Shown: positions 1-64,000 of the stretch, piece after piece
Numbering within the stretch: position 1 is the first letter of the stretch
How the letters are laid out: each line of letters starts with the position of its first letter
Assembly (NCBI GenBank): GCA_017640505.1
Contig: JAEPQO010000001.1
Location: forward strand, 1,070,625 to 1,134,624
DNA: 64,000 nt
DNA from: Rhodospirillales bacterium
GTDB lineage: Bacteria; Pseudomonadota; Alphaproteobacteria; Rhodospirillales; Casp-alpha2
Direction of reading: 5' to 3'
Notes under the pieces: model-generated
The model's input: only the letters and a program-made list of their open reading frames with translations
What the model was told of the DNA's origin: nothing
The model's database searches: none
Translations under genes and position numbers: made by a program

Positions 1-1230
1 TGCCGTTTCCGGATTGGCGTCCGGGCGGTAGCGCGAAATGAAGTGCCAGAGCACGGCCTTGTCCTCGCTGTGGCACACGCTGGCGAGGTTCAGCAGGATA
101 CCGAACGACAGGTGCGCGCGCTCCGCCGGCGGGGTGCCCATGTGGATGAACCACGCCGGGTTGTCGATCTGCTTGGCGGGTTCCTGGTCCTCGAACGCAT
201 CCAGCATGCGGGCGTATTCGTCGACCTGGCGCGGGATGACATCGAAATAGAGCCGCTTCGCGGCCTTCGGCTTCTGGAACATGAAGTACGCGAGGCTTTC
301 CGGCGGCGCGTAGCGCAGCCATTCTTCGACCGTGAGGCCATTGCCGCGCGACTTGGAAATCTTTTCGCCGTTTTCGTCCAGGAAAAGCTCGTAAGAGAAT
401 CCAGCCGGCGGGTTGCCCTTGAGGATGCGGCAGATTTTCCCCGACAGGTTGACGCTGTCGATCAGGTCCTTGCCCGACATTTCATAATCGACGTCGAGCG
501 CTGTCCAGCGCATGGCCCAGTCGGCCTTCCACTGCAGCTTGCAATGGCCGCCGGTGACCGGCGTTTCGACCTTCGAGCCGTCTTCGTTCTGGTAAACGAT
601 AGTGCCCGCGTCGACGTTGGTCTCGATGACCGGGACCTGCAGGACGACACCCGTCGTCGGGCAGACCGGCAGGAACGGGGAATAGGTCTTGCGGCGTTCT
701 TCGCCGAGGGTCGGCAGGATCACGTTGATGACCGCGTCGTAGCGTTCGAGGATTTTCATCAGGGTTTCGTCGAATGCCCCGGCCTTGTACCGCTCGGTCG
801 AGCTGACGAACTCGTACTCGAAGCCGAAGTCGTCGAGAAACGCCTGCAGCCGCGCATTGTTGTGCGCGCCGAAGCTGTCGTGCGTGCCGAACGGATCGGG
901 GATCGCCGTCAGCGGCTTGCCCAGATGCGGCTCGATGATTTCCTTGTTGGGGATGTTGTCCGGGACCTTGCGGAGACCGTCCATGTCGTCGGAAAACGCG
1001 AACAGGCGCGTCGGGATGTCGGAAAGTTGGTGAAAGGCATGGCGCACCCACGACGTCCGCGCGACTTCGCCGAATGTGCCGATATGCGGCAACCCTGACG
1101 GTCCGTAGCCGGTTTCGAACAGCACGTAGCCCTTTTCCGGCGTCTTGCCGCCCAGGCGTTTCAGGATCGCGCGGGCCTCGGCAAACGGCCAGGCATTGGA
1201 CTTCTCGGCAAACTCGCGCATATCGCTCAT
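1..1230 (-). CDS. lysK: Lysine--tRNA ligase, class I (3' end off window)
   Basis: Charges tRNA-Lys in the cytoplasm. About 410 N-terminal residues are visible and the C-terminal part lies beyond the left edge. The class I signature sequences are present: a HIGH-type motif PHIGTFG near residue 48 and a KMSKS-type motif KISKS near residue 290, so this is the archaeal-type class I enzyme used by many alphaproteobacteria rather than class II LysS. The start at 1230 is preceded by AGAGGAA at good spacing. The long ORFs in the other frames here are shadows. The next gene upstream is on the same strand but 75 bases away. Confidence 0.95.
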
Positions 1231-1305
1231 GAACTTGTTCCTCTGGGCACTTCAAGCGTCGGGAAACTACGTTCTGGGCGGGATTTAATCAAGCTGCCAG
1301 CGGGT

Positions 1306-2283
1306 TCAGCCCCGGACCTTAACATCCGTGTTGATGACGTTGATCGGGCAGCCCTGCTCGAAGGCGATGATCTGGTCGAAAATATCCGTGAACTGGATCT
1401 GGTATTCGTCTTCCGTGACGTAACCGATATGCGGGGTGCAGATGACGTTCTCCATATTGAGTAGCGGATGCGACGTATCGGTGACGGGTTCCTGTTCATA
1501 GACGTCGACGGCGGCACCGCCGGGACGGCCGGCCTCGAGCGCCTTCACCAGCGCGCCGTCCTCGATCAGCGGCGCGCGGCTTGTGTTGACGAGGATGGCG
1601 CTCGGTTTCATCTGCGCCAGGTCGTGCGCCGTGATGGTGCCACGGGTCGACGGATAAAGCCGTACGTGCAGGCTGACGACGTCGGATGTGGCAAAGAACT
1701 CGTCCCGGCTTGCGGGGACGCGCACGTCGGCTTCGCGCGCCCGTTCAAGCGAATTTTCCGAACCCCACGCCTGCACATTCATGCGGAACGCCTTGGCGAT
1801 ATCGGCGACGGCGGAACCAATGCGGCCGTAGCCGTAGATGCCGAGTGTTCGCCCACCCACTGACTTGCCGACGCCCATCATCCAATTGCCGGCACGCAGC
1901 GATGCCATCTGCTGCGGGATCATGCGCATCGCCGAAAGGATCAGGCCCCAGGTCAGTTCCACGGTGGCATAGGAGGGCGTGCCTTCGTGCTGCCCTGAAC
2001 ACAGCATGATGCCGAGCCGGGTGCAGTCCTCGACGTCGATGTGGGGATAGACGCTCCGCTGCGAGATCAGCCGCAGCTTCGGCAGGCGTTCCAGCAGATC
2101 CTTCCTGATCTTGGTGCGTTCGCGGATCAGGACCAGGACCTCCGTATCCGCCAGGCGTTCGGCCAGCGCATCCGTATCCTGCACGTGGTCGTTCCAGATC
2201 TTGACGTCGTGGTGTGCGACTTTTTCGAAGCACGGCAGGTGGCGGATCGTGTCGAACCAGTCGTCGAGGATGGTGATTTTCAT
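1306..2283 (-). CDS. D-2-hydroxyacid dehydrogenase family protein
   Basis: NAD(P)-dependent oxidoreductase of the 2-hydroxyacid dehydrogenase family, about 325 residues, the usual length. The Rossmann motif [11 protein letters not shown] lies near residue 150. The catalytic Arg is in [12 protein letters not shown] and the catalytic His in [13 protein letters not shown] near the C-terminus. The ORF track starts at 2355, but ATG 2283 has a GGAGG ribosome site and gives the normal family N-terminus (MKITILDDW). The substrate cannot be fixed from sequence; members include phosphoglycerate-, glyoxylate- and hydroxypyruvate-acting enzymes. It diverges from the RidA gene at 2451. Confidence 0.9.
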
Positions 2284-2450
2284 AATTTGGCCTCCAAACG
2301 GATGCGGTAGTGAACGGTGTTCGGTGGCGGAAATCAAGATATCTGCACCGTGCATGGCCGAGTCCCGGAATTAACAGGTCTCAGCTTCTTGATCTTGGCC
2401 GCAACCGGGCGCGTAATACCCGGCCAAGGTTGAAAACAAAGGGGAAGAGC

Positions 2451-2798
2451 ATGAGCATCGAACGAATCGACAACGGTGAAATCCTGTCACAGGCGGTGAT
2501 CCATAACGGCATTGCCTATGTCTGCGGCCAGACCGCGACTGACAGAAGCGCCGACATCAAGGGGCAGACCGCCGAGGTGCTGGCCAAGATCGACGATCGG
2601 CTGTCGCGGTGCGGCACCGACAAATCGAAGATGCTGATGGTGACGATCTATCTTGCCGACATGACGCAGAAAGCGGAGATGAACGAGGTCTGGAAAGACT
2701 GGCTCGGCAACCTCGCCCGCCCGGCGCGCGCCTGCGTCGGGACGCCGCTGGCGACGTCCGACACGCTGATCGAAATCGTCGTCAACGCCGCGGTCTAA
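2451..2798 (+). CDS. RidA family protein (YjgF/YER057c/UK114)
   Basis: Protein of about 115 residues of the Rid family. RidA-type members hydrolyse reactive enamine/imine intermediates released by PLP enzymes. The family pattern is seen in the N-terminal strand (GEILSQAVIHNGIAYVCGQ), in the middle (TDKSKMLMVTIYLADM) and in the terminal ARPARACVGTPLA / LIEIVVNA part. The start at 2451 follows GGGGAAGAGC; the ORF-track start at 2310 adds an unrelated extension. Whether it is a true RidA deaminase or another Rid subfamily is not certain. A second, different Rid protein lies at 42.2 kb. Confidence 0.88.
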   Translation: MSIERIDNGEILSQAVIHNGIAYVCGQTATDRSADIKGQTAEVLAKIDDRLSRCGTDKSKMLMVTIYLADMTQKAEMNEVWKDWLGNLARPARACVGTPLATSDTLIEIVVNAAV

Positions 2799-2805
2799 CG
2801 CCCAG

Positions 2806-3702
2806 TTGGACGCGCCCCCCGACACATCCGACAAGGTTCAGAGCGCTCTCAAGGGGATCGGGTTCATGCTGGCCGCGACGTTGCTGGCGGCAATCATGAA
2901 CTCGGCGGCCCGGCACGTATCGCAGACCGTGCATCCGTTCGAGCTGGTGTTCTTCCGCAACCTGTTCGCGTTCGCATTCGTGATCCCGATGCTGTGGCGG
3001 GTGGGATTCGTCGCGCTTCGCACGCAACGGCCGTGGATGCACGCCGGACGTGCCGGGCTCAATGTCGTCAACATGATGGTCTGGTTCACGGCGGTCAGCC
3101 TGGCACCACTGGCGGAAGTTGTCGCCCTCGGGTTTACGGCGCCGATTTTCGCCACGATCCTGGGCGTGTTGATCATGAAGGAACTGGTCGGTATTCGCCG
3201 CTGGTCGGCGATCGTCGCTGGTTTCGCCGGTGCGCTGATCATCCTTCAACCCGGTTTCGATACGGTGCAGGTGGGCCATGGCCTCGTGCTGCTGGCGTCG
3301 ATCATGTGGGCGGGGGTGCTGCTGATCATCAAGTCGCTCAGCCGGACGGAAAGCTCGATCACCATCGTTGCCTACATGTCGATCCTGATGACCCCGATGT
3401 CGCTGATCCCCGCGCTTTTCGTCTGGGCGTGGCCGACGTGGACGGAACTGTCATGGCTGTTCCTGATCGGATTTTGCGGCGCTGCCGCGCAGTACCTGCT
3501 GGCGCAAGCGTTCCACGAAGCCGACATCAGCGTCGTCATGCCGTTCGATTTCGGCAAGCTGGTTTGGGTTGCGCTGATCGCGTTCATCGCTTTCGGCGAA
3601 GTGCCGACGTGGACGACGTGGTTCGGTGGCGCCATCATTTTCGCGAGCGGAATCTATATCGCCCGGCGCGAAGCCATGAAGCGGCGCGAACGCGACGGCT
3701 AA
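2806..3702 (+). CDS. DMT family (EamA) transporter
   Basis: Integral inner-membrane protein of the drug/metabolite transporter superfamily, about 298 residues with roughly ten hydrophobic segments arranged as two EamA repeats, the standard architecture. Such proteins export or import small metabolites; the substrate is unknown. The start is uncertain. TTG 2806 lies 8 bases after the RidA stop and keeps a normal-length N-terminus before the first membrane segment. ATG 2866 has a nearby AAGGGGA but would cut into that segment. Tight spacing suggests co-transcription with the RidA gene. Confidence 0.88.
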   Translation: MDAPPDTSDKVQSALKGIGFMLAATLLAAIMNSAARHVSQTVHPFELVFFRNLFAFAFVIPMLWRVGFVALRTQRPWMHAGRAGLNVVNMMVWFTAVSLAPLAEVVALGFTAPIFATILGVLIMKELVGIRRWSAIVAGFAGALIILQPGFDTVQVGHGLVLLASIMWAGVLLIIKSLSRTESSITIVAYMSILMTPMSLIPALFVWAWPTWTELSWLFLIGFCGAAAQYLLAQAFHEADISVVMPFDFGKLVWVALIAFIAFGEVPTWTTWFGGAIIFASGIYIARREAMKRRERDG

Positions 3703-4824
3703 TCAGTTTACGGGCTCGATCCTGAACACCTGGCCCGGGTTTTCGTCGACGAGGATATAAAGATACCCGTCCGGACCGTCGACGACGGCGCGGATGCGTT
3801 TGTTGAGCCCTTCGAGGATGCGTTCCTCGCCAATGACCTTCTCGCCGTCGAGGGTCAGCCGGGCCAGGAGTTGGTATTTCAGCGCACCGACAAAGGCATT
3901 GCCTTTCCATTTCGGGAACTTGTCGCCGGTATAGAACGCCATGCCGCTGGGGGCGATGGACGGGTCCCAGTAGTGTACCGGCTGTTCCATCCCTTCCTTG
4001 TGGGTGCCGACCCCGATCGAAGCGCCCGAATAATGAACGCCATAGGAAATGACGGGCCAGCCGTAATTGCGGCCGGGCAGGGGAACGTTGACCTCGTCGC
4101 CGCCGCGCGCGCCGTGCTCGTTGATCCAGAGCTTGCCGGTCTCCGGATGACGTGCCGCGCCCTGCGGATTGCGGTGCCCGACCGACCAGGTTTCCGGCCG
4201 GTAGCCGTCGCGCCCGACGAACGGGTTGTCGGCCGGGATCGAGCCGTCGCGGTTGATGCGGATGACCTGACCCCGGTTGATGGTGAAATCCTGTGTCCGG
4301 TCGCGTTCACCGCGCTCGCCGACGGTAATGTAAAGATGCCCTTCCGGCGAGAACACGAGCCTGGAGCCGAAATGCCGCCCGCCGCCCGTTTTCGGGTATT
4401 GGCGGAAGATGACCTCGACGTCTCTCAGAACGTTGATCGCGCGGTCGAGTTTGCCGCGTGCGACGGCCGTCCCGGCCCCGCCGTCGCCGGGCTCGGCATA
4501 GGAGAAATAGATCAGGTTGTTTTGTTCGAAATCCGGATCGATGGCGATGTCGAGCATGCCCCCCTGGCCGGAGGTATAGGCGCGCGGCACGTTGGCGAGC
4601 GGGCGGCCGACCTTGCCGTCCTTGCCGACGACACGGATGGCGCCGGTGTTGCGTTCGGTGACCAGCATTTCACCGTCGGGCAGGAACGCCATGCCCCACG
4701 GATGGTCGAGACCGTCGGCGACGACCGTGAGCTTCAGCTCGTAATGCTCGGTCTTGAAGGTCTGGGCGCTTGCGGCGGTGGCGCTGAGCGCTATGGCGAA
4801 TACAACCAGAAAGGTCCTAAGCAT
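3703..4824 (-). CDS. PQQ-dependent sugar dehydrogenase (soluble aldose dehydrogenase type)
   Basis: Exported beta-propeller protein of about 373 residues. A Sec signal peptide (MLRTFLVVFAIALSATAASAQ) precedes the glucose/sorbosone dehydrogenase domain. Family signatures include DHPWGMAFLPDG with the likely catalytic His, the DIAIDPDF repeat strand, and NEHGARGGDE with GRNYGWPVISYG. Homologues (YliI/Asd type) oxidise aldoses in the periplasm with pyrroloquinoline quinone; no PQQ biosynthesis genes occur in this window. ATG 4824 has GGAGG upstream. It converges with the EamA gene, the two stops being adjacent. Confidence 0.92.
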   Translation of the reverse strand: MLRTFLVVFAIALSATAASAQTFKTEHYELKLTVVADGLDHPWGMAFLPDGEMLVTERNTGAIRVVGKDGKVGRPLANVPRAYTSGQGGMLDIAIDPDFEQNNLIYFSYAEPGDGGAGTAVARGKLDRAINVLRDVEVIFRQYPKTGGGRHFGSRLVFSPEGHLYITVGERGERDRTQDFTINRGQVIRINRDGSIPADNPFVGRDGYRPETWSVGHRNPQGAARHPETGKLWINEHGARGGDEVNVPLPGRNYGWPVISYGVHYSGASIGVGTHKEGMEQPVHYWDPSIAPSGMAFYTGDKFPKWKGNAFVGALKYQLLARLTLDGEKVIGEERILEGLNKRIRAVVDGPDGYLYILVDENPGQVFRIEPVN

Positions 4825-4880
4825 GGCTATTCCTCCTTCCCTTGAAATGGGAAGGAGCGTGCCGCAAACAAGTATCCGTC

Positions 4881-4959
4881 GCCCTGAACTTGGTTCAGGG
4901 CCCATCGTGTCCTCAACGAAGGTGTGGGTAGCTTATGGATCCTGAACCAAGTTCAGGAT
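4881..4959. repeat. Pair of REP-like intergenic palindromes in inverted orientation
   Basis: Two copies of a 17-base core, CCTGAACTTGGTTCAGG at 4883-4899 and its reverse complement at 4941-4957, lie 41 bases apart between the sugar dehydrogenase promoter and the csaA terminus. Each copy is itself a dyad (CCTGAAC/GTTCAGG). The second is flanked by GGAT and GATGACGGC, a context typical of dispersed intergenic repeats in alphaproteobacterial genomes (from general knowledge). Together they could form a long stem-loop. No third copy was noticed in the window. Confidence 0.75.
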
Positions 4960-4977
4960 GACGGCATGGATCACGCG

Positions 4978-5313
4978 TCAGTACATCCGCCCGCCGTTGG
5001 GCACGTCGAGATCCGGCTTTAGCAGTACGACTTCGTTATCTTCGTCCGGGATGCCGAGGACGAGGACTTCCGACATGAACTTTCCGATCTGGCGCGGCGG
5101 GAAGTTGACGACGCCGAGCACCTGGCGGCCCGGGAGCGTTTCCGGATCGTAGTGCTTGGTAATCTGCGCAGATGATTTCCGCTCGCCGATCTCGGGGCCG
5201 AAGTCGACCCACAGCTTGATCGCCGGCTTGCGGGCTTCCGGATAAGGCTCGGCACGCACAATGGTGCCGACGCGAATGTCGACTTTCATGAAGTCGTCGA
5301 AAGAAAGGTCCAT
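4978..5313 (-). CDS. csaA: tRNA-binding protein CsaA family
   Basis: Small OB-fold protein of about 111 residues, the full length for CsaA. The sequence follows the tRNA-binding domain pattern: [31 protein letters not shown], then [12 protein letters not shown] and [21 protein letters not shown]. Homologues bind tRNA and are described as export-related chaperones; the physiological role is poorly defined. The start at 5313 has a purine-rich GGGGGC upstream, and the longer ORF-track start at 5424 adds a non-family segment. It is monocistronic, with the REP-like pair immediately downstream. Confidence 0.92.
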
Positions 5314-5376
5314 GGTATTTGCCCCCAACTCGTACCCACTGAAATCGATTTCGGGGGAAGATGCCCGACCATGGCT

Positions 5377-5413
5377 GAAAAAGAAAGGGCCGCCCGGTTG
5401 CCCGGTGCGGCCC
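5377..5413 (-). terminator. Rho-independent terminator downstream of the phasin gene
   Basis: Read on the minus strand after the phasin stop at 5440, the arms GGGCCGC and GCGGCCC enclose a 13-base loop and are followed by a T-rich run (TTTCTTTTTC). This is a textbook intrinsic terminator for the gene transcribed from 5940. Confidence 0.8.
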
Positions 5414-5439
5414 AATCCCATCACTTCAGGAAAGTGAGA

Positions 5440-5940
5440 TTACTTCTTCTTCGCGGCCTTCAGGACGGTCGACTTGACTTCGTCCAGGGCTTCGATGACG
5501 CGGGTGTTCAGCGCGTCGCTGGCTTCGGTGTTCGACTTGGTCACCAGGTCGGCCAGTTCGCGGGTGTTGTCGACGGACTTGACGAACGCACCTTTGAGGA
5601 GGTCGGCCTGTACCGCGGCAACGGCCTGCGGGTTGTCGATCTTGGCGAAGGACTCGATGAGCTTCGAGGTTTCTTCCATCGCCTGCTGAAGCATTTCAGC
5701 CTGACGCTTGGCAAGAGCCTGGGCACCTTCCGCGGCAACCTGGTTGGCGGCGGTGATGGCGTCGAGGTTCTTCTTCTGCAGTTCGAGAACGGCTTCGAAG
5801 TCAAACTTCGGCATTTCGTAACCCTTGGTCACTTTGGCGAATTCGTCAGCCATCTTCTTCGGGTCGAAGTCGGCCATGATCTTGCTGTAGTCGGCGAAGA
5901 AGGGGTTCTTCTCGGCCATTTTCATAAATTCGGCGTACAT
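5440..5940 (-). CDS. Phasin family protein
   Basis: Amphipathic, highly helical protein of about 166 residues with the phasin pattern: an N-terminal MYAEFMKMAEKNPFF followed by long coiled-coil-like heptads rich in Ala, Lys and Glu, ending in an Ala/Lys tail (AAKKK). Phasins coat polyhydroxyalkanoate granules, so the strain probably stores PHA; synthase and depolymerase are not in this window. ATG 5940 is preferred over ATG 5952 because GGAG lies 8 bases before the former and too close to the latter. A strong terminator follows, and a TGCA dyad lies upstream at 6070-6090. Confidence 0.92.
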   Translation of the reverse strand: MYAEFMKMAEKNPFFADYSKIMADFDPKKMADEFAKVTKGYEMPKFDFEAVLELQKKNLDAITAANQVAAEGAQALAKRQAEMLQQAMEETSKLIESFAKIDNPQAVAAVQADLLKGAFVKSVDNTRELADLVTKSNTEASDALNTRVIEALDEVKSTVLKAAKKK

Positions 5941-6069
5941 ATCAGTCTCCATCTCCGGATGGGCGCCTCTGCGCCCGGCAAAACTTTTCCGGTGTCAGCG
6001 CCGCATGACCTTCATGCTGCGTTGCACCATGACGACAATATGGTTCAGTGCTCGACCGAAGTCAACAGA

Positions 6070-6090
6070 TTTTTGTGCATTGCACAAAAA
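6070..6090. promoter_or_regulatory. Perfect TGCA dyad upstream of phasin (PhaR-type operator candidate)
   Basis: A 21-base near-perfect dyad with arms TTTTTGTGCA and TGCACAAAAA around one central T lies about 130 bases upstream of the phasin start. It sits in the AT-rich gap between the phasin and the TetR-type gene. TGC/GCA dyads are known operator elements of the PHA regulator PhaR in alphaproteobacteria (family knowledge). Assignment to PhaR is inference; no phaR gene is in the window, and the adjacent TetR-type regulator is an alternative binder. Confidence 0.6.
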
Positions 6091-6127
6091 AATTTGTTGC
6101 AGTTGCGAATGATTATAAACGGCAGAT

Positions 6128-6760
6128 TTATTGGGCTTCTGGCGCGGCGTTGCCGGAAGGTCTCGGGCCCGAGGCCAGTTTTTCTGCACGTGCGAGACCC
6201 TTGTCCAGGGCCGCCATGGTTCGTGCCAGGCCGGGGTCGTCATCCGTAATCCATACGCGCGTTGCGTTCATCTGGATCACCGCAAGTGCCTTGGCGCGGA
6301 GACGTCCCTTGCAGCCCTCCGCGGAAACGCCGGCGGCCTGCAGGCTGAGTGCCATGGATTTCAGGAACCGGGCGCCGAGGCATGCCGTGCCGAACGGGTC
6401 CCGCGCCGCGTCCCGGGACATGGAGCGGATGGCAGCCTGATGCCCGTCGAGGGCGTCGAAACGCCGCATCAGGACGTCGAACAGCATATCTTTCGTGGTG
6501 CCGTCGAGGGGGTCGTCCTCCAGGCTTTTGAATACGCCCGTGTCGATCCTGTCGATCAGGGCGCGCTGGATATGGGTGCGGCTGGGCAGCGTCAGCAGCG
6601 CCTCGCCCACCGGGACCTTTGCATGCGCGGCGATCATCGGCAGCGAAAGGGTGTGCCACGGCATCTCGGCGGCCATTTCGAGCGCGGCATCGACGAGTTT
6701 ATCCGGCGTTGATCGGGTATCCGTCTTGCGTTTTGACGATTTCTTCTTCGCGGCGGCCAT
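6128..6760 (-). CDS. TetR/AcrR family transcriptional regulator
   Basis: Protein of about 210 residues. After a basic N-terminus (AAAKKKSSKRK), residues about 17-70 match a TetR helix-turn-helix: TPDKLVDAALEMAAEMPWHTLSLPMIAAHAKVPVGEALLTLPSRTHI. The C-terminal part is the helical ligand/dimer domain, with no recognisable ligand signature. It lies upstream of the phasin on the same strand with a 187-base gap, so its own promoter and that of the phasin are separable. A role in PHA or lipid metabolism is only suggested by position. The start has GGAGAGCATTC before ATG. Confidence 0.82.
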   Translation of the reverse strand: MAAAKKKSSKRKTDTRSTPDKLVDAALEMAAEMPWHTLSLPMIAAHAKVPVGEALLTLPSRTHIQRALIDRIDTGVFKSLEDDPLDGTTKDMLFDVLMRRFDALDGHQAAIRSMSRDAARDPFGTACLGARFLKSMALSLQAAGVSAEGCKGRLRAKALAVIQMNATRVWITDDDPGLARTMAALDKGLARAEKLASGPRPSGNAAPEAQ

Positions 6761-6782
6761 GAATGCTCTCCTTCGCCCGAAA

Positions 6783-6801
6783 GCGGGAACAGGGCTCCCG
6801 C
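6783..6801 (-). terminator. Hairpin downstream of proC (weak terminator candidate)
   Basis: Minus-strand arms GCGGGA and TCCCGC around a 7-base loop are followed by only TTTC, about 40 bases past the proC stop. The hairpin is stable but the T-tract is short, so it may be a weak terminator. Confidence 0.35.
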
Positions 6802-6839
6802 CGCCGGGCCTCCATCATAAAGAGATGGGGAGCATCAGC

Positions 6840-7655
6840 CTAACCCGCAAGTTCACGCGATCGCCGGGTGGCTTCGGCAATTGCCTTCGTCATCAACGGC
6901 TGCAGCGCGTCGTCGGCCATCAGAACCTTGAGCGCCTCCGCCGTGGTGCCGCCCGGGCTGGTGACGTTCTGACGCAGCGTCGCCGCCTCTTCCGGCGCCT
7001 GATAGAGAAGCTCGCCGGCACCGGCGACCGTGGCCCGTGCGAGCTGCATGGCGAGGTCCGTCGGCAGGCCGTTGTCGATCCCGGCCTGGGCCATCACTTC
7101 GACCAGCAGGAAGACGTAAGCGGGACCCCCGCCGGAAAGTGCCGTGACGCAGTCGATCTGGCCTTCATCGTCGACCCAGGCGACCTCGCCGACCGATTGC
7201 AACAGTTCATCCGCCCACTTGCGCTGCCCCTCCGACACGAGGTGGTTCGGATATCCGACGGTGATGCCGCGGCCGACAGCGGCGGGCGTATTCGGCATGG
7301 CGCGGACGATGGCCGCGTCGGGGCCGAGCTTTTCCTCGAAATACGCGATGGTCTTGCCGGCGGCGATGGAGACGAAGACACAGTTGGGACCCGCGAACTT
7401 TGCGTAATCGCCGATGGCGTCGTCCATCATCTGCGGTTTGACCGCAAGGACGACGGTCTCCGGCGCTGCGTCGGCAGGGATGCCACTTGCGTCAGCGACG
7501 GCGTCCACGCCCAGCGTGTCTTTGAGGAGTTTCCGGGTTTCTTCGAACGGTTCGACGACAAGAACGTCACTGGGCGTCAGGCTGCCTTTCAGCCAGCCCG
7601 CCATCATGGCACTGCCCATCTTGCCGCCGCCGACAAGCAGCAGCTTAACAGTCAT
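6840..7655 (-). CDS. proC: Pyrroline-5-carboxylate reductase
   Basis: Final enzyme of proline synthesis, reducing 1-pyrroline-5-carboxylate with NAD(P)H in the cytoplasm. About 271 residues, normal length. The N-terminal Rossmann motif is LLVGGGKMGSAMMAGW, the mid-domain VRAMPNTPAAVGRGITV is typical, and the C-terminal P5CR signature GLPTDLAMQLARATVAGAGELL precedes SPGGTTAEALKVL. The gene lies 7 bases after the YbjN-family stop, consistent with a two-gene operon. The ribosome site is weak, which fits translational coupling. Confidence 0.96.
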   Translation of the reverse strand: MTVKLLLVGGGKMGSAMMAGWLKGSLTPSDVLVVEPFEETRKLLKDTLGVDAVADASGIPADAAPETVVLAVKPQMMDDAIGDYAKFAGPNCVFVSIAAGKTIAYFEEKLGPDAAIVRAMPNTPAAVGRGITVGYPNHLVSEGQRKWADELLQSVGEVAWVDDEGQIDCVTALSGGGPAYVFLLVEVMAQAGIDNGLPTDLAMQLARATVAGAGELLYQAPEEAATLRQNVTSPGGTTAEALKVLMADDALQPLMTKAIAEATRRSRELAG

Positions 7656-7661
7656 TGTATC

Positions 7662-8165
7662 TTACGCTTCTCCCGCGGTCTCGATCATCGCCGCCGCAAT
7701 GGCGTCCGATGCGGATTTGCCGCCCCAGATCACGTACTGGAACGCCGGGTAGAATTTTTCGCATTCGATCAGGGCCGTTTCAACCAGATCTTCCATCTGT
7801 TCCAGCGTCGGCTCCATCTGACCGCGCATCGGCATGGCGTGACGGTACATCGGCAGGCCTTCGTCGGCCCACATGCCGAAGTGCCCCATCCAGAGACGCT
7901 CGTTGACCTCGGCCAGAAGTTCGAAGACCGGCTGGCGCCGGTCCGTGGGAACACGCATGTCGAAAGCACAGGTAAAATGCATCGCCCCCATGTCGTCATT
8001 CCAGGCGAAATACATGCTGAAATCGCACCAAGTGCCCGGCACCTGAACGGCCATTTCCTGGTCGTTGCGGCGGTCGAAGGTCCAGTCGTTGTATTCGACG
8101 ATCTTTTCGACGATATCGAGGGGGTTTGCGAGGGTGGTTTCGCGAGAGACTTCTGTGGTTCGCAT
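7662..8165 (-). CDS. YbjN domain-containing protein
   Basis: Cytoplasmic protein of about 167 residues of the YbjN family, a fold related to type III secretion chaperones whose biochemical role is unclear. Typical features are the N-terminal helix (NPLDIVEKIVEYNDWTFDRRNDQEM), the strand-rich centre (DFSMYFAWNDDMGAMHFTCAFDMRVP), and the helical pair RQPVFELLAEVNERLWMGHFG. ATG 8165 has AGGAGGAG upstream. It is first in an apparent operon with proC, an arrangement I recall from other Rhodospirillales-like genomes. Confidence 0.9.
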   Translation of the reverse strand: MRTTEVSRETTLANPLDIVEKIVEYNDWTFDRRNDQEMAVQVPGTWCDFSMYFAWNDDMGAMHFTCAFDMRVPTDRRQPVFELLAEVNERLWMGHFGMWADEGLPMYRHAMPMRGQMEPTLEQMEDLVETALIECEKFYPAFQYVIWGGKSASDAIAAAMIETAGEA

Positions 8166-8466
8166 GGAGCGCTCCTCCTATGCCCGGCCGGCGTTGGTAT
8201 CGGACCGAAGGGAGAAGCTACTATACCTAGCGGTGATCGCTAGATATCGCTTACGCCATCCGATCACCTACAATATTTACCCTGCACCATGTCGGAATCG
8301 CGCGCAAGCGGAATTCAAGAAATAATCGCAAACTGTTGTGGATAATCGTCGGTACGACACACTCTTTAGTGTCCAACCCTCGTCAAACGGCAGGAATCCG
8401 CGCGCTTCAGACGCAGCACATCGTGTCGCCCGAAGCATGCGTTTCATAAATATAGGGGTAGGTGGT
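8166..8466. other. 301-base intergenic region with a small dyad and one DnaA-box-like nonamer
   Basis: The region between the YbjN start and the ubiK-type stop has no convincing ORF. It holds a perfect 6-base inverted repeat, CTAGCG-N5-CGCTAG, at 8227-8243 in the YbjN promoter area, and one exact DnaA-box-like nonamer TGTGGATAA at 8337-8345. A single box without clustered partners or an AT-rich unwinding segment does not make an origin. The right part (8440-8466) precedes the ubiK-type stop and shows no clear terminator. Confidence 0.5.
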
Positions 8467-8820
8467 TTACTTCTTCGGGCTGGCCGCCGGTTTCTTGGCA
8501 GCTTTTGCACGCGATCCGGCCTTGGGTTTCGCAGCGGGTTTCGCCGCCGATTTTGTCCGGGCGGGCTTCGCCGGTTTGGCGAGTGCGCTCTCGAGCTCGG
8601 CAATGCGCGCTTCGAGTTTTTCGTTCTCGGTGCGCGCTTTTTGCGCCATCGCCTTGACGGCATCGAACTCTTCGCGCGTCACCAGATCGGCGTTGCTCAA
8701 GTAGCGTTCGAGGCGCTGGCGGATCATCGCGTCGATTTCGTCCTTCATGCCGGTCAGCGTCGACACCGCGCCATTGGCGACACGGGCAAGATCGTCGAAA
8801 AGCTTGTTTTGCGTCTGCAT
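8467..8820 (-). CDS. ubiK: Ubiquinone biosynthesis accessory factor UbiK-type (BMFP) protein
   Basis: Protein of about 117 residues. The N-terminal 80 match the BMFP/UbiK family: MQTQNKLFDDLARVANGAVSTLTGMKDEIDAMIRQRLERYL, then VTREEFDAVKAMAQKARTENEKLEARIAELESAL, which forms a coiled coil. A lysine/alanine/proline-rich low-complexity tail follows (AKPAKPARTKSAAKPAAKPK), longer than in E. coli UbiK. Homologues trimerise and help ubiquinone synthesis or membrane association. ATG 8820 has AAGGAGCC at proper spacing. It is divergent from the epimerase gene at 8942. Confidence 0.85.
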   Translation of the reverse strand: MQTQNKLFDDLARVANGAVSTLTGMKDEIDAMIRQRLERYLSNADLVTREEFDAVKAMAQKARTENEKLEARIAELESALAKPAKPARTKSAAKPAAKPKAGSRAKAAKKPAASPKK

Positions 8821-8941
8821 CGAAGGCTCCTTTTCCTTTTTGGAATATGGCCTTTCACGACGCGCTTCGCAAGCCGCGGACGCTTGCCGGCCCGGTGTTC
8901 CGGGGCCTATAAGGGGGCACGCAGTTGTTAAGGAACCGAGC

Positions 8942-9928
8942 ATGTACGTGATTACCGGCGGCGCCGGATTTATCGGATCGAACGTGGCCGCGCAGCTGGA
9001 AGCACGCGGCGCGGGCCCGCTGGTGATCGTCGACCGGCTTCGTGACGGGGACAAGTGGCGCAACATCGCCAAGCGCACGCTGCACGACATTGTGCACCCG
9101 GACAACATCCACGCCTTTCTTGCTGCCGAGGGGCATGGGGTCAAAGGCATCGTTCACATGGGGGCGATTTCGGCGACGACCGAGACCGATGCCGATCTGA
9201 TCGTCGAGACCAACTTCCGGCTTTCGCGCGATCTCTGGACGTGGTGTGCAGACAATGGCGTGCCGTTCGTCTATGCGTCGTCTGCGGCGACCTACGGCGA
9301 CGGGACGCAAGGGTTCGAAGACGACATGTCGGCCGATGGCCTGAACAAGCTCCGCCCCCTCAACCCCTATGGTTGGTCGAAGCTCCTGTTCGACAAGTGG
9401 GTCGCCGCCGAGCTTGCCGCCAACCGCGCCCGGCCGACGCAATGGGCCGGCCTGCGGTTTTTCAACGTCTACGGGCCGAACGAGTATCACAAGAACCGGA
9501 TGATGAGCGTGGTCGCGCAGATCCAGCCGCTGGCGGCTGCGGGCGAAGCATGCCGGCTTTTCCAGTCGCACCACCCGGATTACGAGGACGGCGGACAATT
9601 GCGCGATTTCGTTTCCGTCGATGACTGTGCCGACGTGATCTGCTGGCTCTTGGACAATCCGTCGGTTTCGGGCCTGTTCAATCTCGGCACCGGTAAGGCG
9701 CGCAGCTTCGCCGACCTCGCCCGCGCCGTCTACACGGCGATGGGCGAGGACTTCAAGGTCGACTATGTGCCGACACCAGAAGATATTCGCGACAAGTACC
9801 AGTACTTCACCGAAGCCTCGATGGCACGGTTGCGCGACGCCGGATACGACGGCCAGTTCACGCCGCTGGAAGACGGCGTCGGACGATACGTGCGCGATTT
9901 TCTCGCCACCGACGATCCGTATCGCTGA
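8942..9928 (+). CDS. hldD: ADP-glyceromanno-heptose 6-epimerase
   Basis: NAD(P)-dependent SDR-type epimerase converting ADP-D-glycero- to ADP-L-glycero-D-manno-heptose for the LPS core. About 328 residues, standard size. It carries TGGAGFIGSNVAAQL at the N-terminus, the YASSAATYGDG serine motif, the catalytic YGWSK (YxxxK), and the family stretch FFNVYGPNEYHKNRMMSVV. ATG 8942 follows AAGGAACCGAG; the ORF-track start at 8747 only extends into shadow sequence. It runs into lgt with a 16-base gap. A gmhB-type phosphatase of the same pathway lies at 21.9 kb. Confidence 0.94.
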   Translation: MYVITGGAGFIGSNVAAQLEARGAGPLVIVDRLRDGDKWRNIAKRTLHDIVHPDNIHAFLAAEGHGVKGIVHMGAISATTETDADLIVETNFRLSRDLWTWCADNGVPFVYASSAATYGDGTQGFEDDMSADGLNKLRPLNPYGWSKLLFDKWVAAELAANRARPTQWAGLRFFNVYGPNEYHKNRMMSVVAQIQPLAAAGEACRLFQSHHPDYEDGGQLRDFVSVDDCADVICWLLDNPSVSGLFNLGTGKARSFADLARAVYTAMGEDFKVDYVPTPEDIRDKYQYFTEASMARLRDAGYDGQFTPLEDGVGRYVRDFLATDDPYR

Positions 9929-9944
9929 CGCGGAAGGGCGAGCC

Positions 9945-10745
9945 ATGTTCTTCGCCATACCGTTCCCGAATATCGACCCGGTCATTTTCGAGGTCGGTGT
10001 CTTTGCCGTGCGCTGGTATTCGCTCGCTTACATTGTCGGCCTGGTCCTGGGGTGGCGGTTGATGAAGCGCCTCTGCCAGCTTGACCCGCCAGTTTGCGAA
10101 AAAGATGCCGTCGACGATTTTCTGGTGTGGGCCACGTTCGGCGTGATCCTCGGCGGTCGCATCGGCATGGTGCTGTTCTATCAGTTTGATTACTACATGG
10201 CGAACCCGGCCAAGATCATTGCCGTGTGGGAAGGCGGCATGTCGTTCCACGGCGGTTTCCTCGGCGTCGTCGTCGCCGGGATTATCTTCACGCGTCGCCA
10301 CAAGATCGACCCGCTGCGCTTCGGCGATCTGCTGGGCTGCGTCGCGCCGATCGGCCTGTTCTTCGGGCGCATCGCCAACTTCATCAACGGCGAGCTGTGG
10401 GGGCGCGCCGCGGATGTGCCGTGGGCCATGGTGTTCCCGACCGGCGGTCCGATCGAACGGCATCCGAGCCAGTTGTACGAAGCCGCGTTCGAGGGCTTGG
10501 TGTTGTTCACGGTCATGATGATGCTGGTGCGGCTCGAATCCATCCGTCGCCGGCCGGGCCTGTTGATGGGGACGTTCGTCGCCGGGTACGGCATCGCCCG
10601 CAGCATCGCCGAGTTCTTCCGCGAGCCTGACGCGTATATCGGGTTCCTCGCGTTCGGCACGACCTGGGGGCAGTGGTTGTCGCTGCCGATGATCGCCGTC
10701 GGCGTCTACTTCATTGTCCGGGCGCGGCGCCGGGAACCGGTTTGA
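9945..10745 (+). CDS. lgt: Prolipoprotein diacylglyceryl transferase
   Basis: Inner-membrane enzyme that transfers diacylglycerol from phosphatidylglycerol to the lipobox cysteine of prolipoproteins. About 266 residues with seven likely membrane segments. The Lgt signature is present (GRIANFINGELWGR), as are upstream GGMSFHGGFLG with the essential His, and YGIARSIAEFFREPD. ATG 9945 follows AAGGGCGAGCC. Its client lipoproteins could include the two encoded at 14.8-17.5 kb. The stop is separated from the next start by only one base. Confidence 0.97.
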   Translation: MFFAIPFPNIDPVIFEVGVFAVRWYSLAYIVGLVLGWRLMKRLCQLDPPVCEKDAVDDFLVWATFGVILGGRIGMVLFYQFDYYMANPAKIIAVWEGGMSFHGGFLGVVVAGIIFTRRHKIDPLRFGDLLGCVAPIGLFFGRIANFINGELWGRAADVPWAMVFPTGGPIERHPSQLYEAAFEGLVLFTVMMMLVRLESIRRRPGLLMGTFVAGYGIARSIAEFFREPDAYIGFLAFGTTWGQWLSLPMIAVGVYFIVRARRREPV

Positions 10746-10746
10746 G

Positions 10747-11838
10747 ATGTCGCCGCTGGCCGCGAGGCTGAAAGCGCGTGTCGAGGCCGAAGGCCCGATG
10801 AGTGTCGCTGACTGGATGCAGGCCTGCCTCGCCGATCCGGATCACGGATATTACATGAACCGCGATCCACTGGGCCGTTCCGGCGACTTCATCACATCGC
10901 CCGAAATCTCGCAGATGTTCGGTGAACTGCTGGGCCTCTGGGCTGCCGTCGCGTGGCAGCAAATGGGGCAGCCCGAGCAGGTGAATCTTGTCGAACTCGG
11001 GCCCGGTCGCGGCACGCTGATGGCGGATGCGCTTCGTGCCGCACGCGGGGTACCGGATTTTCTGGCCGCCGCCGATGTCCACATGGTCGAGACAAGTCCG
11101 GTCCTGCGTGGCGCCCAACAGTCCGCGCTCAAAGACGCGCCGGTTGCCTGTTCATGGCATTCGTCTCTGGACGAGGTCCCATCCGCCCCGGCGATCATGC
11201 TCGGCAACGAATTCCTCGATGCACTGCCGATCCGGCAGTTCGTCCGCGTGGATGGTGCGTGGTGTGAGCGCGAGGTCGGTCTTGATGATGGCGCTTTCGT
11301 GTTTTGCGCCGGCGCGCCTGTTGCCGATGCACCGGTACCGGCGGCGTTCGAATCGGCGCCCGACGGCAGCATCTTCGAAGTTGCACCCCCCGTTCGTGCC
11401 GTCACCGAGGCCATTGGCGCACGCCTTGCGGCAGAGGGCGGTGCGGCGCTCCTGATCGATTACGGTCACGACGAGCCGGGTCTGGGCGAAACGCTGCAGG
11501 CGGTTAAGGGACATACCTACGCCGATCCGCTCGGCGATCCGGGCGAATGCGATCTGACGGCGCATGTCGATTTTGCGTTGGTTGCAGCGACGGCGCGCAC
11601 GGCAGGCGCGCGGGTCTGGGGGCCGATCGGTCAGGGCGATCTGCTGGAACGGCTCGGTATCGCCGCGCGAGCCGCGCAGTTGCTGGCGGGTGCCGACAAG
11701 CGTCAGGCGGCGCTTATCGGCAGTGCACGCCAGCGCCTGACACGGGACGATGCCATGGGGCGCCTTTTCAGGGCCCTTGCACTGACCCATCCCGGCTATC
11801 CGGCGCCGCCGGGTTTCGAAACGATAAGCTGGGCTTAA
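10747..11838 (+). CDS. Class I SAM-dependent methyltransferase, MidA/NDUFAF7 family
   Basis: Protein of about 363 residues of the MidA/NDUFAF7 family (Methyltransf_28), whose eukaryotic member methylates an arginine of a complex I subunit; the bacterial target is not established. Motifs are DPDHGYYMNRDPLGRSGDFITSPEISQMFGELLG near the N-terminus, the SAM-binding VELGPGRGTLMAD near residue 85, and GNEFLDALPIRQF. I prefer ATG 10747 because it follows the lgt stop by one base; the longer start at 10714 overlaps lgt. The gene sits in the lgt operon. Confidence 0.9.
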   Translation: MSPLAARLKARVEAEGPMSVADWMQACLADPDHGYYMNRDPLGRSGDFITSPEISQMFGELLGLWAAVAWQQMGQPEQVNLVELGPGRGTLMADALRAARGVPDFLAAADVHMVETSPVLRGAQQSALKDAPVACSWHSSLDEVPSAPAIMLGNEFLDALPIRQFVRVDGAWCEREVGLDDGAFVFCAGAPVADAPVPAAFESAPDGSIFEVAPPVRAVTEAIGARLAAEGGAALLIDYGHDEPGLGETLQAVKGHTYADPLGDPGECDLTAHVDFALVAATARTAGARVWGPIGQGDLLERLGIAARAAQLLAGADKRQAALIGSARQRLTRDDAMGRLFRALALTHPGYPAPPGFETISWA

Positions 11839-12029
11839 TTCTTGCCGCAGGTCCGAATGCCGAACGGCAGATAGACCGGACACCAGCGAATCAGCCCCGT
11901 CGCCAGCGGAGCCACGCCAACCCATCCCCAAACGGCGTATTCGTGCCCGGAGAAAAGCGCAAAGGCGATCAGCGCGAGGCCGACGATAACACGAAGTATG
12001 CGGTCAATGCCGCCAACGTTACTGGTCAT
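11835..12029 (-). CDS. DUF2892 domain-containing small membrane protein
   Basis: Protein of about 64 residues with the DUF2892 pattern: NVGGIDRILRVIVGLALIAFAL, a second hydrophobic segment, and the end motif RWCPVYLPFGIRTC. Such proteins resemble the membrane part of the YgaP rhodanese and often carry a conserved Cys pair; the function is unknown. The start at 12029 has GGAG 8 bases upstream. Its stop overlaps the convergent methyltransferase stop by 4 bases. Confidence 0.87.
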   Translation of the reverse strand: MTSNVGGIDRILRVIVGLALIAFALFSGHEYAVWGWVGVAPLATGLIRWCPVYLPFGIRTCGKN

Positions 12030-12122
12030 TGGAAACTCCATACACATTCATTGATACGAATATGTATAAATACAAATCGCCCCACGGACCCTGATTCAGA
12101 TCAATTTCCGTGGGGTGTTGAT

Positions 12123-12638
12123 TTACTGTGCGAACTCGATCCGGTCGAACATCTCGTCGAGCGCTTCCTGTGCACAGGCTTCGTCGATATCGCCGCCCGG
12201 TGCGCCGCTGACACCGACGGCGCCGATGCGCATACCGCCGGCGCTGATCGGCAGACCGCCGTCCATCATTTTGACGTCTTCAAGCAGGTTCAGCGTTGCC
12301 GCGAGTTCGGGACGGTTCGCCCGCAAATCGGATGTCGAGGTGCCGGCCATCATTGCGCCGCGTGCTTTGCCGCCGGCAATGACGATCGTCGCCGCGGCGG
12401 CGAACTGGTGACGCAGCATGGCGATATCGTTGCCCCCACGATCGACGACCACAGCCGCGACGGAGTAACCCTTGGCGTCGCATGCGGCGACGGTCTTATC
12501 GGCAATATCGCGGGCAAGCGCTGTGCCGATGGCCTTCACGTTGAGCACATCCTGCGCGCGCGCATCGGGAATGGCGGTCGCGCTCAGCGCGGCAGTCAGC
12601 GTCAGCGCGGAAATTACGAATTTTGCGTTCTGGAACAT
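12123..12638 (-). CDS. Exported GlcG/HbpS family heme-binding-like protein
   Basis: Protein of about 171 residues: a cleavable Sec signal peptide (MFQNAKFVISALTLTAALSATAIPDARAQ) followed by one GlcG/HbpS (DUF336) domain. The family pattern is clear in GYSVAAVVVDRGGNDIAMLRHQFAAAATIVIAGGKARGAMM and in GGLPISAGGMRIGAVGVSGAPGGDIDEACAQEALD. Some members bind heme; most have no assigned function. The start at 12638 has GGGAGAG upstream. It is divergent from pgeF with an inverted repeat between them. A cytoplasmic paralogue lies at 49.2 kb. Confidence 0.88.
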   Translation of the reverse strand: MFQNAKFVISALTLTAALSATAIPDARAQDVLNVKAIGTALARDIADKTVAACDAKGYSVAAVVVDRGGNDIAMLRHQFAAAATIVIAGGKARGAMMAGTSTSDLRANRPELAATLNLLEDVKMMDGGLPISAGGMRIGAVGVSGAPGGDIDEACAQEALDEMFDRIEFAQ

Positions 12639-12713
12639 GGTATCTCTCCCTTCGTTACTGCCCGGCACGTCTGCGGGCAGGATATATCGTTTTTTTCAAG
12701 TGTTCTTGGAATA

Positions 12714-12737
12714 ACATATTCTATTTGTGGAATATGT
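12714..12737. promoter_or_regulatory. Inverted repeat in the GlcG-pgeF divergent promoter
   Basis: Perfect 8-base arms ACATATTC and GAATATGT are separated by 8 bases within an AT-rich gap between two divergent starts. This could be an operator or a short hairpin; no binding protein can be named. Confidence 0.45.
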
Positions 12738-12795
12738 AAATAGAGTTGCCGATCCAGGCCTTTCAAGGCCGTGAGGTTTCATCAATAATCGGCAC

Positions 12796-13563
12796 ATGAT
12801 TACCGCAGAGAATCTCAGCGATGCCGAAGGTGTCCGGCACTTGTTTTTTTCCCGCAACGGCGGCGTCAGCGGCGGCATATATTCCTCCTTGAATTGTGGT
12901 CCGGGATCGTCGGACGACCAAGCGTCCGTTCTCGATAACCGTGCCCGAGCCATGGCGGCACTGGACCAGGAGCCGGAAAATCTGGTGACGGTTTATCAGT
13001 ATCATTCACCCGTTGTTGTCGAAGTCCACGAGGCATGGGCCCTCGGCGAGGCGCCTAAGGCGGACGCGATGGTCACGACGGAGCCGGGAATCGTCCTCGG
13101 TATTCTGACGGCGGATTGTGCGCCGGTGCTGTTCGCCGACGCCGATGCCGGTGTGATCGGCGCTGCCCACGCGGGGTGGAAAGGCGCCCTTGGCGGTGTC
13201 ATCGACGCTACTGTAGAAGCGATGGTGGACGCGGGCGCGCAGCTGGACCGGATCGCGGCCGCCGTCGGTCCGTGTATCCAGCAACCGTCCTACGAAGTGG
13301 GCGCCGACTTCCGTTCGTCCTTCCTTGAAGCGGGTTCCGGCAACGATCGGTTTTTTGCGCGCGGCGCAATCGAAGGGAAGTTCCAGTTCGATCTGAGCGG
13401 CTATGTGCGTCATCGGTTGACAGAATGCAGCGTGGGTTCGATAGAAATCCTGCCGATCGACACCTACACCGAAGAGGATCGTTTTTTCAGCTACCGCCGC
13501 GCCACGCATCGGGGCGAGCCGGATTACGGTCGCGAACTCTCGGCTATCGTTCTGGAAGGATAA
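12796..13563 (+). CDS. pgeF: Peptidoglycan editing factor PgeF (multicopper polyphenol oxidase family)
   Basis: Cytoplasmic protein of about 255 residues of the YfiH/DUF152 family. E. coli PgeF prevents wrong amino acids from entering peptidoglycan stem peptides; homologues are also described as purine nucleoside-cleaving or laccase-like. Metal-site motifs are present: the TADCAPVLFAD cysteine, the HAGWKGALGGV histidine, and GPCIQQPSYEVG. It begins with a typical VRHLFFSRNGGVSGGIYSSLN. It ends 5 bases before the following M24 gene, so they are probably cotranscribed. Confidence 0.93.
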   Translation: MITAENLSDAEGVRHLFFSRNGGVSGGIYSSLNCGPGSSDDQASVLDNRARAMAALDQEPENLVTVYQYHSPVVVEVHEAWALGEAPKADAMVTTEPGIVLGILTADCAPVLFADADAGVIGAAHAGWKGALGGVIDATVEAMVDAGAQLDRIAAAVGPCIQQPSYEVGADFRSSFLEAGSGNDRFFARGAIEGKFQFDLSGYVRHRLTECSVGSIEILPIDTYTEEDRFFSYRRATHRGEPDYGRELSAIVLEG

Positions 13564-13568
13564 TCTGA

Positions 13569-14723
13569 ATGGCACTTCATTTCAGCGAAGCGGAACTCGC
13601 GGTCCGCCGTGACCGCACATGCGAGGCGATGGCCGACGCGGGTCTGGACGGCATGCTGATCTTCCGTCAGGAAAGCATGTACTACCTGACCGGTTACGAC
13701 ACCTTCGGGTACGTGTTCTTCCAGTGCCTGTATCTTGGCAGTGACGGCCGGATGATGCTGTTGACCCGCGCGCCCGATCTGCGGCAGGCGCAGAACACCT
13801 CCGTGATCGAGGATATCCGGATCTGGGTCGACAAACCGGATGCCGGCCCGGCGGAGGAACTTCGCGGTATCCTGGAAGAATTCGGCTGCAAGGGCCGGCG
13901 CCTCGGTGTCGAATACGAGGCCTACGGCCTGACGGCCAGAAACGGTAAGCGGCTGGATGCGGCGCTTGACGGTTTCTGTGTCCTTGAGGACGCATCGGAA
14001 CTGATTAGCCGGTTGCGTGTCGTCAAAAGCCCGGCCGAGATCGAGTATGTGCGGCAAGCGGCGGCGCTCGCGGACGATGCGCTGGATGCGGCGATTGCGA
14101 CGGCGGCGCCGGGCGTGTCCGAGTCCGATATCCTGGCAGCCATGCAGGGCGCCGTGTTCAAGGGCGGCGGCGACTATCCGGGGAATCCCTTCATTATCGG
14201 GTCCGCCGAGGATGCGTTGCTGTGCCGGACCAAGTCGGGGCGGCGTACGCTCGATACGAACGATCAGCTGAACCTGGAATGGGCGGGGACGTACCTGCAC
14301 TATCACGCCGCCATGTTCCGGACCATGGTGTTCGGTGACATGCCGGACCGCCAGAAACAGATGTACGACGTCGCCTACGAGGCGTTGATGGCCGTCGAGG
14401 ATGCACTGCGCCCGGGCAATATCGTCGGTGATGCGTTTCAGGCCTATGCCGACGTGATCGACCGCGCAGGCATGAAGGAACATCGCCTGAACGCCTGCGG
14501 ATACAGTCTTGGCACGACGTTTCAGCCGAACTGGATGGACTGGCCGATGCTGTATGCCGATAATCCGGTCGAGATCGAGCCGGGCATGGTGTATTTCTGC
14601 CATATGATTATCTTCGACAGCGATGCGCAATTGGCGATGTGCCTGGGCGAAACCGTGTTGACCACCTCCGGCGCAGCGGAAAGATTGTCCCGTTCGCCAT
14701 TGGACCTGATTCATAAGGCCTGA
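13569..14723 (+). CDS. M24 family pita-bread protein, creatinase/ectoine-hydrolase-like, metal site not conserved
   Basis: Protein of about 384 residues: an N-terminal creatinase-type domain (1-135) and a C-terminal M24 fold. In metal-dependent members the five ligands are Asp, Asp, His, Glu and Glu. Here the first pair region reads LNLEWAGTYLHYHAAMFRT, the GHG(I/L)G motif reads GYSLGTT, and the first Glu region reads EPGMVYFCHM; only CLGETVL keeps a Glu. That pattern resembles creatinase and ectoine hydrolase DoeA rather than Xaa-Pro peptidases, so a non-metal C-N hydrolase is likely. The substrate is unknown and no ectoine genes are nearby. Confidence 0.82.
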   Translation: MALHFSEAELAVRRDRTCEAMADAGLDGMLIFRQESMYYLTGYDTFGYVFFQCLYLGSDGRMMLLTRAPDLRQAQNTSVIEDIRIWVDKPDAGPAEELRGILEEFGCKGRRLGVEYEAYGLTARNGKRLDAALDGFCVLEDASELISRLRVVKSPAEIEYVRQAAALADDALDAAIATAAPGVSESDILAAMQGAVFKGGGDYPGNPFIIGSAEDALLCRTKSGRRTLDTNDQLNLEWAGTYLHYHAAMFRTMVFGDMPDRQKQMYDVAYEALMAVEDALRPGNIVGDAFQAYADVIDRAGMKEHRLNACGYSLGTTFQPNWMDWPMLYADNPVEIEPGMVYFCHMIIFDSDAQLAMCLGETVLTTSGAAERLSRSPLDLIHKA

Positions 14724-14730
14724 GACGGCG

Positions 14731-14811
14731 ATGCCTCACATGATGATCTTCATATGTGTGCTTTTACTGGGCATGCTGGCGACGTGTGTCATCGGGTTCG
14801 GGCCGAATTGA
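14731..14811 (+). CDS. Possible 26-residue hydrophobic peptide
   Basis: A short ORF (MPHMMIFICVLLLGMLATCV then IGFGPN) starts 8 bases after the M24 stop and ends 11 bases before the first lipoprotein start. It would be one membrane-spanning segment with two cysteines. It is too short for the ORF track. Support is only its position, ATG start and hydrophobic pattern; the ribosome site (GAGACGGCG) is weak. It could be a leader peptide or chance. Confidence 0.35.
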   Translation: MPHMMIFICVLLLGMLATCVIGFGPN

Positions 14812-14821
14812 GAGGCCCGGC

Positions 14822-15814
14822 ATGAAACGCGCCGCCATAAGCCTTTTTCTGGCGCTTTTCATTGTTTCCGCGTGCGGTCCGCTGCCGAGGCCTTTTGGGC
14901 GCGACGACGGTGACAGCGGTACCAAGTTGGCCAGGCAAATTTTCTTCGAGGGCGTGGAAGTGCAGCCGATGACCGGTACGACCAAGCCGATGAGCGAGCT
15001 CATCGCGGATGCCGTCATCGGCCGGCTCCAGAATACCTATGAGATTCCCGCATCGTATCAAGGGATGGACAGAAGCGAGTTCGTGCTGCTGGGGCACGTT
15101 GTCGACAACCAGGCGGACCCCGGGGTCTCGGAGCCGATCAGCGTGGAGTGGCAACTGCTTCGGCGTGACGGCGAGGTCCTGGAGCGGTTTGTCGACGCCG
15201 TCGATGCGAGTCGCCTCGAATGGGACTACGGTTCGGCGCCCATGCTGGAGAAGATCGGCGAGCGTATCAGCACGCGTGTGGCGAAGGCGGTGTTGGGCGA
15301 GCGTTTCGGCACGACGGGGCAGGATCGCCTGCTGGGCCGCGCCGGGGTCTATATCGGTCAGGTTACCGGCGCGCCCGGCGACGGGAATGTATCGTTGCGA
15401 CGTGCGATGGCGGTGGCCCTGGGCGGTGGCGGCGTGAGGCTGACGAACAACCCGGTCGAGGCAATATTCACGCTCAGCGGGACCGTCGAGATGGGGTCCC
15501 CCGAGAACAATGCCCAGTCGATAAGGATCGTCTGGGACGTCAAGGATGTCGACGGGCAGGTTGTCGGGACCGCCCGCCAGTCGAACGTGGTTGCAGCCGG
15601 AAGTCTTGACGGTAGCTGGGGCCGAACGGCGGCATTTGTCGCCGCTGCCGCGACCGAGGGCATCATCAAGGTCGTACGCCAGAATGATCCCAACAAGCTA
15701 CGTGCGCCCAATCTCGGCGCGCCGCGCCCGCCGCGTGATATTCCGCAGACGGCCCCGCCGCGGACGCCGATCCTCAAGCAGCAGCCGGGGCGCGCACCGC
15801 CCCCGCCGACGTAA
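14822..15814 (+). CDS. Lipoprotein of unknown function, two copies of an unrecognised domain
   Basis: Protein of about 330 residues with a lipoprotein signal peptide (MKRAAISLFLALFIVSAC, Cys at residue 18). A first domain (about residues 40-160) and a second (about 175-290) share a layout: helix, strand ending before a W-x-hydrophobic strand, then a helix. The second contains VTGAPGDGN, IRIVWDVKDVDGQVVG and GSLDGSWGR. The tail is Pro/Arg-rich. I do not recognise a named family. The next gene encodes a second lipoprotein sharing these motifs, so both probably act together in the envelope. The start at 14822 follows GAGGCCCGGC. Confidence 0.8.
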   Translation: MKRAAISLFLALFIVSACGPLPRPFGRDDGDSGTKLARQIFFEGVEVQPMTGTTKPMSELIADAVIGRLQNTYEIPASYQGMDRSEFVLLGHVVDNQADPGVSEPISVEWQLLRRDGEVLERFVDAVDASRLEWDYGSAPMLEKIGERISTRVAKAVLGERFGTTGQDRLLGRAGVYIGQVTGAPGDGNVSLRRAMAVALGGGGVRLTNNPVEAIFTLSGTVEMGSPENNAQSIRIVWDVKDVDGQVVGTARQSNVVAAGSLDGSWGRTAAFVAAAATEGIIKVVRQNDPNKLRAPNLGAPRPPRDIPQTAPPRTPILKQQPGRAPPPPT

Positions 15815-15929
15815 CGCTTCTCCCTGACGGACCGCGCCGACTGTTTTTACTGAAAAGGGGCGCCGGGACTGGTAGATTCTAAAGGTGGCGACATGGCTCT
15901 CGAGACATGAGAATTCATGGCGGCTTGGC

Positions 15930-17474
15930 GTGCGCGTCCGGTCGATGACGTTTGCTGCCTACGCCTTGCTGAGCCTGACTTTGCTGCTGACGGGATGTGC
16001 CCAGAGTAGCGGTGGCGAACCGCCGCCGGGCGCAAGCCTCAGCGGCGAATCGGCAGGTGCTCCGGGCGACATGACGGGTATAATTTTCGTCGTGCCCCTC
16101 GAAGGCGCCCCGGTGCGTACCGCCCTCGTTCTCGCCGATGCGATCGCCGCGGAAATCCGCGACACGAACCGACCGGCCATTCTTTCCCATGATCCCAACC
16201 AGGCGGGGGCTTCGGTTGTCGGCAAGATCGCGACGGCCGATACGCGTGGCAACGTGATCTGGCTGGGTATCGACTGGGCTATTCGCGCACCTTACGGCAC
16301 TCACGTCGCGACTTATCGTCAGCATGTCGTCGTCGACGCGGCAATGTGGCAGCGCGCGGCGCCGGAAGCCATCAACCTGATCATCGCAGACGCCGCGCCA
16401 AAGGTGGCTGAGATGGTCGCGGCGGAAGTCGGGCCGCCAATGATGGCAGCAATGCATCATCCCGAGATATCGCCTCAAGAAACCGCGGCACCGGACCCGG
16501 CGGTGACGGGGACGACAATGGATGTCCGACGCCAGCAGATGCAGACGACGGACGCGGCTCCCTCTGCGGCTCCGGACGCCGCGCCGGTGCCTGCACAACC
16601 ACAGCCGCAGCCGCAACCGCTGGCGCGGATCGCCGACGCGACCAACGGCCAGGTGGTGCATGCTGCCGGTGCGCCTGAAGCGCCCCGCGAGACGGCGCCG
16701 CCACCCGCGCCGGAACCTGCAACGGAGGCGACATCGGCGGCCGATGCGCCGCCGGACGGCCTGCCCTCGCTGCTGACCCCGGTGCCGCCGCAGCAGGCCG
16801 ACGGCGGAGACGCCGCGCATGTTTCCTCCGGGCCGCCGCAGGCCCTGACACCGGGGACGCGGGTGGTGTCGCCCCCGCCCGGCGGCGTTGCCGGCAATAC
16901 GGCCGAGACGGAGCCGGAGGAGAGCTTCCTCGATGCCCTCAACCCCAATCTGGACAGCAAAACGCGTCTCGACGGCGACGCGCGGCCGAACAGTGACGGC
17001 ATCGCCTTCGCAAAGGTGCGCTGGGGGCAGCCGTCATTCCTAATCAAACCGGTCACGGGCGCCCCCGGTAATGGAAATGAGGCACTGACGGCGGCACTGA
17101 AATCGGCACTTCGCGACAAGGATTTAACGATTTCCGAAGATCCGAGGCAGGCCGGGTTCATTATTCAGGGTAACGTCGACACGGGCGACCCGGTCAACGG
17201 CCGGCAGTACGTGCGGATCATTTGGCGTGTGAATACCGTGACCGGCGAGGAGGTCGGCAAGGCCGTGCAGGAGAATACCGTCGTCGCCGGCAGCCTCGAC
17301 GGTGAATGGGGGCGGGTCGCCGAAGCGGTGTCTTACGCCGCCGTCCGGGGCATCAGCGACTTGTTCAGCGATGCCGATGCTCACCTGACGAGCCGTGAAC
17401 CACTGCCCGATTTCCCCGATGTTCAGCTGCCCAGTGTCCCGGGCCGCGCGCCACCGCCGCCGGCATCCTACTGA
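15930..17474 (+). CDS. Large lipoprotein related to the preceding one, with a Pro/Ala/Gln-rich linker
   Basis: Protein of about 514 residues. The lipobox is LTLLLTGC. An N-terminal domain (about 45-165) is joined by a long low-complexity Pro/Ala/Gln linker (with PAQPQPQPQPL) to a C-terminal domain (about 370-495) containing VTGAPGNGN, VRIIWRVNTVTGEEVG and VVAGSLDGEWGR, the same signatures as its neighbour. The start is uncertain: GTG 15930 gives a positively charged signal n-region (RVRS), ATG 15945 is shorter, GTG 15885 longer. No enzymatic motifs were seen. Both proteins end in a similar GRAPPPP tail. Confidence 0.8.
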   Translation: MRVRSMTFAAYALLSLTLLLTGCAQSSGGEPPPGASLSGESAGAPGDMTGIIFVVPLEGAPVRTALVLADAIAAEIRDTNRPAILSHDPNQAGASVVGKIATADTRGNVIWLGIDWAIRAPYGTHVATYRQHVVVDAAMWQRAAPEAINLIIADAAPKVAEMVAAEVGPPMMAAMHHPEISPQETAAPDPAVTGTTMDVRRQQMQTTDAAPSAAPDAAPVPAQPQPQPQPLARIADATNGQVVHAAGAPEAPRETAPPPAPEPATEATSAADAPPDGLPSLLTPVPPQQADGGDAAHVSSGPPQALTPGTRVVSPPPGGVAGNTAETEPEESFLDALNPNLDSKTRLDGDARPNSDGIAFAKVRWGQPSFLIKPVTGAPGNGNEALTAALKSALRDKDLTISEDPRQAGFIIQGNVDTGDPVNGRQYVRIIWRVNTVTGEEVGKAVQENTVVAGSLDGEWGRVAEAVSYAAVRGISDLFSDADAHLTSREPLPDFPDVQLPSVPGRAPPPPASY

Positions 17475-17586
17475 TCCCATTATTGATACCGGGCGGGGAA
17501 CGTCACAATCCGGTCATCAAAGCGTTTACAGGCCATGATCTGGTTGGTATGTTCCGCGCGCTTTTTCCGGGGCTCGGGTTAGTTTT

Positions 17587-18525
17587 ATGAAAATCATTGC
17601 TTGCAACAGCAATCGACCGCTCGCTGAGGCGATTTCCGCGTATGTGAACCTGCCGCTGACCAAGGCCAGCGTACGGCGCTTCTCAGACATGGAAGTATTT
17701 GTCGAGATCGAAGAGAACATGCGCGGCGAGGATGTCTTCGTCGTCCAGTCGACGTCTTATCCGGCGAACGACAACCTCATGGAACTGCTGGTGACGCTGG
17801 ATGCGCTGAGACGCGCGTCGGCGCGCCGGGTGACTGCGGTGATCCCGTACTTCGGCTATGCCCGGCAGGATCGCAAATCCGGCCCCAGAACCCCGATTTC
17901 CGCCAAGCTGGTCGCCAACCTGATTACCGAAGCCGGTGCCGACCGGGTGCTGACCATGGACCTGCACGCGGGGCAGATTCAGGGCTTTTTCGATATCCCG
18001 ACCGACAACCTGTTCGCCGAGCCGGTGCTGGGCGAGTACATCGAGACCGAGATGAACGGCAACACCGACGATCTCGTCATCGTGTCGCCCGACGTCGGCG
18101 GCGTGGTCCGTGCCCGCAGCCTCGCCAAGCGGCTCAATGCCGACCTGGCGATCATCGACAAGCGCCGCGAACGGGCCGGTGTCTCGGAAGTCATGAACAT
18201 CATCGGTGAGGCCGAAGGCCGTCACTGTATTCTGGTCGACGATATCGTCGACAGCGCCGGTACGCTCTGCAATGCCGCCGTGGCGATCATGGAAAAGGGC
18301 GCCAAGTCCGTTTCCGCCATCGTCACCCACGGTGTACTTTCGGGTGGCGCGGTCGCGCGCGTGACGTCGTCGCCGCTGGAAAAGCTGATCATTACCGACA
18401 GCATTCAGGCAACTGAAGCGGTTCGTGTTGCCCAGAACATTCATCAACTGACGGTCGCGCCCCTGATCGGCGAGGCCATGCAGCGGATCAGTTCGGAGAG
18501 CTCCGTTTCGTCGCTATTCGACTGA
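17587..18525 (+). CDS. prs: Ribose-phosphate pyrophosphokinase
   Basis: Makes PRPP from ribose-5-phosphate and ATP for nucleotide, His and Trp synthesis. About 312 residues, full length. It has the N-terminal [13 protein letters not shown] and [24 protein letters not shown], the class I PRPP synthase signature region [24 protein letters not shown], the flexible loop KRRERAG, and the PRPP-binding loop [18 protein letters not shown]. The start ATG 17587 is preceded by a pyrimidine-rich tract without a strong Shine-Dalgarno site. It begins the run prs-rplY-pth-ychF, all on the plus strand. Confidence 0.97.
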
Positions 18526-18538
18526 TCCAGTAGAGATT

Positions 18539-18590
18539 CCGGCCCTTTGGTTGGGCCGGTAACGTGGACGGACACCCCTGGAGGCCGTCC
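18539..18590 (+). promoter_or_regulatory. Two tandem hairpins in the prs-rplY leader
   Basis: Arms CCGGCCC/GGGCCGG (loop TTTGGTT, 18539-18559) and GGACGG/CCGTCC (18566-18590) lie just after the prs stop and before the rplY ribosome site AAGGAG. Neither is followed by a T-tract, so a simple terminator is unlikely; RNA processing or autoregulation of L25 is possible. Confidence 0.4.
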
Positions 18591-18615
18591 GCAACTTTGA
18601 GCAAGGAGTAAGACA

Positions 18616-19302
18616 ATGGCTCAAGCCCACCAACTGAATGCGGAGCTCCGCGAACGTGCCGGCAAGGGGGCCGCTCGTGCTGTGCGCCGCGAGGGACGTG
18701 TCCCTGCTGTTATTTACGGTAACAAACAAGAACCCGTGCTGATTTCCCTCGACCCTGTCGACCTGATGAAGGAATACCAGAAAGCCGGTTTCTTTTCCCA
18801 CGTGTATGAAATCGCCGTCGGTGGCGAGACCTACAAGGTTCTCGCACGCGATCTGCAGACGCACCCGATCAAGGATCATCCGATCCACGTCGATTTCATG
18901 CGCTTCAGCGCCAAGACGCGTCTCGCGGTCAACGTTTACGTTGAATTCGTGAACGAAGAAGAGTGCCCGGGCCTCAAGGAAGGCGGCGTGCTCAACGTGG
19001 TTCGTCACGAGGTCGAACTGCGCTGCTCGCCGGACAGCATTCCGGAAAGCCTGATCGCCGACCTTACCGGCTACGAAATCGGCGACTCGCTGCACATCAG
19101 TGCCATTACCCTGCCGGAAGGCGTCGAACTGACGATCACCGACCGTGACTTTACGGTTGCGACGATCGCCGCACCGACGGTCTTCACCGAAGTCGAAGAC
19201 GAAGAGGATGAAGAAGGCGAAGCGGCAGAAGGTGAAGCCGCAGCCGAAGATGGCGACGAAGAAGGTGGCGACGACGGCGACGAAGAGAAATCCGAGGAAT
19301 AA
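18616..19302 (+). CDS. rplY: 50S ribosomal protein L25/general stress protein Ctc
   Basis: Long (Ctc/TL5-type) L25 of about 228 residues that binds 5S rRNA. The N-terminal L25 domain (about 1-95) includes LNAELRERAGKGAARAVRREGRVPAVIYG and HPIHVDFMRF. The TL5 beta domain (about 100-190) includes EECPGLKEGGVLNVVRHEVELRC. An acidic low-complexity tail of Glu/Asp/Gly/Ala about 40 residues long follows and is typical of alphaproteobacterial members. A good AAGGAG precedes the ATG. Two hairpins occupy the leader. Confidence 0.97.
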   Translation: MAQAHQLNAELRERAGKGAARAVRREGRVPAVIYGNKQEPVLISLDPVDLMKEYQKAGFFSHVYEIAVGGETYKVLARDLQTHPIKDHPIHVDFMRFSAKTRLAVNVYVEFVNEEECPGLKEGGVLNVVRHEVELRCSPDSIPESLIADLTGYEIGDSLHISAITLPEGVELTITDRDFTVATIAAPTVFTEVEDEEDEEGEAAEGEAAAEDGDEEGGDDGDEEKSEE

Positions 19303-19335
19303 TTCCGGGTCGTTTCTCCCGGACGGAGGATTCTC

Positions 19336-19971
19336 ATGTTTCTCGTTGTCGGTCTCGGCAATCCCGGACGGGCTTACGCCGATAACCGTCACAACATCGG
19401 TTTCATGGCGGTGGACGAAATCGTCCGCCGCCATGGTTTTTCGCCCTGGCGCAGCAAGTTCCAGGGCGAAATTGCCGATGGGGTCATTGACGGTCAAAAA
19501 GTGCTGGCCCTCAAGCCGATGACCTTTATGAACGAATCAGGCCGCGCCGTTCGTGAAGCGGCCACGTTTTACAAAATCACGCCCGAAGACATCATCATAT
19601 TCCACGATGAAATCGATCTCGCGCCCGGCAAGCTGCGGGTTAAGCGCGGCGGCGGTCACGCCGGGCACAACGGACTCCGGTCTGTTCACGCCGGGATCGG
19701 TGCGGACTATGCGCGCGTGCGCATGGGTGTCGGCCACCCGGGCGACAAGAACCTCGTGAAAACCTACGTGCTCAAGGATTTCGCGAAAGCAGATCAAGAG
19801 TGGCTGCAGCCGATGATCGACGGCTGCGCCGAGTTTCTGGGCGACTTACTTAAAGGCGACGATCCAAGCTATATGAGCAAGGTCGCGCACCGCATCAGTC
19901 CGAACCGGCCCAACGCGCCCAAACCGGAATCCGAGGGCCCGGATGCCGCGGACAATGAAGAGAAGGCATAA
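19336..19971 (+). CDS. pth: Peptidyl-tRNA hydrolase
   Basis: Recycles peptidyl-tRNA released from ribosomes. About 211 residues: the core Pth domain occupies 1-190 and a short Pro/Asp/Glu-rich tail follows. Signature motifs are [22 protein letters not shown] with the catalytic His, [13 protein letters not shown], and the second signature [13 protein letters not shown] with the catalytic Asp shortly before it ([10 protein letters not shown]). ATG 19336 has GGACGGAGG upstream. It follows rplY and is followed by ychF 5 bases later, a widespread gene order. Confidence 0.97.
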
Positions 19972-19976
19972 AATAG

Positions 19977-21077
19977 ATGGGTTTCAACTGCGGTATCGTC
20001 GGCCTGCCGAATGTCGGTAAGTCCACGCTTTTCAATGCTCTGACACAGACTGCGCAGGCGGAAGCCGCGAATTTCCCGTTTTGCACGATTGAACCGAACA
20101 CGGGCCGGGTGTCGGTGCCCGATCCGCGACTTGATGCCATCGCGGCGATCACCAAGCCGGAAAAGACCGTGCCGACGAGCCTGGAATTCGTCGATATCGC
20201 GGGTCTTGTCCGGGGCGCGTCCAAGGGCGAAGGCCTCGGTAACCAGTTCCTCGCCAACATCCGCGAGGTCGATGCCATCTGTCATGTTCTCAGGTGTTTC
20301 GAGGACGAGAACGTGACCCATGTCGAGGGCAAGATCGATCCCATTGCCGACGCGGAAACGGTGGAAACCGAGTTGATGCTGGCCGACATGGAAAGCCTGG
20401 AAAAGCGCGAGACGCCGCTGACCAAGCGCATTCGCGGCGGCGACAAGGAAGCGGCCAAGGAACTGGCACTCTGTGAGCGTGCGCTGGCATTGCTGCGCGA
20501 CGGTAAGCCGGCCCGCATGCTGGAAATCGCTGACGACGAAAAGAAGGCGTTCCGGATGCTGCAGCTGCTGACGGCCAAGCCGGTGCTCTATATCTGCAAC
20601 GTCGAGGAAGAGAAGGCCGCCGAGGGCAACAGCCAGTCGGCCCGGGTGTTCGAGAAGGCTGCGGCCGAAGGGGCAGAAGCCGTCGTCATTTCCGCGAAGA
20701 TCGAGGAAGAGATCGCGCAACTTGGTTCGCCCGAGGAGAAAAAGGAATTTCTGGAGACTTTGGGCCTCGAGGAAACCGGTCTCGCGCGCGTGATCCGGGC
20801 TGGCTACAAGCTGCTCGAGCTTATCACGTTCTTTACGCAGGGACCTAAAGAGGTCCGTGCCTGGACCGTACGTGCAGGTGCCAAGGCGCCGGAAGCGGCA
20901 GGCGCAATTCATACCGACTTCCAGCGCGGGTTCATCCGCGCCGAGACCATCGCCTACGATGATTTCATTTCGCTCGGCGGGGAGCAGGCATGCAAGGACG
21001 CCGGCAAGATGCGCCAGGAAGGCAAGGAATACGTGACCAAGGACGGCGATCTGATGCTGTTCAAGTTCAACGTCTGA
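19977..21077 (+). CDS. ychF: Redox-regulated ATPase YchF
   Basis: Obg-family P-loop protein of about 366 residues that binds ATP and associates with ribosomes. The Walker A motif [14 protein letters not shown] is at the N-terminus, and [20 protein letters not shown] is the G3 region. The usual NKxD of GTPases is replaced by the YchF-type NVEE (YICNVEEE), which explains ATP preference. A coiled-coil insert (about 130-200) and a C-terminal TGS domain ([23 protein letters not shown]) complete the standard architecture. Confidence 0.97.
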
Positions 21078-21117
21078 TATTTCTGTTTCCCTGCGCGCCA
21101 AACAAAGGAGATTTCCG

Positions 21118-21441
21118 ATGTATTGGCTGTTCATGTTCGCTGCGATCTCGTTCGAAGTCGTCGGAACACTCTCTCTTAAACTATCGGACGGGTTTTCCAG
21201 GCCACTCTTCGTCGGTGTGACCATCATCGGCTACCTTGCCAGTTTCGGGTGTCTCGGTTTGGCGTTGAAAGGGATCCCGGTATCGACGGCGTATGCGATC
21301 TGGGCCGGTGTCGGCACGGCGGTGATTGCCATCATCGGGATGCTGTTCATGTCCGAGCCGGCAAACGGCGTGAAGTACGCATCCGTTGCATTGATCGTAC
21401 TGGGGGTGGTCGGCCTGCATCTCGCCGACCGGATCGCTTAG
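21118..21441 (+). CDS. Small multidrug resistance (SMR) family transporter
   Basis: Inner-membrane protein of about 107 residues with four transmembrane helices. The membrane-embedded Glu is present in FAAISFEVVGTLSLKLSDGF, and the TM3 motif AYAIWAGVGTA contains the conserved Tyr and Trp. SMR proteins act as dimers exchanging protons for cationic drugs, polyamines or guanidinium; EmrE-like versus other subtype cannot be settled. AAAGGAG lies before the ATG. It is convergent with the DUF454 gene, 2 bases apart. Confidence 0.92.
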   Translation: MYWLFMFAAISFEVVGTLSLKLSDGFSRPLFVGVTIIGYLASFGCLGLALKGIPVSTAYAIWAGVGTAVIAIIGMLFMSEPANGVKYASVALIVLGVVGLHLADRIA

Positions 21442-21443
21442 TT

Positions 21444-21884
21444 TTAGGTGTCCGGTGGGGTGCTCCTGCGGGTCACGATATAGAGCGCGGCCGGCAGCAT
21501 AACGGCGCCGATTGCCGTCGGAAGGCGCCAGTCCTCGGCGATCCAGATCGCCACGTAAACGAAACTCAGCGTCATAATGATGACGGCGAGGACCTTGCCG
21601 CGGATCGGGATCACTTGATGCAGGTGCCAGTTTCGTACCGGCGGCCCGAACGTCGGGTGCGTCCACAGCCAGACTTGAAACTTCTTCGAACTGCGCGAGA
21701 ACGCCCAAAGGGCCGCAATCAGGAACACCGTCGTCGGCAGCACCGGCACGAAGATACCGACGATGCCGATTCCGATCAGAAGCCAGCCCAGCCCGATCAG
21801 CGCCCAGCGCATCCATGCTGCGCTCATCACCGCGGTCGTCGGCATATCGGGGGGCTCGGGCGCTTGGTCTTTGATCGGCTCCAT
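21444..21884 (-). CDS. YbaN family (DUF454) membrane protein
   Basis: Protein of about 146 residues from the chosen start, matching DUF454: ALIGLGWLLIGIGIVGIFVPVLPTTVFLIAALWAFSRSSKKFQVWLWTHPTFGPPVRNW, followed by two more hydrophobic helices. The function is unknown. The start is uncertain because ATG 21884, 21896 and 21929 are all in frame and none has a clear ribosome site; 21884 leaves a short acidic/proline-rich N-terminus before the first membrane segment. It diverges from gmhB at 21947. Confidence 0.85.
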   Translation of the reverse strand: MEPIKDQAPEPPDMPTTAVMSAAWMRWALIGLGWLLIGIGIVGIFVPVLPTTVFLIAALWAFSRSSKKFQVWLWTHPTFGPPVRNWHLHQVIPIRGKVLAVIIMTLSFVYVAIWIAEDWRLPTAIGAVMLPAALYIVTRRSTPPDT

Positions 21885-21946
21885 GCGATGGAGCATACTC
21901 GGGGCAAAGCGCAAACGCGAGAACGACAAGGTCCGGCAAGATTCAC

Positions 21947-22618
21947 ATGATTCCCGCTCATCTCCCCTTCGGCGCCACCATCGGCGAGGACGGCGTCTGG
22001 CGTCAGGTATTGACCCGCGTACCGGGTACCGAACCGCGCCCCGCCCTGTTTCTGGACCGCGATGGCGTCATCGTCGAAGAGGTGCACTACCTGCACCGTG
22101 CCAAAGACATGAAAGTGGTGCCGGGTGCGGCTGACGTGGTGCGAAACGCAAATCGGCGAGGCGTCCCGGTCATCGTGGTTACCAATCAGGCCGGAATCGG
22201 ACGCGGCAAGTACGGCTGGAAAGAATTCATCGAGGTTCAAGACGCGATGCTGGACGAGTTGGCGGCGGGCGGTGCGTTCGTCAATGCCGTCTATGCCTGC
22301 CCGCATTACGGCAGCGGCCTGGAACCTTATAACGCTGATAACCATCCGGCGCGCAAACCCAACCCGGGCATGCTTCTGGCGGCCGGGGAACTGATGCCAA
22401 TCGACTTCGGTGGTTCATGGATCGTCGGCGATCGCGCCGGCGACATCGAGGCGGCCCGGCGTGCGGGGTGCGCGGGCGGCGTGCACGTCGCCACCGGGCA
22501 CGGCAAGGATGCCGGCGAGCGTGATGCCGCGATGTCTCAACGCGCCCCCGGATTCGATGTCGTAGCTGCGGCAGCAATCGAAGATGCAGGCGGTTTAATC
22601 CCGCTGCTGAAAGACTGA
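21947..22618 (+). CDS. gmhB: HAD-IIIA phosphatase, D-glycero-D-manno-heptose-1,7-bisphosphate 7-phosphatase type
   Basis: HAD hydrolase of about 223 residues. The nucleophile motif FLDRDGVIVEEVHYL (DxD), motif II VVTNQAGIGRGKY, and motif III/IV KPNPGM with IVGDRAGDIEAARRAGC match GmhB/histidinol-phosphatase proteins. Classic GmhB has a zinc loop with Cys-x-His and a Cys pair; here CPHYGSGLEPYNADNHPARKPNPG keeps only the first Cys and His residues. Heptose function is supported by hldD at 8.9 kb; another sugar phosphate is possible. It has an N-terminal extension of about 30 residues before the HAD motif. Confidence 0.82.
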   Translation: MIPAHLPFGATIGEDGVWRQVLTRVPGTEPRPALFLDRDGVIVEEVHYLHRAKDMKVVPGAADVVRNANRRGVPVIVVTNQAGIGRGKYGWKEFIEVQDAMLDELAAGGAFVNAVYACPHYGSGLEPYNADNHPARKPNPGMLLAAGELMPIDFGGSWIVGDRAGDIEAARRAGCAGGVHVATGHGKDAGERDAAMSQRAPGFDVVAAAAIEDAGGLIPLLKD

Positions 22619-22632
22619 AAGGACTGGATGAA

Positions 22633-24090
22633 ATGGCCGCGACCGCCGATATCGTGATCGAGAATGCCATCGTCGTTGACGGAACCGGTGCGCCGGGCGT
22701 AGCGGGCGGCGTTGCTGTTGAAGGCGATCGGATATCCGCCGTCGGCGATGTCTCGGGGATCGAGGCGGATCATCGGATCGACGCCGGTGGACACGTCGTC
22801 GCGCCGGGTTTCATCGACTGTCATACGCACGATGACCGGGTGCTGCTCGACGATCCGTCGATGACCTGTAAAGTCACTCAAGGTGTGACGACGGTCGTTG
22901 CCGGTAACTGCGGGGTCAGTCTGGCGCCGTTTCTGCCTTCGGACGATTGGGATATGCCGGTGCCGATGGCATTGCTGGGCAACAAGCAGCAGTACCGCTT
23001 TCCAACGCTTGCAGACTATACCAAGGCCTTTGGCCAGGGGCCGGCGGCCGTGAATGCGGCAATGCTGTGCGGTCACAATACGCTCCGTGCCGAGGCGATG
23101 CAGGGCGACGTCAAGCGTCCGGCAACCGACGAAGAGATCGCACGGATGCGTGCCAAGGTACGGGAAACAATGCAGGCGGGCGCCATCGGTGTGAGCTCAG
23201 GTCTGATGTATCCGGCGGGGTTCGATGCGCCGACATCCGAAGTTGCGGCGCTGGCGGAAGAGGCCGGACAGTTCGGCGGCCTCTATGCGACGCATCTGCG
23301 CGACGAAGCCGAAAAGCTTGTGGACTCGATCGAGGAGGCCGCCGAAATTGGCCGCGCCGGTGGCGTTGCTGTTGTGCTTTCACATCATAAGGTCACGGGC
23401 CGCGACAACTGGGGTGGAACCAAACTTTCGCTGAAGCGGATCGAACAGCTTGCCGAAGGGCAGACGATTCATTTCGACGTTTATCCGTACGTGGCGAGCG
23501 CCACGGCCCTGATGGTCGACCGAATCTCGGTTGCTGAAAAAGTTCTGATCGTGGCGTCCGACAAGCATCCCCGGACCGCCGGCTGGTACTTGCACGACAT
23601 CGCCGAAGAATGGGGGATGTCTGAGGCGGAAGCAGCCGAGGAACTGTTGCCTGCGCAGGCAATCTATTTTGCCATGTCAGAGGAAGACGTCAGGCGGGTG
23701 CTTACACATCCGCGCGCGATGGTAGGGTCCGACGGCATTCCCGGCACGGACGCCCCGCATCCGCGTCTCTGGGGGACGTTCCCGCGCGTGCTGGGCTATT
23801 ACGCACGCCAGGAAAAGCTGTTTCCGCTGGAAACGGCTGTGCACAAGATGACGGGACATACGGCGGGCGTGTTCGGTTTCACGGACCGCGGTGTCCTCCG
23901 GAAGGGCGCTTTTGCCGACATTACCGTTTTCGATCCGGCTCGCGTGCTCGACCGCGCTACGTTCCAACAACCGACGACACCTTCCGACGGGATCGAACAT
24001 GTCATCGTCGGCGGCGAAGTGGTCCTGGAAGGCGGAATGCAGACGCCCGCCAGACCCGGCAGGATCGTGAGCCGCAGCGCAAAAAAATAA
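22633..24090 (+). CDS. N-acyl-D-amino-acid deacylase family amidohydrolase
   Basis: Metal-dependent amidohydrolase of about 485 residues. It carries the metal motif GFIDCHTHDD (HxH), the D-aminoacylase cysteine in VVAGNCGVS, GVSSGLMYPAG, a His in YATHLRDE, LSHHKVTG, and the catalytic Asp in MVGSDGIPGTDAPHPRLWGTFPRVLG. The C-terminal beta strands (GVFGFTDRGVLRKGAFADITVFD) complete the composite barrel. It likely deacylates N-acyl-D-amino acids or related dipeptides in the cytoplasm. The start at 22633 follows AAAGGACTGGATGAA. Confidence 0.92.
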   Translation: MAATADIVIENAIVVDGTGAPGVAGGVAVEGDRISAVGDVSGIEADHRIDAGGHVVAPGFIDCHTHDDRVLLDDPSMTCKVTQGVTTVVAGNCGVSLAPFLPSDDWDMPVPMALLGNKQQYRFPTLADYTKAFGQGPAAVNAAMLCGHNTLRAEAMQGDVKRPATDEEIARMRAKVRETMQAGAIGVSSGLMYPAGFDAPTSEVAALAEEAGQFGGLYATHLRDEAEKLVDSIEEAAEIGRAGGVAVVLSHHKVTGRDNWGGTKLSLKRIEQLAEGQTIHFDVYPYVASATALMVDRISVAEKVLIVASDKHPRTAGWYLHDIAEEWGMSEAEAAEELLPAQAIYFAMSEEDVRRVLTHPRAMVGSDGIPGTDAPHPRLWGTFPRVLGYYARQEKLFPLETAVHKMTGHTAGVFGFTDRGVLRKGAFADITVFDPARVLDRATFQQPTTPSDGIEHVIVGGEVVLEGGMQTPARPGRIVSRSAKK

Positions 24091-24181
24091 AACCGACCGG
24101 AAAAGCGGCTTTCAAGATTTCAACGAATTGGTAAGCTTGCCGTGTTAATAATAAGAATGATCGTTTGTGCTCGGAATTTAA

Positions 24182-25432
24182 ATGGCTGCATCGGACACCA
24201 AGAACAACTTGGCGAGAGATGAAATTGATGCGCTCCGCATGGAGCTTGCATCCTTACGTGCGCGATTGGAACGTGCCGAAGCTGCGACCGTTATATCCGA
24301 AGCAATGGAAAACAGTTCCGAAGCCATCGTGATTTATGACGAGGACGGTCTTCTTGTCGCGTGCAATCGGAATTTCCGCGAACTCTATGGCTACACCGAA
24401 GAAGAGGCCAGCAAGGGAGTGCACTTCGCTGAGCTGGGCCGCATCGATGTCGAGCGCGGCAATGTCGTGATCGGCGACGAGTTCGGCGATGGCGACGATT
24501 ACCTGAACAGAAAGGCGGAATACCGGAAAACGCTGAAGGGATCGTTCGTCGTCCAACTCAAGGATGGCCGCTGGATCAAAACCGTTGACCGGCGAATGCA
24601 GCGGGGTGGTTTCGTCAGTGTTCAGGTCGACATTACCGACGTCAAAAAAAACGAACAGGATCTGCGCGACGCCAAGGAAGCGGCCGAAAAAGCGGCCCAG
24701 TTCAAATCGGAGTTTCTGGCCAACATCAGCCACGACTTGCGGACACCACTGAACGCGATCATCGGGTTCTCAGAGCTGATACAGTCGGAGTTCAGAGGGC
24801 CGCTCGGGCACGAGGACTACAGGGAATACGTTGCCGATATCAAGGACAGTGGCCACTTGCTGCTGTCGATCGTCAACGATCTGCTGGACACGGCGAAACT
24901 CGAAAGCGGCCGTTTGCATCTGGTATGCGAGGATTTCGACGCCATCGGTTGTTCGGAAGAAGTGGTGAAACGTATCCGTCCGATTACCTCGAAGAAGCAC
25001 CTGAACCTTTCCATCAGCAAGGATGCCAATTTCCCCGAAGTCATTCCGGCCGACCGGCGCGCCACGATCCAGGTACTGAACAATCTGATTGCCAATGCGG
25101 CAAAGCACAGCGAAGACGGTGCGGACATCGGCATTCACTGGCATGTGCCCGAGCCGGACAGCGTCGCCGTGACGGTATCGGACACCGGAACCGGGATTGC
25201 GCCGGAGCTGATCGAGAAGATCGGTGATCCGTTCCTGCAGGAAGGCTCCTACGCGGTGCATCCGGGTGAAAGAGGCGCCGGGCTGGGGCTCTATATTTGT
25301 ACCAAGTTGATCGCCGCCATGGGCGGCCGCATGGATGTCGAAAGCGAGCTCGGCGAGGGTACGCGCGTGACTATGGTGCTGCCGACGAACTGTTCCGGGC
25401 CGGGATATGCGGGCAGCGACGCTGCCGGTTAA
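24182..25432 (+). CDS. PAS domain soluble sensor histidine kinase (orphan)
   Basis: Protein of about 416 residues without a transmembrane segment. The N-terminus is a coiled coil (about 8-38), then a PAS domain (about 40-150) ending in FVSVQVDITDVKKNEQDL, and a HisKA domain with phospho-acceptor His184 in FLANISHDLRTPLNAIIGFSEL. The ATPase domain carries NNLIANAAKHSED (N box), VSDTGTGIAPELIEKI (G1) and GAGLGLYICTKLIAAMGG (G2). No response regulator is adjacent. Its 3' end overlaps the convergent cytochrome gene by 4 bases. The sensed signal is unknown. Confidence 0.93.
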   Translation: MAASDTKNNLARDEIDALRMELASLRARLERAEAATVISEAMENSSEAIVIYDEDGLLVACNRNFRELYGYTEEEASKGVHFAELGRIDVERGNVVIGDEFGDGDDYLNRKAEYRKTLKGSFVVQLKDGRWIKTVDRRMQRGGFVSVQVDITDVKKNEQDLRDAKEAAEKAAQFKSEFLANISHDLRTPLNAIIGFSELIQSEFRGPLGHEDYREYVADIKDSGHLLLSIVNDLLDTAKLESGRLHLVCEDFDAIGCSEEVVKRIRPITSKKHLNLSISKDANFPEVIPADRRATIQVLNNLIANAAKHSEDGADIGIHWHVPEPDSVAVTVSDTGTGIAPELIEKIGDPFLQEGSYAVHPGERGAGLGLYICTKLIAAMGGRMDVESELGEGTRVTMVLPTNCSGPGYAGSDAAG

Positions 25433-25794
25433 CGCGCCTTCAGGGTTTCCACGAACGCAAGAATATCGGTGACGGCCGCCGGCTTCAGGATAACCGGCGT
25501 CGCATATGGCTCGAGGTCGGTCGGCGGCGGATATCCCTCGACCTGAACGAAGGCTGGGTGCGGCCGGCGCAGAAAGAACGTCTGAAAGCGGTCGCGCCAG
25601 TCGTCCAGATACTTGATGGCATTGAAAGACGGTGTCGACCCGATGCCGCCGAACTTGTTGTAGTCGCCGATCACGTGACACCGCGAACAGTGTTCCTCAG
25701 CGATTTTCTGGCCGACTTTCGCATCGTCGGCCGCGGCCGGCGGCGCCATGGCCGCCAGCAGCAGCAGGGCTGGAATTGTCCTTCGGTCGATCAT
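25429..25794 (-). CDS. Exported c-type cytochrome lacking a Met ligand
   Basis: Protein of about 121 residues: a signal peptide (MIDRRTIPALLLLAAMAPPAAA), then one heme c site CSRCH at residues 36-40. The C-terminal helix AVTDILAFVETLK is typical of class I cytochromes. The mature protein contains no methionine at all, so the usual sixth ligand is absent; His in RRPHPAF is a candidate. The start overlaps the stop of the M20 peptidase by 4 bases (ATGA), implying translational coupling. The redox partner is unknown. Confidence 0.88.
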   Translation of the reverse strand: MIDRRTIPALLLLAAMAPPAAADDAKVGQKIAEEHCSRCHVIGDYNKFGGIGSTPSFNAIKYLDDWRDRFQTFFLRRPHPAFVQVEGYPPPTDLEPYATPVILKPAAVTDILAFVETLKAR

Positions 25795-26936
25795 TCAAGC
25801 GTTTCCATCAGGCGGATCATCAGACGGCACCGCTCCACGAGGCTCGAATAGTAAATAAACTCGTCGTTCGAATGGGCACCGTGGCCGTCCGCGCCGAGCC
25901 CGTCAAGCGTCGGGATGCCGAGTGCGCCGGTGAAGTTGCCGTCCGATCCGCCGCCGGTCTTCAGGTCGTGCAACTCGAAGCCGATTTCCGCGGCGCAGGC
26001 CTTGGCATGCTCGAACAGTTTCTCAATGCCTTCGAACTTTTCATAAGGCGGGCGGTCGACGCCGCCCTCGACGGTGATCCGGCAGTCCTTGTCTTCCGGC
26101 TCCAGTCCTTCGACGTACGCCATGACCTCGTTGGCGGCGTCCATGTCGGGAATGCGGATGTCGACGCTGATCGTGCAATCCTCCGGCACCACGTTGGTCA
26201 GCGTGCCGCCGTTGATGATCCCGACCGAACACGTCTGGCCCTTTTCGTAGTCGGTCAGCGCCTCGAGCTTGAGGATGATATGCGCCATCTCGCGGATCGC
26301 GGAGCGCCCGTCCATGTGCCGTGCCCCGGCGTGCGCGGGCACGCCCTTTACCGAGATTTCGTACTGCAGACGGCCGTTGCGGGCGGTGACGATCTTGCCG
26401 CCTTCGCGCGCCGGTTCGGTGACCAGCACGTATTTATTCTTCTTCCCCTCGTCGGCGATCATCGCCTTCGACGTCGGTGAGCCGATTTCCTCTTCGGGGA
26501 TGAACATGAAGGTGACCGGCAGCGGCGTCTGCTTGCCCTCTCGGATCAGGTGACGCATGGCGTGAAGCGCGATATAGGCGCCCGCCTTCATGTCATAGAT
26601 GCCGGGGCCGAAAACCTTGTCGTCTTCGCGGCGGATCGGGTTCTTGGTTTCCTTGATGCCGACGGGGTGTACGGTGTCCAGATGCGAAAGCACGAGAATG
26701 CCGGGGCCGTCGCCGCCCCAGGGTGTGCGGCATTTCAGGATATCGCCGAAACCGTCGACGCCCGGTGTGCGGTCGATGCCGAGGCCCATCGTCTCTGCTT
26801 CGTTTTCGACCTGATCGACCATCTTGTTGACCGCTTCGCCGTCGTGGCTCGGGCTTTCGATTTCGACCCAGCCCAGCACGCCGGCCAGAATTTCCTCGGC
26901 ATCCAGTGCAGGCAGGTTCGATTTGGCGTTATCCAT
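25791..26936 (-). CDS. M20 family metallopeptidase (carboxypeptidase G2-like)
   Basis: Zinc-dependent amidohydrolase of about 381 residues, cytoplasmic as no signal peptide is visible. The metal-site motifs are in order: ILVLSHLDTVHPVG (His), FGPGIYDMKAG (bridging Asp), IPEEEIGSPTSK (catalytic Glu and ligand), VTEPAREGG, and the terminal His in GHGAHSNDEF. A dimerisation domain lies between (about 185-300). Relatives cleave C-terminal glutamate or dipeptides; the substrate is unknown. ATG 26936 has GGGGG upstream. Confidence 0.92.
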   Translation of the reverse strand: MDNAKSNLPALDAEEILAGVLGWVEIESPSHDGEAVNKMVDQVENEAETMGLGIDRTPGVDGFGDILKCRTPWGGDGPGILVLSHLDTVHPVGIKETKNPIRREDDKVFGPGIYDMKAGAYIALHAMRHLIREGKQTPLPVTFMFIPEEEIGSPTSKAMIADEGKKNKYVLVTEPAREGGKIVTARNGRLQYEISVKGVPAHAGARHMDGRSAIREMAHIILKLEALTDYEKGQTCSVGIINGGTLTNVVPEDCTISVDIRIPDMDAANEVMAYVEGLEPEDKDCRITVEGGVDRPPYEKFEGIEKLFEHAKACAAEIGFELHDLKTGGGSDGNFTGALGIPTLDGLGADGHGAHSNDEFIYYSSLVERCRLMIRLMETLE

Positions 26937-27056
26937 CTTTTCCCCCAAGGGTTCGCTTGTTATTAGAATGTGCGTCCTTGAGGACGCCGGGAACTACGGC
27001 GCCCGAACGGGCGCGGACACCTAGGATAAATCACGCACCCGGAGGGTCAAATCATC

Positions 27057-27521
27057 ATGTCGGTCATCGATAGCCTGAAGCTCCGTCTCGCCACGGCAAG
27101 CGACGTTGCCGCCATCGTCAGCCTGCTCTCCGACGATCCGCTTGGCGCCAAACGCGAGAAACCGGGCGACCCGGCTTACGACAAGGCGTTCGAGGCGATC
27201 GACAGGGACCCCAACAACGAGCTCTGGGTGATCGAGGGGCCGGACGGCCGCGTCCGCGGTATCCTGCAATTGACGTTCATCCCGGGGCTGTCGCACACGG
27301 CGGGCTGGCGCGCGCAGATCGAGGGTGTGCGTGTTGCCGATGAGTTGACCGGAAAGGGCGTCGGCACGTGGTTCTTCAAGCAGATGATTGAACGCGCGCG
27401 GGAAAAGGGCGTGCGTCTGGTGCAACTGACGTCCGACAAGACGCGCGCGGACGCAATCCGTTTCTACGAGGCGCTCGGTTTCACCGCGACCCACGAGGGG
27501 TTCAAGCTGAAGTTCGATTAG
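27057..27521 (+). CDS. GNAT family N-acetyltransferase
   Basis: Protein of about 154 residues with a single GNAT fold. The acetyl-CoA loop region is visible as EGVRVADELTGKGVGTWFFKQMIERAREKGV, followed by LVQLTSDKTRADAIRFYEALGFTATHEGFKL, the usual C-terminal motif B. The N-terminal strand is LKLRLATASDVAAIVSLLSDD. The acceptor substrate is not predictable. ATG 27057 is preceded by GGAGGGTCAAATCATC. Its stop overlaps the convergent aldehyde dehydrogenase stop by 4 bases. Confidence 0.93.
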   Translation: MSVIDSLKLRLATASDVAAIVSLLSDDPLGAKREKPGDPAYDKAFEAIDRDPNNELWVIEGPDGRVRGILQLTFIPGLSHTAGWRAQIEGVRVADELTGKGVGTWFFKQMIERAREKGVRLVQLTSDKTRADAIRFYEALGFTATHEGFKLKFD

Positions 27522-28903
27522 GCGGGTAGTTTCAGATGATAGGACTTGGGCCGCGTCAAGCTCTGGTAACCCAGGCTTGAAAGCGCAGCGCCGCGGCCCG
27601 TCTCCTTGCAGCCGGTCCAGCACAGTCCCGGATCGAGGTAGTCTGCCCGGTTCATGAACACGGTGCCGGTTTCGATCCGGCGTCCGATGCTGGCGGCGCG
27701 GTCCGGGTCCGCCGTCCACAGCGACGCGGTCAGGCCGAAAACGCTGTCGTTCATCAGGTCGATGGCCTGATCGTCGTTTTCTACCTTCATGATGCCGACC
27801 ACGGGGCCGAAGCTCTCGTCCCGCATCACCCGCATGTCGTGGGTCACGTTTGTCAGGATCTGCGGCATCAGGTAGGCGCCGCCGTTGTCCTCAGGGAACA
27901 GGGCCGTGTCGATCAGCGGCGTCGCGCCAGCGTCGACGGCTTCATTGGTTTGCGCGCGGACTTCGTCGGCGAAGCGAACGTTGGCCATCGGGCCGAGGGT
28001 CGTCGCTTCATCCAGTGGATTGCCGAGCTTGTAGCCCGAGACAATCGCGACCGCCTTTTCGACGAAGTCGTCATAGAGCGACGCGGTGACGTAGATGCGT
28101 TCGATCCCGCAGCAGCACTGCCCAGAATTGAACATGGCACCGTCGATCAGGACGTCGGCAGCCGCCTGTACGTCGGCGTCCTCCATCACGTAGCCCGGAT
28201 CCTTGCCGCCGAGTTCCAGGCCGACGCCGGTAAAGGTGCCGGCGGCGGCCCGTTCGATGGCGCGGCCACCGCCGACGGAACCGGTGAAGTTGACGAACCC
28301 GAAGGATTTCGCGGCGATCAGCGTGGACGTGGTGTCGTGATCCAGAAACACGTTCTGGAACACGTTGGCGGGGACACCCGCTTCGGCAAAGGCGCGGGCC
28401 ATGCGCTCACCGACCAGCAATGTTTGCGTCGCATGCTTGAGCAGCACGGTGTTGCCCGCGATCAGCGCCGGCGCGACCGTATTGATGGCGGTCATGTAGG
28501 GATAATTCCAGGGTGCGATGACCATGACGACGCCAACGGGTTCGCGCTCGATGCGGCGCTGGAAGGTGGCGCTTTCCTCGATCACCATCGGTTTGAGGGC
28601 ATCGGCGGCGATGTCCGCCATGTAGGACGCCCGTTCGTTGGTGCCGCCGAACTCACCACCGTATCGGACCGGGCGGCCCATCATGTGAGCGAGCTCCGGC
28701 ACGACCTCGTCAGTCATTTCCCCAAGCCGGGCAACCCCGGCACGAACCAGTTCGACGCGTTTTTCCAGCGGCACATCGGACCAGTCCTTCTGCGCAGCCT
28801 TGGCACGGGCGACGGCCGCAAATGCGTCGTCGCGGCTGAGGATCGGACGCTCGGCAAACACGCTGCCGTCAATGGGGGAAATGCATTTCAGGGTCGCGGT
28901 CAT
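27518..28903 (-). CDS. Aldehyde dehydrogenase family protein
   Basis: NAD(P)-dependent aldehyde dehydrogenase of about 461 residues. The catalytic Cys is in FNSGQCCCGIERIYV and the general-base Glu in VGLELGGKDPGYV; the cofactor fold includes PWNYPYMTAINTVAPALIAGNTVLLKHA and FVNFTGSVGGG. Three consecutive Cys flank the nucleophile. The 695-residue ORF-track entry is this gene plus an in-frame shadow of dctP; the start at 28903 has GAGGGGAC. It follows a TRAP transporter operon, so the transported compound may be converted to an aldehyde. Confidence 0.93.
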   Translation of the reverse strand: MTATLKCISPIDGSVFAERPILSRDDAFAAVARAKAAQKDWSDVPLEKRVELVRAGVARLGEMTDEVVPELAHMMGRPVRYGGEFGGTNERASYMADIAADALKPMVIEESATFQRRIEREPVGVVMVIAPWNYPYMTAINTVAPALIAGNTVLLKHATQTLLVGERMARAFAEAGVPANVFQNVFLDHDTTSTLIAAKSFGFVNFTGSVGGGRAIERAAAGTFTGVGLELGGKDPGYVMEDADVQAAADVLIDGAMFNSGQCCCGIERIYVTASLYDDFVEKAVAIVSGYKLGNPLDEATTLGPMANVRFADEVRAQTNEAVDAGATPLIDTALFPEDNGGAYLMPQILTNVTHDMRVMRDESFGPVVGIMKVENDDQAIDLMNDSVFGLTASLWTADPDRAASIGRRIETGTVFMNRADYLDPGLCWTGCKETGRGAALSSLGYQSLTRPKSYHLKLPA

Positions 28904-28965
28904 GGGTGTCCCCTCGGAAAATGGAGAATATGCAGGTCTTCTTAGGACTTCGGCTGCGGAACGTA

Positions 28966-28996
28966 AATACCCCCGGCGCGATGCACCGGGGGTATT
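28966..28996 (-). terminator. Strong hairpin between dctP and the aldehyde dehydrogenase gene
   Basis: Perfect 11-base arms AATACCCCCGG and CCGGGGGTATT surround a 9-base loop, 20 bases after the dctP stop. On the minus strand the 3' arm runs into TATTTAC, so it may act as a partial terminator or an mRNA stabiliser separating transporter from enzyme expression. Confidence 0.65.
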
Positions 28997-29016
28997 CGCA
29001 AGTATCAGGCCGGTGA

Positions 29017-30060
29017 TCAGCCGTAGCGGTACGGACGGCCCGCCTTCAGCATGTCGGCGTTGTACTGCTTGAAGATGTCGACGACCTTCTTCTTGGTCTC
29101 GGACTCGGACGCGATTTCGTCCCAGAACTTGACCGCGGCCGTTTCGACCTGTTCCCACTCCTTGTCCGGAATGGAGGTCAGCTTCATCTTCGTGCCGTTG
29201 ACGCGAAGCGACGCTTCGCCGCCCCAGTACCACCACTGGCGATAATAGTGCGAGCTGTCGAAGGTCATCCTCAGTAGCTCTTTCAGGTTGTCCGGCAGTT
29301 TGTTCCAGCTGTCCATGTTGGCGAAGAACGACCCCGCCCAGGCGCCGGAAATGTTGTTGGTCAGGAAGTAGTTGGTCACGTCCGCCCAGCCGACGGTGTA
29401 ATCCTCGGTGATGCCCGACCATGCGATGCCGTCTAGTTCGCCGGTCTGCACCGCGACCTCGATGTCTTCCCACGGCAGCGTCACCGGCACGACGCCGAAC
29501 TGCGCCAGGAAGCGGCCCGCCGTCGGGAACGTGAAGACGCGCTTGCCCTTCAGGTCTTCGAGGCTGTTGATCGGGTCCTTGGTGGCGAAGTGGCACGGGT
29601 CCCATGCACCGGCGGAAATGTGCTTCACGCCGACCTTGGAATATTCCGCATCCCAGATTTCGTTCAGGCCGTACTGGTTGAACAGCACCGGCACATCCAG
29701 CGAATAGCGGCTGGCGAACGGGAAGTACCCGCCGAACACGGTGACTTCGGTCGGCGACGCCATCGAGTCGTCATCCGACTGCACGGCGTCGATGGTGCCC
29801 GACTGCATGGCGCGGAAAAGTTCACCCGTCGGCACCAGCTGATCGGCGAAGAACAGTTCGATTTCCATCTGGCCGGCGGCAATCTTGTTGAAGCTGTCGA
29901 TGGCCGGCTTGATCACGTGCTCGGCCAGCGCCGGACCGGCATAGGTCTGCATGCGCCATTTGATGACCGACTGTGAATGGACGGCAGGTGCCGCAATCGA
30001 AGCTGCACCGGCAACACCGGCAGCAGCACCGGCTTTCAGGAATTTACGTCTCGTTGTCAT
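29017..30060 (-). CDS. dctP: TRAP transporter substrate-binding protein
   Basis: Periplasmic solute-binding protein of about 347 residues. It starts with a twin-arginine-like signal (MTTRRKFLKAGAAAGVAGAA...AVHSQ), common in this TRAP subfamily. The DctP fold is visible through VIKWRMQTYAGPALAEHVIKP, GELFRAMQSGTIDAVQSDDD, LKGKRVFTFPTAGRFLAQFGVVPVTLPWEDIEVAVQTGELDGIAWSG. The motif suggests a carboxylate (2-oxoacid type) ligand, not established here. It is third in a dctQ-dctM-dctP operon; AGGAGAGG precedes the ATG. Confidence 0.94.
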   Translation of the reverse strand: MTTRRKFLKAGAAAGVAGAASIAAPAVHSQSVIKWRMQTYAGPALAEHVIKPAIDSFNKIAAGQMEIELFFADQLVPTGELFRAMQSGTIDAVQSDDDSMASPTEVTVFGGYFPFASRYSLDVPVLFNQYGLNEIWDAEYSKVGVKHISAGAWDPCHFATKDPINSLEDLKGKRVFTFPTAGRFLAQFGVVPVTLPWEDIEVAVQTGELDGIAWSGITEDYTVGWADVTNYFLTNNISGAWAGSFFANMDSWNKLPDNLKELLRMTFDSSHYYRQWWYWGGEASLRVNGTKMKLTSIPDKEWEQVETAAVKFWDEIASESETKKKVVDIFKQYNADMLKAGRPYRYG

Positions 30061-30144
30061 TGTCCTCTCCTATGGTTCTACCTTTTGTTGCGATCCTTCC
30101 CACAGGGATACTACCCGTACTTCGCTCCTTATCGGAGTCCTCGT

Positions 30145-31467
30145 TTATTTTGCATAGATATACTCCGGCAACCAAAGAGCGATTTCCGGGAAAATGATAA
30201 TCAGCGTCAGCGCCAGTACCATCACCAGCACGAACGGCAGGATCGAGCCGTAGATGTCCTTGATTCCGATTTCGGGTGGTGCCATTGCGCGCATTAAAAA
30301 CAGGTTGTAGCCGAACGGCGGCGTCATATAGGCGATCTGGGTCGTGATCGTATAAAGCACGCCGTACCAGATCAGGTCGAAGCCGAGGGCTGCCACCAGC
30401 GGCACGTAAAGCGGCGCAACAATGACCAGCATCGCGGTGTCGTCGAGGAACGTGCCCATCACCAGGAACGACAGCTGCATCAGGATCAGGATCGTCAGCG
30501 GGCTCAGGTGCATCTGCTCGGTAAACAGGTTCTCGATCGCCTTCACCGCGCCCAGGCCGTCGAACACCGCGCCGAAGCCGAGTGCGGCGAGAATGATCCA
30601 CATGAACATGCAGGAAATGGCCAGCGTTTGCCGCACCGATGTCTCGAACACCACCTTGTTCATGCGGCGCTTCAGGACGGCAGCCATAAAGGCCGTCAGC
30701 GCACCGATGGCCGAGCTTTCGACGAGGCTGGTCCAGCCGTTGACGAACGGCACCATCATGGCGGCGAAGATCGCGACGGGAAGCAGTCCGGCACGTAGCA
30801 ATCTCAATTTCTCCGCCAACGGCACGTTGCGTTCTTCCTTCGGCAGGGCGGGGCCGAGATCCGGGTTCACCTTGCAGCGGATATAAATGTAGATGATGAA
30901 CATGCCTGCCATCATCAGGCCGGGCACGACGCCTGCGAGCCAGAGCTGGCCCACCGGCTGGCGTGCGATCATCGCGTATAGAACCAGAACGACGGACGGC
31001 GGCACAAGGATGCCCAGTGATGATCCGGCCTGGATGACGCCGGTCACCATGCGCTTGTCGTAATTGCGCCTCAGCAGTTCCGGCAACGCGATGGTGGCGC
31101 CGATGGCCATGCCGGCAACGGAGAGCCCGTTCATCGCCGAAATCAGCACCATCAGGCCGATGGTGCCGATGGCAAGCCCGCCGTTCACCGGGCCCATCCA
31201 GACATGAAACATCTTGTAGAGATCGTCGGCGATCTTCGATTCCGACAGGATATAGCCCATGAAAATGAACATCGGCAGCGTCAGCAGCGGATACCATTTC
31301 ATTAGCTTCATGGCGGATGCGAACGGGATCGTGGAGCCACCCGTGCCCCAAAGCACCAGCGCAGCGATGGCGGCGACGCCGCCGATGGCGGCGAACACGC
31401 GCTGGCCCGTCATGAGCATCAGCATCATGGACGAGAACATCAGGATTGCGATCAGTTCGTAGGACAC
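30145..31467 (-). CDS. dctM: TRAP transporter large permease
   Basis: Integral membrane protein of about 440 residues with around 12-13 hydrophobic segments and the DctM signatures GMAIGATIALPELLRRNY, GVIQAGSSLGILVPPSVVLVLYAMI, and FLDDTAMLVIVAPLYVPLV. It translocates substrate with Na+ or H+. Start codon GTG 31467 lies 3 bases after the dctQ stop, so coupling is likely. The 510-residue ORF-track entry in the other frame is a shadow. Confidence 0.95.
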   Translation of the reverse strand: MSYELIAILMFSSMMLMLMTGQRVFAAIGGVAAIAALVLWGTGGSTIPFASAMKLMKWYPLLTLPMFIFMGYILSESKIADDLYKMFHVWMGPVNGGLAIGTIGLMVLISAMNGLSVAGMAIGATIALPELLRRNYDKRMVTGVIQAGSSLGILVPPSVVLVLYAMIARQPVGQLWLAGVVPGLMMAGMFIIYIYIRCKVNPDLGPALPKEERNVPLAEKLRLLRAGLLPVAIFAAMMVPFVNGWTSLVESSAIGALTAFMAAVLKRRMNKVVFETSVRQTLAISCMFMWIILAALGFGAVFDGLGAVKAIENLFTEQMHLSPLTILILMQLSFLVMGTFLDDTAMLVIVAPLYVPLVAALGFDLIWYGVLYTITTQIAYMTPPFGYNLFLMRAMAPPEIGIKDIYGSILPFVLVMVLALTLIIIFPEIALWLPEYIYAK

Positions 31468-31470
31468 GGT

Positions 31471-31977
31471 CTAGAGTTCCTCGCCCCTGATCTTGGCGAT
31501 GTCCTTGCAGAGTTCCGCAATGGACTGCAGCAGCATCAGCAGGAAACCGATGCACATCAGCGTCTTGATCGGCCACAGCACCGGCCGCCAGGCGGTCGGG
31601 TTGCGTTCACCGTACTGGAACGCATACGACGTCGAATCGATCGCGCCATAGAGCATGACGCCCAGATAGAACAGCAGCATCATGACGGTAATGGAATCGA
31701 ACCACGCTTTCTTTTTGACCGACCAGTTGGCGTAGAGCAGGTCCATGCGGACATTCGCATTCAGCTGGATCGAATAGGGCCCGCCCAGAATGTAATAGGC
31801 GACCATGGCGAACTGCGCCATTTCGAGCGTCCACAGCGACGGCAGGAAGAATGTCTTGGAAATCGACGACCAGAGCAGGATCGCGGCCATCACGAAGATG
31901 CCATACATGGCGATGCGGCCGATTCGGTAGTTCACCGCCTCCACGTACTTGACGTATAGCTTGATGGCCTTCGGCAT
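31471..31977 (-). CDS. dctQ: TRAP transporter small permease
   Basis: Membrane protein of about 168 residues with four predicted helices, matching DctQ: YRIGRIAMYGIFVMAAILLWSSI, then TLEMAQFAMVAYYILGGPYSIQLNANVRMDLLY, and a C-terminal AWRPVLWPIKTLMCIGFLLMLLQSIAELCKDI. It assembles with DctM. ATG 31977 has an AGGGGGGCGG purine run. First gene of the operon; a palindrome at 32034-32049 lies in its promoter region. Confidence 0.94.
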   Translation of the reverse strand: MPKAIKLYVKYVEAVNYRIGRIAMYGIFVMAAILLWSSISKTFFLPSLWTLEMAQFAMVAYYILGGPYSIQLNANVRMDLLYANWSVKKKAWFDSITVMMLLFYLGVMLYGAIDSTSYAFQYGERNPTAWRPVLWPIKTLMCIGFLLMLLQSIAELCKDIAKIRGEEL

Positions 31978-32033
31978 CCGCCCCCCTGCGTGCCTGGTTT
32001 ATGCTGCATCTGCGCGGTGGCAGGTTAGCCTAG

Positions 32034-32049
32034 TTGACGTTTGCGTCAA
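32034..32049. promoter_or_regulatory. TTGACG-N4-CGTCAA palindrome upstream of the TRAP operon
   Basis: Perfect 6-base arms with a TTTG spacer lie about 57 bases upstream of the dctQ start and 11 bases beyond the gamma-glutamyltransferase stop. The dyad could be an operator for the transporter operon. The TTGACG half also resembles a -35 element, but no well-spaced -10 was seen. Confidence 0.45.
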
Positions 32050-32059
32050 GTGGAGCGGT

Positions 32060-33670
32060 CTAAACCGCCAGCGCCATGCCGTCGCGGCCCGGGTCGGCGC
32101 CGCCGTCGATCTTGCCGTCTTCCGAAATCCGGATCGCATGCACGCCGGCAAAGTGGAAGCCGAGCGGGTAGCGGCGGAAGGTATAGCCGTCTTCCTCCAG
32201 TTCCGCCTGCACATAGCGCGGGATGCGGTTGACGATCTCGATGATGTCGCTGGTCGCCGAGAAGCGCGGCGCGGCGACGGCCTGTTGCGCATCCATGCCG
32301 AAATCGATGGCGTTCAGAATGCCCTGCAGCACGCCCATGGCGATATACGTCCCGCCGGGCGCACCGATCAGAAGGCGCGGTTTGCCGTCCTTGAACACGA
32401 TGGAAGGCGCCATCGAGGTGAAGCGCGATTTGCCGGGGGCCAGCGAACCGGTCATGCCCGGGCGCGGGTCGAACACGCCCATGCAGCCGTTATAGACGAA
32501 GCCGAGACCTTCGGTGGTCACGCCCGACGGCATGCCCAGCGAATGCGTCATGGTAACGCAGTTGCCCTGCGCGTCGATGGTGCAAAGGTGCGTCGTTTCC
32601 TTTTGATCCTCGCCTTTTTGGAAGCGCGGCACGTGCGTTTTTTCGCCGGACTTGATCTTCTTGGCCATCGCCTTGGCGTAGTCCTTGGACAGCAGATGAT
32701 CGAGCGGAATATCGACGAAGCGTGGGTCGCCGACGTGCTTGTCCTTGTCGACGGTTGCGATCTTCATCGCTTCGACGACGGTGCGGATGTATTCGGGGCT
32801 GTTGTGCTTCATGCCCGCGAGATCGAAATTCTCGAGGATGTTGAGCATCTGCAACACCATGACGCCGCCGCCCGGCGGCGGGCTGGACGCAACCTGATAG
32901 CCCCGGTAATCGGTCCAAAGCAGTTCCGTGTCCTCGGGTCCCGCTTTCTTTAGGTCTTCCATGGTAATCAGGCCGCCGTTGGCTTCCATGTCGGCGGCGA
33001 TCTTAGATGCGATCTCGCCTTCATAGAAATCGTCGGCGCCCGCCTTGGCGATACGTTTGTACGTCGCCGCCATGTCCGGATTCTTGATGATGCCGCCCAT
33101 GGGCTTCATGGAGCCATCGTCGTTGAGATAGATCTTCGCCGTAGCGGGCGAACCGCGCAGGTATTCAATGTGCTCGACCCGGCCGCCGGGTTCGACCTGT
33201 TCCCAAAAGCGCCGCACGTGCGGGCGGATCATCCAGCCGCCCTCGGCATACTCGATGGCGGGCTGGATTACCTCGTCCAGTGACTTGGTGCCCCATTTCT
33301 TGAGCGCGGTGTCATAGGCCCGCAGGCTTTCCGGCGTGGCGATGGACTGGTAGCCGACCTCGTTGACGCGGCCTTCGAGGATGAACCCGAAGCCGTCCTC
33401 GCACTCGTGCAGCAGCTTATCCAGCCACATGTCTTCTTTCACGCCGAGGGGCGCGCGGGCATGGAAATCCAGGCACTGATGCGTTTCGAAATCGGGCAGG
33501 TAGACGTGCATCGAGCCGAACCCGGCGATCCCGCACATGAACGGATCTACGGCGGTCTGCACCAGTGCCGTCGCGATCGCTGCATCGACGGCATTGCCAC
33601 CCGCTTTCAGCACCAGCGCGCCGGCCTCCACCGCTTCCGGTTGCGGCGCGCACACCATACCCTTGGCCAT
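32060..33670 (-). CDS. Gamma-glutamyltransferase family protein without export signal
   Basis: Ntn-hydrolase proenzyme homologue of about 536 residues. The N-terminal GGNAVDAAIATALVQTAVDPFMCGIAGFG is typical, and the autoprocessing Thr is likely in KETTHLCTIDAQGNCVTMTHSLG. The small-subunit motifs SRFTSMAPSIVFKDGKPRLLIGAPGG and QQAVAAPRF follow. Classic GGTs are periplasmic; here the ORF starts directly at MAKGMVCAPQPEAV without a signal peptide, so it probably acts in the cytoplasm, as do cephalosporin-acylase-like relatives. It lies between a class II aldolase and the TRAP operon. Confidence 0.9.
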   Translation of the reverse strand: MAKGMVCAPQPEAVEAGALVLKAGGNAVDAAIATALVQTAVDPFMCGIAGFGSMHVYLPDFETHQCLDFHARAPLGVKEDMWLDKLLHECEDGFGFILEGRVNEVGYQSIATPESLRAYDTALKKWGTKSLDEVIQPAIEYAEGGWMIRPHVRRFWEQVEPGGRVEHIEYLRGSPATAKIYLNDDGSMKPMGGIIKNPDMAATYKRIAKAGADDFYEGEIASKIAADMEANGGLITMEDLKKAGPEDTELLWTDYRGYQVASSPPPGGGVMVLQMLNILENFDLAGMKHNSPEYIRTVVEAMKIATVDKDKHVGDPRFVDIPLDHLLSKDYAKAMAKKIKSGEKTHVPRFQKGEDQKETTHLCTIDAQGNCVTMTHSLGMPSGVTTEGLGFVYNGCMGVFDPRPGMTGSLAPGKSRFTSMAPSIVFKDGKPRLLIGAPGGTYIAMGVLQGILNAIDFGMDAQQAVAAPRFSATSDIIEIVNRIPRYVQAELEEDGYTFRRYPLGFHFAGVHAIRISEDGKIDGGADPGRDGMALAV

Positions 33671-33707
33671 TTCAGGCTCTCCTTCTCGTCAGGTCGTCTT
33701 CAGGTCG

Positions 33708-34487
33708 TTATTCGGCGTAACTCGGATCGATGCGGTCGAGCATCCGTTTGAGCGCATCCCACTGCAGGACGGCATTCTTGCCGCTGGAATAGTTCTGCTC
33801 GAACTGCTGCGCCGTCTTCTCGCAGGTTTCCTCGTCGACGATGCGAAGCTCGCCGCCACCGGATTGCGCCATTAACTGCAACTGGCAGGCGTCGTTCAGG
33901 CGCTTGTGCAGAATGAACGCATTGGCGACGCTGTCGCCCACGGTCAGAAGCCCGTGGTTCCACAGCATCATCGCCTTGAGATCGCCGAGGTCGGCGGCCA
34001 GGCGGTCGCGCTCGTCCAGATCGTCGGCGATGCCTTCGTAGTCGTGATAGGCGAGACGGTTATAGAAGCAGAGCGACTTCTGGTTCAGCATCAGAAGACC
34101 TTCCTTCTGCGCCGAAACGGCCATGCCTTCGAACGTATGGGTGTGCATGACGCAGACCGCATCCTCGCGGTTCATGTGAATGGCGGAGTGTATCGTGAAG
34201 CCCGCCTTGATGTAGCCGAACGGGCTTTCCATGATCTTGTTGCCGTCACAGTCGATCTTGATCAGCGACGAGGCGGTGATTTCCTCGAACTTGAGGCCGA
34301 GCGGATTGATCAGGAAATGATGGTCGGTGTTCGGAATGCGCGCCGAGTTGTGGGTGAACAGGATGTCGTCCCAGCCGTAGTGGGCGACAAGCCGGTAACA
34401 GGCCGCGAGATCGACCCGCATCTGCCATTCTTCCTCGGATACCCGGTCGCGCACGGACGGCAACTCGAGCGTATGCACATTGCTCAT
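33708..34487 (-). CDS. Class II aldolase/adducin family protein
   Basis: Protein of about 259 residues of the class II aldolase fold. The zinc ligands are seen as His pairs: NSARIPNTDHHFLINP, VMHTHTFEGMAVSA (HxH) and LWNHGLLTVGDSVANAF. The catalytic acid position in the aldolase HTHS region cannot be assigned confidently, so aldolase, decarboxylase or non-catalytic function are open. ATG 34487 has GGGAG 8 bases upstream; the track start at 34502 is 5 codons longer. It is followed 37 bases later by the GGT homologue on the same strand. Confidence 0.9.
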   Translation of the reverse strand: MSNVHTLELPSVRDRVSEEEWQMRVDLAACYRLVAHYGWDDILFTHNSARIPNTDHHFLINPLGLKFEEITASSLIKIDCDGNKIMESPFGYIKAGFTIHSAIHMNREDAVCVMHTHTFEGMAVSAQKEGLLMLNQKSLCFYNRLAYHDYEGIADDLDERDRLAADLGDLKAMMLWNHGLLTVGDSVANAFILHKRLNDACQLQLMAQSGGGELRIVDEETCEKTAQQFEQNYSSGKNAVLQWDALKRMLDRIDPSYAE

Positions 34488-34588
34488 TTCGATTTCTCCC
34501 ATTAGGACTCTTGCATTAAGGTTCCATCATCGCGGGCTTTTCCGCAAGCCCCACCCCACAAGACCGTCTGGTACCAGGGAGAAAATAA

Positions 34589-36430
34589 GTGTCTGACAGC
34601 AATTCGGAGGCGGGCTGGAAAGTCGCGCCCAGAGATTACGTGCGCGGCCTCGGCAAAGCCTATGAAGGCGAGCGTTTGAGCTCGGTCTACGTGCCGATGC
34701 GTGACGGGATTCGCCTGGCTGTCGACGTTCATCTGCCCGGCACGGAGGATGAAGACACCACATATCCGACGATCTGCATCTTCACGCCCTACTACCGGCG
34801 GTTCGCGCTGCGTGACGGCCACCGCGACGGGATCGACCCGTGCCCGACGATCGCGTTTTACCGCGACAATTTCGTGAAGCGGGGTTACGCGCTTGTCTGT
34901 GTCGACGTGCGTGGTTCCGGGGCAAGCTTCGGTGCGCGGGACGGTTTTCGTTCACCTGCGGAGCGCCTCGATCACCACGACACGGTGGACTGGGTCGCGC
35001 AGCAGCCCTGGTGCGACGGCAATATCGGCGCGACCGGGATTTCGTATCCGGGCGCCGCATCGGATTTCCTGGCCTCGACCAATCACCCGAACGTCAAGGC
35101 GGTGGCGCCGCTGTTCGCGGTCTGGGACACGTGGTCGAACCACCTTTATCCGGGCGGCGTGCTGCTGACGTGCGTGACACGGAACTACGGCCAACTGGCC
35201 GACGCGCTCGACTTCGACGACCGCGATCTGATCCCGGACTATGCGTATTTCAAGGATGACGATCTGGCCGGGCCAGCACCGGTCGACGAGGACGCCGACG
35301 GGTCGCTCCTGAAAGCGGCGCTCAAGGATCACGTCGCCAACTTCAACATGCAGGACTTCGCGCAGCAGTTCCGCTTCCGCGACGACGCGTTGACCGATAA
35401 TCCCGATTACCAGAGCAGGGTGATCTGCCCCTACAACTATGCCAGCCGCGAGGCCGACAAGCAGACGGCGTACTATTCCGTTTCCGGCTGGATGGACGGC
35501 GGCGGGTATTCCGTCGGCACGATCCAACGTTATCTGTGGCTCAAGGAAAAGCATCACCGTTTGATGCTCGGTCCCTGGGATCACGGCGCGCGCGGCCACG
35601 TCAGCCCGTGGCGCGGCGATAAGCCGGCCGCACAGCAGCCCTTCGTCGCCGCCGAAGTGCTCCGGTTCTTCGATACGCATCTGAAAGGTCTGGAGACAGG
35701 GATCGAAGACGAAGCCCCGGTGCATTACTTCACCATGGCTGCCGAAAAATGGCAGTCGGCGGAAAGCTGGCCGCCCGCCGAGCCGGATACGGTTCTGTAT
35801 TTCGATGCCGACGGCGCGCTCAGTGCGAACAAGCCCGCGGTCGAGGAAGGCGTCGACGATTACCAGGCGGACTATGATTGCCGCACCGGTGTGCATACCC
35901 GTTACGACCGGCTCTACATCGCCAATGTGGAAACCTATTACGACGACTGGCACGGCCGTGACGAGAAGATGCTGAACTTCACGTCGGATGCGTTCGGCGA
36001 GGACACCGAGATGACCGGCCATCCTGTCGTCGATCTTCACTTCACGTGCTCCGAGAAGGACGGAACCTTTTTCGTCTATATCTCCGACATCACGCCGGAG
36101 GGGAAATCGGTTTATGTGACGGAAGGCGTGTTCCGCGCCCTGCACCGCAAGGAAGGGCCGTTGCCGAAGGACATCCCGCCGACAGGACCGACGCATTCGT
36201 TCAACCGTGCAGATGCCATGCATCTGGTGCCGGGCGAGGCAGCGAGTGTGTCCTTCGAACTGCTGCCGACGTCCTATCTGTTCGGAGCCGGCCACCGGTT
36301 GAGGGTGTCCATAGCCTCCGCCGACAGTGATCATTTCACGCGCATTCCGGACGGACGGCCACCAAAGTTCGTGTTTTTCCGCACAGCGGAACAGCCGTCG
36401 GCAATAAGGTTGCCGATTGTCCGCCGTTAG
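34589..36430 (+). CDS. CocE/NonD family hydrolase
   Basis: Serine hydrolase of about 613 residues with an alpha/beta-hydrolase core and a C-terminal jelly-roll (X-Pro dipeptidyl-peptidase C-terminal) domain from about residue 390. The nucleophile is in GATGISYPGAASDF (GxSYxG), and the catalytic His is in LMLGPWDHGARGH. The oxyanion region YYRRFALRDG and VCVDVRGSGASFG are typical of cocaine-esterase-like proteins. No signal peptide. Start codon GTG 34589 has GGGAGAAAATAA upstream. The substrate, an ester or amide, is unknown. Confidence 0.9.
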   Translation: MSDSNSEAGWKVAPRDYVRGLGKAYEGERLSSVYVPMRDGIRLAVDVHLPGTEDEDTTYPTICIFTPYYRRFALRDGHRDGIDPCPTIAFYRDNFVKRGYALVCVDVRGSGASFGARDGFRSPAERLDHHDTVDWVAQQPWCDGNIGATGISYPGAASDFLASTNHPNVKAVAPLFAVWDTWSNHLYPGGVLLTCVTRNYGQLADALDFDDRDLIPDYAYFKDDDLAGPAPVDEDADGSLLKAALKDHVANFNMQDFAQQFRFRDDALTDNPDYQSRVICPYNYASREADKQTAYYSVSGWMDGGGYSVGTIQRYLWLKEKHHRLMLGPWDHGARGHVSPWRGDKPAAQQPFVAAEVLRFFDTHLKGLETGIEDEAPVHYFTMAAEKWQSAESWPPAEPDTVLYFDADGALSANKPAVEEGVDDYQADYDCRTGVHTRYDRLYIANVETYYDDWHGRDEKMLNFTSDAFGEDTEMTGHPVVDLHFTCSEKDGTFFVYISDITPEGKSVYVTEGVFRALHRKEGPLPKDIPPTGPTHSFNRADAMHLVPGEAASVSFELLPTSYLFGAGHRLRVSIASADSDHFTRIPDGRPPKFVFFRTAEQPSAIRLPIVRR

Positions 36431-36484
36431 GTCATTGAAAATCAAAAACGCCCTTCCGATATCCTAGTGAGTGAAGGGGTTTGC

Positions 36485-37471
36485 ATGGCTAACGAGCTGA
36501 TACCCGATATCGATCCCGCGTTGCAGCCGACGCCGGAAGACCTGAGCTTCGATCTTAAAGAAGCCCTCAGGGCCGTTTATCTGATCAGGACGCGTGTGCC
36601 CGAAGACGGCTTCACAGCGCAGTCACTCGGCAGCGAGCGTGCCGGTCATGCTGTCCTGATCGACGAGCGCGGTATTCTGCTGACCATTGGCTACCTTGTG
36701 GTCGAGGCGGAAAGCGTCTGGCTTGTCGATGCCGATGGCGCCGCCGTCGAAGGGCATGTTCTCGGCGCTGATACGGAAACCGGTTTCGGCTTGGTGCAGA
36801 TGCTGGGCCGTCCCTCGATCAAGCCGCTGGCCATCGGTACGGCCGAAGACCTTGAAGTGGGCGACCGCGCAATCGTTGCGGGCTACGGTGGCTGCGGGCA
36901 GTCGGTTGACGTCGAGGTTGTCGGCCGCCGGGAGTTCGCGGGCTACTGGGAGTACCTGCTGGATAACGCCATCTTCACCTCGCCGCCGCATCCGTTCTGG
37001 GGCGGCGCTGCATTGATCGGCAACGACGGCACGCTGAAAGGAATCGGCTCGCTGTTCGTTCAGGAGGGCGCACACGACGGCGACGACGACGAAGGTCGTG
37101 AAGGGAACATGATTGTCCCGATCGACCTACTGCACGACATCAAGGACGACCTGTTGCTGCATGGCCAGCGCATGACGCCGCCGCGTCCATGGCTTGGAAT
37201 GTTTTCCGCAGAATCCGCCGGCAAGGTCGTGGTGGCCGGGCTGTGGTCCGGCGGGCCTGCGGATCAGGCCGGCCTGGAGGCAGGCGATCTGGTCCTTGAA
37301 ATCGGCGATAAGCCGGTGACCAGTATGGCGTCGATGTACAAGACCATCTGGGCGCTGGGCAGTGCCGGCGTGACCGTCCCGCTGACGATCTTTCGCGACA
37401 AGCGCATCATCGAGATCGAAATCGAAAGCGCCAGCCGCATCGACTTCTATAAAAAACCCGGCCTGCATTGA
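36485..37471 (+). CDS. HtrA-like PDZ protein with all three catalytic residues lost (pseudoprotease)
   Basis: Cytoplasmic-looking protein of about 328 residues: a trypsin-like S1C domain (about 35-215) and a PDZ domain (about 225-315, with GLWSGGPADQAGLEAGDLVLEIGDKPV). Aligning family motifs by eye, the His of TNAHVV is Tyr (LTIGYLVV), the Asp of ETDLAV is Gly (TETGFGLVQ), and the Ser of GNSGG is Trp (PFWGGAAL). No signal peptide. The fold seems retained, so a binding or scaffold role is likely. ATG 36485 has AAGGGG; alkB starts 3 bases after its stop. Confidence 0.85.
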   Translation: MANELIPDIDPALQPTPEDLSFDLKEALRAVYLIRTRVPEDGFTAQSLGSERAGHAVLIDERGILLTIGYLVVEAESVWLVDADGAAVEGHVLGADTETGFGLVQMLGRPSIKPLAIGTAEDLEVGDRAIVAGYGGCGQSVDVEVVGRREFAGYWEYLLDNAIFTSPPHPFWGGAALIGNDGTLKGIGSLFVQEGAHDGDDDEGREGNMIVPIDLLHDIKDDLLLHGQRMTPPRPWLGMFSAESAGKVVVAGLWSGGPADQAGLEAGDLVLEIGDKPVTSMASMYKTIWALGSAGVTVPLTIFRDKRIIEIEIESASRIDFYKKPGLH

Positions 37472-37474
37472 GCG

Positions 37475-38059
37475 ATGCCACAGGCGGCTGAAACGACGCT
37501 TGCGGCCGCCGGCGCCGACATCGTGATGTACGAGGACGTGTTCGACGATCCGGATCGATTGTATCGATGCGTCGACACCGAAGCGGACTGGCGCCAGGAA
37601 GACATCACGCTGTTTGGCCGCACGCACAAGATGCCCCGGCTCGTCTGCTGGATGGGCGAAAGGCCCTATACGTACTCGGGCCTGACACATCCGGCGGCGC
37701 CGTTTTCACCCGCCGTGGCTACGATCAGGAAAGCCGCGGAAAGGATCGCGGGGAGCCGGTTCAACGGCGTCCTGCTGAACCTTTATCGCGACGGCCGCGA
37801 TTCCATGGGATGGCATGCGGACGACGAGGCATCGCTCGGCGCCGCGCCCGTCATCGCGTCGGTCAGTCTGGGCGCGGTACGCCGGATGCGGTTCAAGCCG
37901 AAGCCGCATTTCAAGGCTGAAACATTCGGGGTCGACCTGCCGCCCGGGAGCCTGCTGCTGATGAAAGGGGCGACCCAGACCAACTGGCTGCACGCCATCC
38001 CGAAGACGGCGAAGCCCGTTGGCCCGCGGATCAATCTGACTTTCAGGATGATCGTTTAA
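37475..38059 (+). CDS. alkB: AlkB-family 2-oxoglutarate/Fe(II) dioxygenase
   Basis: DNA/RNA dealkylation enzyme homologue of about 194 residues. The Fe(II) ligands are in MGWHADDE (HxD) and NWLHAIPKT (distal His), and the 2-oxoglutarate-binding Arg is in GPRINLTFR. The nucleotide-recognition region YTYSGLTHPAAPFSP and FNGVLLNLYRDGRDSM match ALKBH2/3-like bacterial proteins. It starts 3 bases after the HtrA-like gene stop, indicating one transcript. It ends convergently with the IclR gene. Confidence 0.93.
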   Translation: MPQAAETTLAAAGADIVMYEDVFDDPDRLYRCVDTEADWRQEDITLFGRTHKMPRLVCWMGERPYTYSGLTHPAAPFSPAVATIRKAAERIAGSRFNGVLLNLYRDGRDSMGWHADDEASLGAAPVIASVSLGAVRRMRFKPKPHFKAETFGVDLPPGSLLLMKGATQTNWLHAIPKTAKPVGPRINLTFRMIV

Positions 38060-38078
38060 GCGGCAGACGTGTCGCCGT

Positions 38079-38852
38079 TCAGGCGGGCTCCGCTTCGGCA
38101 GTGAAATCCTCTGCCATCATCTGTGCGTATTCCTTCAGAAGCGGCACATGCTTCACGGCCTGTTCGACGCTCATCCGTGCCGCCGGGGCGTGGATGGCAA
38201 GGCCTGCGATCACATGATCCGCATCCGAATGGATCGGGACGGCAACGGATATAATTCCGTCGTGGTATTCCTCGTTATTAATGGAATAGCCGCGTTGGCG
38301 TGTTGCCGTGCAATCTTCCTCGATGGCCTCCGCGCGGGTCAGCGTTCTCGCCGTATAGGACTTCAGGTCGATGCGCTCCAGAATGCGTTTGCGCGTCCGG
38401 GGTGGAAGGTAGGCCAAAAACAACTTGCCCAGCCCCGTGCAATGAACCGGCACGCGGCTGCCGGGGTGTAGCTCGGCACGGAGCGGAAAATTGCTCTCGA
38501 CCCGGTCCAGGTACAGCACGCTGTCGCCGTCGAGGATGCCGACGTTGCAGGTCTCGGCGACCTGATCGACCAGCCGGGCCAGCGCAGCATTTCGGGGTGC
38601 ATAACGAATGCACCAGCCGAAGACCTCTTTGGAGATGTCGAACATTTTTGGACCGATTGCATAGCGGTCGCGCAGCGGTTCGCGATACAGGAATCCGTGT
38701 TCTTCGAGCTGGCGCGCCGTGCGATGCACCGTCTGTTTCGGCCGACCGAGAGCTTCGGCGAGTTCAGGCAGCGATAGCGGCCTGCGCGCGGCAAGTATGA
38801 CTTCGATGACCGCGAACGCCTTGATGACGACCGGTTCTGACGTTTCGTTCAT
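38079..38852 (-). CDS. IclR family transcriptional regulator
   Basis: Protein of about 257 residues: an N-terminal winged HTH (about 8-70, AVIEVILAARRPLSLPELAEALGRPKQTVHRTARQLEEHGFLYRE) and a C-terminal IclR effector domain (about 80-245; GDSVLYLDRVESNFPLRAELHPGSRVPVHCTGLGKLFLAYL and RGYSINNEEYHDGIISVAVPIH). It probably controls the adjacent branched-chain-type ABC transporter, which is on the same strand 71 bases upstream. The ligand is unknown. Confidence 0.93.
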   Translation of the reverse strand: MNETSEPVVIKAFAVIEVILAARRPLSLPELAEALGRPKQTVHRTARQLEEHGFLYREPLRDRYAIGPKMFDISKEVFGWCIRYAPRNAALARLVDQVAETCNVGILDGDSVLYLDRVESNFPLRAELHPGSRVPVHCTGLGKLFLAYLPPRTRKRILERIDLKSYTARTLTRAEAIEEDCTATRQRGYSINNEEYHDGIISVAVPIHSDADHVIAGLAIHAPAARMSVEQAVKHVPLLKEYAQMMAEDFTAEAEPA

Positions 38853-38923
38853 GTTTTAACCCCCCAAACCCCGCAAATTTCCTATCACTTTGTACGCGGT
38901 GTTGAAAGTATTTGGACCAACTA

Positions 38924-39625
38924 TCAGACGCCCAGCAAGCGGGTCGCGATTGCCGGGTCGCCGTCCAGTCCTGAGAAGTTGCCGCGATACGCGACGCGTC
39001 CGGTTTCCAAAATCACGAGATTCTCTGCAACACGGCGCGCTAGATTGCGGTTTTGCTCCGAAATCAGGATGGCGATTCCGTCGCTGCGCAGCGCGGCAAG
39101 GGCGTCGCCCAAGCGGTTCACGACAACCGGTGCCAGTCCCTCCGACGGTTCGTCCAGAAGCAGAAGTTCCGGGTTTCCCATCAGCGCACGGCCGATGGCA
39201 AGCATCTGACGCTCACCGCCGGAAAGGGTGCCTGCCTGGGCGGCGCTACGGCGGGCAATCTCGGGGAACAGCCCGAAGACGCGCTCGACGGTCCAGTCGA
39301 TCCGCCCGCTGCGACCCGGTTTCTCGCCGGCGACGAGATTCTCCGTCACGCTCAGGCTTTCAAAGATACGCCGCTCCTCGGGCACATAACCGATCCCCGC
39401 ATGAGCGATCCGGTCCGAAGACTGGCCTGTGATGGCAGCGCCCTTGAACTCGATGCCGCCCGACCAGGGCGCGAGCAGTCCCATCAGTGTCTTCAGGGTC
39501 GTGGTCTTGCCGGCCCCGTTGCGGCCGAGTAGCGCGAGGCTTTCAGACGCGCCGAGGGAAAAAGTTATATCCTCAATGGCAAGCGCGCCGGCATACCCGC
39601 CCGTCAGGCTCTTAACGTCAAGCAT
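38924..39625 (-). CDS. livF: Branched-chain amino acid-type ABC transporter ATP-binding protein (LivF)
   Basis: ATPase of about 233 residues. Walker A is LLGRNGAGKTTTLKTLMGLL, the signature is LSGGERQMLAIGRALM, and Walker B is LLLLDEPSEGLAPVV; LivF-type GIGYVPEERRIFESLSVTENL is present. ATG 39625 overlaps the livG stop by 8 bases, so the longer track start at 39703 is rejected. Last gene of the five-gene transporter operon. Confidence 0.95.
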   Translation of the reverse strand: MLDVKSLTGGYAGALAIEDITFSLGASESLALLGRNGAGKTTTLKTLMGLLAPWSGGIEFKGAAITGQSSDRIAHAGIGYVPEERRIFESLSVTENLVAGEKPGRSGRIDWTVERVFGLFPEIARRSAAQAGTLSGGERQMLAIGRALMGNPELLLLDEPSEGLAPVVVNRLGDALAALRSDGIAILISEQNRNLARRVAENLVILETGRVAYRGNFSGLDGDPAIATRLLGV

Positions 39626-40340
39626 CGCCGCTCTCCGTCTCGCCCAGGTAGATCTGCTGAACGCGGCGATCCGCGCGCACTGCCTCCGGCGTACCGTCGG
39701 CAATCAGTTGCCCCTGATCCATGGCGAGGATCCTGGTTGCGAACCCGAACACCGTATCCATGTCGTGTTCGGTGAAAAGCACGGTGATGCCGCGCGCCCG
39801 GACCAGGCCGGTGACCAGTTCCATGATCCTTAGTCTTTCGTTCGATGCCATGCCCGCCGTCGGTTCGTCGAGCAACAGCAATGACGGATTCGAGGCCAGG
39901 ACCATCGCCAATTCGACCCGTTTGACATCACCGTAGGCCAGTGCCGTGACGGGCGTATCGGCCAGGGCGCCGATGCCGACATCGTCGAGCAGGTTAGATG
40001 CGTTCTCGGGTGCCGCGTCAGCCGCCATGAGCGCAGTCTCGGCATTCTCCAACGCGGTCATGGAGCGGAACGTCGCCGCGATCTGAAAAGTGCGGCCGAT
40101 GCCTGCACGGGCGCGGCGATGCGGTGGCCAGCCGGTGATATCCGTTGGTCCCAGACGCATCTGCCCGCCATCGGCGGCGAGCGCGCCGCCGAGCAAATTG
40201 AAACACGTGGTTTTGCCGGCGCCGTTCGGGCCGATCAGCGCGGCAATGTCACCTTTAGCGAGTTCGAAGGACACGCTGTCGACGGCCTTCAGGCCACCGA
40301 AGCTCTTGCTGATCCCATCGGCGGCAAGGACCGTGCTCAT
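39618..40340 (-). CDS. livG: Branched-chain amino acid-type ABC transporter ATP-binding protein (LivG)
   Basis: ATPase of about 240 residues. Walker A is LIGPNGAGKTTCFNLLGG, and the LivG-type stretch AGIGRTFQIAATFRSMTALENAETALMA is clear. The signature motif is altered to ALAYGDVKRVELAMVLASNP, where LSGG is usual; LivG proteins often have LsyGqqRrlEiA, so this is within family variation. Walker B is LLLLDEPTAGMASNE. ATG 40340 overlaps the permease stop by 4 bases. Confidence 0.94.
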   Translation of the reverse strand: MSTVLAADGISKSFGGLKAVDSVSFELAKGDIAALIGPNGAGKTTCFNLLGGALAADGGQMRLGPTDITGWPPHRRARAGIGRTFQIAATFRSMTALENAETALMAADAAPENASNLLDDVGIGALADTPVTALAYGDVKRVELAMVLASNPSLLLLDEPTAGMASNERLRIMELVTGLVRARGITVLFTEHDMDTVFGFATRILAMDQGQLIADGTPEAVRADRRVQQIYLGETESGDA

Positions 40341-42163
40341 GCCGTTTCCTTCCGCCTGCCGGTAAGCCACGCCGAAATCGTGCCGGCGATGCCGCCCGGC
40401 GCAAACAATGCGATGCCGACAACGGCCGCGCCCAGCAATGCGCGCCAGTACGAAAGCCGGCTAAGAGAATCTTCCAACAGCGCAAACACGCTTGCGCCCA
40501 GTATCGGCCCGGCAGGTGCATGCAGGCCGCCCAGCAACACCATGACCAGGGCGTCCACGGAATTCGGAATCGCCAGTACATCCGGAAAAACGCTGCCCTT
40601 GGAAAAGGCGAACAGGCCGCCCGCCAGTCCGGCGGCGGTGCCAGAGATGACGATTGCCGCCCAGCGGCGCCGGTCGATGTCGATGCCGAGCGCCTGCGCG
40701 CGCGCGGGTGCGTCCCGACCGGCACGCAACAGGTGCCCGAAGCGGCCCCCCGCGGCCATCATCAATGCGGCAATACCGGTACTCGCGAGTGCCAGGGTCA
40801 GGTAGTAATAGGCCGTCGTGCCGCTGGCCCATTGGGCGGGCCATATGCCGAGAATGCCGTCGTCGCCGCCGGTGACGTCCTGCCACTGGACGCCTGCGGA
40901 CCATAGGATCTGGGCTGCCGCCAGCGTCAGCATGGCAAGGTAGACACCGCTGAGGCGGATCGCGAACCAGCCGACGATCGCGGCGCCCACGGCGGCGGCG
41001 GCGGGAGCCAGGATCAGCGCGATTTCCATGCCCGCGCCGGTGTCGCGAACGAAGATCGCCGCGGCATAGGCACCGAGTCCGAAGAACGCGGCGTGCCCGA
41101 ACGAGATCAGGCCACCGGTGCCCATCATGAAATGAAGGCCGGCGGCGAACAGCGCGAAAATCATGATGTCGCCGGTCAGCACGACGACGAAGCTGTCGGC
41201 GACCAGCGGCAGGACCACCAGGACGGCGACGAGCGCAATGGCGGCAATGCGTCCATACCCGGCAAGGGTCTGCGGTGGCTGGATCTCGACCGCGTGGGGT
41301 TGTGTCGTTGCCGGTTTGCCGAGCAATCCGTAGGGACGGATGATCAGCACGACCGCCATGGCGGCGAAGGCGGCGACCAGCGTGATCTCGGGCAGGATCA
41401 GGATGCCGAACGCGTTCAACTGGGCGATCAGCAATGCGGCAAGGAATGCGCCGACGACGCTGCCCATGCCGCCGATCACGACGACGACGAAGGCCTCGGC
41501 GATGATGTTGAGGTCCATCAGCAGGCTTGCCGGCTGGCGCGGCATTTCCAGTGCGCCGCCGAGCCCCGCGAGTGCCGCGCCGATGAAGAAGGTGACCTGA
41601 AACAGCCGCGCCGGGCGCACGCCGAGAGCCTGCAGCATCTCCCGGTCCTCGGTCGCGGCGCGGACGAGGATGCCGAAACGGGTGCGGGTGAACATCCACC
41701 AGATGCCGCCCAGCACCATCAGGCCGACGGCGATCAGGAACAGGTCATATTCCGGTACCGGTTGGCCGAGGATACGCACGACTCCGGTCAGCCCGGGTGC
41801 GCGCGGTCCCAGCAGGTCCGTCGGTCCCCAGATCCAGAGCGCGGCATCCTGAATGATCAGGACGAGACCGAAGGTGGCGACGAGCTGGAACAGTTCCGGC
41901 GCGGCGTAGAGCCGGCTGAGGACCGTCCGCTCCATGGCCCAGCCGATGGCGCCGACCGACAGTGCGGCGAGCGGCACGGCGAGCCAGAACCCCAGTTTCT
42001 GCGAGATCGAATAGGCGATGAACGCGCCCAGCATGAAAAGCGAGCCGTGCGCGAAGTTCACGATCCGCGTGACACCGAAGATGATCGACAGGCCCGCCGC
42101 GACGAGAAACAGCGACGATGCACTGGCAAGACCGGTCAGGAACTGCGCGACGTAGAAACCCAT
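40337..42163 (-). CDS. Fused LivH-LivM permease of a branched-chain amino acid-type ABC transporter
   Basis: Single ORF of about 608 residues. Residues about 1-290 are a complete LivH-type permease (FGVTRIVNFAHGSLFMLGAF; EDREMLQALGVRPARLFQVTFFIGAALAGLGGAL; VVIGGMGSVVGAFLAALLI). After a short linker (KPATTQPHAVEIQPPQTLAG), residues about 310-600 are a complete LivM-type permease (MMGTGGLISFGHAAFFGLGAYAA; RAQALGIDIDRRRWAAIVISGTAAGLAGGLFAF; VMVLLGGLHAPAGPILGA). Normally these are two genes. Roughly 16-18 membrane segments are expected. Confidence 0.94.
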   Translation of the reverse strand: MGFYVAQFLTGLASASSLFLVAAGLSIIFGVTRIVNFAHGSLFMLGAFIAYSISQKLGFWLAVPLAALSVGAIGWAMERTVLSRLYAAPELFQLVATFGLVLIIQDAALWIWGPTDLLGPRAPGLTGVVRILGQPVPEYDLFLIAVGLMVLGGIWWMFTRTRFGILVRAATEDREMLQALGVRPARLFQVTFFIGAALAGLGGALEMPRQPASLLMDLNIIAEAFVVVVIGGMGSVVGAFLAALLIAQLNAFGILILPEITLVAAFAAMAVVLIIRPYGLLGKPATTQPHAVEIQPPQTLAGYGRIAAIALVAVLVVLPLVADSFVVVLTGDIMIFALFAAGLHFMMGTGGLISFGHAAFFGLGAYAAAIFVRDTGAGMEIALILAPAAAAVGAAIVGWFAIRLSGVYLAMLTLAAAQILWSAGVQWQDVTGGDDGILGIWPAQWASGTTAYYYLTLALASTGIAALMMAAGGRFGHLLRAGRDAPARAQALGIDIDRRRWAAIVISGTAAGLAGGLFAFSKGSVFPDVLAIPNSVDALVMVLLGGLHAPAGPILGASVFALLEDSLSRLSYWRALLGAAVVGIALFAPGGIAGTISAWLTGRRKETA

Positions 42164-42214
42164 GGCCCGGCTATCCTAGGTGAGCGAATGCGCGCGAGGC
42201 CAGAACTTAACCGC

Positions 42215-42601
42215 TCATACCACGACGGCATCGGCTTCCACCTCGACCAGCCAGCCGGGGTCGATGAATGCCGAAACCTGAACGAACGTGCAGGCCGGGC
42301 GGATGTCACCGAAGACCTCGCCATGGGCGCGTGCTGCGTCTTTCCAGTTGCCGATATCCGTCAGCATGACGCGGGTGCGGATAACATCGTCCAGCGATGC
42401 ACCGGCATCGGATAACGCGTTTCGAATGATATCGAGGCACCGCTTGGTCTGCAGGTAGGTATCGCCGACACCTTCGGTGCCGCCGGCTACGGCAATGGGC
42501 GCGGTACCGGATACCGCAATCGCGTTGCCGATGCGGACAGCCCGGCTGAAGCCGATTTCCGGCTCTAGGTAAGAGCCGGAGGAAACGAGTTTCCGCGACA
42601 T
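42215..42601 (-). CDS. RidA family protein in the ABC transporter operon
   Basis: Rid-family protein of about 128 residues: GFSRAVRIGNAIAVSGTAPIA, TYLQTKRCLDIIRNALSDAGASLDDVIRTRVMLTDIGNWKDAARAHGEVFG, and PACTFVQVSAFIDPGWLVEVEADAVV. The Arg of the RidA active-site position (normally PAR) is absent, the stretch reading RPACTFVQV, so it belongs to another Rid subfamily. It is located between the substrate-binding protein and the fused permease. Confidence 0.9.
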   Translation of the reverse strand: MSRKLVSSGSYLEPEIGFSRAVRIGNAIAVSGTAPIAVAGGTEGVGDTYLQTKRCLDIIRNALSDAGASLDDVIRTRVMLTDIGNWKDAARAHGEVFGDIRPACTFVQVSAFIDPGWLVEVEADAVVV

Positions 42602-42608
42602 GGTTGAC

Positions 42609-43802
42609 CTAGTTCGCCGGCCGCATCGCGCGGGCTTCCTCCGCGCTCGGCAGAACGTCGGCGCCGTCGACGTACTTCCAGCCGGTCATCACACCCTTGC
42701 CGTCAGCCACATCGGTGCGCCCGACCCAGGAACCCATGGTGGCCTGATGATCGGCGGCGCGGTAGACGATCTTGCCCTGCGGGGTGGAAACTTCGAGACC
42801 CTTCATGGCGGCCACCATCTTGTCGGTGTCCGTGCTGCCGGATTTCTCAAGGAGCGCGGCGATGCTCAGCAGGGTGTTATAGCCGACCAGCGAGCCCATC
42901 TTCAGGGTTTCGCCCCAGCGTTTTTCGTAGGCCGCCTTGAACGCGTTATGTTCCGGCGTATCGATCGCATACCAGGGATAGCCGGTGACGATCCAGCCCT
43001 TCGGCGCCTCGTCCTTAAGCGGTTCCAGGTATTCCGGCTCGCCCGTCAGCAGGCTGACGACGGTGCGGCCGTCGAAAAGACCCCGGACACTGCCTTCGCG
43101 GACCAGGGCACCGAGATCGGGGCCGAAAGTGACGTTGTAGATGCCTTCCGGTTTGGCGGCTTCAAGTGCGCGGACGGTGACGCCGGCATCAATCTTGAAC
43201 AACGCCGGCCACTGTTCATCGACGAACTCGACGGACGGTTTCAGCTTCGTCAGGACCTGCTTGAATGCGGCGACGGCATCCTTGCCGTAGGCATAGTTCG
43301 GCGCAACCGTTGCCCATTTCACGGCATCGGTTTTTGCCGCCTCGGCGGCCAGCATGGCGGCCTGCATATAGGTCGAGGGGCGAAGGCGGAATGTATAGTC
43401 ATTGCCCTTCGACCAGACAATCGCGTCGGAAAGCGGTTCGGACGCCACGAACAATACCTTGTTCTGCTTCGCGTAATCGGAAACGGCGAGGCCGATGTGC
43501 GAGAAGAACGTCCCTGCCAGCAACGCGACGTTCTCGCGCTTCACCAGTTCCTCGGCGATCTTGACGGCGTTGCCGGGCTTGCCCGCGTCGTCGCGGCTGA
43601 TGACTTCGAGCTGCCGGCCGTCGACGCCGCCCTTGGCATTGATTTCCTCAAGCGCCATTTCCCAGCCCTTCTTGTAAGGCTCGGTAAATGCCGGCAGCCG
43701 GGTATAGCTGTTGATCTCGCCGATGCGGATCGGCTCCGCATTGGCTTGCGAAATGGATACGACAATTGCCGCCGCGAGGGCGGTCAGGCGGGCTAGCTTC
43801 AT
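42609..43802 (-). CDS. ABC transporter substrate-binding protein (LivK-type)
   Basis: Periplasmic binding protein of about 397 residues with a Sec signal peptide (MKLARLTALAAAIVVSISQANA) and the Peripla_BP_6 fold. Landmarks are IRIGEINSYTRLPAFTEPYKKGWEMALEEINAKGGVDGRQLEVISRDDAGKPGNAVKIAEELV and LAGTFFSHIGLAVSDYAKQNKVLFVASEPLSDAI. It is the first gene of the LIV-type operon. The ligand is an amino acid or small organic compound, not resolved. Confidence 0.94.
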   Translation of the reverse strand: MKLARLTALAAAIVVSISQANAEPIRIGEINSYTRLPAFTEPYKKGWEMALEEINAKGGVDGRQLEVISRDDAGKPGNAVKIAEELVKRENVALLAGTFFSHIGLAVSDYAKQNKVLFVASEPLSDAIVWSKGNDYTFRLRPSTYMQAAMLAAEAAKTDAVKWATVAPNYAYGKDAVAAFKQVLTKLKPSVEFVDEQWPALFKIDAGVTVRALEAAKPEGIYNVTFGPDLGALVREGSVRGLFDGRTVVSLLTGEPEYLEPLKDEAPKGWIVTGYPWYAIDTPEHNAFKAAYEKRWGETLKMGSLVGYNTLLSIAALLEKSGSTDTDKMVAAMKGLEVSTPQGKIVYRAADHQATMGSWVGRTDVADGKGVMTGWKYVDGADVLPSAEEARAMRPAN

Positions 43803-44000
43803 CGGATGTCTCTCTTCCGTCTATACTGGAACGGCAGCTGCACTCCCGATCACAACCGCCTCTGGCGACATATGTAGCGATTATTTTACGTTGATGAAAG
43901 GCAGTTCCCGCAAGTTTAGCGAATAACTGTTGTGAATTTCCCGCCTTGCGCTTCAGGGCATGATTCACACAATACGCCTGACGTTTGGGAGGAGACAAAA
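43803..44000. promoter_or_regulatory. Divergent promoter region with TGTGAAT/ATTCACA dyad
   Basis: The 198-base gap separates the minus-strand transporter operon from the plus-strand dehydrogenase gene. It contains 7-base arms TGTGAAT (43931-43937) and ATTCACA (43963-43969), 25 bases apart, and a good ribosome site GGAGGAGAC before 44001. The long spacer makes operator function uncertain. Confidence 0.35.
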
Positions 44001-44906
44001 ATGTCATCTATGAAAGCTACGGTCGTTGGCCTCGGCGCAATGGGCATGGGGATCGCGACCTCGGCGTTGAAAGCGGGGCTGGATGTCACGGGGTGCGACG
44101 TCTCGTCGGATGCCCTGAATGCGTTCATGGCGGCGGGCGGTAAAACCGTAACGTCGCCCAGCGAAGCCGCGGCGGATGCAGACCTGCTTGCCGTCGTCGT
44201 GGTCAACATGGACCAGACCGAGGCTGTGCTGTTCGGCGAAGGCGGTGCCGCCGAAGCGTTGCCGAAAGGGGCCGTGGTGCTTGGTTGTGCAACGGTGCCG
44301 CCGGCGTTTGCCCGCGATGTCGCGGCGCGGTTGGCCGGGATGGGGCTTCTGTATCTGGATGCGCCGATCTCGGGTGGTGCTGCAAAGGCGGCGGCCGGAC
44401 AGATCACGGTGATGGGTTCGGGCAGCGCGGAGGCATTCGCGCGTGCACGTCCGTTTCTGGATGCGGTCGCGGAGAAGGTGTTCGAACTGGGTGACGAAGC
44501 GGGGCCGGGCTCGACCATGAAGATGGTCAACCAGTTGCTCGCGGGTGTGCACATCGCGACCGCGATGGAAGCGCTCGCGCTGGGCATCCGATCGGGGCTG
44601 GACGCGGATAAGGTTTACGAGGTGATCACGGCGTCGGCGGGAAATTCCTGGATGTTCGAGAACCGGGTGCCGCATGTCCTCGACAACGATTATACTCCGA
44701 AAAGCGCCGTCGAGATTTTCGTCAAGGATCTCGGTATTGTGCTGGAAACCGGCAAGCGCGAGGGATTTCCGCTACCGGTGTCCGCCGCTGCCCATCAACA
44801 GTTTTTGGCCGCCAAGGCAATGGGGCTGGGCCGCGAGGATGATGCCGCCGTGATCAAGGTGTTCGCGGCGCTCGCCGGGATCGAGCTTCCCGGCGGCAGC
44901 AAGTAG
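44001..44906 (+). CDS. ltnD: NAD(P)-dependent oxidoreductase, beta-hydroxyacid dehydrogenase family (threonate dehydrogenase-like)
   Basis: Protein of about 301 residues of the 6-phosphogluconate/3-hydroxyisobutyrate dehydrogenase superfamily. The Rossmann motif is VVGLGAMGMGIATSAL, the substrate-binding motif is LDAPISGGAAKAAAGQITVM, and the catalytic Lys is in GPGSTMKMVNQLLAGVHI. The long stretch APISGG and the neighbouring otnI-like isomerase favour an L-threonate dehydrogenase (LtnD)-type role; 3-hydroxyisobutyrate or another hydroxyacid is possible. The start at 44001 is preferred over 43932 because of GGAGGAGAC. Confidence 0.85.
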   Translation: MSSMKATVVGLGAMGMGIATSALKAGLDVTGCDVSSDALNAFMAAGGKTVTSPSEAAADADLLAVVVVNMDQTEAVLFGEGGAAEALPKGAVVLGCATVPPAFARDVAARLAGMGLLYLDAPISGGAAKAAAGQITVMGSGSAEAFARARPFLDAVAEKVFELGDEAGPGSTMKMVNQLLAGVHIATAMEALALGIRSGLDADKVYEVITASAGNSWMFENRVPHVLDNDYTPKSAVEIFVKDLGIVLETGKREGFPLPVSAAAHQQFLAAKAMGLGREDDAAVIKVFAALAGIELPGGSK

Positions 44907-44915
44907 GGACACGTC

Positions 44916-45686
44916 ATGCCGTCTTTTGCCGCCAACCTTTCGATGATGTTTAACGAGGTGCCGTTCCTTGAACGGTTTGGCGCCGCGTCGGAAGCGGGGT
45001 TCGATGCCGTCGAGTTCCTTTTTCCCTACGATTTCCCGGCGCCCGAGGTGGCGGCGAAGCTCAAGGAACATGACCTCGTACAGGCTCTTTTCAACGCGCC
45101 GCCGGGCGACTGGGCGGCGGGCGAGCGGGGCATCTCCGCGCTGCCGGACCGGATCCCGGAATTCCGGGAGAGCATCGAAAAGGCGCTCGAGTACGCCAGG
45201 GCACTGAATTGCAGTACCCTGCACATCATGGCGGGCATGATGCCTGACCCGGCCGCGTACGACGAAATGCGGGCGTGCTACGTCGAAAATATCCGCTTCG
45301 CCGCCGATGCCTGTCAGGCCGAAGGCGTCACGGTCGCGCTGGAACCGCTGAATTCACGAGACGTGCCCGGATACCTGATGCCGACCAGCGCCGCCGTGGC
45401 GAAAGTCGTCGAAGACGTCGGCCGGCCCAATGTCGGCATTCAGTTCGACTTTTATCACGTGCAGATCATGGAAGGGGACCTGGCCAAGCGTTTTGAGGCG
45501 CTTCTTGACGATGTCGTGCACGTGCAGATTTCCGGCGTGCCGGAACGGCACGAACCCAATATCGGCGAGATCAACTACACCTACCTGTTCAATCTGATAG
45601 ACCGCCTCGGCTATAGCGGTTACGTGGGTTGCGAATACAACCCGCTGGGGGCGACGCTCGACGGGCTGCGCTGGCTTTTCGACTGA
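44916..45686 (+). CDS. otnI: Hydroxypyruvate isomerase/2-oxo-tetronate isomerase family protein
   Basis: TIM-barrel isomerase of about 256 residues. It begins MPSFAANLSMMFNEVPFLERFGAASEAGFDAVEFLFPYDFP, which closely resembles OtnI/Hyi proteins. Metal-site residues are recognisable in VALEPLNSRDVPGYL (Glu), GIQFDFYHVQIMEGD (Asp, His) and GCEYNPLG (Glu). In tetronate catabolism OtnI acts between LtnD and the kinase OtnK; no otnK or otnC is adjacent. It follows the dehydrogenase by 9 bases. Confidence 0.88.
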   Translation: MPSFAANLSMMFNEVPFLERFGAASEAGFDAVEFLFPYDFPAPEVAAKLKEHDLVQALFNAPPGDWAAGERGISALPDRIPEFRESIEKALEYARALNCSTLHIMAGMMPDPAAYDEMRACYVENIRFAADACQAEGVTVALEPLNSRDVPGYLMPTSAAVAKVVEDVGRPNVGIQFDFYHVQIMEGDLAKRFEALLDDVVHVQISGVPERHEPNIGEINYTYLFNLIDRLGYSGYVGCEYNPLGATLDGLRWLFD

Positions 45687-45759
45687 ATTTCGGCCCGTCC
45701 TTGTCCCTGTGGGCGAAACTCTGTTGCAGCGCAGGGGCGCCAAAACCACTGGAAATAAC

Positions 45760-45781
45760 GTGGTATACCTGTATAACCCAC
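45760..45781. promoter_or_regulatory. Imperfect dyad with GGTATACC core upstream of glcB
   Basis: A GTGG-TATA half and a TATA-ACCCAC half face each other with a perfect 8-base palindrome GGTATACC at 45762-45769, about 85-105 bases upstream of the malate synthase start. GGT/ACC dyads are typical of GntR/FadR-type operators (family knowledge); no such regulator is encoded next door. Confidence 0.4.
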
Positions 45782-45866
45782 CCATATTTTTGCATTGCGG
45801 CATTGTCCCGGCGGGGGATGGGCACTATGTCGCACCGGAACGCATTACAGATTGGACGAGGGACTT

Positions 45867-48032
45867 ATGACGGAACGTGTGCAGTCCAGCGGCTTGCAGA
45901 TCGACAAGACGCTTTTTGACTTTGTGAATGACGACGTATTGCCGGGCATCGGTATCGCATCGGACGATTTTTGGGCGTCCATGGCGAAGATTATTGCCGA
46001 GCTGACTCCAAAAAACCGTGCGCTGCTTGAAAAGCGCGCCGAGCTTCAGGCGAAAATCAACGCGTGGCACAAAGAGAACAAGGGCAAGCCCTCGGACCTC
46101 TCCGCGTACAAGGCCTTTCTTGCCGACATCGGCTATCTGATCGAAGAAGGCGACGATTTCTCGGTTTCCACGTCGAATGTGGATCCGGAGATTTCAACCA
46201 TCGCCGGCCCGCAGCTGGTCGTGCCGCTGACCAATGCACGTTATTCGTTGAACGCGGCCAATGCCCGCTGGGGCAGCCTCTATGACGCGCTTTACGGCAC
46301 GGACGCCATTTCGTTCGACGACGGCTGCGAAGTGACCAGGGAATTCAACCCGAAGCGCGGCGCCAAGGTCATCGCCTGGGCGCGCGACTTTCTCGATAAG
46401 AACGCACCTCTCGCCAAGGGATCTCATGCCGACAGCGCGGGCTACAGGGTCGACGACGGTTCGCTTGTTGTTACCATGAAGGACGGTTCGGAAACCGGTC
46501 TCGACGTGCCGGAAGACCTGGCAGGGTACACCGGCGATGCGGCCGACCCGAACACGGTTCTGTTCGTCAACAACGGCCTGCATTTCGAAATCGTGATCGA
46601 CCGTAACCATCCGATCGGCAAGGACGATGCGGCGGGTGTCGCCGACCTGATCATGGAATCGGCCATCACCACCATCATGGACTGCGAAGATTCGGTCGCC
46701 GCTGTCGACGGCGAGGAGAAGGCGCTCGTTTACCGCAACTGGCTGGGCCTGATGAAAGGCGACCTGACGGCGTCATTCGAAAAGGGCGGCAAGACCGTCG
46801 ACCGGGCACTGAACCCGGACCGGGTCTACACCACGCCGGGTGGCGGCGACGTCACGCTCTCCGCGCGCTCGCTCCTGCTGGTCCGCAACGTCGGCCATTT
46901 GATGACGACACCGGCGGTGCTCGACGCCGACGGTAACGAGGTCTTCGAAGGCCTGCTCGACGCCATGATCACGTCGGCGATCGCGAAGTACGACCTCGAC
47001 GGGCTCGGCACGTTCCGCAACTCGCATGCGGGCTCGATGTATATCGTGAAGCCGAAAATGCACGGCCCCGAAGAAGTGGCCTTTGCCGCCGAGACCTGCG
47101 CGATGGTCGAAGACGCGCTCGGCATCGAGCGTAACGCCCTCAAGCTCGGCATCATGGACGAGGAACGCCGGACCACGGTCAACCTCAAGGAATGCATCCG
47201 CGCCGCCAAGGACCGGATCGTGTTCATCAACACCGGCTTCCTCGACCGCACCGGCGATGAAATCCACACGTCGATGGAAGCGGGGCCGATGATCCGCAAG
47301 GGCGACATGAAGCAGGCCGCCTGGATCCTCGCCTATGAAGACTGGAACGTGGATGTCGGCCTGATGTGCGGCCTCAAGGGCAAGGCGCAGATCGGCAAGG
47401 GCATGTGGGCCATGCCGGATCTGATGGCCGCCATGCTCGAACAGAAGATCGCGCACCCGAAAGCGGGCGCCAACACCGCGTGGGTGCCGTCGCCGACGGC
47501 AGCGACCCTGCACGCGACGCACTACCACCAGGTCGTTGTTTCCGAAGTACAAGAACAGCTTAAGTCGCGCGAACGCGCCAAGCTCGACGATATTCTGTCG
47601 TTCCCGGTGGCGGATCGCCCGAACTGGTCGCCCGAAGACGTGCAGGCTGAACTCGACAACAATGCGCAGGGTATCCTGGGCTATGTCGTGCGCTGGGTCG
47701 ATCAGGGCGTCGGCTGTTCCAAGGTGCCGGACATCAACAATGTCGGCCTGATGGAAGACCGGGCGACGCTGCGTATTTCCTCGCAGCACATCGCCAACTG
47801 GCTTTACCACGGCGTCTGCACCGACGATCAGGTGATGGATACCATGAAGCGCATGGCGGTGGTCGTTGACGGGCAGAACGCGGGAGACCCGAACTACACG
47901 CCGATGGCGCCGGGTTATGACGGCATCGCCTTCAAGGCAGCCTGCGACCTCGTCTTCAAGGGGCGCGAACAGCCGAGCGGTTATACCGAGCCGGTCCTGC
48001 ACGGCCGCCGCCTTGAGCTGAAGGCGGGCTGA
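45867..48032 (+). CDS. glcB: Malate synthase G
   Basis: Condenses glyoxylate and acetyl-CoA to malate. About 721 residues, the length of the G isoform. Key regions are [27 protein letters not shown], containing the Mg-binding/catalytic acidic residues, [43 protein letters not shown] and [26 protein letters not shown] 45867 has GAGGGACTT upstream; the track start 45795 is longer and lacks support. No glycolate oxidase or isocitrate lyase gene is present, so the glyoxylate source lies elsewhere. A terminator follows at 48055. Confidence 0.97.
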
Positions 48033-48054
48033 ACACCGCTTCAAGCCGAAACAG

Positions 48055-48082
48055 AACAAGCCGGGCTCGCGCCCGGCTTGTT
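48055..48082 (+). terminator. Terminator after malate synthase
   Basis: Perfect 12-base arms AACAAGCCGGGC and GCCCGGCTTGTT with a 4-base loop TCGC lie 23 bases after the glcB stop and are followed by CGTTTCTG. The stem is very stable; the T-tract is short but sufficient for a likely intrinsic terminator. Confidence 0.75.
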
Positions 48083-48222
48083 CGTTTCTGCCGTCAACCC
48101 ATGCCTGCTGACGACAGACCTGACGTCGGGCCACGGCGTCGGCCCGCCGCCAATTCCAGGTGCGCCGCGAGGGGGGCGCGGCGCGTCTTGGTACGTTGAT
48201 AGCGGTTTATTTGGCATAATTG

Positions 48223-48236
48223 AAATCGATTGATTT
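48223..48236. promoter_or_regulatory. Small dyad in the oxyR promoter region
   Basis: AAATC-N4-GATTT lies about 40 bases upstream of the oxyR start in a strongly AT-rich stretch (48200-48260), unlike the surrounding GC-rich DNA. LysR regulators often bind such T-N11-A dyads at their own promoters, so autoregulation is plausible. Confidence 0.35.
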
Positions 48237-48274
48237 TATAAATATAATAAGATCGACCGATGTAGGGATTTGCC

Positions 48275-49186
48275 ATGAACCTTCGCGATTTACAGTACGT
48301 CGTTGCCGTTGCCGAAGAAGGCCATTTTGGCCATGCGTCGGAACGTTGCCACGTGTCTCAACCCGCGCTTAGCGGACAGATCAAGAAACTCGAAGACCGC
48401 CTCGGCGTGCAACTGTTCGAGCGCACCAACCGCCGCGTCGCGGTGACGCCGATCGGCGCCGAAGTGGTTGAAAAGGCGCGACGGCTATTGCTGATCGCCG
48501 ACGAGATTACCGATGCGGCGGCTGCGTACGCTGATCCGCTGGCGGGTAGCTTGCGGTTCGGTACCATTCCGACGATCGGGCCTTATCTGTTGCCGTCGAT
48601 CCTGCGGCCGCTCAAGGAAGCGCTGCCGAAGACGCAGTTGACGCTCAGCGAGGATTTTACCCACGAACTGGAGCGCAAGCTGTGTAGCGGTGACATCGAT
48701 GTCGCCATTACCGCGACCGTACCGAAGGAATCCGGCCTCGATGAAATTCCGCTCTATGACGAGCCTTTCCTGGTGGCATTCCCGGAAGGTCATCCGCTGG
48801 ATACGAAAAGCAACGTAGACGTGACGACGCTCGATTCCAGCGAACTGCTGCTGCTCAAGGACGGGCACTGCTTGTCTGATCAGGTGGCCAGGCTTTGCGG
48901 CCTGACGCGAAGCAATGGCGTCAGAGGCGTGGATACGCAGTCGTCCAGTCTGGAAACCATTGTCGGTCTGGTCGCGGCCGGGGCGGGAATCACGTTTCTG
49001 CCGTCCTCAATGATCGGGGCCAACGGCGCACCCAGGCCCGGCATCACCGTTCGTCAAGCCACCAACGAGGCCGCGCATCGCCGTGTTCGGATGATCTTCC
49101 GCGAAACGTTCCCGAAGCGCGCGCTTCTTGCCGCCATGTCGTCGGTGATCATGGAGCACCTGCCGTCGGGTGTGACGGCGCTTTAG
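48275..49186 (+). CDS. oxyR: LysR-family hydrogen peroxide sensor OxyR
   Basis: Protein of about 303 residues. The N-terminal LysR HTH reads MNLRDLQYVVAVAEEGHFGHASERCHVSQPALSGQIKKLEDRLG. The effector domain contains LLLLKDGHCLSDQVARLCG, which preserves both redox cysteines in the spacing of E. coli OxyR Cys199/Cys208, so peroxide sensing by disulfide formation is expected. No catalase or peroxidase gene is adjacent. It has its own AT-rich promoter region behind the glcB terminator. Confidence 0.92.
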   Translation: MNLRDLQYVVAVAEEGHFGHASERCHVSQPALSGQIKKLEDRLGVQLFERTNRRVAVTPIGAEVVEKARRLLLIADEITDAAAAYADPLAGSLRFGTIPTIGPYLLPSILRPLKEALPKTQLTLSEDFTHELERKLCSGDIDVAITATVPKESGLDEIPLYDEPFLVAFPEGHPLDTKSNVDVTTLDSSELLLLKDGHCLSDQVARLCGLTRSNGVRGVDTQSSSLETIVGLVAAGAGITFLPSSMIGANGAPRPGITVRQATNEAAHRRVRMIFRETFPKRALLAAMSSVIMEHLPSGVTAL

Positions 49187-49611
49187 CCTTTCAAGGCCGG
49201 CGTGATGGCAAGGCCCGCGCCTTCGATCCCGGCAATCGCCGCAAGTTCGTCGTTGCCGGAATTGTCACCACTGATGCCGACCGCGCCGATAATGGCCCCC
49301 GATCCGTCTCGCACCAGAACACCGCCGGGTACCGGCACCATGCGCCCGCCAGACGCCGCCGCGACGGCGCCCAGGAAGGTCGGGTTCTTTTCCTTCAGCG
49401 CGCGGCCGTCGAGACCGAAGCCAAGCGCACCATAAGCTTTGCCCATGGCGATTTCGGGTCTGAGAATGCCGCTGCCGTCGGCGCGCTTGAACGCGACCAA
49501 ATGGCCGCCCGCATCGAGTACGGCGACCGTCAGCGGATCGAAATCGTTTTCTGCACCGTAAGCATGCGCACCGTCGACGATTTTACTCGCCTGTTCGAGT
49601 GTCAGCGTCAT
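49183..49611 (-). CDS. GlcG/HbpS family heme-binding-like protein, cytoplasmic
   Basis: Protein of about 142 residues with one GlcG/HbpS (DUF336) domain and no signal peptide: LTVAVLDAGGHLVAFKRADGSGILRPEIAMGKAYGALGFG, then GRMVPVPGGVLVRDGSGAIIGAVGISGDNSGNDELAAIAGIE. GlcG-type genes often accompany glycolate/glyoxylate genes, which fits glcB and the aminotransferase around it. The start at 49611 has AGGGAGG. It converges with oxyR (4-base stop overlap) and follows the aminotransferase by 15 bases. Confidence 0.9.
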   Translation of the reverse strand: MTLTLEQASKIVDGAHAYGAENDFDPLTVAVLDAGGHLVAFKRADGSGILRPEIAMGKAYGALGFGLDGRALKEKNPTFLGAVAAASGGRMVPVPGGVLVRDGSGAIIGAVGISGDNSGNDELAAIAGIEGAGLAITPALKG

Positions 49612-49626
49612 GTGTCGAATTCCTCC

Positions 49627-50832
49627 CTAAGTACGGAGTGCATCGGCCAGGAATGCCGTCGCCTGCGCGATGCCACCTTTCGACACATTGTCAATCAGAC
49701 CGAGCGAATCAAGGGCGACCTCGAGCGAACCGAGCGTGCCCAGCATCATCGGTGCATTGACGTGGCCCATGTGGGCGATCCGGAACGCCTTGCCGGACAG
49801 ATCGCCGATACCGAGGCCGAGCGTCACGCCGAGCCTGTCGAAGCAGAAGGCGCGGATCGGCTCCGGCCTCAGGTCATCGTGCAGGCGGAGCGTCGTCACC
49901 GAACAGGACCGTTCCGAGGGTTCGGCGATGTTGAAATCGAAGCTGCCGCCCTGGCGCCATACCTCGACCGCGGCGTGCGTCGCCCCGGCAAGGAGTTTGT
50001 GGCGCTCAAAAATGTTCTCCAGCCCTTCCTCAAGGATCATGTCCATCGCTTTTCTGAGGCCGAACAGCAGGTGCACCGGCGGTGTGCCGCTGTACTTGCG
50101 GTAATGTTCTTCCAGGTCGCGGTTGGACCAATCCCAGTAGGACGTTCTGAGGTCCGCCGTCTGATGCCGTTCTTTTGCCTTCGCGTTGGCGGCGACGAAG
50201 CTGAGGCCCGGCGGCGTCATCAGGCCCTTCTGCGATCCGCCGACGGCAACGTCGACGCCCCATTCGTCCATGTTGAACGGCATGCAGGCGAGCGACGCGA
50301 TGGTGTCCACCATCAGAAGGGCATCGTGCCCGGCAGCATCCATCGCGGCGCGGATGGCCGGGATATCGTTGACGCAACCGCTCGCGGTGTCGATCTGCAC
50401 GACAAGCAGGGCCTTGATCCTGCCTTCGGTGTCGGCGCGCAGCGCGTCTTCCACTTTCTGGGGATCGACAGCGCGGCGCCAGTCGCCCTGCAGGCGTTCG
50501 ACATTGACGCCCATGTTGCGTGCGAATTCCCCCCAGCCGACGGCGAAGCGACCGCTTTCGAGAACGAGAATGGTGTCGCCGCGGCTGAGCACGTTGGCGA
50601 CAGAGCCTTCCCATGCGCCGTGTCCGTTGGCGACGTAGATATAGGTGTCACCCTGGGTGCGGAAAATCGTCTTCAGGTCCTTGAGAGAGCTGATCGTGAT
50701 ATCGAGAAGTTCGCCGCCGCCCTCGCCGCCATAAATGTCGATGGCGGGCCGGTGCATGGCGCGAAGAACTTCGTCCGGCACCGTCGTCGGGCCCGGAATG
50801 CTGAGGAATTGTCTGCCGCTTCTTAGTGTCAT
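49627..50832 (-). CDS. PLP-dependent aminotransferase, alanine/serine--glyoxylate aminotransferase family
   Basis: Class V fold-type I aminotransferase of about 401 residues. The start is FLSIPGPTTVPDEVLRAMHRP, the PLP-Asp region is LLMVDTIASLACMPFNMDEWGVDVAVGGSQKGLMTPPGLSFV with the Schiff-base Lys in SQKG, and the C-terminal GDLSGKAFRIAHMGHVNAPMMLGTLG matches glyoxylate aminotransferases. It probably converts glyoxylate to glycine with an amino donor (serine, alanine or other), competing with malate synthase for glyoxylate. It is divergent from the GMC oxidoreductase over a perfect palindrome. Confidence 0.91.
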   Translation of the reverse strand: MTLRSGRQFLSIPGPTTVPDEVLRAMHRPAIDIYGGEGGGELLDITISSLKDLKTIFRTQGDTYIYVANGHGAWEGSVANVLSRGDTILVLESGRFAVGWGEFARNMGVNVERLQGDWRRAVDPQKVEDALRADTEGRIKALLVVQIDTASGCVNDIPAIRAAMDAAGHDALLMVDTIASLACMPFNMDEWGVDVAVGGSQKGLMTPPGLSFVAANAKAKERHQTADLRTSYWDWSNRDLEEHYRKYSGTPPVHLLFGLRKAMDMILEEGLENIFERHKLLAGATHAAVEVWRQGGSFDFNIAEPSERSCSVTTLRLHDDLRPEPIRAFCFDRLGVTLGLGIGDLSGKAFRIAHMGHVNAPMMLGTLGSLEVALDSLGLIDNVSKGGIAQATAFLADALRT

Positions 50833-50915
50833 CGTGCTGCCCTATGAGGAGGAGGCTGGGCGAAAAACGACGATGATCCTTCCCGACCGATGGGAACTTG
50901 TCCAGAACGGAAATT

Positions 50916-50936
50916 GTTACCGATTCAATCGGTAAC
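50916..50936. promoter_or_regulatory. 21-base perfect palindrome between the aminotransferase and GMC genes
   Basis: Arms GTTACCGATT and AATCGGTAAC are fully complementary around a single central C, located 84 bases before the aminotransferase start and 64 bases before the GMC start. The length, perfection and position in a divergent promoter strongly suggest an operator, for example for a TetR- or GntR-type protein. No candidate regulator is adjacent. Confidence 0.65.
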
Positions 50937-50999
50937 GTTGCGTTTGCGTCCGGCCGGGCGAACGTTAAATTAGATGGCCAAAGTGGGGAGGGATCATCA

Positions 51000-52592
51000 A
51001 TGGAATTCGATTTCGTTATTGTCGGCGCCGGGTCCGCCGGTTGTGTGCTGGCGAACAGACTAAGCGCCGATCCGGGTTTCACGGCATGTTTGCTCGAGGC
51101 CGGCGGCGAAGACAGAAATCCTCTGATCCACATTCCGGCCGGATACGTGAAAACCATGGTCGATCCGTCGATCAACTGGATGTTCGATACCAAACCCGAT
51201 GAAAAGACCGGCAATCGTCCAATCCCCGTGCCCCGTGGCAAGGTGCTCGGCGGTTCCAGCGCGATCAACGGCATGCTCTATGTGCGCGGCCAGGCAGCGG
51301 ATTACGACACCTGGGCGCAGATGGGCTGCCGCGGCTGGTCGTATTCGGATGTGCTGCCGTTCTTCAAGCGTGCCGAAAACCGCGAACAGGGTGCCGACGA
51401 GTTTCACGGCGTCGGCGGACCGCTCAACGTCACCATGCCGACGGTGACCTATGATACCCTCGACAAGGTGATCGAGTCCGCCGGTGAACTCGGCTATCCG
51501 ATGCATGTCGATTACAACGGTGCCGACCAGGAAGGTTTTGCGTATTACCAGGTGACGCAGCGCCATGGGCGGCGGTTCAGTGCAAAGAACGCCTATCTCG
51601 ACCCGGTGCGCAGCCGCAAGAACCTGCATGTGGAAACCCGCGCCTTTGTGCAGAAAGTGCTGATCGAGGACGGCCGTGCCGTCGGTGTGGTCTTTAAACA
51701 GAACGGCCGCGAGCGGACGATCCGGGCGCGGAAGGAAATTGTCCTCGCGGCGGGTGCGGTGCAGTCGCCGCAGTTGCTGGAGCTCTCCGGCATCGGGCAA
51801 GGCGACCTGCTGCAGAAGCTTGGGCTGCAGGTGGTGCATAACCTGAAGGGCGTCGGCGAGAACCTGCAGGATCACTACATTTCACGCCTTTCGTGGCGGC
51901 TCAACGGGTTGACCAGCCTCAACCAGCTGGCGCGCGGCCCGGGCCTGGTGTTCGAAGCCCTGAAGTTTTTCACCCAGCGCAAAGGTGCGCTGACCATGCC
52001 CGCCGGCATCATCGCGGGGTTCGTGAAAAGCCGCGCGGAACTGCAGGATCCGGACATCCAGTTCCATATCGCGCATGCGACGTTCGCCAATCCGCACAAG
52101 CGCGTTTTCGACAAGTTCCCGGGAATCACCATCGGGCCGTGCCAGTTGCGTCCGGAAAGCCGGGGCTATCTGCACGCAACGACGCCGGATATGGCCGACA
52201 AGCCGGACATTCAGCCGAATTTCCTGGCCACGCGGACCGACTGCGACGTCCATGTCGCCGGGCTCAGGATCGGGCGGCAGTTGATGGCGACAAGCGTGCT
52301 GGGGCCGCACGCGGCCGAAGAGCTTTCGCCGGGTGTCGACACGGCCGACGACGAGGCATTGCTGGAACACGCGCGGACGACGGGCGCGACCCTCTATCAT
52401 CCGGTCGGCACGTGCAAGATGGGCACGGATGAGATGGCGGTGGTCGATCCGGCGCTGAAAGTGATCGGGCTTGAGGGACTGCGCGTCGCCGATGCGTCGG
52501 TCATGCCGAACCTGATCAGCGGGAACACCAACGCGCCGACCATGATGATCGCCGAAAAGGCGTCCGACATGATCCTCGCCGACGCGCGTTAG
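51000..52592 (+). CDS. GMC family FAD-dependent oxidoreductase (choline dehydrogenase-like)
   Basis: Flavoprotein of about 530 residues. The N-terminal ADP-binding motif is FVIVGAGSAGCVLANRLS, GMC signature 1 is GKVLGGSSAINGMLYVRG, signature 2 is GAVQSPQLLELSGIG, and the catalytic His-His/Asn region is TLYHPVGTCKMG with NTNAPTMMIAEKASDMI. It oxidises an alcohol; the substrate is unknown. The start at 51000 has GGGAGG 8 bases upstream, and the longer track start is unsupported. Its stop overlaps the convergent MocA-type gene by 4 bases. Confidence 0.94.
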   Translation: MEFDFVIVGAGSAGCVLANRLSADPGFTACLLEAGGEDRNPLIHIPAGYVKTMVDPSINWMFDTKPDEKTGNRPIPVPRGKVLGGSSAINGMLYVRGQAADYDTWAQMGCRGWSYSDVLPFFKRAENREQGADEFHGVGGPLNVTMPTVTYDTLDKVIESAGELGYPMHVDYNGADQEGFAYYQVTQRHGRRFSAKNAYLDPVRSRKNLHVETRAFVQKVLIEDGRAVGVVFKQNGRERTIRARKEIVLAAGAVQSPQLLELSGIGQGDLLQKLGLQVVHNLKGVGENLQDHYISRLSWRLNGLTSLNQLARGPGLVFEALKFFTQRKGALTMPAGIIAGFVKSRAELQDPDIQFHIAHATFANPHKRVFDKFPGITIGPCQLRPESRGYLHATTPDMADKPDIQPNFLATRTDCDVHVAGLRIGRQLMATSVLGPHAAEELSPGVDTADDEALLEHARTTGATLYHPVGTCKMGTDEMAVVDPALKVIGLEGLRVADASVMPNLISGNTNAPTMMIAEKASDMILADAR

Positions 52593-53191
52593 GTTTTCCT
52601 GAGGTCTTCCGGCGTGTCGACGTCCAGCAGTGTGCCGGGATCGTCGACCGGTACGGCAACGACGCGTTCCGGGTGATCCTTAAGGATCGACCGCGCGCCG
52701 GTATCGCCCGAAAGGGCACAAAGCCGGGTGAAGTATTTGGCCGCGAAAAGCACGGGGTGGCCACGCTTGCCGTCATGGACCGGGACGACGATGTCGCGGC
52801 CGCGTTTGGTATCAAGTGCAACAAGTAATGCGGTCAGCGTTTCCGGTTTCAAACGCGGCATGTCGCCGAGGACGACGAACATCGCTTCCGCGTCGGGTTT
52901 GACGGCATTGGCGCCGGTTGCGAGGGACGTTCCCATGCCAGCCCATGGTGTCGCATTCCGGGCGCAGCGCACGGGCAGCCCGTTCAGCGCGCGTTCGACA
53001 TCGTCGGCATCGTGGCCGGTCACGACGATGACATCGCCCATTCCCGCGGCAACAACCTGTTCGGCCGTTCTGCGGATCATCGCTTCGCCGCCGATAGACT
53101 CCAGCAGTTTGTTGTCCGTGCCGAACCGTTCGGAACGGCCGGCGGCAAGGATGACCACGGCAACCTTTGCGGCATCCGGTCCGGTGCTCAT
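52589..53191 (-). CDS. Molybdenum cofactor nucleotidyltransferase family protein (MocA-type)
   Basis: NTP transferase of about 200 residues. The signature LAAGRSERFGTDNKLLESIGG, the metal/nucleotide region FVVLGDMPRLKPETL, and GHPVLFAAKYF with VDVDTPEDL match MocA/CoxI-like cytidylyltransferases that make molybdopterin cytosine dinucleotide for hydroxylases. The start overlaps the XdhC-family stop by 4 bases (ATGA). It is last in the coxSML-type operon, consistent with cofactor maturation of that enzyme. Confidence 0.92.
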   Translation of the reverse strand: MSTGPDAAKVAVVILAAGRSERFGTDNKLLESIGGEAMIRRTAEQVVAAGMGDVIVVTGHDADDVERALNGLPVRCARNATPWAGMGTSLATGANAVKPDAEAMFVVLGDMPRLKPETLTALLVALDTKRGRDIVVPVHDGKRGHPVLFAAKYFTRLCALSGDTGARSILKDHPERVVAVPVDDPGTLLDVDTPEDLRKT

Positions 53192-54129
53192 ACGGGGAAT
53201 CTTTCGCGGTAGGTCATCAGCACCTCGGCCACAAGTGAGATGGCGATCTCGGGCGGATTGCGCGAGCCCATGGAAATGCCGAGCGGTCCCTTGATCCGCT
53301 CCACAGCCTCCTTGGCAATGCCGTCTTCGAGAAACCGGCTGACCCGCTCAGCGTGCGTATTCCGGCTGCCGAGCGCGCCGATGTAAAACGCATCGGATGC
53401 CATCGCGGCTTTCAGAACCGGGCCTTCGAGCTCGTGTTCGTGGAACAGGGTGGCGACGGCGGTCCAGGCATCGATCCGGCCATCGGGCAGGGATTTCGAC
53501 GTGGTTGCGCCGGCGGCTTCACATTGCCGCGCGATTTCGTCTTCGGTGGTGATGGCATGAACGGCGATGTCGGAGGCGATCGCGATCTCGGCGGTGGCGG
53601 CCAGCACCGGCCCCTTGCCGGCCACGACTAGACGCAGCGGCGGGCGGTAGAGCCGATCGAACGTGTTTCCATCCAGCGTGAGCTGCAAACGGTCGTCGCT
53701 TTCAGCAGCCTCGCCAATGCGGCTTTCGCCTGTCGTCATGTCCGTGACGAGCGTAACCGGGCGCCGTTCGTCCATGGCGCCGACGATGTTCCTGGCCACA
53801 GCATCGGCGAACCCGACATCGATATAGACGTCGATCGCGCTACCGCACGGCAGCGCGATGTCGAAATAAGGTGAATTGACGCCGTAGCGGATGGAGCGGT
53901 TCTTGCCCGCGTCCATCGCCGCTTTCGTTTCCTCGACGAGGGCGCCTTCGACACAGCCGCCGGAAAGGAAGCCGGTGAAGTCACCGGCGTCCGATACCGC
54001 CATCTGGCTGCCCGCAGGCCTCGGCCCTGTTGGTTCGACGTTGTAAAGCGTCAGCAAGGCTGCGCGCTTTCCCTCGGACCGCCACTTGATGAGGTCCGGG
54101 AGCACATATTCAGAGAATCGACCGTTCAT
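53188..54129 (-). CDS. XdhC family protein (molybdenum hydroxylase maturation)
   Basis: Protein of about 313 residues with an N-terminal XdhC/CoxI domain (GKRAALLTLYNVEPTGPRPAGSQMAVSDAGDFTGFLSGGCVEGALVEETKAAM) and a C-terminal Rossmann domain (LRLVVAGKGPVLAATAEIAIASDIAVHAI; FYIGALGSRNTHAERVSRFLEDGI; GLGISMGSRNPPEIAISLVAEVL type). XdhC proteins bind the molybdenum cofactor and help insert it or add the terminal sulfur. It lies 18 bases after the large-subunit gene. Confidence 0.92.
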   Translation of the reverse strand: MNGRFSEYVLPDLIKWRSEGKRAALLTLYNVEPTGPRPAGSQMAVSDAGDFTGFLSGGCVEGALVEETKAAMDAGKNRSIRYGVNSPYFDIALPCGSAIDVYIDVGFADAVARNIVGAMDERRPVTLVTDMTTGESRIGEAAESDDRLQLTLDGNTFDRLYRPPLRLVVAGKGPVLAATAEIAIASDIAVHAITTEDEIARQCEAAGATTSKSLPDGRIDAWTAVATLFHEHELEGPVLKAAMASDAFYIGALGSRNTHAERVSRFLEDGIAKEAVERIKGPLGISMGSRNPPEIAISLVAEVLMTYRERFPV

Positions 54130-54147
54130 TAATGTCCCAATATGGGT

Positions 54148-56499
54148 TTAGCCTTCGGCTTTCGCATCCTGTATGGCGCGCCACACCCGTTCGGGCGTCA
54201 GCGGCATATCGATGTGATGCACGCCGAACTCCTTGAGCGCATCGCACACCGCGTTGACGATCGCCGGCGGGGCCCCAACGCAACCCGCTTCACCGGCGCC
54301 TTTGACGCCCAGCAGGTTCTTTTGCGTCGGTGCATCCTCGTAATAGTCGATAACCATTCGTGGCATATCGTCGGCGCGGGGCAGTGCATAGTCCATTAAT
54401 GAGCCTGTGACAAGCTGGCCGCTCTCGTCATAAACGATGTTTTCCATCAGTGCCTGACCCAGGCCCTGGGCAATGCCGCCCATGACCTGGCCGTCGGCGA
54501 GCATCTTGTTGACGATGGTGCCGAAATCGTCGACCACCCAGTACCCGTCGACCTTGATGGTGCCGGTATCAGGATCGACCTCGACCTCGCAGGCGTGACC
54601 GCCGTTGGGGATCGAGATGATGCCGCGCTCGAACACCGTCGAGATGTTCATGCAGCCGGGCTCCAGATCATCCGGCAGGCTGTCCGGGTCGTTCTGGCTG
54701 TCGATGGCGTCGCTGATCGTCATGGTGTGGTTCGTGCCCGGCACGTGGAAACGGCCTTCCTCGAACTCGACCTGGTCGGCGCCGACGTCGAAGCGGTGCG
54801 CCGCGATCTTCTTGCCGACCTCAATGATTTCGCGCGACGTCTGCGTGACCGCGCTGCCGCCGACCTCGAGGCCGCGCGACCCGCCGTGGCCGCCGCCGAT
54901 ATCGGTGGCGTCGGTGTCGGACTGGTGGAACTCGATGTCGTCCATGTCGATGCCGAGATGCCCGGCCAGCAGTTGCGCGAACACCGTTTCGTGGCCCATG
55001 CCCGTCGACGCAGTGCCGACGGAAAGCTCGACCTTGCCATCGTCACGGAACACGACCTTGGCCTCCTCTTTCGGGCCGCCGCCGGTGCATTCCAGGTACA
55101 TGCAGACGCCGAAGCCGCGCTTCAGGCCCTTCGCTTCGCTCGCTTCCTTGCGCTTGGCAAAGCCCGCGCGGTCGGAGATTTCGATCGTCTTCTCGAACAC
55201 CGCCGGGAAATTGCCGCAGTCGATGTCGAGTCCCATCGGCGACTTCATTGGCAGGTCGCTCTCGGGGATCAGGTTCTTGCGGCGAAGCTCAATCGGATCC
55301 ATGCCCAGTTTGGCCGCGGCATAATCGATGATGCGGTCCATCTGGTAAGACCCTTCCGGGCGACCGGCGCCGCGGTACGGGTCCAACGGGCAGGTGTTCG
55401 TGAACGGTGCGATCGCCGTGTAGTAGATCGCATCGAAGCGGAACGGGCCGCCCTGCGTCCGGCTCGAGCCGCCGGTCGGCGTGAACGGGCCGACCGTGCC
55501 GCAGAAGGCACCGAGGTTGCCGACGGTTTCCGTGCGGAGTCCGCGGAACGTGCCGTCGTTGTCGAGGGCCAGCTGCACCGTCGAGACCTGGTCGCGGCCG
55601 TGCGTATCAGAGAGGAAACTCTCGGCACGGTCGTTGATCCACTTCACCGGACGTTTGATCTCGCGCGCGGCGTGCAGGATCAGGATCGGCTCCTGATAAA
55701 CGCCGTTCTTGCCGCCGAAACCGCCGCCCACGTCGGGTGCGATGTGGTGCAGGTTTTCCTTGCCGATCTTCAGCACCGCATCGGCGATGGTGTCACGGTT
55801 GGCGTGGATGTTCTGCGACGCGTTCCAGAGCGTGAACTTGCCGGTTTCCGCATCGTAATCGGCGACGGCACCGCGCGGTTCGATCGGCGTTGCGGTGACG
55901 CGGTTGTTGACCAGTTCCAGCGTGATGATCTGATCGGCGTCCTCGAACGCTTTTTTCTGCGCTTCCTCGTCGCCGAGTTCGAAGTCGAGGCAGATGTTGT
56001 TGGGAATGTCGTCCCAGATCTGCGGCGCGCCGTCCTTGATGGCCTCCGACTGGTGTGTGACCGAAGGCAGACTGTCGTAGTCGACTTCGATCAGCTCCAG
56101 GGCATCGCGGCAGGCATCAAGGCTCTCGGCCACGACCAGCGCGACCGGCTGTCCGACGTAACGGACCCGGTCAATGGCAATGGCGTGATGCGGCGGTTCC
56201 TTCAGGTCGGAACCGTCCTTGAACTTGCGGACCCCCGACTTGGTCGGAATGGTGCCGTACCCGGCGGCTTTCCAGTCTTCGCCGGTGACGACCAGCAGAA
56301 CGCCGTCGAGCGCCAATGCCTCCGAGGCATCGATGGATTTGATGTCGGCGTGCGCCTCGGGCGAGCGCAGCACCATGGCGTACGCCTGGTTTTCAAGATT
56401 GACGTCGTCGATGTATTGACCTTTGCCGGTCAGAAACCGGAAATCTTCCACGCGGCGCTGGCTTTCGCCGATACCGTTTCGTGCAACGAATGTGCTCAT
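54148..56499 (-). CDS. Molybdenum hydroxylase large subunit (form II CoxL-like)
   Basis: Catalytic subunit of about 783 residues of the xanthine oxidase/CO dehydrogenase family. The active-site loop reads PYRGAGRPEG, the form II (AYRGAGR-like) signature, not the AYXCSFR of true form I CO dehydrogenase. Molybdopterin contacts include GGGFGGKNGVYQEP and GGGHGGSRGLEVGGSA, and the catalytic Glu is in GVKGAGEAGCVGAPPA. The substrate is therefore more likely an aldehyde, purine or other heterocycle than CO. A 640-residue antisense ORF is a shadow. Confidence 0.93.
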   Translation of the reverse strand: MSTFVARNGIGESQRRVEDFRFLTGKGQYIDDVNLENQAYAMVLRSPEAHADIKSIDASEALALDGVLLVVTGEDWKAAGYGTIPTKSGVRKFKDGSDLKEPPHHAIAIDRVRYVGQPVALVVAESLDACRDALELIEVDYDSLPSVTHQSEAIKDGAPQIWDDIPNNICLDFELGDEEAQKKAFEDADQIITLELVNNRVTATPIEPRGAVADYDAETGKFTLWNASQNIHANRDTIADAVLKIGKENLHHIAPDVGGGFGGKNGVYQEPILILHAAREIKRPVKWINDRAESFLSDTHGRDQVSTVQLALDNDGTFRGLRTETVGNLGAFCGTVGPFTPTGGSSRTQGGPFRFDAIYYTAIAPFTNTCPLDPYRGAGRPEGSYQMDRIIDYAAAKLGMDPIELRRKNLIPESDLPMKSPMGLDIDCGNFPAVFEKTIEISDRAGFAKRKEASEAKGLKRGFGVCMYLECTGGGPKEEAKVVFRDDGKVELSVGTASTGMGHETVFAQLLAGHLGIDMDDIEFHQSDTDATDIGGGHGGSRGLEVGGSAVTQTSREIIEVGKKIAAHRFDVGADQVEFEEGRFHVPGTNHTMTISDAIDSQNDPDSLPDDLEPGCMNISTVFERGIISIPNGGHACEVEVDPDTGTIKVDGYWVVDDFGTIVNKMLADGQVMGGIAQGLGQALMENIVYDESGQLVTGSLMDYALPRADDMPRMVIDYYEDAPTQKNLLGVKGAGEAGCVGAPPAIVNAVCDALKEFGVHHIDMPLTPERVWRAIQDAKAEG

Positions 56500-56513
56500 G
56501 TTCTTTCCCCCGC

Positions 56514-57311
56514 TTAGCCGTTCGCTTCCGCAACCGCACGACGGGCGAGAACGCCGATCAGGTGCGCACGGTAGTCGCGGCTTGCGTGAATATCGTTGTT
56601 AAGATCGTCGGCCGGAACCATGCCGTCCTTGACGCTGTCCGGGCTGAAGTTGCCGGTCAGGGCCTGCTCCATCTCCGGTACGCGGAAGACGCAGGGTCCG
56701 GCGCCGGTCACGGCGACGCGGACGGTGTTGCCGAACTTGGCGGCCATGACCGCGACCAGGGCGTAACGGGTCGCCGGGTTCGGAAACTTGATGTAGCCCG
56801 CCGCTTCCGGGATCGGATAACGGATTTCGGTGATCAGTTCACCTTCGTCCAGCGCGGTCTCGAACATGCCGGTAAAAAAGTTGTCGGCTTCGATCTCGCG
56901 TTCCGTGGTGACCACCGTGGCGCCCAGGCCAAGTACGGCCGCCGGATAATCGGCCGCCGGGTCGTTGTTGGCGACCGAGCCGCCCATGGTGCCGCGGTTG
57001 CGCACGTGCGGGTCGCCGATACCACCGGCGAGCTTGGCAAGCGCCGGAATGGCCGACTGAATGTCGGCATTGGCGGCGACGTCCGCGTGCGTCGTCATGG
57101 CCTTGATGGTAATGCTGTCGCCCCCGGCCTCGATGCCGGAAAGACCATCGACACGGGCCAGCGAAATGAGATCCGACGGCATGGCGAGGCGCTGCTTGAG
57201 CACCGGGATCAGGGTCTGCCCGCCGGCGAGGTATTGTCCATCGTCGGAATCGCCGAGCGCGGTTTTGACCTCGTCGACAGATTTAGGAGTTTTTACACCG
57301 AAATCATACAT
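56514..57311 (-). CDS. Molybdenum hydroxylase FAD-binding subunit (CoxM-like)
   Basis: Protein of about 265 residues. The flavin-binding motifs are YLAGGQTLIPVLKQRLAMP and HVRNRGTMGGSVANNDPAADYPAAVLGLGATV; the C-terminal CO_deh_flav_C domain includes YALVAVMAAKFGNTVRVAVTGAGP. It passes electrons from the iron-sulfur subunit to the acceptor. It lies between the small-subunit (3-base gap) and large-subunit genes, giving order S-M-L. Confidence 0.94.
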   Translation of the reverse strand: MYDFGVKTPKSVDEVKTALGDSDDGQYLAGGQTLIPVLKQRLAMPSDLISLARVDGLSGIEAGGDSITIKAMTTHADVAANADIQSAIPALAKLAGGIGDPHVRNRGTMGGSVANNDPAADYPAAVLGLGATVVTTEREIEADNFFTGMFETALDEGELITEIRYPIPEAAGYIKFPNPATRYALVAVMAAKFGNTVRVAVTGAGPCVFRVPEMEQALTGNFSPDSVKDGMVPADDLNNDIHASRDYRAHLIGVLARRAVAEANG

Positions 57312-57314
57312 GGC

Positions 57315-57782
<468 letters not shown>

Positions 57783-57869
57783 CGATTTCTCCCCTAGGAA
57801 TGTCACAAAGGGCCCTGCAACAGGCCCCGGACATTCTCGTTCAAATGTTTATAACACCGCACGCAAATA

Positions 57870-57881
57870 GCCCGGCCGGGC
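57870..57881. promoter_or_regulatory. GC palindrome in the coxS-coxG divergent region
   Basis: GCCCGGCCGGGC is a perfect 12-base palindrome, immediately extended by another CCGGG, about 90 bases from the coxS-type start and 130 bases from the coxG-type start in the 228-base divergent gap. The right part of the gap is AT-rich (TTTATACAAAACACAAC) and probably contains the promoter of the plus-strand gene. Operator function is unproven. Confidence 0.3.
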
Positions 57882-58010
57882 CGGGTGGTATCGGATAGGT
57901 GCTCGTCCTATATAAAAATTGGGGATGACGCCGGGTGTTGCAAGTCTTTATACAAAACACAACATTTCCCCCCGCGGGACGCCGCCCGGCAAAAATATTG
58001 GAGAGTTTGA

Positions 58011-58619
58011 ATGAAGTTGTCCGACGAGAAGCGCATCGACGCACCCAGGGAAGAGGTGTGGCGCGGGCTAAATGATCCTGAAATCCTTAAGCAGTCCATA
58101 CCCGGTTGCGAGGATCTCGAGCAGGTTTCGGATACCGAATTCAATGCCGAGGTGCGCGCCAAGGTCGGTCCCGTCAAAGCCAAGTTCAAGGGCAGCGTCA
58201 CGCTGAGCGACCTCAACCCGCCCGAAAGCTACCGCATCTCCGGCGAAGGCAAGGGTGGTGCGGCCGGGTTCGCCAAGGGCGGTGCCGTCGTGACCCTCAC
58301 GGAGGACGGCGACGCCACGATCCTCAAATACGAAGTCGACGCCGACGTCGGCGGCAAGCTCGCGCAGATCGGCGGACGGCTGCTCGAAGGGACGTCGAAA
58401 AAGCTGGCGGGCGAGTTCTTCGACAACTTTGAAGCGGCACTGAAAGATTCCGGCGATGCGGGCGCCACTGCCGAAGATGCACCGGCCGAGGCCGGCGCCG
58501 CGCCGTCGGCCGAGCCGCCACGCGAAGTCGGTGCCGAGGGTAAAAGCTCGTCGAAGGTCTGGCTTGTCGTTGGCGTGGTTTTCGTGCTCGGCGCATTGGC
58601 ATTGACCCTTTTACAGTAA
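58011..58619 (+). CDS. coxG: SRPBCC/CoxG family protein with C-terminal membrane anchor
   Basis: Protein of about 202 residues. Residues 1-145 form the CoxG/SRPBCC domain (MKLSDEKRIDAPREEVWRGLNDPEILKQSIPGCEDLE; YRISGEGKGGAAGFAKGGAVVTL; LAQIGGRLLEGTSKKLAGEFFDNFEAAL). An Ala/Glu/Pro-rich linker and a single C-terminal transmembrane segment (VWLVVGVVFVLGALALTLL) follow. CoxG recruits CO dehydrogenase to the inner membrane in known systems, which fits the divergent coxSML-type operon. GGAGAG precedes the ATG. Confidence 0.93.
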   Translation: MKLSDEKRIDAPREEVWRGLNDPEILKQSIPGCEDLEQVSDTEFNAEVRAKVGPVKAKFKGSVTLSDLNPPESYRISGEGKGGAAGFAKGGAVVTLTEDGDATILKYEVDADVGGKLAQIGGRLLEGTSKKLAGEFFDNFEAALKDSGDAGATAEDAPAEAGAAPSAEPPREVGAEGKSSSKVWLVVGVVFVLGALALTLLQ

Positions 58620-58632
58620 CGGAGACGGCGGT

Positions 58633-59100
58633 ATGGCCGGAAAGACGCTTCTGATCGTCGGCCACGTCCCGTCCCCGAACACGCAGGCGCTGCGCGATGC
58701 GGTTGCGGCCGGCGCCTCTTCCGACGACATCGATGGCGTTAGCGTCGTCGCGAAAAGCCCGTTCGATACCGGTGTGGACGACGTTCTCGGTGCGGATGCG
58801 GTCATCCTCGGCACGACCGAAAACCTCGGCTACATGTCCGGGGCAATGAAGGATTTCTTCGACCGGACTTATTATGGCGTGCTCGAGGAAAAGCAGGGGC
58901 TTCCCTACGCGCTATACGTCCGTGCCGGTCTTGACGGGACCGGCACGATCCGTGGCGTGCAGTCGATTGTCTCGGGCTTGCGCTGGAAAGCGGTGCGTGA
59001 ACCTCTATTGCTGCACGGTGAATGGAAAACGAGCTTCACCGGCGAAGCAAACGAACTCGGGCTCCTGGTCGCTGCCGGCCTGGAGGCAGGGGTTTTTTAG
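58633..59100 (+). CDS. Flavodoxin-like/NAD(P)H-dependent oxidoreductase family protein
   Basis: Protein of about 155 residues with a flavodoxin-like fold: the N-terminal TLLIVGHVPSPNTQALRDAV phosphate-loop region, DDVLGADAVILGTTENLGYMSGAMKDFFDRTYYGVLEEKQGLPYALYVRAGLDGTGT. It resembles WrbA/FMN-reductase-type proteins. It is 13 bases after the coxG-type stop, so it may be cotranscribed and serve as an electron carrier, an inference from position only. Confidence 0.85.
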   Translation: MAGKTLLIVGHVPSPNTQALRDAVAAGASSDDIDGVSVVAKSPFDTGVDDVLGADAVILGTTENLGYMSGAMKDFFDRTYYGVLEEKQGLPYALYVRAGLDGTGTIRGVQSIVSGLRWKAVREPLLLHGEWKTSFTGEANELGLLVAAGLEAGVF

Positions 59101-59102
59101 CG

Positions 59103-59303
59103 TTACCCGCTCACAAGTGGTCTCACGCAGAACTGACTGAGTTGCTCACTCCACGTCCAGGCGACGGGGCCGACCTCGGCGTAGACAATAAGTATATTGT
59201 CGCCGAGACGTTCGACCGCGACCTGAATCAGGTCGAGAAAATCGTTCAGCTCTTTTTTGGAGAGACACTGTGGGAGGGAAACGGGGCGTACCGAATCATC
59301 CAT
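59103..59303 (-). CDS. Possible 66-residue orphan protein
   Basis: ORF beginning MDDSVRPVSLPQCLSKKELN and continuing with DFLDLIQVAVERLGDNILIV and YAEVGPVAWTW. Its codon use has mostly G/C third positions like neighbouring genes, and the sequence has an amphipathic helix followed by a strand, unlike typical shadow ORFs here. No strong ribosome site is seen before ATG 59303. It converges with the flavodoxin-like gene. A TGCA motif like that of the phasin promoter lies about 50 bases upstream. No family is recognised; it may be non-coding. Confidence 0.4.
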   Translation of the reverse strand: MDDSVRPVSLPQCLSKKELNDFLDLIQVAVERLGDNILIVYAEVGPVAWTWSEQLSQFCVRPLVSG

Positions 59304-59493
59304 GTAAAGAAGTTTACCACGAAACGCGCTAAAACCGATAAAATTTACACTGCACTGCACAACAAAGACTTGTGACCAGATCACAAAAACCGGTGTGACC
59401 AGCGGTATGCCTGCAGCCGGGGTATTGAAATGCCCGAAATCAGCGGTCAGAGTGTGCTTTCTTTTCCGAAGATCCCAATTCAAGGAGACCCAA
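59304..59493. promoter_or_regulatory. Intergenic region with phasin-type TGCA motif and CRP/FNR-like dyad
   Basis: This gap between the orphan ORF and the aminotransferase gene is AT-richer than average. At 59351-59366 it reads TGCACTGCACAACAAA, matching 14 of 16 bases of TGCATTGCACAAAAAA at the phasin promoter. At 59370-59386 there is TTGTGA-N5-TCACAA, a dyad like CRP/FNR sites but with 5 instead of 6 central bases. Either divergent gene could be controlled. Confidence 0.5.
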
Positions 59494-60342
59494 ATGAGCC
59501 GCATCGTCTATGTGAATGGCGAGTATCTGCCCGAGGAAGATGCAAAGATTTCTGTCTTCGACCGCGGGTTTCTGTTCGCTGACGGGGTTTACGAGGTCTC
59601 TGCGGTGATCGGCGGTAAGCTGGTCGACAACGATGCACACCTGACGCGGCTGGCGCGTTCGATGAGCGAACTGAAGATGACGCCGCCTGCCAGTGGTGAG
59701 GAAATCACCGAAATCATGCAGGAAATGGTCAAGCGCAACGGCATTGACGAGGGGCTTGTCTATCTGCAGGTGACGCGCGGCGCGGCAGACCGCGATTTTG
59801 CAATGCCCACCGATGCCACCCCGTCGTTGGTCATGTTCACGCAGAAAAAGTCGCTCACGCAGAACCCGACCGCGGACAAGGGCATTTCCGTCATTACCGT
59901 GCCGGACATCCGCTGGCAGCGCCGCGACATCAAGACGGTTGCGCTTTTGCCCGCATCGATGGCGAAGCAGGCGGCGCTGGATGCGGGCGCCGGCGACGCG
60001 TGGTTCGTGGAAGACGGCTTCGTCAACGAGGGCAGCTCGAACAATGCCTTCATCGTGACGGAGGACGGCAAAATCATCACCCGGCACCTGGGCAACGAAA
60101 TCCTGCACGGAATTACGCGCAAGGCCGTCATGGAACTGGCAAAGCGCGAGAACCTCGAGATCGAGGAGCGCCCGTTCACGCCGGACGAGGCCTACGATGC
60201 GCGCGAAGCGTTTTCGACTAGCGCGTCGGCGTTCGTCATGCCGGTGATCAAGATCGACGATCACACGCTGGGCAACGGCGTGCCGGGTCCGGTGACGGAC
60301 AAGCTCCGCAAGCTTTACATCGAAATGGCAAAGGCGGGCTGA
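59494..60342 (+). CDS. dat: D-amino-acid aminotransferase (fold type IV PLP enzyme)
   Basis: Class IV aminotransferase of about 282 residues. The start SRIVYVNGEYLPEEDAKISVFDRGFLFADGVYEV is characteristic; the Schiff-base Lys is in WQRRDIKTVALLPASMAKQAALDAGAGDAWFVEDGFVNEGSSNNAF, and the cofactor Glu is in NEGSSNN. D-alanine/D-glutamate transamination for peptidoglycan or D-amino-acid use is likely; branched-chain or aminodeoxychorismate lyase activity is a lesser possibility. AAGGAG precedes ATG 59494. The SDR gene starts 2 bases after its stop. Confidence 0.9.
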   Translation: MSRIVYVNGEYLPEEDAKISVFDRGFLFADGVYEVSAVIGGKLVDNDAHLTRLARSMSELKMTPPASGEEITEIMQEMVKRNGIDEGLVYLQVTRGAADRDFAMPTDATPSLVMFTQKKSLTQNPTADKGISVITVPDIRWQRRDIKTVALLPASMAKQAALDAGAGDAWFVEDGFVNEGSSNNAFIVTEDGKIITRHLGNEILHGITRKAVMELAKRENLEIEERPFTPDEAYDAREAFSTSASAFVMPVIKIDDHTLGNGVPGPVTDKLRKLYIEMAKAG

Positions 60343-60344
60343 TC

Positions 60345-61139
60345 ATGCGTCTTCAGAACAAAACCGCGATCGTCGTCGGCGCCGGGCAGCAACCCGGCGA
60401 AACCATGGGCAACGGCCGCGCCGTCGCGCTGCGCTTTGCGCAGGAAGGAGCCCGTGTGCTCTGTGTCGATATTTCCAAGGAACGCGCGCAGGAGACCGCC
60501 AATCAGATCGGCAGCGAGGGCGGTCAGGCCGAAGCCTTCGAAGTCGACGTGACCGACGAAGACGCCTGCCGGGGCGTCGCCGAGGCCGCGCAAAAACGCT
60601 TCGGCCGGATCGATATCCTGCACAACAACGTCGGCCGCTCCGAAGGCGACCGCAATACCGTCGACATGGATTCCCGGATGTGGGACGAGCTGATGGCGCT
60701 CAACCTCAAATCCATGTTCCTGATGAGCAAGCATGTGCTGCCGTTCATGCAGGACCAGGGATCGGGCGCGATCATCAATGTCTCCTCGACATCGTCGCTG
60801 GCGGCCCGCCAGACCGTGACGTACAAGACGTCGAAAGGTGCCGTGAATACGTTTACGCAGCATCTCGCGTTCGAAAATGCGCGTTACGGAATCCGCGCCA
60901 ACGCGATCCTGCCGGGGCTCATGGATACGCCGATGGCAATCGAGCGCCGTGCGCGCGAGCAGCAGGTGGACCGTGACGCCGTGCGCGAAAGCCGCAACAA
61001 GCTTGTGCCGCTGCAGAACCAGATGGGGACGGCATGGGACGTGGCGAACGCGGCCCTGTTCCTGGCCTCCGACGAAGCGCGCTATATCACCGGCGTGCTT
61101 TTACCGGTCGACGGTGGTCTGCTGATCAAGGTTGGCTGA
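60345..61139 (+). CDS. SDR family NAD(P)-dependent oxidoreductase
   Basis: Short-chain dehydrogenase of about 264 residues. The catalytic motifs are HNNVGRSEG, the Ser in IINVSSTSSLAA, and YKTSK (YxxxK). The N-terminal glycine motif is expanded (VVGAGQQPGETMGNGRAVALRF) relative to the usual TGxxxGxG. It ends with ARYITGVLLPVDGGLLIKVG. The substrate is unknown. Tight spacing to the aminotransferase suggests joint transcription. Confidence 0.93.
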   Translation: MRLQNKTAIVVGAGQQPGETMGNGRAVALRFAQEGARVLCVDISKERAQETANQIGSEGGQAEAFEVDVTDEDACRGVAEAAQKRFGRIDILHNNVGRSEGDRNTVDMDSRMWDELMALNLKSMFLMSKHVLPFMQDQGSGAIINVSSTSSLAARQTVTYKTSKGAVNTFTQHLAFENARYGIRANAILPGLMDTPMAIERRAREQQVDRDAVRESRNKLVPLQNQMGTAWDVANAALFLASDEARYITGVLLPVDGGLLIKVG

Positions 61140-61148
61140 GGGCGCGCC

Positions 61149-61475
61149 TCAGGCGTTCCCGCTCTCGGGTTGTGCGCGTTCCGCATCGCCGGCCGCGGCG
61201 GTCGAACGCTCGACCAGCATCTTCGCAAGATTGGCGGTGACGTCGGCGGGCGCGTTGATCATCCGGGCCCGGACGGCGACGGCCATGGCCAGGGCTTGCA
61301 ACACGTCGCCGTTGGCCGTTTCGCCGCACACCTGAATGTCCTTGTCGATCGCTTCCAGAACCGCGCTCAGCAGTTGGTTGACGCGCATCGCGGACGCGGT
61401 TTCCTCGTGCAGCGGAAAGGTGATGTCGAGGGTGTCGCCGGTCGCGGTTTCGACGCGGTAGGGCAGCGGGCGCAT
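61149..61475 (-). CDS. Hypothetical protein
   Basis: ORF of about 108 residues with GGGAG 7 bases before ATG 61473-61475. The N-terminus (PLPYRVETATGDTLDITFPLHEETASAMRVNQLLSAVLEAIDKDIQ) looks like a strand pair plus helix, and the C-terminus is Ala/Glu-rich. Four internal Ala-rich helices and a single Cys are seen; no known domain is recognised. It converges with the SDR gene. Coding bias supports a real gene; the function is unknown. Confidence 0.65.
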   Translation of the reverse strand: MRPLPYRVETATGDTLDITFPLHEETASAMRVNQLLSAVLEAIDKDIQVCGETANGDVLQALAMAVAVRARMINAPADVTANLAKMLVERSTAAAGDAERAQPESGNA

Positions 61476-61539
61476 GACGGTCTCCCGTTCCAGGGTCTGA
61501 ACGTTTCAGCCCCCTAGGTGAGGGTTGGCAGAACGAGAA

Positions 61540-61926
61540 TCAAGCGCCGCCCGGTTTGGTCGGCACTTCGGTGGAGCGGTGTTTGTGCTGCAGGGCGACG
61601 CCGATGCCCTTGAGGCGCGGCAACAGCCATAGCGTCAGCAGGGTGCCGATCGGCCCCCAGAGAACGATATGGACCCAGAGCGCGGGTTCGTACTTGAACT
61701 CAACCCAGACCGCGAGGGTGACGAGGATCAGCAGCGCCGGGACGACCGCGCCGTCGCCCGCGTCATGTTCGCTCAGCACGAGGCCGCAGACCGGGCATTC
61801 GTCGACGATCTCGAGCCGGCCCCTGAAAATACGCCCCTGGCCGCAGCGCGGGCAGCGCCCGGCGAAACCAAGACCGATGGTTTCCTTGATCGTGCGCTCG
61901 GGATAGTCGGTGCCGTTTTCGTTCAT
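61540..61926 (-). CDS. DUF983 domain-containing membrane protein
   Basis: Protein of about 128 residues. An N-terminal zinc-ribbon-like motif (GRCPRCGQGRIFRGRLEIVDECPVCGLVLSEHDAGDG, two CxxC pairs) is followed by two transmembrane helices (VPALLILVTLAVWVEF; VLWGPIGTLLTLWLLPRLKG) and a basic tail. DUF983 proteins are common in alphaproteobacteria and sometimes sit near cytochrome oxidase genes; the function is unknown. ATG 61926 has GAGGCTCAGC upstream; the track start 61956 is longer. Confidence 0.9.
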   Translation of the reverse strand: MNENGTDYPERTIKETIGLGFAGRCPRCGQGRIFRGRLEIVDECPVCGLVLSEHDAGDGAVVPALLILVTLAVWVEFKYEPALWVHIVLWGPIGTLLTLWLLPRLKGIGVALQHKHRSTEVPTKPGGA

Positions 61927-62044
61927 GCTGAGCCTCGAATACTGGACGTCGAACACATTATATAATTATTGAATATGTTCTAAAGATCGCGAGATGCAAG
62001 TCCCCGGTCTTGCCTGAGGCCAAGCCTAGAATTAAAACCCGCTC

Positions 62045-63856
62045 ATGGCACCCCCGCTCCTGACACTTTCCGATATTTCGCTGACCTTCGGCGGCACACC
62101 GCTGCTGGACGGCGCGGAAATGTCCGTTGCCGCGGGCGCGCGTATCTGTCTCGTCGGGCGCAATGGGTCGGGCAAGTCGACGTTTCTCAAGATCGCGGCG
62201 GGCGAGGTCGAGCCGGACGGCGGCGAGGTGTTTCGCCAGCCTGATGCCACGGTCCGCTATTTGCCGCAGGAGCCTGATCTTTCGGGTTTCGCCAGCATTC
62301 GGGATTACGTGGAAGGTGGTCTCGCGCCGGGCGACGATAGTTACGTTGCCCAGGTGTTGCTGAACGATCTCGGTCTCAACGGGGACGAGGACCCGGCGAA
62401 ACTTTCGGGTGGCGAGCGCCGCCGCGCCGCGCTGGCGCGCGCACTGGCACCGGCGCCGGACATCCTGTTGCTGGACGAGCCGACCAACCACCTCGATCTT
62501 CCCGCCATCGAGTGGCTGGAGGGCGAACTGAAATCGCGCCGCAGTGCGCTGGTGCTGATCTCGCACGACCGGCGGTTTCTCGAGAACCTTTCCGACGCCG
62601 TCATCTGGCTGGACCGCGGGCGCACGATGCGTCTCGATAAGGGGTTCGCCGCGTTCGACGAGTGGCGTGACGAGATCCTCGAGCGCGAGGAAACCGAACG
62701 CCACAAGCTGGACCGCAAGATCGTTGCCGAGACCAGCTGGCTCCACAAGGGCGTCACCGCGCGCCGGAAACGCAACATGGGGCGTCTGCGTGCGCTCTAC
62801 GACCTGCGCAAGACCAGGCAGGAGCTTCGTAAGACCGCGGGGCAGGTGAAGATCACGGCAAGCGACGCCGAGACGTCGGGCAAGCGCGTGATCGAGGCGA
62901 CGGAAATCAGCAAGAGCTACGGCGAGCGCAAGATCGTCGACGACTTTTCGGTGCGCATCCTGCGCGGCGACCGGGTCGGGTTGATCGGTCCCAACGGGGC
63001 AGGAAAGACGACGCTCTTGAACATGCTGACCGGTGCGCTCGAACCGGACACCGGTACGGTCACGCTGGGCACGACGCTGGAGATCGCGACGCTCGATCAG
63101 AACCGGGAGCAGCTTGCACCGAACACACGGACCCGCGATGCATTGACGGGGGGCAGCGGCGACAGCGTCACCGTCGGCGGTCAGCAGCGCCACGTCATCG
63201 GCTACATGAAGGATTTTCTGTTCGACCCGGCACAGGCGTCGACGCCCGTTTCGGCATTGTCGGGCGGCGAACGGGGCCGGTTGATGCTGGCGCGCGCCAT
63301 GACGCGGCCGTCCAACCTGCTGGTGCTGGATGAGCCCACCAACGACCTGGATCTCGAAACCCTTGATCTGTTGCAGGAGATGATCGCCGATTATGCGGGC
63401 ACCGTGCTGATCGTCAGCCACGACCGGGACTTCCTCGACCGGGTCGTGACGTCGGTAATCAACTACGAGGGTGACGGCCGGTGGCAGGAATACGCCGGCG
63501 GCTACAGTGACATGGTGTACCAGCGCGGCACCGGCATGGAAACCCGTGCCCGGCAGGCGGCGCCCGAGAAACCGAAGAAAAGCGACAGACAGGAAAAACC
63601 CAGGAACAATGCCAAGCAGCGCATGACCTTCAAGGACAAGCACGCGCTCGAAACATTGCCCGGCCGGATCGCTGAACTGGAGACCGAAAACGCGCGCCTT
63701 CAGGCAAAGCTCGCCGATCCGTCATTTTTCCAGCGCGACGCTGCCGGGTTCGACGCGGACAGCCGAAAACTCGCCGATGTCAGCCGGGAACTAGCCGATG
63801 CCGAGGAAGAATGGCTGCGCCTCGAGATGCTGCGCGAGGAAATCGAGAGCGCCTGA
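62045..63856 (+). CDS. uup: ABC-F family ATPase (Uup-type)
   Basis: Soluble tandem ATPase of about 603 residues acting on ribosomes or DNA structures. NBD1 has LVGRNGSGKSTFLKI, LSGGERRRAALARAL and LLLDEPTNHLDL. The linker (about 230-290) is charged and helical. NBD2 has LIGPNGAGKTTLLNML, LSGGERGRLMLARAM and LVLDEPTNDLDL. The C-terminal region from about 515 is a basic, coiled-coil Uup extension (EKPKKSDRQEKPRN; LPGRIAELETENARLQAKL). No membrane domain. The start at 62045 lacks a strong ribosome site. Confidence 0.95.
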   Translation: MAPPLLTLSDISLTFGGTPLLDGAEMSVAAGARICLVGRNGSGKSTFLKIAAGEVEPDGGEVFRQPDATVRYLPQEPDLSGFASIRDYVEGGLAPGDDSYVAQVLLNDLGLNGDEDPAKLSGGERRRAALARALAPAPDILLLDEPTNHLDLPAIEWLEGELKSRRSALVLISHDRRFLENLSDAVIWLDRGRTMRLDKGFAAFDEWRDEILEREETERHKLDRKIVAETSWLHKGVTARRKRNMGRLRALYDLRKTRQELRKTAGQVKITASDAETSGKRVIEATEISKSYGERKIVDDFSVRILRGDRVGLIGPNGAGKTTLLNMLTGALEPDTGTVTLGTTLEIATLDQNREQLAPNTRTRDALTGGSGDSVTVGGQQRHVIGYMKDFLFDPAQASTPVSALSGGERGRLMLARAMTRPSNLLVLDEPTNDLDLETLDLLQEMIADYAGTVLIVSHDRDFLDRVVTSVINYEGDGRWQEYAGGYSDMVYQRGTGMETRARQAAPEKPKKSDRQEKPRNNAKQRMTFKDKHALETLPGRIAELETENARLQAKLADPSFFQRDAAGFDADSRKLADVSRELADAEEEWLRLEMLREEIESA

Positions 63857-63861
63857 ACCCG

Positions 63862-64000
63862 TTAGCGGGTTGCGATTTCTGTTTCCGCGTTCTCGCTGAC
63901 CTGAACGTTTCTGAGCTCCGGCAGCGTATAGAAGATGTGCCGGCCGATCTTGGTCAGCCGTTCCTTGGCGTCGGCCCAATGCGGCTTCACGTAGTCGGCG
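63862..64000 (-). CDS. C-terminal fragment of an unidentified gene
   Basis: The last 45 codons of a minus-strand ORF enter from the right edge, reading through VKPHWADAKERLTKIGRHIF and YTLPELRNVQVSEN to a TAA stop at 63862. Helical character and GC-rich third positions indicate a real gene, but the fragment is too short to name. It converges with the ABC-F gene. Confidence 0.6.
   Translation of the reverse strand, partial: ADYVKPHWADAKERLTKIGRHIFYTLPELRNVQVSENAETEIATR

Follow-up and report, generated by a model that had tools for sequence, protein, structure and literature searches.

The window, by which we mean the whole 64,000-nucleotide stretch of DNA that was analysed, carries two adjacent lipoprotein genes, here called LpA and LpB, which lie downstream of genes for a peptidoglycan-editing factor and an M24-family peptidase and upstream of prs. 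The genes and their parts are as follows.

12123-12668, minus strand: HbpS-like haem-degrading gene (PF03928, E 2.6e-22)
12796-13563, plus strand: pgeF (YfiH), peptidoglycan-editing factor, the conserved upstream neighbour (PF02578, E 8e-71; synteny)
13569-14723, plus strand: M24-family peptidase, an upstream neighbour in some members only (synteny)
14822-15814, plus strand: LpA gene, 330-aa lipoprotein with two tandem domains (ATG at 14822, stop at 15814)
14822-14872, plus strand: LpA signal peptide, aa 1-17 (sequence; the model shows a helix at 2-16)
14873-14896, plus strand: LpA lipidation Cys18 and membrane-proximal motif CGPLPRPF (alignment of 71 sequences)
14945-15304, plus strand: LpA N-terminal domain, aa 42-161 (model; homology to the other three domains)
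15347-15682, plus strand: LpA C-terminal domain, aa 176-287, holding VTGAPGDGN and GSLDGSWGR (model; profile-profile homology)
15785-15811, plus strand: LpA C-terminal tail PGRAPPPPT (sequence)
15945-17474, plus strand: LpB gene, 509-aa lipoprotein with a long linker between two domains (ATG at 15945, stop at 17474)
15996-15998, plus strand: LpB lipidation Cys18, LLTGC-AQSS (sequence)
16083-16430, plus strand: LpB N-terminal domain, aa 47-162 (model; profile-profile homology)
16437-17024, plus strand: LpB Pro/Ala-rich linker, aa 165-360, predicted disordered (pLDDT <50)
17034-17393, plus strand: LpB C-terminal domain, aa 364-483, holding VTGAPGNGN and GSLDGEWGR (model; profile-profile homology)
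17439-17471, plus strand: LpB C-terminal tail PGRAPPPPASY (sequence)
17587-18525, plus strand: prs, ribose-phosphate pyrophosphokinase, the conserved downstream neighbour (synteny)

Both frames are conserved lipoprotein genes, with the coordinates and lipoboxes that an earlier note on this DNA had claimed (IVSAC18 in LpA and LLTGC18 in LpB); a GTG at 15885 lies upstream of the LpB ATG and in frame with it. Neither lipobox is followed by Asp at +2, so that outer-membrane sorting is the default expectation, and the two proteins are probably located in the outer membrane. The motif CGPLPRPF, directly after the lipidated cysteine, ranks among the most conserved stretches of LpA-type proteins (C18 is invariant in 71 sequences, and P22, P24, and F25 are each conserved in at least 90%) and is absent from LpB; the pattern C-G-P-L-P-x-P-F is found in 76 of 117 LpA-type proteins and 0 of 25 LpB-type proteins. 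The motifs that the note had picked out in both C-terminal domains, VTGAPG-GN, RI-W-V, and GSLDG-WGR, are found there as VTGAPG(D/N)GN, RI(V/I)W.V, and GSLDG.WGR, and both proteins finish with PGRAPPPP near the C-terminus. The 196-aa LpB linker includes 36 Ala, 35 Pro, and 12 Gln. A promoter and terminator scan gave 7 promoter-like sites against 3.1 (sd 2.1) in shuffles, a difference that carries no information, and Rfam and tRNA searches of the window returned no matches.

The two genes lie in a conserved block organized as lgt-midA-pgeF-(M24)-Lp-prs-rplY-pth-ychF. In gene-order counts covering 80 loci of the 471 relatives confirmed in a scan of named genomes, pgeF is located upstream in 72 (seven of the other eight begin near a contig end, L126 being the exception) and prs downstream in 63 (eight of the remaining 17 reach the contig end). 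The site is empty in eight sampled genomes that lack the family, with pgeF followed by prs and no lipoprotein between them (L177, L181, L183, L184, L186, L195, L196, and L200). The HbpS-like gene sits antisense between midA and pgeF, and in many relatives midA is directly beside pgeF. The conserved neighbourhood contains no transport, channel, exopolysaccharide, pel, lpt, curli, MCE, or pqiAB genes. PgeF is a cytoplasmic enzyme and most of the block lgt-midA-pgeF-prs-rplY-pth-ychF has housekeeping roles, which makes gene context a weak guide to function.

The four domains of LpA and LpB are homologous. The proposal that they are diverged copies of one domain is borne out by hhalign comparisons of domain profiles cut from alignments A3 (71 LpA-type sequences) and A4 (15 LpB-type sequences), in which all pairs align far above shuffled controls. 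The two LpA domains align at 98.8% (E 8e-17, 116 columns), the two N-terminal domains at 98.8%, and the two C-terminal domains at 100%; the remaining pairs give 96.5% (LpA-N with LpB-C), 97.0% (LpB-N with LpA-C), and 80% (LpB-N with LpB-C), and the control maximum is 10.7% (five of the six pairs were controlled, each against 30 column-shuffled targets). A mixed single-domain profile, which from the window included the two LpA copies only and neither LpB copy, picks up each of the four copies in the genome (E 3e-34, 7e-25, 2e-28, and 8e-14). Compared with two congeners, dN/dS is 0.08-0.23 and substitutions are concentrated at third codon positions, which indicates that both genes are coding and constrained.

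LpA-type homologues are present in 169 of 199 genomes of the order (85%) and in 131 of 385 genomes of the class (about a third), and a phylum-level search found them in 23 of 299 genomes, all but one within the class. The sole match outside the class (G704, E 5e-4) falls in a Pro/Ala-rich stretch of a cytochrome-c-like frame and was discarded. Named relatives include Thalassospira lucentensis, Pacificispira spongiicola, Lichenicoccus roseus, and Desertibaculum subflavum. The commonest form of the family is a single two-domain protein encoded between pgeF and prs, and LpB is much more restricted: in a search of 317 genomes of the order with the LpB N-terminal domain, strong matches were found in 29 of the 48 genomes of the window's taxonomic family and in five outside it, and eight further genomes of that taxonomic family, all of one genus, gave weak matches only.

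In a tree of 150 C-terminal domains, which has few alignment columns and many unsupported deep forks, LpB forms a single clade (97/88; one change in 97% of bootstraps). The LpA-LpB pair is thus a clade-limited tandem duplication and not the general form of the family. The linker between the domains has a median length of 10 aa in LpA and of 160 aa in LpB (range 89-205 in 17 LpB proteins). In the inspected loci of the eight-genome genus with weak LpB matches a fused form is found, in which LpA is followed by a 113-aa linker and the LpB C-terminal domain, the LpB N-terminal domain being gone; these single genes of about 565-610 aa are present at seven loci (L010, L013, L014, L016, L019, L074, and L084) and belong to one genus (g4) where typed. 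The first C-terminal domain of the fused proteins groups with LpA, and the second forms one clade that is weakly placed near LpB.

These data bear on the suggestion that LpA and LpB form a conserved two-component complex. Joint function is supported, in that LpB follows directly on LpA wherever the contig extends far enough to show it and in that LpA is fused to the LpB C-terminal domain in one genus, but as a conserved arrangement the suggestion holds only in part, because most relatives are single two-domain proteins and LpB is limited to one clade. We note that many of the loci are from metagenome bins and that a contig end or an apparent frameshift disrupts several of the LpB frames; the interruptions at L005, L042, L045, and L064 (stop codons, frameshifts, or contig ends) may reflect assembly errors or decay.

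The GRAPPPP-like tails were described as a property of both proteins, which is correct for the window, but in most two-copy genomes LpB alone has the tail. The pattern PGRA.PP occurs in 20 of 25 LpB proteins (the other five are one with QGRAPPPP and four that are truncated or frameshifted), and only 19 of 117 LpA-type proteins have a tail like that of LpA in the window. The carriers of PGRAPPPP are nearly all complete LpB proteins, the LpA proteins of the window's genus, and single-copy members from some other taxonomic families. This is consistent with an ancestral single protein that had the tail, and with LpB retaining both tail and reach after duplication while LpA mostly lost the tail.

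Simpler forms are found elsewhere in the class. In two taxonomic families (f199 and f202) the lipoprotein between pgeF and prs has a Pro/Ala/Thr-rich linker followed by one domain, and these single-domain relatives match the LpA N-terminal domain profile at E values of about 1e-10 to 1e-4; at L302-L309, L311, and L312 such lipoproteins with linkers occupy the slot in the order pgeF-M24-x-prs. The family may therefore be older and wider than its two-domain form. A role for the GAPGDGN loop as an active site was considered and dropped, since single-domain relatives are without the loop. One relative (L314, 1958-2911, minus strand) has the family domain followed by a SPOR peptidoglycan-binding domain (PF05036, E 2.4e-14); its gene is downstream of a DNA photolyase-like gene, outside the pgeF locus. 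A Hyphomicrobiaceae metagenome-assembled genome encodes a protein (L120, 2276-3637) in which both domains are of the C type and neither is of the N type.

AlphaFold2 models both proteins with two domains, with pLDDT of about 85-97 within the domains (LpA, pLDDT 86 overall, pTM 0.57; LpB, pTM 0.31, with linker residues 165-360 below 50). All four predicted domains have the order strand-helix-three or four strands-helix (beta-alpha-beta-beta-beta-alpha). Foldseek matches of LpA in the PDB include PelC (E 3e-5), Campylobacter Cj1090c (4e-5), LptE (1.5e-4), TolB (6e-4), CsgG (9e-4), and PqiC (4e-3), and those of LpB include PelC (1e-5), a Neisseria lipoprotein (3e-5), and GNA1162 (5e-5), with LptE, PqiC, TolB, CsgG, and TraT also matching; several LptE structures match at about 1e-4 to 1e-3. 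Target-normalised TM-scores are 0.2-0.54 in the useful matches, so the likeness is at the level of fold only, and with such modest TM-scores and the pTM values given above the arrangement of the domains relative to each other is not fixed by the models. The domain is thus predicted to have a fold of the PelC/LptE/TolB-N/PqiC type, in agreement with the earlier guess of a CsgG/LpoB-type fold, with PelC, LptE, TolB-N, PqiC, and CsgG (and TraT for LpB) returned by Foldseek; LpoB is not among the best 50 structural matches listed for LpA or for LpB.

As had been anticipated, the domain is absent from standard family libraries: searches of Pfam, NCBIfam, and a PDB sequence set gave no credible match to LpA, LpB, or 71 relatives. 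No LpoB model is among the Pfam and NCBIfam matches to LpA and LpB at E values up to 10, nor among those to the 71 relatives; Pfam CsgG does not match LpA or LpB, and there are no curli genes in the conserved block. TolB_N (PF04052) gives no Pfam match and hhalign values of at most 5%, and TraT (PF05818) matches LpB at 13.4 bits, below the cut-off of 31, and eight of the 71 relatives weakly (best E 0.0018). PqiC/ABC_trans_aux (PF03886) also has no Pfam match to LpA or LpB, but is the only known family with a sequence-profile signal, aligning by hhalign at 50.7% with LpA-N and at 34.5% with the mixed domain profile (unrelated families, at most 0.9%); the match covers the domain partially and fails for both LpB domains. 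On the same scale LptE aligns with PqiC at 87.5% and with TolB at 2.6%. The LptE model (PF04390) does not match LpA or LpB and matches three of 71 relatives weakly (best E 0.003), and hhalign to an alphaproteobacterial LptE profile, using the LptE part alone without a longer neighbouring stretch, is at background (LpA-N 3.9%, other domains at most 0.7%). The host genome has separate genes elsewhere that match Pfam LptE above cut-off, PF03886, and TolB. Together we consider it very likely that LpA and LpB represent a novel sequence family with a known fold.

Other candidates were set aside. An LptM-like lipidated peptide was considered for CGPLPRPF, as nine of the 71 relatives match the NCBIfam LptM model (at values of at least 0.048) and two match Pfam LptM_cons, but the spacing of the motif differs and the matches were judged to reflect signal-peptide similarity. 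From their descriptions, PapS (with an OmpA-like domain) and the Rgs proteins RgsD and RgsS (with other domains) are distinct, and DalA was considered from its published description.

The explanation that we prefer, tentatively, is that LpA and LpB are an outer-membrane unit coupling wall growth to the outer membrane. The basic form would be a lone outer-membrane lipoprotein whose gene is flanked by pgeF (or the M24 gene) and prs; a tandem duplication of it in the window's taxonomic family would have given LpA, with two domains near the membrane anchor, and LpB, with an N-terminal domain, a disordered linker of about 160-200 aa, and a C-terminal domain. The two would act together as one unit in the outer membrane, with LpA as the membrane-proximal base and the LpB linker passing the last domain through the peptidoglycan mesh to make contact with a partner on the inner side. 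That partner would most likely be a peptidoglycan synthase or a regulator of one, and the contact would tie growth of the wall to the outer membrane, as LpoB does in enterobacteria. Adjacency and fusion suggest contact between LpA and LpB, and a joint unit is somewhat the likelier reading of the pair; the length of the linker suggests that the LpB C-terminal domain reaches through the wall. A part in controlling peptidoglycan is a possibility that we hold with reserve, suggested by the LpoB-like layout, the SPOR fusion, and the pgeF neighbour, whose product edits peptidoglycan precursors (PMC8844914).

We counted in favour of this LpoB-like reading the homology of the domains, the confident models, the fold matches, the single LpB clade, the LpA-LpB fusions, and the single-domain relatives, which have a lipobox, a Pro/Ala/Thr linker, and one domain in the same slot; we counted against it that the best structural matches are ring-forming or LPS-transport lipoproteins. 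The globular domain of LpoB is TolB-N-like and is preceded by a disordered N-terminal region (PMC7267771). Alphaproteobacteria are reported to be without LpoA and LpoB (PMC10470522, PMC3060616), and a regulator of the LpoB kind is thus missing there. The UB2H docking domain is reported to be strongly conserved in enterobacteria only (PMC3060616), so the partner of LpA and LpB would have to differ. We regard as doubtful the further step of seeing in this family the LpoA/LpoB equivalent that alphaproteobacteria lack, an outer-membrane lipoprotein ancestral in the pgeF-prs slot that would extend across the wall and activate peptidoglycan synthases, and that duplication in one lineage would have divided between a base (LpA) and an arm that reaches out (LpB).

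The main rival to the LpoB-like reading, and a serious one even though we think it rather unlikely, is a ring of the PelC/PqiC type that would line the outer membrane on its inner side and serve an export or lipid-transport channel as collar or docking ring; with two domains in tandem in each LpA, half as many subunits would be enough to close such a ring. Both models have PelC as their best structural match, PqiC, CsgG, and (for LpB) TraT match too, and the single profile signal to a known family is that of LpA-N to PqiC. The neighbourhood, without transport, channel, or exopolysaccharide genes, argues against a ring, as does the partial extent of the PqiC match and its failure for both LpB domains. 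Also counting against it, we know of no long linkers in PelC or PqiC such as those of LpB and the single-domain forms. PqiC is reported as an octamer and PelC as a dodecamer (PMC10897342; PMC12141448), and TraT as a decamer (PMC11733297), in keeping with a ring.

Unlikely too, and a little more so, is that the proteins passively tether the outer membrane to the peptidoglycan and so stabilise the envelope or the shape of the cell, in a role like that of Pal or of PapS of Rhodospirillum, a lipoprotein bridging outer membrane and wall (PMC11369160). The outer-membrane lipoprotein layout, the long linker, and the SPOR fusion in one relative would suit such a role, but neither LpA nor LpB has a known peptidoglycan-binding domain (OmpA-like, SPOR, or LysM) in Pfam, and PapS has an OmpA-like domain that this family does not.

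An accessory role in LPS transport, as an additional LptE-like partner of LptD, is improbable; LptE structures are among the best matches and a few relatives weakly match the LptE model, but the profiles are no more alike than background, a gene matching Pfam LptE is already present in the genome, and no lpt gene is nearby. Replacement of LptE was rejected as the main reading, given the true LptE elsewhere in the genome together with that background similarity. That the likeness of the domains is coincidental, or that the frames are not genes, has next to no probability given the hhalign controls, the dN/dS values, the hundreds of homologues, and the structure models.

Although widespread and usually present as a single copy at one conserved position next to pgeF, the family has no entry in Pfam or NCBIfam. 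Its duplication, linker, and fusion can be turned into specific hypotheses, and some members, such as Thalassospira lucentensis and Pacificispira spongiicola, are in culture. Among known systems, PelC is likewise an outer-membrane lipoprotein with a lipobox and is the best structural match (TM about 0.5 on PelC), but has one domain, forms a ring of 12, and serves Pel exopolysaccharide export with the PelB barrel in the pel operon, whereas LpA and LpB have no detected sequence similarity to it and a conserved neighbourhood without pel genes. PqiC (PF03886) is an outer-membrane lipoprotein with the same fold and weak profile similarity to LpA-N, but has one domain and works with PqiA and PqiB, and LpA and LpB have no genomic link to MCE or pqiAB genes. 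LptE (PF04390) shares location, lipidation, and fold class, but its profile similarity is at background. LpoB resembles the C-terminal half of LpB and the single-domain relatives in being a lipoprotein with a disordered linker and a TolB-N-like domain (PMC7267771), but there is no sequence match, LpA and LpB have two domains each, and LpoB is reported in enterobacteria only (PMC3060616). The N-terminal domain of TolB (PF04052) matches in structure, but TolB has a propeller and no lipobox, and CsgG and TraT, also structural matches, both span the membrane. The fold and the type of protein, an outer-membrane lipoprotein, are already known and this is not a categorically new system; what is novel is the sequence family and its arrangement, with tandem domains and a duplicated base-and-arm pair.

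Follow-up and report, generated by a model that had tools for sequence, protein, structure and literature searches.

A conserved family of HtrA-fold pseudoproteases lacking the catalytic triad in Alphaproteobacteria

The gene at positions 36485..37471 on the forward strand of the window (the whole 64,000-nucleotide stretch of DNA analyzed here, G000:C4:1070625-1134624, from a genome of 3.95 Mb, most of whose named relatives are Alphaproteobacteria) encodes a 328-residue HtrA-fold protein from which the protease machinery has been lost, and which belongs to a real and conserved family of pseudoproteases, HtrA-derived pseudoproteases as such being already known. On balance, we consider it probable that this is a cytoplasmic, noncatalytic protein that acts as an adaptor or scaffold, with its former substrate cleft and its PDZ domain as binding surfaces. 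The initial annotation had likewise proposed a cytoplasmic pseudoprotease with a conserved noncatalytic role, and this proposal is supported by the lack of a signal peptide, by replacements that are fixed in 176 family sequences, and by low dN/dS values, as discussed below.

The reading frame is intact from the ATG at 36485 to the stop codon that ends at 37471. A GTG at 36467 could in principle provide a longer alternative start, but this is unlikely because a GAAGGGG ribosome-binding sequence precedes the ATG at 36485, and because the closest orthologues share the start at MANE. The product contains only two recognizable domains, namely a Trypsin_2 (S1C) domain at residues 54–187 (36644..37045, +; Pfam PF13365, E 3.6e-10), for which Foldseek searches with the domain model also return DegQ, DegP and DegS, and a single PDZ domain at about residues 235–314 (37187..37426, +), which is matched by PF13180 (PDZ_2, E 1.1e-10), PF17820 and PF00595 and carries a PWLG carboxylate-binding-loop motif. 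These are followed by a C-terminal tail (37427..37468, +), which contains the invariant R318 and ends in P-G-L-H. The open reading frame and the trypsin-like and PDZ domains are thus as originally annotated, as is the lack of a signal peptide, with neither a hydrophobic N-terminal segment nor an export signal being seen when the N-terminus was read by eye. Sequence searches give DegQ, DegP and DegS as the best solved relatives of this protein, and the same genome encodes four further HtrA-type proteins (L002–L005), in all of which the His, Asp and Ser motifs are intact. Scanning the window for RNA families and tRNAs returned none, and a promoter and terminator scan of the regions flanking the gene gave no signal above chance.

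An AlphaFold2 model built from 53 sequences was obtained with a pLDDT of 92.3 and a pTM of 0.89. Foldseek searches with the full-length model place DegQ, DegP and DegS first (E 8.9e-23 to DegQ, 4ynn), with a TM-score of about 0.5, and the protease domain alone gives TM-scores of 0.63–0.73 to the same three proteins, normalized by query length. The full-length value may indicate that, in the predicted structure, the PDZ domain is placed differently from that of HtrA proteases.

The catalytic His57 position is occupied by Tyr70 (codon 36692..36694, +; TIGYL aligned with TNNHV), and the catalytic Asp102 position by Gly100 (codon 36782..36784, +; TETGFGLV aligned with KTDIAVL). The L1/oxyanion loop motif NPGNSGG corresponds to the PPHPFWGG segment at residues 167–174 (36983..37006, +), such that Asn194 is replaced by Trp172 and Ser195 by Gly173. 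The initial annotation, according to which the entire triad had been replaced, therefore stands for all three positions, including the Tyr and Gly substitutions, and needs correction only in the identity of the residue at the serine position, which had been given as Trp: phmmer, hmmsearch with the family profile, MAFFT and hhalign all align Ser195 with Gly173, and all four place Trp172 at the Asn/Asp194 position, one residue before the catalytic serine. A fourth catalytic feature is also gone from the window protein, as Phe171 takes the place of the oxyanion-hole Gly193, and we note that work on the magnetosome protein MamO indicates that a non-glycine residue at position 193 is by itself enough to disfavor the active conformation (PMC4794232). 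Elsewhere in the protein, Asn208-Met209 (37106..37111, +) maps by hhalign to the GFA position of the HtrA substrate-binding strand, and the EFAGYWEY segment at residues 150–157 (36932..36955, +), which is invariant in 104/104 cytosolic-type sequences, occupies the position of HtrA loop L3. A shortened L3 loop was sought and not found, its length being similar to that in HtrA.

These replacements were followed across 176 family sequences, drawn from relatives, named genome records (80 loci), a phylum sample, a class sample, and plasmid records. Position 100 is Gly in every sequence, and position 70 is Tyr in 174, with one Cys and one Phe. The oxyanion position 171 is Gly in only 3/176. Position 172 is always aromatic or His (Trp 147, Phe 19, Tyr 7, His 3), and the serine site at position 173 drifts (Gly 152, Ser 15, Ala 6, and one each of Pro, Thr and Asn). 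That the serine position varies while its neighbors are fixed is as expected once catalysis is no longer under selection. The 15 sequences that keep Ser at this position (among them L112, L114, L067, L104, L149 and L152) have lost both His and Asp. W155, E156, Y157, G174, N208, G238 and R318 are each present in 176/176 sequences, W236 of the PDZ domain in 175 and M209 in 172, and the terminal residue is His in 103 of the 104 sequences of cytosolic type in the first set and Gln in the Rhizobiaceae and Phyllobacteriaceae records. The polar residues conserved in at least 93% of sequences are R52, T67, Y70, E74, D96, E156, Y157, S189, D268, S315 and R318. As this set contains no His, no alternative triad can be built from it elsewhere in the protein; orthologues with an active triad were likewise looked for, and none was found.

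Invariant positions make up 24/48 of the former-cleft and L3 segments, compared to 24/280 elsewhere (Fisher p 9e-11), although these segments were picked by homology after the alignment had been seen, and canonical HtrA proteases conserve them too. As canonical HtrA proteases also concentrate their conservation in this region, the enrichment alone is no proof of repurposing.

The family divides into two branches, both of which lack the triad. Members of branch A, to which the window protein belongs, have no hydrophobic N-terminal signal and usually end in P-x-L-H (L-Q in Rhizobiaceae and Phyllobacteriaceae), whereas members of branch B share 35–45% identity with the window protein and often have a hydrophobic or lipoprotein-like N-terminus, as read by eye and with a simple hydropathy measure. 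In several families of the order, branch B genes are flanked by a uvrD-prmA pair on one side and a CLC chloride channel gene on the other (L135–L154; for example L139:5473-7770, L144:7099-8874 and L154:2526-3422). A quick tree separates branches A and B, as one clade, from nine HtrA proteases with 100% SH-aLRT support, with the joining branch being long, so that the exact root inside the clade is uncertain; the Ser-keeping sequences L112 and L152 are placed near the base of the family.

Matches at E 1e-60 or better are present in 47/191 other sampled alphaproteobacterial genomes (about a quarter). Full-length members score ~335–475 bits, with one partial match at 248 (247–475 bits for the family as a whole), and no match in another class of the phylum or to an ordinary HtrA protease exceeds 115 bits. 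Because the members score so far above this ceiling, the family can be treated as discrete. Some records labeled Beta- or Gammaproteobacteria carry family members, but the records in question, being metagenome bins, may have been given the wrong taxonomic label. One complete genome of only 1.2 Mb keeps a single member (L196; G321:C1:311000-321000), which suggests a function worth keeping.

An alkB-like 2OG-Fe(II) oxygenase gene (37475..38059, +; PF13532, E 1.9e-31) follows, with its ATG 3 bases downstream of the pseudoprotease gene. The two genes lie side by side on one strand in 25 of the 27 genomes of the window's own taxonomic family that have both branch A and alkB, across eight genera, and the short gap and conserved gene order make it likely that they are on the same transcript in this lineage. 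One genus of the same taxonomic family (g14) has the pseudoprotease and lacks alkB. Outside this taxonomic family, the adjacency was not found: the orthologues retrieved from further families and orders have other genomic locations, and no such alkB is present in any sampled relative with branch A. Because these members lack it, the core function cannot depend on alkB, which is a stable, lineage-specific companion rather than the key to that function. The coupling to alkB that had initially been noted thus holds within the window's lineage, but was not seen beyond it among the genomes sampled, where the differing neighborhoods and the lack of such an alkB rule it out as a general partner.

Upstream, a CocE/NonD-family hydrolase gene (34589..36430, +; TIGR00976, E 1.2e-109) is separated from the pseudoprotease ATG by 54 bases, and is a neighbor only in the window's own genus and one close genus; no other conserved neighbors of the cytosolic branch were found across families. 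Genes for a gamma-glutamyltranspeptidase and a class II aldolase lie divergently further upstream (32060-34502, −), and are found again close to the pseudoprotease-alkB pair in further genera of this taxonomic family. In some of its genomes, the pseudoprotease-alkB pair is followed, on its own strand, by a BLUF blue-light-sensor gene (L133:8289-8771, and L043). The contig that carries L043 (PCVX01000076.1) is labeled Candidatus Omnitrophica and has the order class II aldolase, pseudoprotease, alkB and BLUF; as this gene order is alphaproteobacterial, the contig is probably misbinned. In terms of an anti-phage role, PADLOC gave no match for the pseudoprotease, and its CARF_2OG match to AlkB was set aside as an anti-phage sign, as it covers only the oxygenase domain.

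Taking these observations together, we propose the following scenario. By comparison among family members, the common ancestor of the whole family lost the triad His and Asp together with the oxyanion glycine, and the serine position drifted afterward. What was once the substrate cleft (Tyr70, the HPxWGG loop and the Asn208-Met209 strand) may, together with EFAGYWEY, have become a fixed, non-cutting binding surface. The PDZ domain appears from its sequence to keep its peptide-end binding loop, and would hold the C-terminus of a partner, while the dead protease domain would grip this partner or a regulatory segment without cleaving it. In the window's lineage, the protein would in addition be cotranscribed with alkB. 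A broader reading, which we regard as plausible and just short of probable, is that this is an ancient, undescribed pseudoprotease family present in about a quarter of Alphaproteobacteria, cytoplasmic and, via its sister branch, probably also in the envelope, in which the cleft would have turned into a fixed site for recognizing a shared ligand, and which would form a new class of nonproteolytic regulators or adaptors concealed by the name "serine protease".

A conserved cleft is just as compatible with a small-molecule site or with a new activity. In our main rival reading, a small molecule or cofactor is bound in the former cleft, or other chemistry takes place there, and the protein would be a sensor of this ligand or an enzyme of a new kind. 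Y70, E74, D96, E156, Y157, N208 and R318 are as fixed as they would be in an enzyme, beyond what a simple scaffold needs, and position 172 is held as W/F/Y/H in 176/176 sequences. However, the family has neither a conserved His or Cys nor a recognizable cofactor motif, and the intact PWLG loop in the PDZ domain favors a peptide ligand, such that we consider this reading unlikely, while still giving it appreciable weight. The initial annotation suggested a link to alkylation or stress repair, and the reading that the protein partners or regulates AlkB in alkylation repair draws on the co-directional pairing described above; with orthologues outside the taxonomic family lying away from alkB, and with g14 lacking it, such a role would be at most a lineage-specific addition, and is improbable as an account of the family. 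Still less probable is a metal-binding pseudoprotease resembling MamO, which shares the degenerate triad, the non-glycine residue at position 193, and a bulky L1 Trp (PMC4794232), since the metal site of MamO is a pair of His residues, and no His reaches 93% conservation in our alignment, with H169 being present in only 157/176 sequences.

The two remaining readings are at odds with the conservation data. That the protein is still a protease by way of relocated catalytic residues would be in line with its public annotation as a serine protease and with the 15/176 sequences that have Ser at the Ser195 position, but this is extremely improbable given replacement of the His, Asp and Gly193 positions, the lack of a conserved His, and a serine position that varies freely. 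Finally, the loss of all catalytic residues might also be read as decay of an HtrA gene copy. The frame is open in every genome searched, without internal stops, and dN/dS (Nei-Gojobori, against congeners with unsaturated dS) is 0.02–0.10, which is to be taken as rough only, with several dS values >1. Together with replacements that are fixed across the class, this rules out a decaying copy, to which we assign next to no probability, and agrees with the original argument that a retained frame reflects a conserved role.

The proposed adaptor or scaffold thus remains our preferred reading, and can be placed against known systems. DegP, DegQ and DegS (MEROPS S1C) share the domain order, predicted fold and PDZ binding-loop motif of the window family; the latter lacks the triad and the oxyanion Gly193, the window protein has no signal peptide and only one PDZ domain, and the invariant EFAGYWEY and HPxWGG segments belong to the window family and set it apart. 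Plasmid records from Rhizobiaceae and Phyllobacteriaceae (for example L175, L176 and L177), which PGAP labels "S1C family serine protease" despite their lack of the catalytic residues, are family members with the same Tyr/Gly/Gly replacements and a C-terminus of LQ instead of LH. Such annotation as an active protease is wrong for the family, and its correction touches many genomes.

In 91 genomes, a 2008 survey counted 42 putatively inactive serine-protease homologues, spread over five families of serine proteases (PMC2605481), and the only earlier descriptions of comparable families that we found, in literature of which our coverage was partial and in which others could have been missed, are those of MamO and PflC. 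MamO is likewise HtrA-derived and kept by selection, with the degenerate triad, non-Gly 193 and L1 Trp noted above, and is a metal-binding protein that activates MamE noncatalytically (PMC4794232); in contrast to the window family, which is widespread, has a PDZ domain and no conserved His, and to the window protein, which lacks a TauE domain, it is confined to alphaproteobacterial magnetotactic strains and has a TauE domain and a two-His metal site (PMC4794232). PflC, from the Campylobacter jejuni flagellar motor, is a scaffold protein that is also HtrA-derived and without the triad, but is periplasmic, with an atrophied active-site region and a C-terminal PDZ domain without a binding loop (PMC12222027), whereas the window family retains the PDZ loop motif and has in the cleft one of its most conserved regions. 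Both are narrow, lineage-specific HtrA pseudoproteases, whereas the window family is broad and deep, spanning a cytosolic and a probably exported branch, with replacements fixed across many families of the class, and thereby offers a case, accessible to experiment, in which a protease fold would have been converted to a conserved binding protein.
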